Source: a virus. Taken from it: a stretch of 29,939 nt of DNA. Shown here one piece after another: positions 1 to 29,939 of the stretch; the stretch's first letter is position 1; each line of letters starts with the position of its first letter. The DNA lies in the IMG/VR virus record IMGVR_UViG_3300017751_000137, positions 1-29,939 of that record; one strand, written 5' to 3'. A model generated the notes under the pieces. The model had not been told where the DNA came from. It saw only the letters and a list, made by a program, of their open reading frames with translations, and made no database searches. Made by a program: the position numbers and the translations under genes.

Positions 1-1074
1 AGCAATCTTACTCTTAAGCCGTCGCATTAACTGCTTACGCTTCATCCGTTGCATACGGTCCAGAGCTTCTTCTAATTCATTACTTTCAACTACTACAGGT
101 TTACCATTGATATGAACAATAGGGTTTCCTTCCTTATCAACGTTACCATCCCAAACACCTGCTTTATGCTGCTTCTTAGCATCTTTATACAAGCGATGGT
201 TTTTGTTTTCGTTAACACTCTCGATCATCTTCATCCACTTCATAATAGTGGTGTACTTACCTGTAACAGCAACATAGAATATTTTACCATCCTCTGCACC
301 ACTATCAACTCGAAGACCAAGCGATGTTCCAGCCTTTTCTGCAGCCGTTGCTTTCCTCAAGTTATCGAATACAATACGTTGAGTGATCTCGTTAAGTTGA
401 GTTTCTTCGTTCATTCCCTGTCTCACTTTGTCGTAGACTGCTCGGGCTTTACCCTGTAGCTTTTTTGGCAATCCTTTTTTAAACTCTTTAAAGTTATCAT
501 CTGATGCTAACGCTCTCATCTTAGATGCAGACATACCTTCAACACCTTCCGAATCTGGATCGCGTTCACCAGCGGATACTACTTCAATAGAATCATATTT
601 GTAGTCTTTACCGTTATACTTATTTAAAAGAGTATCAAACTCCTTTACACGGTCAGACCCTGCAACTACAACGAGTTTCTTATATTGACTTTGTAGCTCT
701 TTAGCTACATCAATAATAGTACGGGATTTTGATTTTTGAACAACTTTACCGAATGCTGCTTTGGCAATATTAAGTTTATCGTTATACTCGAGTGGATTCT
801 TTTTAGCATCTTGCGTATGAGAAAGATATATTAAAGGTGTGCCATTGTATTTTTTAGAGGCTGCCCCAACGGCATCAACTAATTTTTCATGACCTACCGT
901 AATAGGATTCATACGACCGAAAGAAATAACAGCAGTACCATTTACAGCTTCATCGATACGTGGTTCTACATTAATGTATTGCGACGTATCTTTATCTTTA
1001 ACAGCTGCTTTAGTCTTGAGCTTTTTCTTTTTTTCTGTATCAATCCTTTCAGCAAGGGACCGGATATTGCTCAT
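1..1074 (-). CDS. Cytidylyltransferase-like nucleotidyltransferase, C-terminus beyond window
   Basis: The frame is open from an ATG at 1074 to the window edge, giving 358 codons without a stop. The start has GAGG seven bases upstream. Residues about 45-200 look like a HIGH-type nucleotidyltransferase: FGRMNPITVGH is the GRxNPxHxGH nucleotide-binding motif and GMSASKMR is the ISTSKxR-type second motif. The family joins a nucleotide to a phosphorylated small molecule such as NMN, a sugar or a lipid head group; the substrate cannot be read here. The part after residue 200 is lysine-rich and unassigned. A T4-type late promoter lies 37 bases upstream, so late expression and perhaps packaging in the virion are possible. 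Confident in the fold, not in the substrate. Confidence 0.8.
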   Translation of the reverse strand, partial: MSNIRSLAERIDTEKKKKLKTKAAVKDKDTSQYINVEPRIDEAVNGTAVISFGRMNPITVGHEKLVDAVGAASKKYNGTPLIYLSHTQDAKKNPLEYNDKLNIAKAAFGKVVQKSKSRTIIDVAKELQSQYKKLVVVAGSDRVKEFDTLLNKYNGKDYKYDSIEVVSAGERDPDSEGVEGMSASKMRALASDDNFKEFKKGLPKKLQGKARAVYDKVRQGMNEETQLNEITQRIVFDNLRKATAAEKAGTSLGLRVDSGAEDGKIFYVAVTGKYTTIMKWMKMIESVNENKNHRLYKDAKKQHKAGVWDGNVDKEGNPIVHINGKPVVVESNELEEALDRMQRMKRKQLMRRLKSKIA

Positions 1075-1100
1075 CTTAGCCTCGTTTAATTTAGTTAGAT

Positions 1101-1793
1101 CTACTTCAAGTATTTATAATTTTTCTCAAATGAAGAAGTAAATTTGTAATTAACGTGAGCAGAATCAGCCCATATAGTGCTTTCTCGCAACCAGCCGAGT
1201 GCTGGAGTGGGATTTGCTAGCGCTAATGGTACTTGAGTTCGGCGTTGGCCACGTATAAAGTAAGCATTATCAACAGCACCTAAAACACCGCGGCTTTCAA
1301 TCTCATGTACAAGAAATTGCGCAGTACGCTTTGTCATTGCATACGCATGGGCACCTTCATGGCCATCAATAGGTAAGAGTTCAGTTGGTGGGCCGGCTGT
1401 AACGTGATCATAATTTTCCGGATCTGCTATCTTATAACCGAGTACTACGATTACTCCATCCGGTATTTCAATGTCTGGGTAGTGCAGCATGAGAGCGTCA
1501 TGTTCTAATACGATACCCACTGCGTCAGAGCCGGTGGCAATACGTTTCCAAATAGCACCATGGCCGGCACTACATGCATTTGCCTTTTGAGCTGGAGTTG
1601 GATTAGGAAGATATTTGATAGGTTCGTAAAACTTCATCTTGATACCAGAGTTACACCAACCGGCTTTGCCAGTCATGTTCTGATATCCTTTATGATATTC
1701 CCAGTCAAGACCGACTCGATCACAAGAATCAGCACATACTTTTGCGTACTCTTTTGACAGGTCAGTCTCGATCCTGAGAATATAAGCTTTCAT
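1101..1793 (-). CDS. Glycosyltransferase family 25-like protein
   Basis: A 230-residue protein. The segment CSAGHGAIWKRIA, followed about 15 residues later by VLEHDALM, matches the GT25 (LPS biosynthesis) pattern of a GC-SH-iW helix and an EDD/EHD metal or sugar-nucleotide motif. GHEGAHAYAMTKRTAQ fits the family's later 'G-xAYxxxxxxA' segment. GT25 enzymes transfer hexoses to lipopolysaccharide or protein. Here it could modify the host surface or virion glycans. The start codon abuts the SHMT stop at 1793, so it is co-transcribed with SHMT and the P-loop kinase from the promoter near 3.5 kb. Family assignment is by motif only. Confidence 0.65.
   Translation of the reverse strand: MKAYILRIETDLSKEYAKVCADSCDRVGLDWEYHKGYQNMTGKAGWCNSGIKMKFYEPIKYLPNPTPAQKANACSAGHGAIWKRIATGSDAVGIVLEHDALMLHYPDIEIPDGVIVVLGYKIADPENYDHVTAGPPTELLPIDGHEGAHAYAMTKRTAQFLVHEIESRGVLGAVDNAYFIRGQRRTQVPLALANPTPALGWLRESTIWADSAHVNYKFTSSFEKNYKYLK
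1111..1118 (-). promoter_or_regulatory. T4-type late promoter (TATAAATA)
   Basis: The minus strand reads TATAAATA, the exact T4 late -10 consensus, 37 bases before the nucleotidyltransferase ATG at 1074. It is embedded in the last codons of the upstream glycosyltransferase gene. No -35 is needed at this promoter class, which uses gp55, gp33 and the sliding clamp. Confidence 0.75.
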
Positions 1794-2932
1794 TATTTAA
1801 GGGCTTGTACAATACGAACTGCAAGTTGACCGAACCAAACTTCATCATGTCCACGAGTTGTTTCGGCAGCAGTACCAATACGAATACCGCTTGTTTCCAT
1901 GAATGGGCGAGGATCATTTGGAATGCCATTCTTATTTACAGTAATACCTTTTACTTCGAGTATGTCTGCAGCTTCACGGCCTGAGTATTTGCTTTCGCTT
2001 AAGTCAAGTAATATGATATGCGAATCAGTTCCACCTGTTTGTACTTTAAATCCGTACTCATTGAATATGTCACACATTGCTTTAGCATTACGAATTACTT
2101 GTTCTGTATAATCGAAGAACTCTTTCGTATTTGCTTCCATAAATGCTTGAGCTTTAGCAGCAATGATATTCATCAAAGGACCACCTTGAGTGCCTGGGAA
2201 GATTGCTGAGTTAATTCGTCGAGTATAGTCTGGATTATTCCATAAGATGATTCCACCACGAGGACCACGGAGTGTTTTATGTGTCGTGGAAGTTACAACA
2301 TCTGCATGAGGGAGTGGACTATCATAAGCACCACCGGCAATCAAACCTGAGTAGTGAGCCATGTCAACCATTAAGTAAGCACCAACCTTATCTGCAATTT
2401 GACGGAACTTGCGCCAATTGATTTGACGTGGATAGGCACTGGCACCTGCAATAATGAGATGTGGATTATGTTCAACAGCAAGTCTTTCAACTTCGTCATA
2501 ATCAATCCAACCATTCTCGTCAACACCATAATTTGCTGCATTATAAACTTTACCTGAGAGAGTAACAGGTGCACCGTGAGTGAGGTGTCCGCCACTAGCA
2601 AGATCCATACCAAGTATTCGATCACCCGGCTTCAGAAAGGCTTGAAATACTGCTAAGTTAGCGTTAGCGCCAGAGTGCGGTTGTACATTAGCAAACTCAC
2701 AATCATACAAGTCTTTCAGTGTGTCGATGGCAAGCTGCTCAATTTCATCCATGTGATCGCAACCATTATAGTAGCGTTTGCCTGGATAACCTTCAGCGTA
2801 TTTGTTCGTAAATTCCGATCCACATAGTTTCATTACAGAATCAGAAGCGAAGTTTTCAGAAGCAATGAGCTCAACGGTTGTTTGCTGTCGCTTCAATTCT
2901 TTTTGATAAATTCTATCGATTTCAGTGTACAT
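1793..2932 (-). CDS. glyA: Serine hydroxymethyltransferase
   Basis: A 379-residue PLP enzyme that converts serine and tetrahydrofolate to glycine and 5,10-methylene-tetrahydrofolate. Family landmarks are present: LIASENF, NKYAEGYPGKRYY, QPHSGANAN, GGHLTHG, VDMAH, the PLP lysine K219 in STTHKTLRGPRGG, and SGIRIGT near the C-terminus. Compared with cellular GlyA (about 417) it lacks roughly 15 N-terminal and 30 C-terminal residues, but no catalytic motif is missing. It overlaps the kinase gene upstream by 11 bases and abuts the GT25-like gene. One-carbon units from it could feed thymidylate or modified-pyrimidine synthesis during phage replication; this role is inferred. Confidence 0.95.
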   Translation of the reverse strand: MYTEIDRIYQKELKRQQTTVELIASENFASDSVMKLCGSEFTNKYAEGYPGKRYYNGCDHMDEIEQLAIDTLKDLYDCEFANVQPHSGANANLAVFQAFLKPGDRILGMDLASGGHLTHGAPVTLSGKVYNAANYGVDENGWIDYDEVERLAVEHNPHLIIAGASAYPRQINWRKFRQIADKVGAYLMVDMAHYSGLIAGGAYDSPLPHADVVTSTTHKTLRGPRGGIILWNNPDYTRRINSAIFPGTQGGPLMNIIAAKAQAFMEANTKEFFDYTEQVIRNAKAMCDIFNEYGFKVQTGGTDSHIILLDLSESKYSGREAADILEVKGITVNKNGIPNDPRPFMETSGIRIGTAAETTRGHDEVWFGQLAVRIVQALK

Positions 2933-3464
2933 TAAGTTTAGCTATCCTTTCGTATGCTATGGAGGCGTGGTCTTCACCTTCAATTTGAGTATATGGTATG
3001 TTAAGGGTTTGGAATTGATTTAATATTTCAAGATCGATTTGAACACTCTGAGTTTCGTCTTGAGCTCTACCATCTTGCTCAAAGTTTTCTCGAGGACGAC
3101 TTAACATAAAGTTAATGTTGTCGTACATTTCATAGCATTCAAGAGCGAGCTTATCAATCAAGTCACTATACAGAGGAGTACCGTAGACCTCTCTATATAT
3201 GGGACTAAGCAGGACTGGGCTATCAGTAATAACATAGTCTACCTTTCCGCTTAGTCTTAGTATTTTTCGATGTTGGTGTGCTAAGATCCAAAGCTGATCT
3301 CGTAGCATGGGAATATTACTTTCCCATACGCATTCTTTTGCAAACTCGTCTACTAACTCAACGCTATAACCAAGGAGCTTCATCTTATAGAATAACCCTG
3401 CGGCTGCAGTCGATTTACCTGAGCATGGCCCACCATAGAAATTTATTACTTTGGTTTTTTTCAT
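2922..3464 (-). CDS. P-loop ATPase/kinase, AAA_28/NadR-like
   Basis: A 180-residue protein starting at MKKTK. An in-frame TTG further upstream is less likely because GGGGA lies about nine bases before this ATG. GGPCSGKST near residue 8-16 is a Walker A loop, DYVITDSP is a Walker B-like strand, and FEQDGRAQDE resembles the arginine-rich lid of AAA_28/NadR ribosylnicotinamide-kinase-type enzymes. The substrate is unknown; a small nucleoside or vitamin is plausible. It is the first gene after a clear sigma70-like promoter and is followed by SHMT with an 11-base overlap. Confidence 0.75.
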   Translation of the reverse strand: MKKTKVINFYGGPCSGKSTAAAGLFYKMKLLGYSVELVDEFAKECVWESNIPMLRDQLWILAHQHRKILRLSGKVDYVITDSPVLLSPIYREVYGTPLYSDLIDKLALECYEMYDNINFMLSRPRENFEQDGRAQDETQSVQIDLEILNQFQTLNIPYTQIEGEDHASIAYERIAKLNVH

Positions 3465-3501
3465 AAACAATATTCCCCAGTATGTCAATAAGTATCAGGC
3501 T

Positions 3502-3530
3502 ATTCTAACACATTGGGGCTGAAATGTCAA
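3502..3530 (-). promoter_or_regulatory. Sigma70-like promoter for the kinase-SHMT-GT25 operon
   Basis: Minus strand TTGACA at 3530-3525, 17-base spacer, TAGAAT at 3507-3502. It sits directly after the stop of the GT29-like gene and about 40 bases before the kinase ATG. Confidence 0.75.
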
Positions 3531-4313
3531 CTACTTCTTTCGGTTTGGTCTATTGCTCTTAGGCATTAGCGACTCTCGTCTTTTTGCCGCTTTTCTTGCA
3601 TCTTCTTCTTTTTGTTTTTCCGACTTTTCTGCTGGAGTAAAATGGACTCCACAATAGTTGATCCGTTTCTGGATGAAGAAATAGTCATTTGCGATACGTT
3701 CTTCGTTTTCATACTCGTGGCAGCAGGCCATGTCATAGCGACGTTCTCCATTGATAATGTTTTTAAACTGATCTGGTTCATTAAACGTAGCTGTTCGTTT
3801 AAAGTCAAAACCATATACATTCATTACATCAAAATCGTACTCGTTAATTAATGCCATGATATACATTCCCGTAGAAAAGTTACGTTCCATAACAATGCCG
3901 GGAACGGTGTATCTGTTGAGTATTCGGTTACGGCTAGGGAAGCATTGATGTTCGTTAAAAATGAAATGCTCTCGAGTCAAGTACTGATTCATATTCAGTA
4001 TGTTGATACTACGATCTTCGAGTGCTTGCATTAATCGAGGTGGATTTGTTTCGGGTTTGACACGATTTAAAAAGTAACGATAGTCCCAAAAGGCCCATAC
4101 ATCATTACGTTTTCCGTGGGTTTTTTTATATTTGCGATCATCGAAATATATCGCAGGACGGTTGATGCGGATTACAATATCATGATCATCAATCTCTTTA
4201 CCTTTCATTTGTGTAAAGAGAGATTCAGCATTACCAACGAGTGCGATCGATTTACCTTTGACAAAGTCTTGAAGTGTAGGACCTTCCGGCTCACCGGGCT
4301 TTCTATTTTTCAT
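3531..4313 (-). CDS. Glycosyltransferase family 29 (sialyltransferase)-like protein
   Basis: A 260-residue protein. Residues 20-52 read like the sialyl motif L: GKSIALVGNAESLF, then a GxxID-HDIVIRINR stretch. Residues about 147-170 (STGMYIMAL, then VMNVYGFDF) resemble motif S, and H199 begins an HxxxxE-type segment like the VS motif. GT29 enzymes transfer sialic acid from CMP-sialate; bacterial and viral relatives can have other donors, so the substrate is open. The C-terminal 30 residues are very lysine- and arginine-rich. Together with the GT25-like gene and the phosphomannomutase it suggests glycan remodelling of virion or host surface. Family by motif reading only. Confidence 0.7.
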   Translation of the reverse strand: MKNRKPGEPEGPTLQDFVKGKSIALVGNAESLFTQMKGKEIDDHDIVIRINRPAIYFDDRKYKKTHGKRNDVWAFWDYRYFLNRVKPETNPPRLMQALEDRSINILNMNQYLTREHFIFNEHQCFPSRNRILNRYTVPGIVMERNFSTGMYIMALINEYDFDVMNVYGFDFKRTATFNEPDQFKNIINGERRYDMACCHEYENEERIANDYFFIQKRINYCGVHFTPAEKSEKQKEEDARKAAKRRESLMPKSNRPNRKK

Positions 4314-4330
4314 AATATACTGTTACCTAA

Positions 4331-4558
4331 TTAGGGTATTAACGCATCATAGTAATTTTTACTTAATTCACCACGGACAACAGTTTCGCCTGTCTTGCGG
4401 CATTTTACATATGTTTCTTGTGCTGTACCACCGGGAGGTGTAAAGGTTCGGATTCCAGCCGCGGTAGTTCCATTCGCATCAGAATACGTATCAGCTGCAG
4501 TGGCTGCATTATCGTATTCCCATATAGTGTTACTGCCTGGTACTGTTACATATGCCAT
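4331..4558 (-). CDS. Conserved small phage protein, unknown function
   Basis: A 75-residue protein of low complexity at its N-terminus (MAYVTVPGSNTIWEYDNAA), with a Gly/Pro-rich middle and two cysteine-lysine/arginine turns in CRKTGE. No membrane segment or catalytic motif is visible. From memory it resembles small hypothetical proteins of marine T4-like phages, but I cannot name it. It follows the structural gene at 4667-5467 in the same direction, so a minor virion role is possible. Confidence 0.7.
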   Translation of the reverse strand: MAYVTVPGSNTIWEYDNAATAADTYSDANGTTAAGIRTFTPPGGTAQETYVKCRKTGETVVRGELSKNYYDALIP

Positions 4559-4575
4559 TCGTTGTTATCCGTTTG

Positions 4576-4674
4576 TTAAATAATCCAAATTCCAAAATAC
4601 AATGTACCGAAGAAGAAAAGAACAAATGCTAGTTCCTTCCAATCATCGGGGCTTTTAGGATCGAAGTTACTCAT
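4576..4674 (-). CDS. 32-residue single-span membrane peptide
   Basis: A very short frame starting at MSNFDPKSPDDWKE, then one hydrophobic helix of about 18 residues (LAFVLFFFGTLYFGIWII) that ends the protein. The start overlaps the end of the structural gene (ATGAGTAA arrangement), which supports translational coupling. The layout, a short soluble head plus one membrane span, recurs in several small genes of this window. Function unknown. Confidence 0.6.
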   Translation of the reverse strand: MSNFDPKSPDDWKELAFVLFFFGTLYFGIWII

Positions 4675-5467
4675 TGTCGACTAGTATTAAATCAAACGTT
4701 GCAGAACAAGTTTGCCCACCGTTTGGAGCTAAAACGTCCACTCTGATATCTGTCTTTTCTGTAAACTTTAACGGAACTGGATATTCTACTATAACGTTTT
4801 GACCACCAGCGGCATATGAAATGCCCTTGATTTGAAATATGTTTCCGACGGCAGTATCTCTAGCCATAAGAGAATATTTCAATGAAGCATTTGTAGCAGC
4901 TTTATCTGAACCCATTTGAGCTTTAATAAGATATGCCGTCTTACCAGCAGGTACTGTATACACTGCCATTAATGTTTGTGCTTTATCCGCAATAATTCTT
5001 GCGGCTTCTGTACCACCCATAGTTAATGATACATCAGCATCATTGTTGGTATCAACCATTCTTGCTCTAAAAATACGAGAGAATACAGTAACACCAGTTG
5101 CGCCGATATTAATCGTCTCTGATACCTCATTATAAGAAGCATCGAGTCCGTTGACTAATACTGCAGCACCTGCATTACTTGTAGATGCAACAGCGACGAC
5201 ACTATTAGCAGGATATGGATATACCACATCATCATCATTACCTACACCATTACCGTCCCATATAGTACCACTTGCAATATCACCGGCTGAAGCACCAAAC
5301 TTATTGATGTGACCATAACCATCTACGAGCCCAGCAGAGATTGGAATGTTAGATGCAATACCAAACGAGTTGATGATATTACCATCTTTATCTGCGAGCA
5401 TGAATGCTTCAAACAGAGTTTTGTTACCTTGTAAATATGCTTGGTCGTTTTTATTCCAAATTGCCAT
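4667..5467 (-). CDS. Virion structural protein candidate
   Basis: A 266-residue protein rich in Gly, Ala, Ser, Thr and Val, without cysteine, with alternating beta-like stretches and a repeated 'V-A-V-x-S/G' texture, typical of phage capsid-decoration or fibre proteins. The N-terminus (MAIWNKNDQAYLQGNKTLFE) and the segment TIWDGNG recall hypothetical structural proteins of marine T4-like phages. It follows the two proteins with capsid-targeting-like N-termini and could share their late promoter at 7735-7742. No enzymatic motif is seen. The assignment as structural is inference from composition and context. Confidence 0.6.
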   Translation of the reverse strand: MAIWNKNDQAYLQGNKTLFEAFMLADKDGNIINSFGIASNIPISAGLVDGYGHINKFGASAGDIASGTIWDGNGVGNDDDVVYPYPANSVVAVASTSNAGAAVLVNGLDASYNEVSETINIGATGVTVFSRIFRARMVDTNNDADVSLTMGGTEAARIIADKAQTLMAVYTVPAGKTAYLIKAQMGSDKAATNASLKYSLMARDTAVGNIFQIKGISYAAGGQNVIVEYPVPLKFTEKTDIRVDVLAPNGGQTCSATFDLILVDNE

Positions 5468-5478
5468 GATAGTCTACC

Positions 5479-6714
5479 TTACTTTTGCCATCCCTTTATA
5501 TATTCAGTACTAAAATTAGCTTTACTGAAGTTTAAACGATCGACTAGCTTTAGAGATCCTTTTCCGAGGTGATCGATAGCAACAAATCCTTCTTGACCTG
5601 TTACTTCGAATCCATCTTTAGTCTTGAGTAAAGTTCTTAGTCCATCGACATTATTGAGTTTATCAATTACTAATAGCTTTGCATCGACCAACAAGTTGTA
5701 CATGGTAAATATTTGTTCGATTTGCTTTTGATTTGATTTGGTAAATACTTTAAGAGCTGCATCTCGTAGAGCAAACTTCTTATCTTTACTCTTCTGTTGC
5801 TTAACCTTATCAGCTTCTTTTTGATAGTATTCATGAATATGTTGTTGAAGGCCTATGATAAATCCTTTTGGATCATCTACACGTGAGCCATCACGTACTT
5901 TCAAATTAATGTATCGATTAGTACGCTCGTTGAGTGCCTTGTTATTAGCAAATTCATTTAATACATTTGCTTTAGTACGCTGAAACAATGTACCGGCTTT
6001 AGACAAGATACGAGTTAATTCTTCTGTTTCTGATTTTGTAAATGTGGCATTACCTGAACGATCTTCGAATACAGCATCTACTGACCAGACACTTGACGTG
6101 TCTTTGAGCTTAGTTGCGATTCTCTCACCAAAACTTGCTGACATTGATTCAAAATCTGATCCTGAGTATGTTGTGTGCCAAACCACACCGATTTTGGATC
6201 TTGAAATTTTCTTTCCGAGGTCACTGTCTTTTGGTACCGCGTAAACAATGGTATTAGGATGGAAAGTAATATGCGTTTCTCCATCAATAGTTTCTTCTTG
6301 TATATCATCATTCGTATAGAGGAAATCACCTTGAACTACTCCTGTAATTCCGAGCTTACTAAACTCGGCAAGAGCGACTTTGAATTTATCATTCAGTTCG
6401 CCACTTAAATCATTATCAATATCTTCGTTTGTCTTATATACTTTTGGATTCTTGTTGAATACGCCTTTCTTTGCGACAAAGAACTTACCATCACTGGGAT
6501 CTATACCAGCAAAGATTGCCGGTGCACCATCCCACTTTACTGATACACTTACAGGAGCCGAAGCATTACCTGCTAACATATCACGTAAAGCACGAAGGTA
6601 ATCAAACACATTACGAGTTCCCTTTACACCTCCATCAATAACCGCATCTTCAAGATGAGTCATGTGTAGGTTTTTACCTGCGGCTTCTTCTAGATACCGC
6701 TTGAATCTTATCAT
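5479..6714 (-). CDS. KxDG (DNA/RNA ligase-like) nucleotidyltransferase with capsid-targeting-like N-terminus
   Basis: A 411-residue protein. K60-W-D62-G63 in VKWDGAPAIF is a ligase motif I (the lysine that carries AMP), and VQGDFLYT at about 127-134 resembles motif III, so the fold is probably that of ATP-dependent ligases or mRNA-capping-type transferases. The C-terminal half is lysine-rich and helical. The first eleven residues, MIRFKRYLEEA, resemble the T4 capsid-targeting peptide MKTYQEFIxEA, which is cut after Glu by the prohead protease. Its start overlaps the stop of the upstream gene by four bases (ATGA-type). Ligation activity is not proven; a packaged, injected enzyme is inferred. 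Confidence 0.65.
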   Translation of the reverse strand: MIRFKRYLEEAAGKNLHMTHLEDAVIDGGVKGTRNVFDYLRALRDMLAGNASAPVSVSVKWDGAPAIFAGIDPSDGKFFVAKKGVFNKNPKVYKTNEDIDNDLSGELNDKFKVALAEFSKLGITGVVQGDFLYTNDDIQEETIDGETHITFHPNTIVYAVPKDSDLGKKISRSKIGVVWHTTYSGSDFESMSASFGERIATKLKDTSSVWSVDAVFEDRSGNATFTKSETEELTRILSKAGTLFQRTKANVLNEFANNKALNERTNRYINLKVRDGSRVDDPKGFIIGLQQHIHEYYQKEADKVKQQKSKDKKFALRDAALKVFTKSNQKQIEQIFTMYNLLVDAKLLVIDKLNNVDGLRTLLKTKDGFEVTGQEGFVAIDHLGKGSLKLVDRLNFSKANFSTEYIKGWQK

Positions 6715-7700
6715 ATTAGTTTACTCGTCTTAGCTGCTTTGGCTGCTGGGAATACTCCGATACGTGCATTGTCGATAAACTCACCAGCAACACGAGCACC
6801 TCGATCACCAGTGTATCGGGCGTAATAAATTGGTTCGTATCCTCCATCACTTAGGATACTACCATTGCTGCCCTTATGCGATGAAGTGATTTCGTACGTA
6901 GCATTACCTGCTACCTTTTTCAATTTCAAAGTACCTTGATGAAACTCGTCAACGTTCTCAGCGCCTGGATCAGAACCAAAGGATGTTCCATATACTGACA
7001 TGTTAATAATTGAAACATCTTTACATGGCCGATGAGCTGAGTTACCTCGCTCAAAGCCATTCGGAAATTCTTTCTTTAAGTCTAATATGAATTGCTTAAC
7101 ATCTGCGTTATCTGAGAATGCACTATCGCTTAATCCACCGTATTGTTGGAATTGACTAGGCTTAGTACCAGCTTTATGAGATAACCAAGCAACCTCACTA
7201 CCTGTAGCATCTACAATTGAGAAGTCAGACTTTGGTGCTCGTCTTCCTTTCTGAGGAGTCGAGATAATACCAGCACATTCAACACTCCGGCCATTGACCT
7301 GCAAGGTGATGATAGGCTGATTCTCAGCTTCGAAGGTTTTCTCTAATACTTTGATAAAGTTTTTAAGATAAGCATCCTCAGCTGCAGTACCGGCACCAGC
7401 ACCTTTACCACCAAACTCGGGTGTCTTCAAAAACTCTTTAGAGTAATTTACACGGACTGGTTTACGAGTCTTAGTGTCTGTACCGACAAAAGTATCTCGA
7501 TAGCCTCGCTTCTCCATACCCTTTTCAATATCGTCTAAATGGCCTCGATCCAAAACAACAGCGCCTTTCTTGGTTAAGAAAGGCTCGCCATCTTTAACTT
7601 TTTGAACGAATACTTGAGTTCGAGCTCCACCACGTTTAGTGAGATCCGAGTGTTTCAAGTCAACATAAAGCTCATTTAGGAATTGTTTGAAACGTAACAT
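6711..7700 (-). CDS. Phage protein with capsid-targeting-like N-terminus and possible PD-(D/E)XK nuclease core
   Basis: A 329-residue protein starting MLRFKQFLNEL, a sequence close to T4 capsid-targeting peptides and to the N-terminus of the next gene. A helix with E108, then D159 in PKSDFSIVD, then K176 in AWLSHK after a beta strand, has the order E-D-xxK expected of PD-(D/E)XK nucleases; this is a weak motif call. The middle (GRGNSAHRPC region) is unassigned. It is first in a late operon: TATAAATA lies 35 bases before its ATG, and AGGAA is the ribosome site. Likely a late, perhaps packaged, protein acting on nucleic acid; uncertain. Confidence 0.55.
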   Translation of the reverse strand: MLRFKQFLNELYVDLKHSDLTKRGGARTQVFVQKVKDGEPFLTKKGAVVLDRGHLDDIEKGMEKRGYRDTFVGTDTKTRKPVRVNYSKEFLKTPEFGGKGAGAGTAAEDAYLKNFIKVLEKTFEAENQPIITLQVNGRSVECAGIISTPQKGRRAPKSDFSIVDATGSEVAWLSHKAGTKPSQFQQYGGLSDSAFSDNADVKQFILDLKKEFPNGFERGNSAHRPCKDVSIINMSVYGTSFGSDPGAENVDEFHQGTLKLKKVAGNATYEITSSHKGSNGSILSDGGYEPIYYARYTGDRGARVAGEFIDNARIGVFPAAKAAKTSKLI

Positions 7701-7734
7701 TAATGTTCCTATTATTATATCTAACAGTTTTAGT

Positions 7735-7742
7735 TATTTATA
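7735..7742 (-). promoter_or_regulatory. T4-type late promoter (TATAAATA)
   Basis: Exact TATAAATA on the minus strand just beyond the stop codon of gene 41, 35 bases before the ATG at 7700. It separates the early replication block from the late structural block. Confidence 0.8.
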
Positions 7743-7743
7743 A

Positions 7744-9177
7744 TTAAGTGATTTGTACGTCATCAAATACAGGTCTTTTCTTCCTTGCTCCTAAGCGTTG
7801 GCCAATGTCAGTCTTGTCGAACACAGGACCATTGTCTTGGTTGGGACTAGCTCCACCACCATTACCACCACCATCGAGATTAATGTTCTTCTGAGCGGAT
7901 TCTTCAAGCTCATAGATCTTCATCTTAGCTCGTTCAATACCAACTAAGAATCGACGATAGTAACCGAGATCACTCCAACGATTTTTAAGTTGTTTGATCA
8001 TAAGTTGACCAAGTTCGTCTAAAGCTTCAGATGTTACCAGACCGAGGATGCAATCTGCTGTATGAGTAATACCCATTGACTCAGAAGTGTTTGTAAGATC
8101 AACGTCTGAATTCCCATAGCCGTCGCGATTAAACTGGCTAGAAGTAACCAATGCACAATTGAATTCCATTGCAAGACCACGTACCTCCTCAGCAATGCTT
8201 TTAACTAGATTGTAACTGCTACTAGCAGCAGCCCCCTTTACTCGAGCGGATGCACAGATGTTAAGGTAATCTAGAAAAATAACATCGGGCTCGAAGTTTT
8301 TCTTAAGTTTTAACTCATTCAATAAGTGACGGAAGTGACCTGAGTGAGCAGAACCAGTAGGGTATTCTTTAACAATAAGCTTGCCGGTTGTCTTACTCTT
8401 ATAGCGATTCATCCGCTTTTCATATACATCACGTGGAATGTCTTGAACTTCATCAAGAGTAATATCCATGATGTTAGCATCAATACGTCGACCGATTTCT
8501 TCTTCAGCCATTTCCATAGTGATATACAATACATTCTTACCATACATCAAATGGTTAGCAGCCATGTGGCATTTCAATAAAGACTTACCGCCACCGGTAG
8601 TTGCTAACAATACAGTCATAGACTTACGAGGTAAACCACCCTTCGTAATCTTATTTAGGATGTCGATGTCGAACGGAATGCGTTCTTCTTTCTTATGGTA
8701 ATGTTCATAACGATCTTCGAAATCAGTTAAGAAGTCGTGACCAACACTACTATCGAAGCTGACACCTAATGAGTCTGCTAAGAGTTTGGGAATACCACCT
8801 TTGTCGTTTTCACCATCCTGACCATCGAGGATCATGATCGCTTTACGAATGGAGTTATATAGATCTTTGTCTTGGCAAAACTTTTCAGTTTCATCAAGCA
8901 AGAATCCTTCATTGGTGTTTGGGTCCACCTGCAATTCATCGATTGCTTGATGTACCTCTGAGTATGTTTCTTCAGTAAGATCTTTACGCTTATCTATTGC
9001 GAGTTTAAGAGCCTCTTTTGAGGGAGGCTCTTTATATTTTTCTACGTACTCGGAACATGTTGCAAAGATTTTACGAAGCGCATTATCATCGAAATAGTCT
9101 TCTTTGAGGTAGGGATAAACCTTACGGCTAAAATCCTCATTCAGTATCAGATTCGATAAGATCGTCTTCTCTAACAT
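7744..9177 (-). CDS. 41: Replicative DNA helicase, T4 gp41-like (DnaB family)
   Basis: A 477-residue RecA-fold hexameric helicase that unwinds DNA ahead of the phage fork. An N-terminal helical domain is followed by a Walker A loop at 195-199 (TTGGGKS), an LDYLN Walker B strand near 300 and the DnaB-type SSQFNRDG segment. The gene starts inside the 3' end of uvsX (41-base overlap), so the two are co-expressed. The C-terminus has a Gly/Asn-rich linker and a basic tail. Its loader gp59 is encoded upstream in the same direction at 11.5-12.1 kb, as expected for the T4 replisome. Confidence 0.93.
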   Translation of the reverse strand: MLEKTILSNLILNEDFSRKVYPYLKEDYFDDNALRKIFATCSEYVEKYKEPPSKEALKLAIDKRKDLTEETYSEVHQAIDELQVDPNTNEGFLLDETEKFCQDKDLYNSIRKAIMILDGQDGENDKGGIPKLLADSLGVSFDSSVGHDFLTDFEDRYEHYHKKEERIPFDIDILNKITKGGLPRKSMTVLLATTGGGKSLLKCHMAANHLMYGKNVLYITMEMAEEEIGRRIDANIMDITLDEVQDIPRDVYEKRMNRYKSKTTGKLIVKEYPTGSAHSGHFRHLLNELKLKKNFEPDVIFLDYLNICASARVKGAAASSSYNLVKSIAEEVRGLAMEFNCALVTSSQFNRDGYGNSDVDLTNTSESMGITHTADCILGLVTSEALDELGQLMIKQLKNRWSDLGYYRRFLVGIERAKMKIYELEESAQKNINLDGGGNGGGASPNQDNGPVFDKTDIGQRLGARKKRPVFDDVQIT

Positions 9178-10207
9178 TTACGTCATCCTTCTCAAGATTA
9201 TTAAGCTTAAATCGTCGTTCAATGAATGCTTTGAACTTAGGGCATTCGATAAGACCTTCAAAGAATTCGTCATCTTTTTCAATGTCTTTAGCTCGACGCT
9301 TGGGTTCAATTACTTCACCAGTATTTTGATCTACTACATTGTACCAACCTTGGTTAGCTTTACATAGGTGTCCAGATTCCATGGCTAACTCGAACAAGGC
9401 TGACCACTTTTGGATACCTTCATCATATAATACAGTGAAGGGTAACTTCGACTTTTCTTTAACGTATCTTGATTTTTCGATGTTGATTGTAAATCTCCAA
9501 CCGCGTAAATCAGTACCATCCTTTTCCTGAGCCTTAGTAATAATAAAGACTTGGTTAGCAGAGTACATGATACCGGTACCACCAGACACCACGTCCTTCG
9601 GAAACATGCCTATTTCCTTATAGGTATGGTTTACTGCCACTAAGGGAATATCCCTTCCAGTGAGCTTAGGTGTAATGATACGGAACAATGATTTAAGCTG
9701 TTTGGCTCGAGACATATCAGCAACACTCTTTTCGTTTTCAGCATCCTCAACCTCTTTACGAGATGCAAGGTTACCAATACTATCAATCATGATAAAGACT
9801 TTGTCGCCCTTATCAATTTCATTGAGACGCTTGGTAGCATCAAACTTAAGTTGTTCAACATCTTCAATAGGAACGTGGATAACACGATCAATGTCAATGC
9901 CATAGCTGTTGAGATAGTCAGGTGTAACACCATACTCAGAATCATATAGAATTGCGATACCTTCTGGATACTTGTTCAAATAAGCCTTCATACAATACAA
10001 ACCGAGTAATGTTTTAAAGCTTTTCGATGCACCAGCTAGTACAGTGAGCCCTGGTAGTAATCCACCATCGAGGGACCCACAGAATGCAATGTTAACGATT
10101 GGTAGTTCTGTTTGGATAGGATCTTTGTCGTTAAAAAACGACGATTTTGAAAGTACAGTCGATCCCTTGACTGAACCAGCTTTTAGCATTTTATCTAGCA
10201 AGCTCAT
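9137..10207 (-). CDS. uvsX: RecA-like recombinase UvsX
   Basis: A 356-residue strand-exchange protein. GASKSFKT at 59-66 is the UvsX form of Walker A, and FIMIDSIGNL is the Walker B strand; NHTYKEIG follows as in T4 UvsX. It forms filaments on single-stranded DNA, loaded by UvsY (encoded at 27.5-28.0 kb) on gp32-coated DNA, and drives recombination-dependent replication. A strong GGGAG ribosome site precedes the ATG. The acidic C-terminus (EKDDVNVREDDLIESDTE) overlaps the start of gene 41. Confidence 0.94.
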   Translation of the reverse strand: MSLLDKMLKAGSVKGSTVLSKSSFFNDKDPIQTELPIVNIAFCGSLDGGLLPGLTVLAGASKSFKTLLGLYCMKAYLNKYPEGIAILYDSEYGVTPDYLNSYGIDIDRVIHVPIEDVEQLKFDATKRLNEIDKGDKVFIMIDSIGNLASRKEVEDAENEKSVADMSRAKQLKSLFRIITPKLTGRDIPLVAVNHTYKEIGMFPKDVVSGGTGIMYSANQVFIITKAQEKDGTDLRGWRFTINIEKSRYVKEKSKLPFTVLYDEGIQKWSALFELAMESGHLCKANQGWYNVVDQNTGEVIEPKRRAKDIEKDDEFFEGLIECPKFKAFIERRFKLNNLEKDDVNVREDDLIESDTE

Positions 10208-10208
10208 A

Positions 10209-10490
10209 TTAATCTCCCTTCAGTATTTGATATAGTTTATCCGCGAATGCGTCAAGTTTGTCATAGCGATCTGGCCAGTAAATGTAATCTTTTTCTGGAT
10301 TCGCTTTGAGATTATTGAGCAAAGGTACGACAGCATCATAAATGAGTTGAGCCTTAGCTGCATTCGATTCAGCAGAAGCAGCAGTTGTAGTAACAGCCTC
10401 TTTTGCTTGTTGAACAACTTCTAACTCATCAGCATTTACTGCGGTAAAACCAAAATCAAAATCTAGAATAGTCTCTTCTTTAGTTGACAT
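10209..10490 (-). CDS. Conserved T4-like protein between gp32 and UvsX
   Basis: A 93-residue soluble protein starting MSTKEETILDFDFGFTAVNADELEVVQ, then an alanine-rich helix and a C-terminal segment with KDYIYWPDRYDK. I recognise the DFDFGFT start and the YIxWPxR segment from proteins at the same place in other marine T4-like phages, but no function is known to me. It sits between the gp32 terminator-like hairpin and uvsX, two bases from the uvsX ATG side, and is likely co-translated with it. Confidence 0.8.
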   Translation of the reverse strand: MSTKEETILDFDFGFTAVNADELEVVQQAKEAVTTTAASAESNAAKAQLIYDAVVPLLNNLKANPEKDYIYWPDRYDKLDAFADKLYQILKGD

Positions 10491-10501
10491 GTTTTCTCCT
10501 T

Positions 10502-10527
10502 AAAAGATAGGGAGCCCGAAGACTCCC
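10502..10527 (-). terminator. UUCG-loop hairpin with U-tract after gene 32
   Basis: On the minus strand GGGAGTC-TTCG-GGCTCCC makes a seven-pair stem (one G-U pair) closed by the very stable C(UUCG)G loop, followed by TATCTTTT. It lies between the gp32 stop and the next start, so it may act as a partial terminator or protect the gp32 message. Confidence 0.7.
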
Positions 10528-10534
10528 AAACATT

Positions 10535-11476
10535 TTAACCACGGGCGAGATCTTTGAAGATTGCGAGATCGTCATCATCGTCATCAGAAGCTGCAGATGA
10601 AAGGTCAGCAGTAGGCATTGCAGGCTCAGATACCGCAGACTCAGTAGACATGCTTGAGAGGTCTAGGTCGTCAGTGGTGTCTGAAGCAAAGGTTGGTGCT
10701 GCCGCAACAGGTTCAACGGATTCAGATGCTAGATCAAGTACTCGATAGAGCTTGGTCTTAAGTTCTGAGTAAGACTTGAAGTTCTTAGGATCTACAAGGT
10801 CTTGCAAAGAATGCTCAGCCTTCCATGTTTCTTCCATTTGATCGTCATCATCAAATAGTGGAGTTGGAGCATCAAACTCAGACTTATCATAGTTTGGGTA
10901 ACCTTCGAACTGTCGAATCTTAAGACGGAAGTTTGCACCTTCCCAAAGATCGAATGGGTTTACTGGATCTTCATCCTCAAATGTAGGATTCATAAGATCG
11001 TTTAACTTATCGAAGATTTTCTTACCGAAGGCATACATGAATACCTTACCTTCGTTTTCAGGGTTAGCGGAATCTTTGACTACGTAAATGTTAGAGTAGT
11101 ACTTGAGACGACGCTTTTGCTTACGAGCTTGATCCTTATCAGACTCAACACCAGAATTCCAAAGCTTAGAGTTAAACTCAGAAACTGGATCATCTATGCC
11201 GACTGTAGTCAAGCTGTTTTCAATGTACCACAAACCTGTAGGACCTTGGAAGCCATGATCCCAGATTCGAACAAAAGGCATTTCCTCACCGTTAGGTGCT
11301 GGTAGGAAACGAATAACTGCAAAACCGTTACCAGCTTTATCGCGAGTAGGTTTCCAGAATTTACCTTCGTTAGGATCTGAATAAGATTTAGTGGTGATTT
11401 TCTCGAGTTGCTGGTTGAGCTTGTCGAGAGACTTAGAACGATTCTTCTTGAGCGAAGCAAAGTCAGTGGGTGCCAT
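10535..11476 (-). CDS. 32: Single-stranded DNA-binding protein gp32
   Basis: A 313-residue T4-type SSB. The OB-fold core is recognisable from IRFLPAP, IWDHGFQGPTGLWYIENS, YYSNIYVVKD, NPENEGKVFMYAFGKKIFDK and the ANFRLKI segment. The N-terminal basic arm (KKNRSKSLDKL) is the cooperativity region. The C-terminal region is a Ser/Ala/Asp linker ending in six aspartates and LAIFKDLARG, the acidic tail that contacts gp59 and UvsY. Oddity: there is no cysteine anywhere, so the His-Cys3 zinc site of T4 gp32 is absent; the corresponding loop reads SLTTVGIDDPVSEF. A promoter within gene 59 lies upstream. Confidence 0.94.
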   Translation of the reverse strand: MAPTDFASLKKNRSKSLDKLNQQLEKITTKSYSDPNEGKFWKPTRDKAGNGFAVIRFLPAPNGEEMPFVRIWDHGFQGPTGLWYIENSLTTVGIDDPVSEFNSKLWNSGVESDKDQARKQKRRLKYYSNIYVVKDSANPENEGKVFMYAFGKKIFDKLNDLMNPTFEDEDPVNPFDLWEGANFRLKIRQFEGYPNYDKSEFDAPTPLFDDDDQMEETWKAEHSLQDLVDPKNFKSYSELKTKLYRVLDLASESVEPVAAAPTFASDTTDDLDLSSMSTESAVSEPAMPTADLSSAASDDDDDDLAIFKDLARG

Positions 11477-11523
11477 AATAGGTTCTCCTTTGTATATAGC
11501 GTTGTATTTGCGAAGTATTGCGA

Positions 11524-12120
11524 TTAGAAGAAGTAGCCACGGATTATCTCCTTGAACTTCTTTTCATCATAAACTAGAAAGGGTTTATACTTTCTAGATA
11601 GTCTAATTATATCACGTGAGATGATCCTGTCAACGATTACTTTGTCCCAGTAGGAAAAAATATTTGCTGACGCAGTCAATATTGTAAATGTCTCTAGCGA
11701 AATCTGCCTTTGATTATACAATGTCATAATGTAAGGATGCTGACCATCCCGTGATATAAAATTTTGTTGATAGTCTTCTTTAAGATTTTTCAACTCACTT
11801 TTGAAAGTATACGACAAGGACTCCTGTCGTTTCTTCCATTCTATATATCTAGAGTTTGATTCCTCATCTAAGAGTTCACGAATCCAGATATTCGGTTTTA
11901 CTAGCATATTAGCGAGCATAAGATTTATAAAGTCTTCTCGCTTAGCTAGTTTAGTGAAGAAGTACGAGTCATTACGAGTACGAAATGTATCCATAGATGC
12001 TCGGACTTTTCCATTGTACTTGAAGTAGTCATACGAATCAGTAGTAAAATGCTTCTTCATCGCGAGGTATTTAATGTATACCTCGTAGCCTACATCATTC
12101 ACAGATGTCGGTGAGATCAT
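11524..12120 (-). CDS. 59: Helicase loader gp59
   Basis: A 198-residue basic, helix-rich protein matching T4 gp59 in layout: an N-terminal 'YIKYLAMKKHF-YDYFKYNGKVRAS' block, then RNDSYFFTKLAKR and a C-terminal helical half with SLETFTILTASANIF. In T4 it loads the gp41 helicase onto gp32-covered forked DNA. Its start lies inside the 3' end of gene 33 (26-base overlap), and genes 32 and 41 follow. The end of this gene also holds the gp32 promoter. Confidence 0.88.
   Translation of the reverse strand: MISPTSVNDVGYEVYIKYLAMKKHFTTDSYDYFKYNGKVRASMDTFRTRNDSYFFTKLAKREDFINLMLANMLVKPNIWIRELLDEESNSRYIEWKKRQESLSYTFKSELKNLKEDYQQNFISRDGQHPYIMTLYNQRQISLETFTILTASANIFSYWDKVIVDRIISRDIIRLSRKYKPFLVYDEKKFKEIIRGYFF
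11606..11633 (-). promoter_or_regulatory. Sigma70-like promoter for gene 32, inside gene 59
   Basis: Minus strand TTGACA at 11633-11628, 16-base spacer, TATAAT at 11611-11606. It lies within the 3' end of gene 59, about 130 bases before the gp32 ATG, and would give gp32 its own high-level message. Confidence 0.65.
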
Positions 12121-12337
12121 CCGTTTCGTCCTTTTGTACCATACGAAGAGTCACAGCCTCACTGCGAATCTTTTCTTTTAAGATCGAACTTTTCTTTACA
12201 ATCTGAGCGATCGTTTCAATTTCAACGTTATTCCTTTCGGCGTACTCAACAAGAGCATCGATGTAAGGAACTCCTTGCGATATATGTCTTGAAATCTCAT
12301 GATGTATTTTATCAGGCGTTAGTGCCACAATTGACAT
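12095..12337 (-). CDS. 33: Late transcription co-activator gp33
   Basis: 80 residues when started at MSIVALTPDK; I chose this ATG because AGGAAAGGAG lies eight bases upstream, inside the longer frame that begins at MNRKG. The helical sequence IHHEISRHISQG-VPYIDALVEYAERN and the acidic end DETDDLTDICE match marine T4-like gp33. In T4 gp33 bridges RNA polymerase and the sliding clamp and is needed for transcription from TATAAATA promoters, which are frequent in this window. The promoter at 12374-12402 drives it together with 59. Confidence 0.82.
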   Translation of the reverse strand: MSIVALTPDKIHHEISRHISQGVPYIDALVEYAERNNVEIETIAQIVKKSSILKEKIRSEAVTLRMVQKDETDDLTDICE

Positions 12338-12373
12338 ATCTTCTTCATCTCCTTTCCTATTCATATGCGTACC

Positions 12374-12402
12374 ATTCTATCATACTCCTAGCCGATTGTC
12401 AA
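12374..12402 (-). promoter_or_regulatory. Sigma70-like promoter for genes 33-59
   Basis: Minus strand TTGACA at 12402-12397, 17-base spacer, TAGAAT at 12379-12374, about 35 bases before the gp33 ribosome site. The -35 continues as ACAATCGGCT, the same bases as the promoter at 21132-21160. Confidence 0.78.
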
Positions 12403-12427
12403 CTGTTATTTGTAGATAATGCGAGTA

Positions 12428-12464
12428 TAAAAATCGGCCTAATAGATTTTACTCCATTAGACCG
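12428..12464 (-). terminator. Intrinsic terminator upstream of the gp33 promoter
   Basis: On the minus strand CGGTCTAATGGA and TCTATTAGGCCG pair over 12 positions (two G-U pairs) around a six-base loop, followed by ATTTTTAT. It would stop transcripts coming from the small membrane-protein genes before the gp33 promoter. Confidence 0.75.
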
Positions 12465-12467
12465 ACT

Positions 12468-12496
12468 ATTCTAACACATTAAGAGGTGATTGTCAA
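12468..12496 (-). promoter_or_regulatory. Sigma70-like promoter firing into a terminator
   Basis: Minus strand TTGACA at 12496-12491, 17-base spacer, TAGAAT at 12473-12468. The expected start, about seven bases on, falls at the first base pairs of the terminator hairpin at 12464, so the only product visible is an RNA of about 35 bases. Confidence 0.65.
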
Positions 12497-12497
12497 C

Positions 12498-12505
12498 TAT
12501 TTATA
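12498..12505 (-). promoter_or_regulatory. Possible late promoter (TATAAATA)
   Basis: Exact TATAAATA on the minus strand, two bases from the -35 of the sigma70-like promoter. It overlaps the stop of the 78-residue gene. Downstream lies the terminator, then gp33. Confidence 0.5.
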
Positions 12506-12737
12506 CGGTTATAGAAGGTATTTCTTCGCAAAAGAGTTGAGTAGGAAGCTCGCTGAGGGGAGCCTCTTGGAAGGAGCACCCAATGCTATGTTGCACAAAG
12601 GGTACTGGTTGGTGTGGCGTATACAAGTGTATGAACTTTTCAGGATTTAAGGCTTGGTACACTCCAGATATAAGACTGAGAACTAGTATTCCACCTATGG
12701 CAAATCCATATAAAGTATTTTTCGTTTTCTCTGACAT
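12501..12737 (-). CDS. Small membrane protein, unknown function
   Basis: A 78-residue protein: a short charged N-terminus (MSEKTKNT), one hydrophobic helix at about 9-28 (LYGFAIGGILVLSLISGVYQ) and a C-terminal domain of about 45 residues with two cysteines (IGCSFQEAP, QLFCEEIP) that would lie outside the membrane. The cysteine pair in a likely periplasmic tail suggests a disulfide. It follows the 41-residue membrane peptide by ten bases and ends at the late promoter and terminator. I do not recognise a family. Confidence 0.65.
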   Translation of the reverse strand: MSEKTKNTLYGFAIGGILVLSLISGVYQALNPEKFIHLYTPHQPVPFVQHSIGCSFQEAPLSELPTQLFCEEIPSITV

Positions 12738-12747
12738 GACGTTTTCC

Positions 12748-12873
12748 TTACGATGACATCGCTATGATGAAGAACGGCAATAAGAGAGGAACTAATAATG
12801 AAGCTGTCGCGTACACGGCTTCAGTAATACATGACCATGCGTTAGTTTGTCGGAACTCATTAAAATTGTTCAT
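12748..12873 (-). CDS. 41-residue membrane peptide
   Basis: A short frame, MNNFNEFRQTNAWSCITEAV followed by a hydrophobic helix of about 18 residues (ATASLLVPLLLPFFIIAM). GGAGG lies four bases before its ATG, a strong ribosome site. It overlaps the end of the exported 82-residue gene by 14 bases, and the next gene starts ten bases after its stop, so the three form one unit. A small membrane effector of lysis or superinfection exclusion is possible but only a guess. Confidence 0.6.
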   Translation of the reverse strand: MNNFNEFRQTNAWSCITEAVYATASLLVPLLLPFFIIAMSS

Positions 12874-13108
12874 GATCCTCCAACTCCGCTGGTAAGATTG
12901 GGCGACGGCTTACTTTGTAGCCTGCTTCAATCCACTCGCTTTCTGTTCGGCAAAAGTTACGATTAACGTAATTATGGCCTACGGTTACTACTTGTACTCT
13001 GGCGCAGATTGCACCATCTTCTTTAATTTCGCTGGCGATATAATCTCTAGGAGCTGCTACGGCTGGGAGAACGATCAATACACACAAGGCTGCTATAAAG
13101 TTTTTCAT
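12860..13108 (-). CDS. Exported small protein with signal peptide
   Basis: An 82-residue protein with a classical signal peptide: MKN, a hydrophobic core (FIAALCVLIVLP) and an AVA-A cleavage site near residue 19. The mature part, about 63 residues, has two cysteines (CARVQVV and NFCRTESEW) that may form a disulfide and ends acidic. It should act in the periplasm of a Gram-negative host. AGGAG precedes the start at a good distance. No family is recognised. Confidence 0.7.
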   Translation of the reverse strand: MKNFIAALCVLIVLPAVAAPRDYIASEIKEDGAICARVQVVTVGHNYVNRNFCRTESEWIEAGYKVSRRPILPAELEDHEQF

Positions 13109-13149
13109 TAATGAAAACTCCTGTAATATTCTAGGGGGTAAGGTTTTGG

Positions 13150-13178
13150 GTAAATAGGTAACACTGTCACCTGTTTAC
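13150..13178. repeat. 29-base imperfect palindrome
   Basis: GTAAATAGGTAACAC and its near reverse complement TGTCACCTGTTTAC form a 29-base palindrome with 13 of 14 positions pairing (one of them G-U). It lies in the 174-base gap between the bilin reductase stop and the exported-protein gene. No U-tract follows on either strand, so it is more likely an operator or a message-protecting hairpin than a terminator. Otherwise I see no gene in 13109-13282. Confidence 0.5.
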
Positions 13179-13282
13179 GATAGTATATATACATCCGAAG
13201 TGCAAATAAGCACTATAAATTAGATGACATTTTAGAATTTATTGTATTACCGTTGGTTATGGGTTGACAAAAGTTGAACAGA

Positions 13283-13966
13283 CTATATCTCTTCGAATAG
13301 GACGTCGTTAACGTAATCATCCTTATCGGATTCTGATATTCCCCATGAAAGAATCGAGGAATGCAGCATCTTATTCATTTTCTGATTGATACAATATTTG
13401 TTTTGAGCGTCAGTCGTATCTAAACTTTCGTCTACTTTAAGTCCTCGTATCGCATTGAAATAGAACTCAGCCATTATTCCTGCAGCTAAGATAAGTTGAT
13501 CTGTTTCTGGTCCTTGTCGGATCGATCCAGCAGCAATCATTTCTGGTGTAAAGATTTCTTGAGCCCAAGGTGGTAACTCACGTTCTCGCTTCCATTCAAA
13601 AGTTTTAGTAATATCTTGAAAGAAATCGGTGAATTCTTTTTGATTCTCAGTTGTAGGTGAGAAGTCACAGAAGCAACCACTAATCTTGTTAGGGGTCGCT
13701 ACTATGTCTAAGCCAAAGATGGGTGCATCGATGTTTGATGCCGGAAAAACATTCATATGTAAAAGCCATTGCTTACGATTTTTACCTCCGGGTTCTATAA
13801 TCTTAAGGTGTGCTTTTCTTATTTTATTCGAAGTCCAAAACCAATCAGTCCACCCTTCAAACTCGTGGACATGCTTTGCATTAGCGTATCGAGTCATTTC
13901 AAGATCAAATGTATCTCTTAAAGCAGATGCGACTTCTTGACACTCATCTATTAAAGTTCTGCTCAT
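13283..13966 (-). CDS. pcyX: Ferredoxin-dependent bilin reductase, PcyA/PcyX-like
   Basis: A 227-residue enzyme that reduces biliverdin with electrons from ferredoxin. The core IRKAHLK, LLHMNVFP, IFGLDIVATP, FCDFSP lines up with Synechocystis PcyA, as do RELPPWAQEIF and the C-terminal KYCINQKMNKML and DDYVNDVLF. Equivalents of PcyA His88 (H70) and Asp105 (D87) are present, but the position of PcyA Glu76 is Lys55. That argues against a true PcyA and for a PcyX/PebS-like product, possibly phycoerythrobilin. The start MSRTL overlaps the heme oxygenase stop as TAATG, so the two are coupled. Family certain, subclass and product inferred. Confidence 0.88.
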   Translation of the reverse strand: MSRTLIDECQEVASALRDTFDLEMTRYANAKHVHEFEGWTDWFWTSNKIRKAHLKIIEPGGKNRKQWLLHMNVFPASNIDAPIFGLDIVATPNKISGCFCDFSPTTENQKEFTDFFQDITKTFEWKRERELPPWAQEIFTPEMIAAGSIRQGPETDQLILAAGIMAEFYFNAIRGLKVDESLDTTDAQNKYCINQKMNKMLHSSILSWGISESDKDDYVNDVLFEEI

Positions 13967-14586
13967 TATTCTTCCCATTCACCAGTACTGTTCAGGTTTG
14001 CTAATCTTGCTTCGCCACTCTCAAACTCGTCCTCATTCGTATAGTATTCTTCCATCAACTCTTGAAACAAGCGCTCAGCGTATTCAAAACAAATCTTAGC
14101 CTCATCAGCCATTCCATCATGTAGTAAGTCACGTATACCCTGAATGAGCTCTCGACGATTCTCGAACTCGTACATAGTTCCACTACCAGGCACACCTCGT
14201 TTAATGATCTGGCCACCATGTGCATCTCCGAAGTGACGTACATATAAGTGAGCAAGTAGTGCATCAGCATCTTTTGCTTCTACCAAGGTTTGAATGTGAC
14301 TACAATACTCTGTTACTGAGCGGTAGTCTGTTTCGATTTCTTCAAGCTGATATAGTGATTCGAGTTCTTGTAAATCTTGTTCAATTTGTGCAGACCTGAA
14401 TATAGGTTCAAGTTCTACTGGTACCGATACTGCAGACTCGACTGCTAAGTAATTTTGCAGTTGTGCATGTAAGTACATTTGATATAGTCTTGGCGAAATC
14501 TCACCGCCCAAGAGCATATCAGCGAAAGCTGTTCGTTCAGCATTATCGTGATGTTGTTTTGTTAGCTCTTTAAGATTATTTGCCAT
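13966..14586 (-). CDS. ho1: Heme oxygenase
   Basis: A 206-residue enzyme that opens heme to biliverdin, CO and iron, with reductant from ferredoxin or similar. H13 in QHHDNAERTAF is the proximal heme ligand (HxxAE pattern), and HFGDAHGGQIIKR near 118-130 is the distal-helix signature (GDxxGGQ). The length is typical of bacterial and cyanophage enzymes. I chose MANNL as start because GGAG lies five bases upstream; an earlier in-frame start lacks a ribosome site. It feeds the bilin reductase directly downstream. A TATAAATA late promoter lies 56 bases upstream. Confidence 0.92.
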   Translation of the reverse strand: MANNLKELTKQHHDNAERTAFADMLLGGEISPRLYQMYLHAQLQNYLAVESAVSVPVELEPIFRSAQIEQDLQELESLYQLEEIETDYRSVTEYCSHIQTLVEAKDADALLAHLYVRHFGDAHGGQIIKRGVPGSGTMYEFENRRELIQGIRDLLHDGMADEAKICFEYAERLFQELMEEYYTNEDEFESGEARLANLNSTGEWEE

Positions 14587-14641
14587 TCTCACTCCGATCA
14601 TTTAGTTATTAAAATTTAACGTTTGCCGCTAAGTTCAAGTG

Positions 14642-14649
14642 TATTTATA
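14642..14649 (-). promoter_or_regulatory. Late promoter for the bilin cassette (TATAAATA)
   Basis: Exact TATAAATA on the minus strand, 56 bases before the heme oxygenase ATG. It shares four bases with the plus-strand late promoter at 14646-14653; together they read TATTTATAAATA, a self-complementary 12-mer. Confidence 0.75.
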
Positions 14650-14653
14650 AATA
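14646..14653 (+). promoter_or_regulatory. Late promoter for the plus-strand small-gene island (TATAAATA)
   Basis: Exact TATAAATA on the plus strand, 36 bases before the ATG at 14689, overlapping the opposite late promoter. Confidence 0.75.
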
Positions 14654-14688
14654 GGACAATAGTATGTATTAAGAATTGGGGGATACAA

Positions 14689-14838
14689 ATGGAAAAGACT
14701 GTTGAAGAAAGACTTGCAGCATTGGAAGCGTGGACACATCCACCAGTTGCACCCGGTGGGACTACCGAAATAATGGATCTCATTAATAATCTCGAAAAAC
14801 AAATAAAAGAATTAAAAGAGGAGAAACACGATGTCTGA
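14689..14838 (+). CDS. Small coiled-coil protein
   Basis: A 49-residue protein (MEKTVEERLAALEAW at its start, LINNLEKQIKELKEEK at its end): two short heptad-like helices joined by a Pro/Gly linker. I use the ATG after GGGGG at 14679-14683 rather than an upstream in-frame codon, because the late promoter lies between them. It overlaps the next start by eight bases. Function unknown; an oligomerising partner of the membrane protein that follows is plausible. Confidence 0.7.
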   Translation: MEKTVEERLAALEAWTHPPVAPGGTTEIMDLINNLEKQIKELKEEKHDV

Positions 14839-15154
14839 CGAACAAAAGACTTTCCATCCAGCTGATAGCAATGGTGATGGTGTAGTTAGCGACCTAGAGC
14901 ATGAAATGTATATGGAGTTTAAGCGTAAAGAGTTAGAAGACGCTGATGCTATGAGAGATGCTCAACGCAAGATGGCGTGGTTTGCTCTTTTCGGTATGCT
15001 TCTATATCCTTTCGCAGTCGTATTAGCTAACTGGGTAGGCCTCGATGGTGCATCCAAAATATTAGGTGATATGGCAGCAACTTACTTCGTATCTGTCGCT
15101 GCTATCGTAGCTGCATTCTTTGGTGGACAGGCTTTTGCCAATTCCAAAAAATAG
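14831..15154 (+). CDS. EF-hand-like, two-span membrane protein
   Basis: A 107-residue protein. Residues about 13-24 (DSNGDGVVSDLE) form a canonical 12-residue EF-hand calcium loop. A charged helix follows, then two membrane spans (WFALFGMLLYPFAVVLANWV and FVSVAAIVAAFFGG) with a short polar turn. A similar protein occurs, from memory, in marine T4-like phages, where its function is not established. Two spans and late expression would suit a holin or a membrane-anchored late protein, but this is not shown. It lies in a three-gene late island ending at a terminator. Confidence 0.75.
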   Translation: MSDEQKTFHPADSNGDGVVSDLEHEMYMEFKRKELEDADAMRDAQRKMAWFALFGMLLYPFAVVLANWVGLDGASKILGDMAATYFVSVAAIVAAFFGGQAFANSKK

Positions 15155-15162
15155 GTTGAATA

Positions 15163-15300
15163 ATGCCAACAACACGTATAACTAAATCTGAGAAACATCT
15201 GAAGTCGTTAGATTATCTTATTGCTACACTATGTTTATTCATAGGATGTATGACAATTGGAGTCATATTGTCTATAGCTTCTTATAGTTTATCGATTTAG
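15163..15300 (+). CDS. 45-residue single-span membrane protein
   Basis: MPTTRITKSEKHLKSLDYLI followed by a hydrophobic stretch (ATLCLFIGCMTIGVILSIAS). The N-terminal half is basic, so it should stay in the cytoplasm. AGGTTG precedes the ATG. It starts eight bases after the stop of the EF-hand gene and is the last gene before the plus-strand terminator. Function unknown. Confidence 0.6.
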   Translation: MPTTRITKSEKHLKSLDYLIATLCLFIGCMTIGVILSIASYSLSI

Positions 15301-15311
15301 TACACGGATGA

Positions 15312-15338
15312 GGGGGTACATTGTACCCCTTACTTTTT
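15312..15338 (+). terminator. Terminator of the plus-strand island
   Basis: GGGGTACA and TGTACCCC form an eight-base inverted repeat with one base between them (seven pairs around ATT is more realistic), followed by TTACTTTTT. It overlaps the 3' end of the converging histone-like gene. Confidence 0.75.
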
Positions 15339-15518
15339 AGCATCCATTTCGTTTTTCTTATCTTGAATCTCGGCTCTTCGAGACTTAGCTAGCTTTCCCA
15401 ATTCACCGAGCGCTTTACGTGCTCGAGCAGCGGAAGCTTTAACGCCCTTTTCTTCAAATTTAGCAGACTCTGCCAAGTACGCTTCGTATGCTGCAGTAAT
15501 TTCTTCATGTATAGACAT
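15330..15518 (-). CDS. Histone H1/Hc1-like small basic protein
   Basis: A 62-residue protein, counted from MSIHEEIT (AGGA lies eight bases upstream; the longer frame has no such site). The C-terminal half, KGVKASAARARKALGELGKLAKSR and onward, is a Lys/Arg/Ala helix like chlamydial Hc1 and related bacterial histone-H1-like proteins. It probably binds nucleic acid non-specifically. It could help compact DNA, but neither targeting nor packaging can be read from the sequence. It follows the acidic protein at 15532-15918 by 14 bases. Confidence 0.65.
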   Translation of the reverse strand: MSIHEEITAAYEAYLAESAKFEEKGVKASAARARKALGELGKLAKSRRAEIQDKKNEMDAKK

Positions 15519-15531
15519 TATCGTTTTCCTT

Positions 15532-15918
15532 TTATTCGTCTGGTTCTTCAAAATCAAACTGAGGTATTGGTTCAATGGTGAATGTTAAACCATCGACTTC
15601 TACCACAAGTTCTTCGTTTTCAATTACCCATTGGCCGGGTAATGATGTTACTTCTAATGTTTCGGGTTCTACCTCGTCTGGCCAAACAGTATTAGCCTCA
15701 TCTATTTCCGGTTCAGATGATTCAAAAACGAAAGTGTTTGCATCGGTAACACCATCATCTTCTTCTGGCTCATTGTAAAGATCGATATCTTCTTGAGAAT
15801 AGCAAGGTACCATGTAGACTTTAGTGACGTCGCCATTCACCCACTTGTCAGCTTCTTCAAGAGGAGACCCATCAGGTCTTGTTGTTGGTTCAGTATCTGA
15901 CGTTATCGTAATATACAT
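15532..15918 (-). CDS. Acidic hypothetical protein
   Basis: A 128-residue protein from MYITITSDTEPTTRPDG; GAGG lies five bases upstream and the ATG overlaps the upstream stop as TAATG. It is strikingly acidic (runs such as NEPEEDDG and EPEIDEAN; ends PQFDFEEPDE) with few lysines. No motif or membrane span is seen. It directly follows the tail-fibre-like gene, so a chaperone or small virion component of the fibre is a reasonable guess. Confidence 0.65.
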   Translation of the reverse strand: MYITITSDTEPTTRPDGSPLEEADKWVNGDVTKVYMVPCYSQEDIDLYNEPEEDDGVTDANTFVFESSEPEIDEANTVWPDEVEPETLEVTSLPGQWVIENEELVVEVDGLTFTIEPIPQFDFEEPDE

Positions 15919-16610
15919 TATTGCCTCGAAGTCATCCATTGAAAATCTATATAATTACTAAAGCTAAGCCCGCCACTCCAGTTCCAAGCATATATTCGAC
16001 GCCGTGAAGCATCACCGGTAACAACCTTATATGGATCATTTCTGCGCCCAGACGGACCTACTGTATTGTTAAAAGTAAGGTAATTTGTATATTGATTGTT
16101 ATTTACAGAAATGCGTATTCCTTTGTCGTAAGGAAGAGGAGCCGCATCACGAATGTTATACGTATATGGCGTGCTAAAATCATATACTTGACAATAGATT
16201 TTCCAGCCTGCGTAATAATAGAAAAAAAGTTTTTCGACGATTACCGAGCGCCGGCCAAGCATTCTATGTGTTCCGTCGCTTCGAATAGCAGCACCTTGAG
16301 TGCCTGGGTTAGCAGTTAAACCAGAACCATTGTAAGTACCTAATGACCAACCATATCCAGTTCCATTTCGTTCCACTCGATGATTAAATGTGTTAACGCT
16401 GAAACTTCTATATCTGAATCTAAATCCGCCCCAGTAACGATACTTACCGCGGAGATCATTCATCGATATCGCGCCGCTTGTAGGTACCTGATAAGCGCAG
16501 TTGTAGTACTTATTCATTGACAGGTTTATATTACCGGCAAAGTTAGGAAACTCCGATTCAACTTGCAACATTGTAATCGAGCCTGTAGGTGTACCGGATG
16601 TAAACGCCAA
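15918..16610 (-). CDS. Tail-fibre-like virion protein
   Basis: A 230-residue protein. The N-terminal 55 residues (GSITMLQVESEFP, INLSMNKYY, PTSGAISMNDLRGKY) match a short module widely seen at the start of phage fibre and adhesin proteins, in which 'P-x-S-G-x-I-S-M-N-D-L-R-G' recurs. The rest is rich in Tyr, Asn, Arg and Gly and probably a beta-rich receptor-binding or host-surface domain. GATAAATA, one base off the late consensus, lies 34 bases before the start. The downstream acidic gene is coupled by TAATG. Host-recognition role inferred. Confidence 0.7.
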   Translation of the reverse strand: MAFTSGTPTGSITMLQVESEFPNFAGNINLSMNKYYNCAYQVPTSGAISMNDLRGKYRYWGGFRFRYRSFSVNTFNHRVERNGTGYGWSLGTYNGSGLTANPGTQGAAIRSDGTHRMLGRRSVIVEKLFFYYYAGWKIYCQVYDFSTPYTYNIRDAAPLPYDKGIRISVNNNQYTNYLTFNNTVGPSGRRNDPYKVVTGDASRRRIYAWNWSGGLSFSNYIDFQWMTSRQ

Positions 16611-16643
16611 AACTATTCTCCTAAATATGCTTATTAGTAGCTT

Positions 16644-16651
16644 TATTTATC
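16644..16651 (-). promoter_or_regulatory. Late promoter variant (GATAAATA)
   Basis: The minus strand reads GATAAATA, one mismatch from consensus at the first base, 34 bases before the fibre-like gene start. Confidence 0.6.
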
Positions 16652-16655
16652 TCGA

Positions 16656-16868
16656 TTAGTCTACTAAAAACTGAATAACGCCGGTGTCCCAGTTTTCTGA
16701 TAGTGATTCGGCGTATGACCGGCTTTTGCCTGGCAAGGATCGTGTTTCAATTTTACGACCATTCTCAAACATATCAACAACCCACATGGTGTCTGGTCCA
16801 TTACTGCCTGAAGCATTCTCACCTACACACGATACCTTACGAATATAGCTTGTCCTTTGATTACTCAT
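16656..16868 (-). CDS. Hypothetical small protein
   Basis: A 70-residue protein from MSNQRTSYIRK; its ATG overlaps the upstream stop as TAATG, so I reject the longer start. It has a beta-rich texture (IRKVSCVGEN, TMWVVDMFENGRKIETRSL) and ends in an aromatic/acidic helix. It follows the SH3-like WYL_2 protein. No family recognised. Confidence 0.65.
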   Translation of the reverse strand: MSNQRTSYIRKVSCVGENASGSNGPDTMWVVDMFENGRKIETRSLPGKSRSYAESLSENWDTGVIQFLVD

Positions 16869-17143
16869 TACCCTAAAACCTCCCAACTAACTACAGTATT
16901 TACACGAAACGAACGCCAAGCTTCTTTATCAAGAGCCCATACTGCAAAATGATCACTCTCAGGATCGATCTTATCGATACCACCTTTCACACTATGTGCT
17001 TCAAGGACTACGGGATTGAGTGTACAAGGCATAACTCGTATCTCTTCCGTGTTGACCTTTTTGAATACTACCGACACTTCACCTTTACGTAAAGCGGTTA
17101 GTAAGTTTCCGCGTTCTTCTTTACCCATTAATTCTGGTGCCAT
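16868..17143 (-). CDS. WYL_2 / DUF2693-like Sm-fold protein
   Basis: A 91-residue protein. LLTALRKGEVSVVFKKVN, then EIRVMPCTLNP, then the C-terminal block KEAWRSFRVNTVVSWEV reproduce the family pattern of a small Sm-like SH3 beta barrel common in T4-like phages. The family is thought to bind nucleic acid or regulate, but its role in phages is not known. It is coupled to the next gene by TAATG. Confidence 0.82.
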   Translation of the reverse strand: MAPELMGKEERGNLLTALRKGEVSVVFKKVNTEEIRVMPCTLNPVVLEAHSVKGGIDKIDPESDHFAVWALDKEAWRSFRVNTVVSWEVLG

Positions 17144-17161
17144 TATATATTTGCCTCTCAG

Positions 17162-17332
17162 TTACATTAGTACAGTTTGTTCAATGATGTTCGCTGTTGG
17201 AACATCAATCATATATCCATCAATACGTTTTACCCAGCTTGTGTCGCCCTCGACACGAACAATCCAACCTACTACCTCAAGTTGTACATCTTCTTTAATT
17301 GGATGCGTGTATTTGATCTTTACCTTTTGCAT
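17162..17332 (-). CDS. 56-residue hypothetical protein
   Basis: A short frame, MQKVKIKYTHPIKEDVQLEV at its start, ending NIIEQTVLM. The even spacing of hydrophobic and charged residues suggests a small beta-barrel. It follows the 73-residue gene by about 20 bases, and a TATAAATA sits 52 bases upstream inside that gene. Its size and place between similar small phage genes support it; no homologue can be named. Confidence 0.6.
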   Translation of the reverse strand: MQKVKIKYTHPIKEDVQLEVVGWIVRVEGDTSWVKRIDGYMIDVPTANIIEQTVLM

Positions 17333-17351
17333 TTCAGTATTCCTTAAGTGG

Positions 17352-17573
17352 CTACGGAGACCCTTTATAGTACTCCAATATTTTATTTATAGCTGAAATG
17401 TGGTCTTCTAGCATTTCACAATCGAGCTCAAGGTCTTCGGAAAAAGTCATAAAACCGTTATGACCTCGTCTTAAGTCAAGGCTTTGTGCAAAATCTCTTC
17501 GTAAATCTTCGAGTTCTTGAGTTACGATTTGATCAATAATTTCTGGTTCAACCGGTATACTATGTTCTAGCAT
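17352..17573 (-). CDS. Conserved small T4-like protein
   Basis: A 73-residue acidic helical protein (starts MLEHSIPVEPEIIDQIVTQE). From memory it resembles a short gene of marine T4-like phages with the 'I-V-DxIVxxxLxxL' start and a helical end (HISAINKILEYY). No function known. It overlaps the end of the phosphomannomutase gene by 14 bases, so the two are co-translated. Confidence 0.7.
   Translation of the reverse strand: MLEHSIPVEPEIIDQIVTQELEDLRRDFAQSLDLRRGHNGFMTFSEDLELDCEMLEDHISAINKILEYYKGSP
17384..17391 (-). promoter_or_regulatory. Possible late promoter (TATAAATA) inside a small gene
   Basis: Exact TATAAATA on the minus strand within the 3' end of the 73-residue gene, 52 bases before the ATG at 17332. 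It could be chance codon use (Ala-Ile-Asn-Lys), so confidence is lower. Confidence 0.5.
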
Positions 17574-18282
17574 CTTGGTATCCTTTTAATAGTTCCCAGG
17601 TGTGTTCCCATCCATCTACTTCATGAACGGTACCTGTTTCTGATAATCTAATTGTTGTAGCGATAGCATAATCATTACCGCCATGTTTACATCGATCTCC
17701 GAAAAACATGATCTCGTCGTATTCTTCAGTGAGCTCTTTAGCTACTCGAGATTTATCATTACCCTTTGGATAAATGTCAATACTAATCTCACCGCCGATC
17801 GATGCGTTAATTGTTTTAAACTTAGTTGTTAAAGCTCGTACTATGATTGCGCGTTCCTGTGTCTCTTTATCCCAAGCAAAGTAAGCTTTACGCTGGTCTT
17901 GAGTAGCATTACGCCCTACAGTACTAAAGTTAATCATACCTGTTCGTCTTTCAACGTGTCGGCCTGTCTTTACTGGATAGCGACTGTTTTCTTGAAGTCC
18001 TTCGAGAAAGTGAGTCATCTCGTATTCTGGAATCCAGTTTTCAGCATGAAGTCGAAAGTCTTTTTTCCACTTTTCATTCCCATTACATTGATAAACTGAT
18101 ATGCACTTATCATAAAGACGTTGACCGATCTGTTCTAAAGTCTTACCTCGATCACTGCCTGATACTAAGTAGACATTATTCGTTTCCATAAACTCAAGCA
18201 TAAAGCTTTCGAACTCTGAATCGATCTTCCCACGGGCTGGTGTTAAGGTACCATCCACATCAAACAAAAATACCCTTTTCAT
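17560..18282 (-). CDS. Eukaryotic-type phosphomannomutase (HAD family)
   Basis: A 240-residue HAD enzyme that would interconvert mannose-6-phosphate and mannose-1-phosphate. FDVDGTLTPARGKI at 7-20 holds the two catalytic aspartates D8 and D10; QCNGNEKW, RRTGMINFSTVGRNAT at 112-127, GGEISIDIYPKGNDKS (lysine K177) and FFGDRCKHGGND at 194-204 follow the order of PMM1/PMM2 proteins. The length matches the PMM2 class (about 245). This class differs from the alpha-D-phosphohexomutases most bacteria use. Product could feed GDP-mannose or GDP-fucose for the glycosyltransferases in this window; that link is inferred. Confidence 0.85.
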   Translation of the reverse strand: MKRVFLFDVDGTLTPARGKIDSEFESFMLEFMETNNVYLVSGSDRGKTLEQIGQRLYDKCISVYQCNGNEKWKKDFRLHAENWIPEYEMTHFLEGLQENSRYPVKTGRHVERRTGMINFSTVGRNATQDQRKAYFAWDKETQERAIIVRALTTKFKTINASIGGEISIDIYPKGNDKSRVAKELTEEYDEIMFFGDRCKHGGNDYAIATTIRLSETGTVHEVDGWEHTWELLKGYQDART

Positions 18283-18283
18283 T

Positions 18284-18406
18284 TCAATCTTTAAACTCCA
18301 TACGCACTATCTTATACGTTTCCCAAAAAGCGATTCCAACCGCACCAAGCGTAAGCATTCCCATCGCAAAAAGAAATAGCCAGCCTACAAGATTAATGAT
18401 ATCCAT
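18284..18406 (-). CDS. 40-residue membrane protein
   Basis: A short frame, MDIINLVGWLFLFAMGMLTL at its start, one long hydrophobic helix and a basic end (YKIVRMEFKD). The start is coupled to the stop of the upstream 76-residue gene. One base separates it from the phosphomannomutase start. Function unknown. Confidence 0.6.
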   Translation of the reverse strand: MDIINLVGWLFLFAMGMLTLGAVGIAFWETYKIVRMEFKD

Positions 18407-18636
18407 TACACAAAGTCCTCGAGCTTTGGAGCTTCAAGAGACTGTCGTTCTTGCAATGGCTTGAAGATATAGTCTGAATAAGCTAAATACATTCTTGTCC
18501 ACATATCATTTTCTTGAATGATTGCTTGAAGTCGCTTTGACGCTTCACTACCTTTTTTCCATACCCTATGATCGTCACTGTAATTGTAGTACCAATCATG
18601 TCTTTCCAGTAAGTCAAAAAATTCTTCGTTAGTCAT
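18406..18636 (-). CDS. Conserved small phage protein
   Basis: A 76-residue aromatic-rich protein: MTNEEFFDLLERHDWYYNYS, then DDHRVWKKGSEASKRL and a helical end. I recall the 'LLExHDWYYxYSDDHRVW' start from marine phage and plasmid genes of unknown function. No membrane span. It ends on the start of the 40-residue membrane gene. Confidence 0.7.
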   Translation of the reverse strand: MTNEEFFDLLERHDWYYNYSDDHRVWKKGSEASKRLQAIIQENDMWTRMYLAYSDYIFKPLQERQSLEAPKLEDFV

Positions 18637-18657
18637 TTCTACTCTCCTACTATATAT

Positions 18658-18930
18658 TTACCACTCTTTTAAAATCGTAACTGCAAGCATAAAGCCAGAT
18701 ATTGTGTTAAGCATGATTAATGCTCGATCTCGCCAAATTACCGACACCCAAGTCCATAGGATAATACCGCACAGACCGAACGTAAGATCATACATACGAT
18801 AATCTATACCGGCTGATCTCATTGCAAGAGATATTAAAATGAGAATCGATGCTATCCACTTCAGGTACCAATCAAAATCATCTGGATACCAATTACGATC
18901 TGGCTTGTTCCGGCCTTTAGCACGGACCAT
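18658..18930 (-). CDS. Three-span membrane protein, conserved in marine T4-like phages
   Basis: A 90-residue protein beginning MVRAKGRNKPDRNWYPDDFD, then about three hydrophobic helices (WIASILILISLAM, LTFGLCGIILWTW, LIMLNTISGFMLAV). I chose this ATG because GGGAG lies five bases upstream; an ATG at 18957 preceded by GAGGT is an alternative giving 99 residues. The soluble head with NWYPDDFDW resembles, from memory, a conserved phage protein of unknown role. Confidence 0.7.
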   Translation of the reverse strand: MVRAKGRNKPDRNWYPDDFDWYLKWIASILILISLAMRSAGIDYRMYDLTFGLCGIILWTWVSVIWRDRALIMLNTISGFMLAVTILKEW

Positions 18931-18966
18931 TGGATCTCCCTTTCGTTCACCAGGCATTGGCACCTC

Positions 18967-19245
18967 TTAACCCTGCTTCTTACGAGAAGCTTTACCACGT
19001 GTTTGCTTGTGATAATGCTCATTTTCTCGTTCAATGATTTCAATTACGTGCTGTCGAAGCTCCTTTGTTCGATGTGCACCTGCAACCTCTCCATTTTCGT
19101 AGATGATTGCTTTGTTGCCTTGATTGCGAATGCAGCAAAGAGATCTTAATGAACTCTGCTTACAATAGTTAATCGCTTCTTGAGCATCAATGAAGTTCTC
19201 TTCATGTTGCTGGCCGTTCATCTTTATAACCCATACCTTTTGCAT
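18967..19245 (-). CDS. Basic hypothetical protein
   Basis: A 92-residue protein with three cysteines in its middle (YCKQSSLRSLCCIR) and a strongly basic end (KQTRGKASRKKQG). The N-terminus is beta-rich (MQKVWVIKMNGQQ) with a helix after it (FIDAQEAINYCKQ). A nucleic-acid-binding role would fit the charge, but no family is recognised. It lies between the metalloprotease and the membrane protein in one operon. Confidence 0.65.
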   Translation of the reverse strand: MQKVWVIKMNGQQHEENFIDAQEAINYCKQSSLRSLCCIRNQGNKAIIYENGEVAGAHRTKELRQHVIEIIERENEHYHKQTRGKASRKKQG

Positions 19246-19254
19246 AATCTTTTC

Positions 19255-19671
19255 CTAAAAGTTATCAAATTCCATTACTAGTTTGTGTTGAAGCCTACGA
19301 GCTTCCTTTTCCCAAGGTTGATCCCAATATTCTGTATCAGAATGATCACGACCTTTCCAATGGGTGAGTTGCTCATTAAGCTCACCACGAGCAAATTGTT
19401 TTACATGAACCAATTCATGAGCGAGGGTAGATACCCAATTACTATATAGTGCTACATCAATTACAAAGTGCCTTTTTGATTTTGCTTCACATAATCCTTC
19501 TGAGTAGGTGGCTTTATCGACATGAATCTGATGATGAAAGTTTACTTCAAGCATGAGTTTCAATCGATTGATTTTAAGTTGCTTGGCAAAATTCTGTACA
19601 GCAATTTGAGCATAGCAATTTAAACCATCATCAATAGCTCCACCACGAGGACCTTGAAACAATACTATCAT
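19255..19671 (-). CDS. SprT-like zinc metalloprotease
   Basis: A 138-residue protein with HELVH at 85-89 (zinc ligands H85 and H89, catalytic E86), preceded by a hydrophobic strand and followed by KQFARGELN, as in SprT-like proteases. A third ligand may be one of the histidines in HWKGRDHSD. SprT/Spartan proteins cut DNA-crosslinked proteins; phage relatives are uncharacterised, so the target is unknown. The gene follows a 46-residue membrane gene and precedes the basic protein. Confidence 0.7.
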   Translation of the reverse strand: MIVLFQGPRGGAIDDGLNCYAQIAVQNFAKQLKINRLKLMLEVNFHHQIHVDKATYSEGLCEAKSKRHFVIDVALYSNWVSTLAHELVHVKQFARGELNEQLTHWKGRDHSDTEYWDQPWEKEARRLQHKLVMEFDNF

Positions 19672-19675
19672 ACGA

Positions 19676-19816
19676 CTACTCCACTAAAAGCATTATGATT
19701 ACAAGTATACAAAAGACTGTAAATGCATTATTCCATGTAAATACAATCGTTGCAAAGGCAGCCCTTACCACAATGATAAGAGCTACGAGAAGTGCAAAGG
19801 CAACGAGCAACTCCAC
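19676..19816 (-). CDS. 46-residue membrane protein with GTG start
   Basis: A short frame from GTG that overlaps the upstream stop (TAGTG). MELLVAFALLVALIIVVRAA and FTVFCILVIIMLLVE are two hydrophobic helices around a short polar turn. The overlap plus two plausible membrane spans supports it; the start codon is unusual but matches the coupled layout of this operon. Function unknown. Confidence 0.55.
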   Translation of the reverse strand: MELLVAFALLVALIIVVRAAFATIVFTWNNAFTVFCILVIIMLLVE

Positions 19817-20043
19817 TATTCCCAACTACCCTCGCTATAAGAGGGCTTCATTCCAATTTCAGAAGTATCAAAGCGATCATCTGAGTAAACGTCAAAGCCT
19901 TCCATTTTAGCAAGCCTAGCAGCTGCACGCTCGTTCTTAGCTTCTTCACGAGCAGCCTTTCGAGCTTCTTGCTTGTCGTACTGCTTTTTCATTTTAGTCA
20001 ATTCTCGCATGACCTTTTCGTAGCTAGTCAATCTTTTTGGCAT
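19816..20043 (-). CDS. Small coiled-coil hypothetical protein
   Basis: A 75-residue protein, the first 45 residues of which form a very charged helix (RELTKMKKQYDKQEARKAAR and on), probably a coiled coil; the end is acidic/aromatic (VYSDDRFDTSEIGMKPSYS). Its ATG overlaps the stop of the upstream gene at 20043. No family recognised. Confidence 0.65.
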   Translation of the reverse strand: MPKRLTSYEKVMRELTKMKKQYDKQEARKAAREEAKNERAAARLAKMEGFDVYSDDRFDTSEIGMKPSYSEGSWE

Positions 20044-20387
20044 TATACAGCCTCCGCAAGTTGAGTGTTTTCTTCAAAGTGTGAGATTACTAATACACTG
20101 GTGATACCACTTGTACCACCGATGTGCCACTGATAATTATCTTCAGTTCGAGCTCGTAGACCACCATCGTAGTCTTTCCAATTGTAAATAGTGAAAGGGA
20201 AAACAGTATCACCATCGTTGTCTTCATCAACGAAAGCCATTTCCCATTCAATGTCGACTTTACCGTCGCCTGATGTTTCAACATACTGTGGCTCACCGAA
20301 CACTGATACGAGAGTATCGTAATCAGCTATAAGATAGCCTTGAAGGGAAGTTGATACGAAATTACTACGTTCAATTACTTTACTCAT
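20043..20387 (-). CDS. Conserved hypothetical protein
   Basis: A 114-residue soluble protein: SLQGYLIADYDTLVSVFGEP, then KVDIEWEMAF, FTIYNWKDYDGG and YQWHIGGTS. From memory this order (SLQGYI, FGEP, WEI/WEL, IYDWK, WHIGG) recurs in many phage and plasmid genes of unknown role. It is coupled to the gene above by TAATG. Confidence 0.75.
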   Translation of the reverse strand: MSKVIERSNFVSTSLQGYLIADYDTLVSVFGEPQYVETSGDGKVDIEWEMAFVDEDNDGDTVFPFTIYNWKDYDGGLRARTEDNYQWHIGGTSGITSVLVISHFEENTQLAEAV

Positions 20388-20563
20388 TATACACGCTCCA
20401 AAGTAGCAGTTGCAGAAACACCTTTGATTTCAGTTTCTTCAAGGAAGATCATGAATGTTTCGAGACCTTTCCGACAAGCTTCGTTCTTGTTTGAAGCAGG
20501 AATGCCAGTGAAAGTAAACGTACCACAATCATCTTCAAAAACTTTAACGGTGTAATTTCTCAT
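20387..20563 (-). CDS. 58-residue hypothetical protein
   Basis: MRNYTVKVFEDDCGTFTFTG at the start, a helix (NEACRKGLETFMIFLEETE) and a beta end; likely a small alpha-beta fold. The stop overlaps the next start as TAATG. It is the first gene after the promoter at 20596-20624. Too short for a family call. Confidence 0.65.
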   Translation of the reverse strand: MRNYTVKVFEDDCGTFTFTGIPASNKNEACRKGLETFMIFLEETEIKGVSATATLERV

Positions 20564-20595
20564 AATGTATTCCTAATCAATTAATTTATGGTACC

Positions 20596-20624
20596 ATTCT
20601 ATCCTATATTAGGGTAGTTGTACA
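20596..20624 (-). promoter_or_regulatory. Sigma70-like promoter with TGTACA -35
   Basis: Minus strand TGTACA at 20624-20619, 17-base spacer, TAGAAT at 20601-20596, 33 bases before the 58-residue gene. The -10 is followed by GG as in several other promoters here. Confidence 0.7.
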
Positions 20625-20642
20625 ACACTTTATTGCATTTTT

Positions 20643-20834
20643 TTAGATCATTTTGTTATAAGGATATAACCAACGTACCATAGAGTAAACGGCTGACATG
20701 AACCGTCTATTATATGGTACGTCGCGTAGGTGCTTACGATACCCACGTTTCATAGCCTTCTTGCGATCTTTGTGAGTGGCAGGCTTGTTGAACTTGTTAC
20801 AGTTCTTAGCCACGGGATTTTTACTCTTCTTCAT
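20643..20834 (-). CDS. Small basic phage protein
   Basis: A 63-residue protein with about one third Lys/Arg (KKSKNPVAKNCNKFNKP, HKDRKKAMKRGYRKH) and an aromatic end. A similar basic 'FNKPxTHKDRKK' protein is common in T4-like marine phages. It could bind nucleic acid or the ribosome; its role is unknown. It follows the Tudor-like gene by 12 bases. Confidence 0.7.
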   Translation of the reverse strand: MKKSKNPVAKNCNKFNKPATHKDRKKAMKRGYRKHLRDVPYNRRFMSAVYSMVRWLYPYNKMI

Positions 20835-20846
20835 TTTCGCTCTCCT

Positions 20847-21098
20847 TTAGTGAGTGTAGCCCAATGCTTCCATCGATTGGTTATATATAGAAAGGTTAGT
20901 TACGGCTAACTGTTTCATCATGTTGCTATTGAGATAACTACCACGACCATCCTTATGGCGTACTAAATAATAGTCCGCATTCTTTACAGGGTCTGCTGTT
21001 GCTTTATCACGATCGACCCGCTCGATGATACCAGTTTGAGTACCAGCAGCTGAGTTCCAACGAACCTTCTGACCTACTTCACCGTAATTGCTTAACAT
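20847..21098 (-). CDS. Tudor/SH3-like small protein
   Basis: 83 residues from MLSNYGEVGQKVRW; I prefer this ATG because GGAG is eight bases upstream and the longer frame starts above the promoter's -10. GQKVRWNSAAGTQTGIIERV, then ADYYLVRHKDGRGSYLNSN, is like the DUF2945/hypervirulence-associated Tudor-like beta barrel. Function unknown. It is the first gene of the leftward operon from the divergent promoter region. Confidence 0.7.
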   Translation of the reverse strand: MLSNYGEVGQKVRWNSAAGTQTGIIERVDRDKATADPVKNADYYLVRHKDGRGSYLNSNMMKQLAVTNLSIYNQSMEALGYTH

Positions 21099-21131
21099 AT
21101 CCACTACTCCATTTATTAAGTTGATAAGAGG

Positions 21132-21160
21132 ATTATAAGGCTTGTTGAGCCGATTGTACA
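21132..21160 (-). promoter_or_regulatory. Leftward sigma70-like promoter of the divergent switch
   Basis: Minus strand TGTACA at 21160-21155, 17-base spacer, TATAAT at 21137-21132. Its -35 context ACAATCGGCT is identical to that of the gp33 promoter. Confidence 0.72.
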
Positions 21161-21236
21161 CCATTATTTTCATTTATTTTCAATTTAGTTAGAACATTTT
21201 GGAATAACCATATAACTAAAAAGTCTAAGGAAAAGG

Positions 21237-21265
21237 TGTACAATGTGCTTTGACTGTGTTAGAAT
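21237..21265 (+). promoter_or_regulatory. Rightward sigma70-like promoter of the divergent switch
   Basis: TGTACA at 21237-21242, 17-base spacer, TAGAAT at 21260-21265, 36 bases before the ATG at 21301. The rest of 21099-21300 is AT-rich with no gene seen. Confidence 0.72.
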
Positions 21266-21300
21266 GGCTACTCAATGGAAATATGTGAGAAGGAAACTCT

Positions 21301-21447
21301 ATGGCATGTATATGGAAAGCAAAGAATGGCAACCTCTGGATAAAAGGTACGATCGTAGGCGAGTCTCGTTGGGGTGGATACTACCACATCGACTGTGGAC
21401 TTAACGAGATCTACAAGATCCGAAAAGAGAACGTTTTGAAAAAGTAG
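21301..21447 (+). CDS. 48-residue hypothetical protein
   Basis: A short frame from ATG after AGAAGGAAA, starting MACIWKAKNGNLWIKGTIVG. It appears beta-rich (GGYYHIDCGLNEIYKI), perhaps a small barrel, and ends basic. It sits alone between two promoters, so it is likely made early. Its stop TAG runs into the next promoter. No family recognised. Confidence 0.65.
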   Translation: MACIWKAKNGNLWIKGTIVGESRWGGYYHIDCGLNEIYKIRKENVLKK

Positions 21448-21476
21448 TTGACATTTGCACTCGACTGTATTAGAAT
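21448..21476 (+). promoter_or_regulatory. Sigma70-like promoter for methyltransferase-topoisomerase operon
   Basis: TTGACA at 21448-21453, 17-base spacer, TAGAAT at 21471-21476, beginning right after the stop of the 48-residue gene and about 25 bases before the methyltransferase ATG. Confidence 0.75.
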
Positions 21477-21501
21477 GGCACCTTCAATATGGGATTTAAG
21501 T

Positions 21502-22209
21502 ATGAAACCAGCATTAAACATTAACATAGATTGTGGTCCATTAGACATAGACCATATATCGAACATGCGTAAGGAGTTCTTTCAACGCATGGATTATGAG
21601 TGGTGGGTAAAGGTTGAGCCAGGAGATGTAGTCGTAGATGTTGGTGCTTGTGTAGGATTCTTCACATGTGCTGCTCTCGACAAAGGTGCTTCTCGAGTCT
21701 ATGCTATTGAGCCTAATGAGGAATTGCTACAACTCGTCATGAAGAACTCTTTTGGTTATATCAAAAACCAGCCTATCTGCCCAGTCATTCCTATTCATGC
21801 AGCTATGGGTAATGACATTAAACACGTCAAGCATGTATACGATGATGGTAACGATTTCCCTATGATTGCGTTTAGGGATTTCTTACATCAGCAAAACCTA
21901 CTACATATTGACTTCATGAAAGTCGATTGTGAAGGTGGTGAGTACAGCTTCTTAAATGGCGAGAACTCTGCTTGGATCTTTGACAACGTAGATCGTATGG
22001 CGATCGAGATTCATTTAAGAGCGACACAAACTGGTAAACAAGACTTTATTGAGTTTCGAGATAATTTTCTCAAACCCTTCTTTGATGCTAATCGAGTACG
22101 ATTCATGCATAGTAATTTGAAGGATACAATATGGCAGGACTCATATATACTCGAAGAAAACTACAACGAAGTTCCTGCAGAATTTATGATCTACATTACA
22201 GGTAAATAA
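21502..22209 (+). CDS. FkbM-family methyltransferase
   Basis: A 235-residue SAM-dependent methyltransferase. VVVDVGACVGFFT is motif I (SAM binding), AIEPNEELLQLV follows as the acidic loop, and IDFMKVDCEGGEYSFL carries the family's KxDxEG-E signature. I start at MKPALN; an upstream in-frame codon lies in the promoter. FkbM enzymes O-methylate sugars or other small molecules; the target here is unknown but the sugar genes make a glycan plausible. A paralogue lies at 26206-26919. It ends on the first base of the topoisomerase gene. Confidence 0.85.
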   Translation: MKPALNINIDCGPLDIDHISNMRKEFFQRMDYEWWVKVEPGDVVVDVGACVGFFTCAALDKGASRVYAIEPNEELLQLVMKNSFGYIKNQPICPVIPIHAAMGNDIKHVKHVYDDGNDFPMIAFRDFLHQQNLLHIDFMKVDCEGGEYSFLNGENSAWIFDNVDRMAIEIHLRATQTGKQDFIEFRDNFLKPFFDANRVRFMHSNLKDTIWQDSYILEENYNEVPAEFMIYITGK

Positions 22210-24038
22210 TGAGTAAAGAAACTGAACAGTTCAGAATCCTAACAGCTCGACAGCATGTTCGAGAACGCATTGGTATGTACATGGGTTCAAGTTCCCAAGA
22301 GGATATTGAGCGCTTTGTACTAGGTCAATGGAAGAGCGCTAGATACGTACCTGCTCTATCAAAAATGGTCGATGAGATTCTCGACAATGCTATTGATGAA
22401 GCAATTCGTACTGAGTTCAAATACGCTAATAAAATTAACGTATCGGTTCGTGGTGACACAATCACTGTTACTGACAACGGCCGAGGTATTCCTCAAGACA
22501 AAATTCACGATGAAAACTTGGGTGAAGAAATTATGCGCCCTGTTGCAGCTTGGACTAAAGTCAATGCAGGTACATCGTTTGATGATGAACGAGTTACGAT
22601 CGGTACTAACGGTGTCGGCTCAGCTGCTACCAACTTCCTATCGGCTCAGTTCGTTGGTCGTACTTGGAGCAATGGTAACGAGGTATGTGTCAAATGTAAA
22701 GATGGCGCAGACAGTCTAAGTGTTGCAGAAAAAGAACGAATCGGTAATGGTACTGAGGTATCCTTTGTTCCTGACTTTGAGTTGTTCGAAGTAAGTAGCC
22801 TCGAGGATCTTGATACTATTGCACTTATCGAAGATCGTTTGATTAGTCTTCAAATGGCATTCCCTGAGATTGCTTTCTCATTTAATAAGCGTCGAGTCAA
22901 AGTGACTGACATGAAGAAGTATGCAGCTTTGTTCGGTGACAACTGTATCATAGAAAAGAGTGATGATCTATCATTCTTCTTTGCTACATCAGAAGACGGA
23001 TTCCGATCTAACTCGTTTGTGAATGGTGTAAACACTCGCAGTGGTGGTAACTACGTTGACTTCTTAGTCAATGGTGTTGTCGATGAGCTGGGTACAATGA
23101 TTAAGCGTAAGCATAAAATCGAGGTAGTACGTTCTACGATTAAGAATGGTCTTACCTTTGTCAAGTTTGCTCGTAATTTTGTGAATCCAAAGTTCGACAG
23201 TCAAACTAAGGAAAGGTTAACGAATCCTTATGGTAACATTAAGGAACATGTCGAAAGTGCAGGAGTCAAGGATTTTCAAACTCTAGCGAGGAAGATATTG
23301 AACTCGCCTGACATTATCGATCCTATCATCGAAGCTCAGCTTGCTAAAAAGCTAGCGGCTGACAGACGAGCTGCTACTCTTGCTCAAAAGAAATTACGCA
23401 AGGTGAAAGTGGCTAAGCACATTGCAGCTAACAAAGATGATGCTACTCTCAAGATTGTTGAGGGTGATTCGGCTATGGGATTCTTATTGAAAGTACGTGA
23501 TCCTAATAAGGTTGGTGCATTCCCACTTCGTGGTGTAATCATGAATACATGGGATATGAAACCTGCTGATGTACTTAAGAATAAGGAACTCAGTGAATTG
23601 GTAGCAGTATTGGGACTTGACATTAACAATCCTGATAGTGTTGACGATATGACATATGCTCGAGTAGCTGCATTAACTGATGCTGACCATGATGGTATTG
23701 GTCACATTAGTCCATTGCTTATTGCTTTCTTCTTTAAGTTCTGGCCTAGGCTACTACATGAGCGCCGAGTTATGATTACTCGTACACCTATTATGATTAG
23801 CTCAAAGAAGGACGAAGTCAAGTGGTTCTATAACTACGAAGGTGCTTCTGAGTTCAAAAGTAAAAATGCTGATTGGAAGCACCGATATATAAAAGGCTTG
23901 GGCAGCCTTGTTGAAGAAGAATATTCTGAGATTATTAATGAGCCTGTTTACGACACGGTATCAGTAGACGATGCTGAAGTATTCCAAATGATGTTTGGTA
24001 AAGATGCCAACCTTCGTAAAGAGTACATGTTACGATGA
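22209..24038 (+). CDS. 39: DNA topoisomerase II large subunit, gp39+gp60 in one chain
   Basis: A 609-residue type II topoisomerase ATPase/TOPRIM subunit. The GHKL ATPase is seen at EILDNAIDEA, DNGRGIP and GTNGVGSAATN; the TOPRIM domain at EGDSAMG and LTDADHDGIGH (DxD metal site). In T4 this subunit is split into gp39 and gp60; here it is a single open frame, as in most relatives. It works with gp52 downstream (four-base overlap) to relax and segregate replicating phage DNA. The upstream gene's stop overlaps its ATG. Confidence 0.95.
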   Translation: MSKETEQFRILTARQHVRERIGMYMGSSSQEDIERFVLGQWKSARYVPALSKMVDEILDNAIDEAIRTEFKYANKINVSVRGDTITVTDNGRGIPQDKIHDENLGEEIMRPVAAWTKVNAGTSFDDERVTIGTNGVGSAATNFLSAQFVGRTWSNGNEVCVKCKDGADSLSVAEKERIGNGTEVSFVPDFELFEVSSLEDLDTIALIEDRLISLQMAFPEIAFSFNKRRVKVTDMKKYAALFGDNCIIEKSDDLSFFFATSEDGFRSNSFVNGVNTRSGGNYVDFLVNGVVDELGTMIKRKHKIEVVRSTIKNGLTFVKFARNFVNPKFDSQTKERLTNPYGNIKEHVESAGVKDFQTLARKILNSPDIIDPIIEAQLAKKLAADRRAATLAQKKLRKVKVAKHIAANKDDATLKIVEGDSAMGFLLKVRDPNKVGAFPLRGVIMNTWDMKPADVLKNKELSELVAVLGLDINNPDSVDDMTYARVAALTDADHDGIGHISPLLIAFFFKFWPRLLHERRVMITRTPIMISSKKDEVKWFYNYEGASEFKSKNADWKHRYIKGLGSLVEEEYSEIINEPVYDTVSVDDAEVFQMMFGKDANLRKEYMLR

Positions 24039-25417
24039 ACGATATGAAATTTACTACTGCAGGTGATTATATGAATGATGTGACTATGTTTACAGGCGAT
24101 ACGAATGATTACCCAATCTCACAGGTTGCGGCTAACGAATGGTTAAGCTTTGCTAAGTACACCGTTGAGTCTCGAGCTATACCAAATATGATTGATGGCC
24201 TTAAGCCGGTGCAAAGGTTTTACTTGTACTCTTCGATCATCAACTCAAAGCGTGAGTTTAAGAAAGTCTCAGCGGTGAGTGGTATTATATCAGATTACGG
24301 TTACAATCATGGTGAAGGTTCTGCGGCAGGCTCCGGTCAACTTATGGCTGCAGCATGGAATAACAACCTTTGCTTAATTGAAGGTCGTGGATCGTTTGGT
24401 ACTCGGCTGGTTCAAGAAGCTGCTTCACCTCGTTATGTTTATAGTCGACTACATGAAAACTTCAATACTTACATTAAAGATATTGAACTATCTCCTGTAC
24501 ACGAAGATCCTGAGCATGAACCACCGGCGTTCTACCTTCCTGTTATTCCACTCGTATTAGTCAATGGAACGAAAGGTATCGCTACTGGATTTGCTACTAA
24601 CATTCTTCCACACTGTCCTGAAAGTATTACCGCTGCATGTGCTGAGTACATTACAACAGGTAACATTGCAAAACCTATTGATATCAAGTTCCCTGAGTTT
24701 ACTGGACGAGTTGTACAAAATCTACAAGAACCTAATAAGTATACGGTCATCGGTAACTACGAAAAGAAAGGTAAGACACAGTTAACGATTACTGAAGTAC
24801 CCTATGGCTTCGATCGAGAAGGCTATGTAAAGGTACTTGATGGCCTCGAGGATGATGGAGATATCGTATCCTACGAAGACTTATGTGATAAGACCGGCTT
24901 CAGATTTGAAGTCAAGCTCAAGCAAAATACTTCAGCAAATTGGAACGAAAGCAAAATCCTTTCGAAGTTTAAGTTGAGTAAGCCACTATCACAAAACCTT
25001 ACAGTGATCGATCAGTTCGGTAAACTTCGTGAGTATGATGATGCACGACAAATTGTTAAGGACTTCTGTGACTTCCGAATGGGAGTACTTCAAAAGCGTA
25101 TTGAACTACGTCAAGAAGAAGCAAGTGAACTAGGTGGATGGCTAAACGTGAAGATGCAATTCATCCAAGCGGTACTTGACAATAAAATCGAATTCAAAAA
25201 CAAAAAGAAAGCTGCTGTCGGTAAGCAAATCGTTGAGCATACCGATGCTACACAGGATCAAATCGATCGACTACTTCGTATTAACATTATGAGCTTGACT
25301 GATGAGATGGTCAAGGAACTCAAAAAAGAAATAGGACAGGCTATGAAAGACTATAAGTTTTGGAGTCGAGAAAAGCCTAAAAGCCAATTTGCACTAGATC
25401 TTGAGAATATATCATGA
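24035..25417 (+). CDS. 52: DNA topoisomerase II medium subunit gp52
   Basis: A 460-residue DNA-cleavage subunit (GyrA/ParC-like). Y134 in AASPRYVYSRLH is the expected catalytic tyrosine, and IPNMIDGLKPVQR and NHGEGSAAGSGQ are the upstream winged-helix landmarks; GTKGIATGFATNI follows. It pairs with the gp39/60 protein encoded directly upstream (four-base overlap). The C-terminus is a long helical region typical of gp52, without the extended GyrA beta-propeller. Confidence 0.95.
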   Translation: MNDMKFTTAGDYMNDVTMFTGDTNDYPISQVAANEWLSFAKYTVESRAIPNMIDGLKPVQRFYLYSSIINSKREFKKVSAVSGIISDYGYNHGEGSAAGSGQLMAAAWNNNLCLIEGRGSFGTRLVQEAASPRYVYSRLHENFNTYIKDIELSPVHEDPEHEPPAFYLPVIPLVLVNGTKGIATGFATNILPHCPESITAACAEYITTGNIAKPIDIKFPEFTGRVVQNLQEPNKYTVIGNYEKKGKTQLTITEVPYGFDREGYVKVLDGLEDDGDIVSYEDLCDKTGFRFEVKLKQNTSANWNESKILSKFKLSKPLSQNLTVIDQFGKLREYDDARQIVKDFCDFRMGVLQKRIELRQEEASELGGWLNVKMQFIQAVLDNKIEFKNKKKAAVGKQIVEHTDATQDQIDRLLRINIMSLTDEMVKELKKEIGQAMKDYKFWSREKPKSQFALDLENIS

Positions 25418-25587
25418 GCAGTAAAGTAGATAAAATTATAGAAGAGCTTGAAAAAGAGAAAAAAGAACGTGAGCTACGTAAAGGCTCCAAGCGAGACGTC
25501 GGTAAAATGCATCCTCATATCGAAGAGTCTCGTAAACACTGGAACTATGACGTAGGGATGGATGCTGATGATAACTTACTCGACTAA
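25414..25587 (+). CDS. 57-residue charged protein
   Basis: A short frame coupled to gp52 by ATGA overlap. The first half is a very charged helix (KVDKIIEELEKEKKERELRK), the second half contains MHPHIEESRKHWNYD. No membrane span or catalytic motif. Function unknown. Confidence 0.65.
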   Translation: MSSKVDKIIEELEKEKKERELRKGSKRDVGKMHPHIEESRKHWNYDVGMDADDNLLD

Positions 25588-25921
25588 TTGGATGGGACCT
25601 GTTGCCACTCGCTGGTACGCAGATAATAATGTACCATTTGAAATACGAGAAACATCAGGTAAATTATATCCAAAGCGTGAGTATAAGCATTACTTAGAAT
25701 CTTATTCTTGTGGTCGTATTGATATTCGAGATGATTCCAAAGAAGGTTATGATGGTTGGGATGAATATGGTGTACGACCAATGCGAACCGAAGATTGGAA
25801 TGCGTTCAGCGATTGGTTAGATAATATGCAGACCGAAGAACTTTGGAGCTACGACAAGTTAATAGAACACTTTCAATATTACAATAAAGCAGATATTAGG
25901 TGGGCAAATGAAAAAGAATAA
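25568..25921 (+). CDS. Conserved T4-like protein (MITYSTNWMGP type)
   Basis: A 117-residue protein from MITYSTNWMGPVATRWYADN, with GGGA upstream; it overlaps the prior gene by 20 bases. SCGRIDIRDDS, EYGVRPMRTEDWNAFSDWLDN and the acidic helix after it match, from memory, a protein widespread in T4-like marine phages and of unknown function. Tryptophan- and tyrosine-rich, no cysteine cluster. Confidence 0.75.
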   Translation: MITYSTNWMGPVATRWYADNNVPFEIRETSGKLYPKREYKHYLESYSCGRIDIRDDSKEGYDGWDEYGVRPMRTEDWNAFSDWLDNMQTEELWSYDKLIEHFQYYNKADIRWANEKE

Positions 25922-26048
25922 GTGGGACAGGTTTGACGCAATTCTAGATCGCATAGGCATCGCTTCACTACAAGCTATGATCTTTGGTGGCCTTGCACTA
26001 TGGATAGGAATTATAGTAATCGCTTTAAAGGAGTTTCTCTTTGTTTAA
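25908..26048 (+). CDS. 46-residue membrane protein
   Basis: MKKNKWDRFDAILDRIGIAS, then a hydrophobic helix (MIFGGLALWIGIIVIAL) and a short tail. The ATG overlaps the upstream gene by 14 bases, and its 3' end carries the AAGGAG site of the next gene. Function unknown. Confidence 0.65.
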   Translation: MKKNKWDRFDAILDRIGIASLQAMIFGGLALWIGIIVIALKEFLFV

Positions 26049-26205
26049 AGAGCTTTGGAAAATCTGGCAATATAGTTTGGGTGGATACTCAGATGATAAA
26101 ACTGAGCCTTACGACAAGTACATTACCATAGTGCGTACTATTGTGGTAGGAGTCAACTTTATCACCTGCTTCTTTATCATGGCGAACGCTGTACACCACT
26201 GGTAA
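26041..26205 (+). CDS. 54-residue membrane protein with TTG start
   Basis: Starts at TTG, with AAAGGAG six bases upstream inside the preceding gene. The sequence MFKELWKIWQYSLGGYSDDK resembles a conserved small protein of marine T4-like phages, followed by a membrane helix (TIVVGVNFITCFFIMANAV) and VHHW at the end. It stops one base before the stop of the converging methyltransferase gene. Function unknown. Confidence 0.7.
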   Translation: MFKELWKIWQYSLGGYSDDKTEPYDKYITIVRTIVVGVNFITCFFIMANAVHHW

Positions 26206-26919
26206 TTACCAATTCGTAATGTAGATCATAAACTTATCAGGCAATAGTTCCTTAAAGTTATCCGCATACATCTTCTCTTCGATCTTATTATCTTGATACT
26301 TGACTCGGCCTAGATCATGAAATGGTTTTAGGAATTTGTCTCGCCATTGAGTAAACTTAAGCTCAGATCCATATTGCGCATTGATATGAACCATGATTGC
26401 CATGTGTCTTACATTCTGCGCACAAAAATCTCGAGCATCCTCAGATAGAATACCAAACTCAGCTCCTTCAGCTGCAACCTTCAGAAAGTCAATCTTTTGA
26501 ATATTGTGAGTTTGGCATAATTGTCGCAATGACATTAGCGGTGCTTCGGGACTTCCAGGTATGCGCTTTCGTATTCCAAACACATTACCGAGATCAACAT
26601 CAGTTTTACCTATTGCAGCATGAATAGGAATCACTACTGGATCTGACCTTCCTATAATATAATCACTTACATTACCAATCGCAGTCTTGAGTAGACTTTC
26701 ACTAGGTTCTACCATGTAGACTCGCTTTGCTCCTACATCTAATGCACACGCCGAAAACAAACCTACACCTGCACCAATGTCAACAACGACATCACCTTCA
26801 CTAACGGTGCGCCACCAATCGTAATTTCGAGTAATGAATAAGCGATTATGAAGATTAACTACTTCATGCATGGGTAGGGCACCCATATCCGCTTCGGTGT
26901 GGAAAGCTTTTTGAACCAT
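26206..26919 (-). CDS. Second FkbM-family methyltransferase, inverted
   Basis: A 237-residue paralogue of the protein at 21502-22209 (shared DYxWW start region, VVVDIGAGVGLFSACALDVGA motif I, VIPIHAAIG, FLKPF and the MIYIT end). Oddity: the family KxDxEG signature reads KVAAEGAEF, so the aspartate is alanine; the other copy keeps KVDCEGGEY. This may change or abolish activity. It is the only minus-strand gene in the right half, with its own TATAAATA promoter 35 bases upstream and GAGG before the ATG, consistent with insertion as a late, self-contained unit. Confidence 0.82.
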   Translation of the reverse strand: MVQKAFHTEADMGALPMHEVVNLHNRLFITRNYDWWRTVSEGDVVVDIGAGVGLFSACALDVGAKRVYMVEPSESLLKTAIGNVSDYIIGRSDPVVIPIHAAIGKTDVDLGNVFGIRKRIPGSPEAPLMSLRQLCQTHNIQKIDFLKVAAEGAEFGILSEDARDFCAQNVRHMAIMVHINAQYGSELKFTQWRDKFLKPFHDLGRVKYQDNKIEEKMYADNFKELLPDKFMIYITNW

Positions 26920-26935
26920 TGTATATCCTCAACAT

Positions 26936-26943
26936 AATAAATA
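26936..26943 (+). promoter_or_regulatory. Possible late promoter (AATAAATA)
   Basis: One base off TATAAATA, 45 bases before the tail-tube-like gene start, and close to the opposing exact late promoter at 26954-26961. Confidence 0.45.
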
Positions 26944-26953
26944 GTATAGTTAT

Positions 26954-26961
26954 TATTTATA
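26954..26961 (-). promoter_or_regulatory. Late promoter for the second FkbM gene (TATAAATA)
   Basis: Exact TATAAATA on the minus strand, 35 bases before the ATG at 26919. Confidence 0.78.
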
Positions 26962-26987
26962 TCGCGACACACAAAAAGGTACAACGC

Positions 26988-27473
26988 ATGATTACTAACT
27001 ATTTGTCCACGGGCGGATTCGATATTACGATACCTCGATTGCCGAATGTGGAATTCTTTTCTCAAAAAATCGTACTACCCGGCGTTGACTCTGCTCCTAT
27101 TGAGCGTAGTGGACCATTAAGCACAGTCTTTGATACTGCCGATCGTTTGCGCTACACTGATTTTGATCTCAGCTTTATTATCGACGAAAACATGAATAAC
27201 TATCTTGAGATCTTTAATTGGATGAGAGGTATTACGGCGCCTGAATCTACATCTCAATATAAAGCTCTCGCAGAAAGCGAAGATGGTGTTACATCAGACA
27301 TCACTGTTCTCATTTTAAACAGTCACAAAAATCCTAATATATCGGTTACATTCTTAAATGCTTTTCCAGTAGGCTTGACTCCTATCTCTCTTGAGATGAA
27401 CAACACCGATGTTACGTACGCCGAAGGTACAGTCACATTCAGATACGACAGGTTTAATATTCAACAACTATAA
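26988..27473 (+). CDS. Tail-tube-fold virion protein (gp19-like)
   Basis: 161 residues from MITNYLSTGGFDITIPR; AGG precedes this ATG and a longer upstream frame would start before the promoters. Its end, FLNAFPVGLTPISLEMNNTD and VTFRYDRFNI, is the typical closing block of T4 gp19 tail-tube and related baseplate tube proteins ('FP-x-xLxxIxLxxxxxD, V-x-F-x-Y-x-R/Y-F-x-I'). At 161 residues it is near T4 gp19 (163). Which tube or tube-initiator protein it is cannot be told. It may use the nearby AATAAATA. Confidence 0.72.
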   Translation: MITNYLSTGGFDITIPRLPNVEFFSQKIVLPGVDSAPIERSGPLSTVFDTADRLRYTDFDLSFIIDENMNNYLEIFNWMRGITAPESTSQYKALAESEDGVTSDITVLILNSHKNPNISVTFLNAFPVGLTPISLEMNNTDVTYAEGTVTFRYDRFNIQQL

Positions 27474-27478
27474 ATGCC

Positions 27479-27507
27479 TGTACAATGTGTACAAATTGTG
27501 ATAGAAT
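27479..27507 (+). promoter_or_regulatory. Sigma70-like promoter for uvsY
   Basis: TGTACA at 27479-27484, 17-base spacer, TAGAAT at 27502-27507, 44 bases before the UvsY ATG. Just upstream TATAAATG (27469-27476) is one base off a late promoter. Confidence 0.7.
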
Positions 27508-27550
27508 ATGAACTTGTTTTTAACTTATGTTTATACTATGGATATAACTG

Positions 27551-27988
27551 ATGGATACAAATGACATTTCTGCGATATGGGCTGCCGACGCTCCTATTGA
27601 TGAAACAAACCTAGTCGGTGAAAGTAAGCGCATTCCCAACCTACATAGTAAGTACTACAATATGTACTATAGGGAAGTGTTGCGTGTTAAGAAGCTTAAG
27701 GCCGAATATAAGGAACTTGAGCTTGCTAAGCGTGAGTGGCTCGATGGTTCTATGCCCGAAGAAGATTTGCGTGACCGTGGATGGAAGCCACAGCAGAAGA
27801 AAATCATTCGGCAGGATATCGATAAATACTTACAGGCAGATAAGGAAATTATCAAACTCAGTTTGACGATTGATTTCCATACCGCTAATGCTAATTACCT
27901 CGAAGACATTATTAAGACGATACATTCGAGGAATTTTATAATTAAGTCAATGATTGATATGCTCAAGTTCCAGGCAGGTGATTATTAA
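27551..27988 (+). CDS. uvsY: Recombination mediator UvsY
   Basis: A 145-residue basic helical protein. LHSKYYNMYYREVLRVKKLK, the KAEYKELELAKREWLDG helix and the C-terminal TIHSRNFIIKSMIDMLKF match the layout of T4 UvsY (137 residues). UvsY helps UvsX displace gp32 from single-stranded DNA, and both partners are encoded in this window. The stop overlaps the aldolase ATG (TAATG). Confidence 0.85.
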   Translation: MDTNDISAIWAADAPIDETNLVGESKRIPNLHSKYYNMYYREVLRVKKLKAEYKELELAKREWLDGSMPEEDLRDRGWKPQQKKIIRQDIDKYLQADKEIIKLSLTIDFHTANANYLEDIIKTIHSRNFIIKSMIDMLKFQAGDY

Positions 27989-28596
27989 TGTTAGAAACAA
28001 TATGTGAAGTAATGAGACATTCTTACGATAGAGGAATGATTAGTACTCGTGATGGTAACGTATCTTTACGTCATGCTGATCGTGATCATTTCTATGTCAC
28101 ACCTTCTGGTGTTCGTAAGCAAGTCATGCAATACGATATGTTTAAGAAATTGAATGCAAAGACAGGCGAAGACATCCATTTTACCGACGCGGCTAGTGGT
28201 TTAAAACCTACTGGTGAGCTACCTCTTCATCATGGGCTTCAACGTGTGATTCCTACCGAAGTACGTGTTGTACTACATACCCATCCAACATATATCGTAG
28301 CAGCTATGCATGCTGGTATTGAGTTGCAGGAACTCGCAAATCTATTTCCCGAGCTAGGTCGATACTCAACGGTAGCAAAGAATGTTCCTGATGTTCCACC
28401 TATTTCTCAAGAGCTAGCTGATCATTGTTTCGAGAATCTTAAACTCTCGAGATCGACTGGTGAAACCGAGTTTGATTTAGTAGGAATCAAAGGTCACGGT
28501 ATTGTAGCAATTGACGAAACACCTTGGAGAGCATTTGAGCATATTGAAAGGTTGGACCATATCTGTAAAATTGTACTGACATCAGGTAATTACTAA
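27988..28596 (+). CDS. Class II aldolase/adducin-family protein
   Basis: A 202-residue protein of the L-fuculose-phosphate aldolase fold. TRDGNVSLR near 20-28 is the substrate-loop signature; E77 in PTGELPLHHG, H97 and H99 in HTHP, and H170 in GHG are the expected catalytic acid and three zinc ligands. The family cleaves or isomerises phosphorylated sugars. Here it sits between uvsY and uvsW, coupled to both neighbours by TAATG overlaps. A role in sugar metabolism alongside the phosphomannomutase is possible; it may instead have been co-opted. Confidence 0.85.
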   Translation: MLETICEVMRHSYDRGMISTRDGNVSLRHADRDHFYVTPSGVRKQVMQYDMFKKLNAKTGEDIHFTDAASGLKPTGELPLHHGLQRVIPTEVRVVLHTHPTYIVAAMHAGIELQELANLFPELGRYSTVAKNVPDVPPISQELADHCFENLKLSRSTGETEFDLVGIKGHGIVAIDETPWRAFEHIERLDHICKIVLTSGNY

Positions 28597-28829
28597 TGAT
28601 TAAGTGGTTTCAAAAACTTATTGAACGTCCGCTCAAGGAAAATAAGTTCGATCAGACGGTGATGCATAATCTTCCAGTAATGGACGAAGAAGCTGACCCT
28701 TCAGACTTAACTCTCGAGAATGCTTATCGTACTCGTTGGATTTGGTATCATACTATATTAGCAATACTCATCTTTTTTACTAACCTCATTTTATTTGGAA
28801 TCTTTATTCTACTAGCAGTGAAACTATGA
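28596..28829 (+). CDS. Small membrane protein
   Basis: A 77-residue protein: a soluble acidic head (MDEEADPSDLTLENAYRTRWIW) then one or two hydrophobic helices (TILAILIFFTNLILFGIFILLAV). A similar 'ENxYRTRWxWYH' protein occurs in marine T4-like phages, from memory. Coupled to the aldolase by TAATG and to uvsW by ATGA. Function unknown. Confidence 0.7.
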   Translation: MIKWFQKLIERPLKENKFDQTVMHNLPVMDEEADPSDLTLENAYRTRWIWYHTILAILIFFTNLILFGIFILLAVKL

Positions 28830-29939
28830 CAGAACGGATCGAAATCGAAAGTATCAACTCAGTACATATGAAAGTCAAGGCCGACTCCGGTACCTTGATG
28901 GAAATTTCTGAGCACTTTTCTTTTCGACCTGAAGGTTACCAATTCAATCCAAAATATAAGGCTCGAGTATGGGATGGAATCATTCGTCTATTCCAACCAA
29001 TGAGACCTAAACTATATGTAGGACTATATCCTCATTTGAAACAATTTTGTGATGAACGTGGATATACTATTATAGCTCCAGATCATATAGGAACACAAGA
29101 GGAATTCGATGATGATTACCCAGCTCAACTCGCTCAGGAAGTCGGTTGTAAGTTTATACCACGAGATTACCAAAACCAATATGTACTTAACGCATTGCGT
29201 AAACGCCGATCTCTATCTTTATCACCGACATCATCTGGTAAGTCTTTAATCATTTATTTGATTCAACAACATTATTACCAAGCCTTCGGACATCGTACAC
29301 TGATCATTGTTCCTACAATCTCGTTAGTTCATCAGATGGCCGGTGACTTTGTTGACTATGGATGTGATCCTAGTATCATCTATAAGATCCAAGGTGGTGT
29401 TGATAAGAATACAAAAGCACCTATCGTAATTAGTACATGGCAATCGCTAATCAAGCAACCTAAAGATTGGTTCGATCAATTCCGTGTCGTACTTGGTGAT
29501 GAGGCTCATACCTTCCAAGCTAAGTCACTCACCACTATTATGGAAAAGCTGACTGATTGTGAATATCGACATGGGTTTACTGGTACGCTCAAAAGTAATG
29601 AATCTAAGACTCACCGGCTTGTACTCGAAGGATGCTTCGGTCAAGTAAAACGATTCGTCAATACTAAAAAGCTTATGGACGAGGGAACAGTCGCAGACTT
29701 TAAAGTCAAGGCAATTGTTCTTGCACATGACAACGAAGCTCGTAAGAATTTTAAGAAAGCGATGGGTACTATTAAGGAAGGTGTAAAAAAGTGGCCTGCT
29801 GAACGTGAGTTTATTGTAAACCATCCAGGTCGTAATAACTTTATTAAGAATCTCGTTCATAGTCTCGAAGGTCAAAACAATCTCATTCTTTTTGATCTGG
29901 TAGAAAAGCATGGTAAGGTATTACAGCCATTACTTGAAA
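28826..29939 (+). CDS. uvsW: DNA/RNA helicase UvsW, 3' end beyond window
   Basis: 371 codons of an SF2 helicase, open to the window end. An N-terminal domain (about 1-105, with PKYKARVWDGIIRLF) precedes PTSSGKS at 134-140 (motif I), the DEAH-type GDEAH near 230 (motif II) and the GFTGTL motif III. T4 UvsW unwinds branched recombination intermediates and R-loops and helps switch from origin to recombination-dependent replication. It fits the neighbouring uvsY and the uvsX/41/59 block. The start overlaps the previous stop (ATGA). Confidence 0.9.
   Translation, partial: MTERIEIESINSVHMKVKADSGTLMEISEHFSFRPEGYQFNPKYKARVWDGIIRLFQPMRPKLYVGLYPHLKQFCDERGYTIIAPDHIGTQEEFDDDYPAQLAQEVGCKFIPRDYQNQYVLNALRKRRSLSLSPTSSGKSLIIYLIQQHYYQAFGHRTLIIVPTISLVHQMAGDFVDYGCDPSIIYKIQGGVDKNTKAPIVISTWQSLIKQPKDWFDQFRVVLGDEAHTFQAKSLTTIMEKLTDCEYRHGFTGTLKSNESKTHRLVLEGCFGQVKRFVNTKKLMDEGTVADFKVKAIVLAHDNEARKNFKKAMGTIKEGVKKWPAEREFIVNHPGRNNFIKNLVHSLEGQNNLILFDLVEKHGKVLQPLLE

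Follow-up and report, generated by a model that had tools for sequence, protein, structure and literature searches.

Two adjacent genes on the minus strand of the window (the whole stretch of viral DNA analysed here, 29,939 bases long, which is the entire IMG/VR record IMGVR_UViG_3300017751_000137) encode a heme oxygenase (HO) and a ferredoxin-dependent bilin reductase (FDBR; Table 1). Both genes lie where the original prediction had placed them, and the stop/start overlap by which HO was said to be coupled to FDBR is exact. HO matches the Pfam family Heme_oxygenase (PF01126, 1.5e-21) well over the cut-off, while FDBR matches Fe_bilin_red (PF05996, 2.3e-19; 70 bits against a cut-off of 31), and the observation of an HO-FDBR cassette is confirmed. 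The internal start of HO is the one backed by its relatives, in most of which the HO-FDBR junction is also short or overlapping.

Table 1. Features of the bilin cassette and its surroundings in the window.
Feature	Positions	Strand	Remarks
gp33-like late-transcription co-activator	12095..12364	-	phrog_254, 1.6e-12; neighbour of the cassette
FDBR	13283..13978	-	lysine clade; 231 aa, or 227 aa from the coupled ATG at 13966
TAATG, where the HO stop overlaps the coupled FDBR start	13964..13968	-	direct reading of the sequence
HO	13966..14601	-	211 aa; internal ATG at 14586 gives 206 aa
Palindromic T4-type late promoter TATTTATAAATA	14642..14653	.	exact motif; faces HO (-) and divergent small genes (+)
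Divergent small protein	14831..15154	+	107 aa; by eye, hydrophobic segments and an EF-hand-like loop DSNGDGVVSDLE; palindromic promoter in common with HO

The heme oxygenase displays the features of the HO-1/HmuO type, namely the fold (AF2 model with a pLDDT of 81 and a TM-score of 0.69 to HmuO, 1iw1), the proximal histidine (His18) and the distal Gly-Asp-Gly-Gly residues (G125, D126, G129 and G130), these residues being retained in 13 relatives. On the basis of fold and residues, the enzyme is expected to cleave heme, yielding biliverdin IX-alpha and releasing iron and CO. The reductase is likewise recognised as an FDBR by both family profile and fold: its AF2 model (pLDDT 88) resembles PcyA with a TM-score of 0.80 and a Foldseek E-value of ~1e-12, and PcyX with TM-scores of 0.67/0.84 (0.84 by target length). 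By sequence, the closest solved structure is PcyX_EBK42635 (5owg, 2.3e-30), PcyA coming second (1.2e-11). Residues H57, K59, H74 and D91 align with H74, E76, H88 and D105 of PcyA, and the catalytic His-Asp pair (His88 and Asp105 in PcyA; H74 and D91 here) is invariant in the clade to which the window reductase belongs. In work on PcyX this pair is reportedly essential, and the aspartate at the Glu76 site dispensable. With both enzyme families, their folds and their key residues present, the window appears to encode the complete heme-to-bilin route that had been proposed for it.

The site corresponding to PcyA Glu76 distinguishes the window reductase from the characterised families. In an alignment of relatives from viral contigs, this site is a lysine in all 58 sequences of the window clade (hereafter the lysine clade), an aspartate in the PcyX rows and a glutamate in cyanophage and Synechocystis PcyA. 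Asp55 of PcyX would occupy the same position, given the alignment to 5owg and the specificity of Asp55 to PcyX stated in PMC11480375. A careful tree built from 56 sequences recovers the lysine clade (98/96) and PcyX (99/98) as two monophyletic groups that are sisters of one another; a quick tree of 110 sequences gives the same picture. The tree was built without the bacterial AX-clade PcyA and without CB_2, and its alignment retained the Glu76-site column, one of 234. The phylogeny for which the original prediction had called places the reductase within neither PebS, which sits on a long separate branch, nor PcyA, whose Glu76 is replaced by Lys59. The description of the enzyme as PcyX-like holds as far as affinity is concerned; it is nevertheless not PcyX proper, since it falls outside the PcyX clade, in the sister group, and carries lysine in place of the PcyX aspartate. 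The lysine sister clade appears, provisionally, to be new, as the literature consulted does not describe it. We put forward only tentatively the idea that lysine at this site marks a further FDBR family with a regiospecificity of its own, making a bilin new to phages, in proteobacterial viruses that supply both a 5-aminolevulinate (ALA) synthase and a terminal oxidase free of heme.

Other viral FDBRs near the PcyX branch carry glutamate (L336 and L341) or glutamine (L322) at the Glu76 site and may be related to PcyA of the CB_2 type; L341 additionally carries AlaS, the ALA synthase. As for a bacterial source of the window reductase, no close relative was found in the scan of genome contigs, in plasmids, in 398 sampled Pseudomonadota or in three SAR92/SAR86 genomes; a rare or distant bacterial PcyA may have served as the source.

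Values of dN/dS between close pairs in the clade, 0.09-0.23 for FDBR and 0.05-0.16 for HO, show that purifying selection acts on both genes in the relatives. HO and FDBR also travel together. FDBR is present in 21 of the 21 viral records retrieved in an HO-led scan (one of which, L139, has the PcyX-type aspartate), and in the reverse check HO was absent only from L277, whose closest kin show a 1.5-kb insert, and from records in which FDBR lies close to the end of a contig. The nearest kin of the window (L110 and L108) possess a proline-rich ORF of 491-527 residues between HO and FDBR, which by eye resembles a virion protein.

The exact late promoter reported ahead of the cassette is present. 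The motif TATAAATA occurs on the minus strand at 14649-14642 and overlaps a plus-strand copy at 14646-14653, so that the site is a palindrome. The seven copies of TATAAATA in the whole window, against 2.75 expected, are weak evidence alone; of 35 distinct relatives, however, 32 have an exact copy no more than 150 bases ahead of HO (~0.02 expected per region), mostly within the same palindrome. Two of the three exceptions, L117 and L309, belong to a group with a permuted tmRNA just upstream of HO, which was identified in G012 by ARAGORN and Rfam and whose tag in L309 was read by eye. Conservation of the motif provides strong evidence from sequence for late transcription of the cassette. The divergent 107-aa protein on the other side of the promoter is 81% identical in G001, a 170-kb relative (IMGVR_UViG_3300020056_002227), and 55% identical in G008.

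That the carrier is a T4-like phage was borne out by PHROG matches to a core set of T4 genes in the window (gp41, UvsX, gp32, gp59, gp33, both topoisomerase II parts, UvsY and a helicase). The association of the cassette with gp33 is retained in G001, G003 and G008, and T4 topoisomerase II is found in several members of the lineage. The window gp41 is closest to those of Caulobacter and Methylophilales phages, the topoisomerase has its best matches in Vibrio phages, some core proteins match cyanophages at ~50%, and the terminase of G001 is closest to those of Sinorhizobium phages. As had been claimed, the window is devoid of photosynthesis and phycobilisome genes: neither psbA/D (PF00124, Photo_RC) nor phycobiliprotein (PF00502) gave a match in the window or in any of 30 related viral records; as a control for the former, P-SSM2 gave the expected signal. 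Plant-type ferredoxin was not found in these records either, the P-SSM2 and Mosig controls being detected. Since most of the 31 records are fragments, and six were recruited through the oxidase or the receptor described below and not through the cassette, the absence of photosystem and ferredoxin genes is most secure for G001, at 170 kb the fuller genome in which photosystem genes were sought and none found.

Several other genes of the window deserve mention. A serine hydroxymethyltransferase (1793-2932, minus strand; 561 bits), labelled 'methyltransferase' in its PHROGs family, is conserved in the lineage. Positions 3531-4313 (minus strand) give a match to glycosyltransferase family 29 (sialyltransferase-like) that is weak yet over the cut-off, and positions 17560-18282 (minus strand) match eukaryotic-type phosphomannomutase (PF03332, 5.5e-34). 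Two FkbM-type methyltransferases with the same best match in G001 lie on either side of the topoisomerase genes (21448-22209, plus strand, and 26206-26919, minus strand).

Could the carrier be a divergent cyanophage that uses the cassette for light harvesting in a cyanobacterium? Cyanophages with ho1 and pebS or pcyA share with the window the class of chemistry and a T4-like background, and some core proteins of the window match theirs at the level given above. However, these phages have other FDBR families, carry photosystem genes and infect cyanobacteria, whereas the window reductase is neither PebS nor cyanophage PcyA, psbA/D are absent, and topoisomerase II is of the T4 type with Vibrio phage affinities. 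Furthermore, the terminase of G001 and its TonB-dependent receptor, nearest to that of SAR92, have non-cyanobacterial kin. We reject a cyanophage origin, which is hardly credible in the light of this evidence. Instead, a proteobacterial host is likely. Permuted tmRNAs are known from alphaproteobacteria, some betaproteobacteria and cyanobacteria. Such genes were found at L167:13686-13952 and L170:17430-17682 as well as upstream of HO in L309, being directly upstream of HO in one group, and two relatives have the tags ANDDVYTEDFALAA and ANDDVYDMEYALAA. The search of the window for tRNAs and Rfam families returned nothing, and the tRNA, tmRNA and CRISPR evidence gave no host assignment. A short match to the abiF RNA (45 bits, gathering threshold 37) was noted in the relative G008 (L163:2463-2494).

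As a gene pair the cassette is already known: PcyX beside hemO has been published, and the isolated Pelagibacter phage Mosig EXVC030M, which infects a heterotrophic alphaproteobacterium, possesses the pair. A non-cyanobacterial carrier, as proposed, is probable but no longer surprising, given Mosig and the hemO-pcyX-alaS contigs published in 2024 (PMC11480375). The marine phages with PcyX and hemO resemble the window in providing the best PDB sequence match, in having HO adjacent, in their viral T4-like background and in the His-Asp pair. They differ in bearing aspartate at the PcyA Glu76 position, where the sister clade of the window, at ~30% identity, has lysine, and their cassette lies by neck genes, whereas that of the window lies by gp33. 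Mosig shares gene order, coupling and T4-like affiliation with the window; conversely, both proteins are only 34% identical between the two, and Mosig has a GC content of 33% and a cassette beside a neck protein. It encodes a 2Fe-2S ferredoxin and a ferrochelatase of its own, and its annotation lists no topoisomerase II. The differences in cassette position, GC content and topoisomerase II annotation argue against simply assigning the window lineage to the Mosig-type pelagiphages. The alaS-hemO-pcyA/X cassettes described by Wegner et al. 2024 (PMC11480375) likewise combine HO with FDBR and have AlaS at another place in the genome, an arrangement shared with G001. On the basis of gp13 their contigs are grouped with pelagimyophages, the text consulted mentions no lysine branch, and the freshwater CB_2 PcyA makes phycocyanobilin, unlike the product expected for the window.

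Relatives of the window encode further functions connected with heme. G001 contains an ALA synthase (TIGR01821, 566 bits against a cut-off of 339), a copy of which, 70% identical, lies at the start of G008. A few kb from AlaS, at positions 10842-11423, G001 encodes an alternative oxidase (PF01786, 1.3e-63). The latter is not a cyanophage-type terminal oxidase, as no cyanophage was matched and the only match was Phage C48C1, at 60%. More than 200 viral relatives of this oxidase were found (among them L185-L264), C48C1 being the sole named phage among them. One of these, L260 (IMGVR_UViG_3300048036_000455), carries the oxidase together with a cut AlaS; it comes from the same metagenome as L002, a 100% copy of the window cassette, and could be another piece of the phage of L002. 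The proximity of a heme-free oxidase to AlaS in G001 might suggest that the cassette deprives host respiration of its heme during takeover while the phage oxidase sustains electron flow. We consider this very unlikely: AlaS makes a heme precursor and would oppose depletion, most oxidase-bearing viral loci show neither AlaS nor HO nor FDBR in the available DNA, and the window itself yielded no oxidase.

Directly after its major capsid gene, G001 also encodes a full TonB-dependent receptor (165036-167894; TIGR01782, 443 bits), whose nearest cellular kin found are those of SAR92 gammaproteobacteria (55-57%) and SAR86 (33%). A chimeric contig can be rejected as its origin, because ten related viral contigs (L175-L184) carry the receptor after gp23, at 67-100% identity. 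Receptors of this class often import iron compounds, which bears on the suggestion that the cassette acts late in infection or in heme/iron recycling. Whereas late action is upheld by the promoter, recycling is possible without being the best-supported reading. In such a scheme HO would be the working enzyme, freeing iron late in infection, and FDBR would merely clear biliverdin to keep the reaction running. HO is indeed the first gene of a late cassette, and iron supply is discussed for such cassettes in PMC11480375. Nevertheless, HO alone would suffice for this purpose, yet FDBR is kept alongside it under purifying selection; heme that is made via AlaS, as in a near relative, and then broken down yields zero net iron; and the receptor type (Xanth-Caul) does not indicate a heme or iron substrate. 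We regard iron recycling as unlikely on these grounds.

Our preferred reading, which we hold to be probable, is that of a late two-gene operon of a T4-like phage with a likely proteobacterial host, producing a reduced bilin other than phycocyanobilin with the help of host ferredoxin. HO would first open heme to biliverdin, with release of iron and CO, and the coupled FDBR would then reduce biliverdin with electrons assumed to come from host ferredoxin, the search of the lineage for a ferredoxin gene having yielded none. PcyX is a phage phycoerythrobilin synthase, converting biliverdin to phycoerythrobilin via 15,16-dihydrobiliverdin. Judging from kinship to this sister enzyme, phycoerythrobilin would be the likeliest product, a two-electron product being the alternative. 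Phycocyanobilin is an unlikely one, since Glu76, which is required for 18-vinyl reduction in PcyA (PMC10151467) and is thought to be the first proton donor (PMC9800206), is lysine in the window. Against this explanation, the products of FDBRs are hard to predict from sequence (PMC13193486), and the evidence of AlaS comes from relatives and not from the window. The phage would probably gain from the bilin itself more than from iron, given that FDBR is paired with HO and that heme synthesis is paired with heme breakdown in a relative. The purpose of the published phage cassettes is likewise acknowledged to be open in PMC11480375. One conceivable use is the loading of a host phytochrome or bilin-binding globin with the bilin, altering host light signalling. 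The product of a freshwater phage PcyA is reported to assemble a functional phytochrome in E. coli (PMC11480375), and pre-PcyA clusters include bilin-binding globins (PMC10151467); phycobiliprotein (PF00502), on the other hand, occurs in none of the 31 related viral records, and we judge such chromophore supply to be rather improbable.

The cassette of the window extends the known range of phage heme-to-bilin gene pairs beyond pelagiphages and cyanophages to a separate lineage, and the conservation of its late promoter hints at the stage of infection at which the product is required. Finally, three sister groups of FDBRs carry glutamate, aspartate or lysine at one and the same active-site position, and a determinant of the product of bilin reductases is therefore directly testable.
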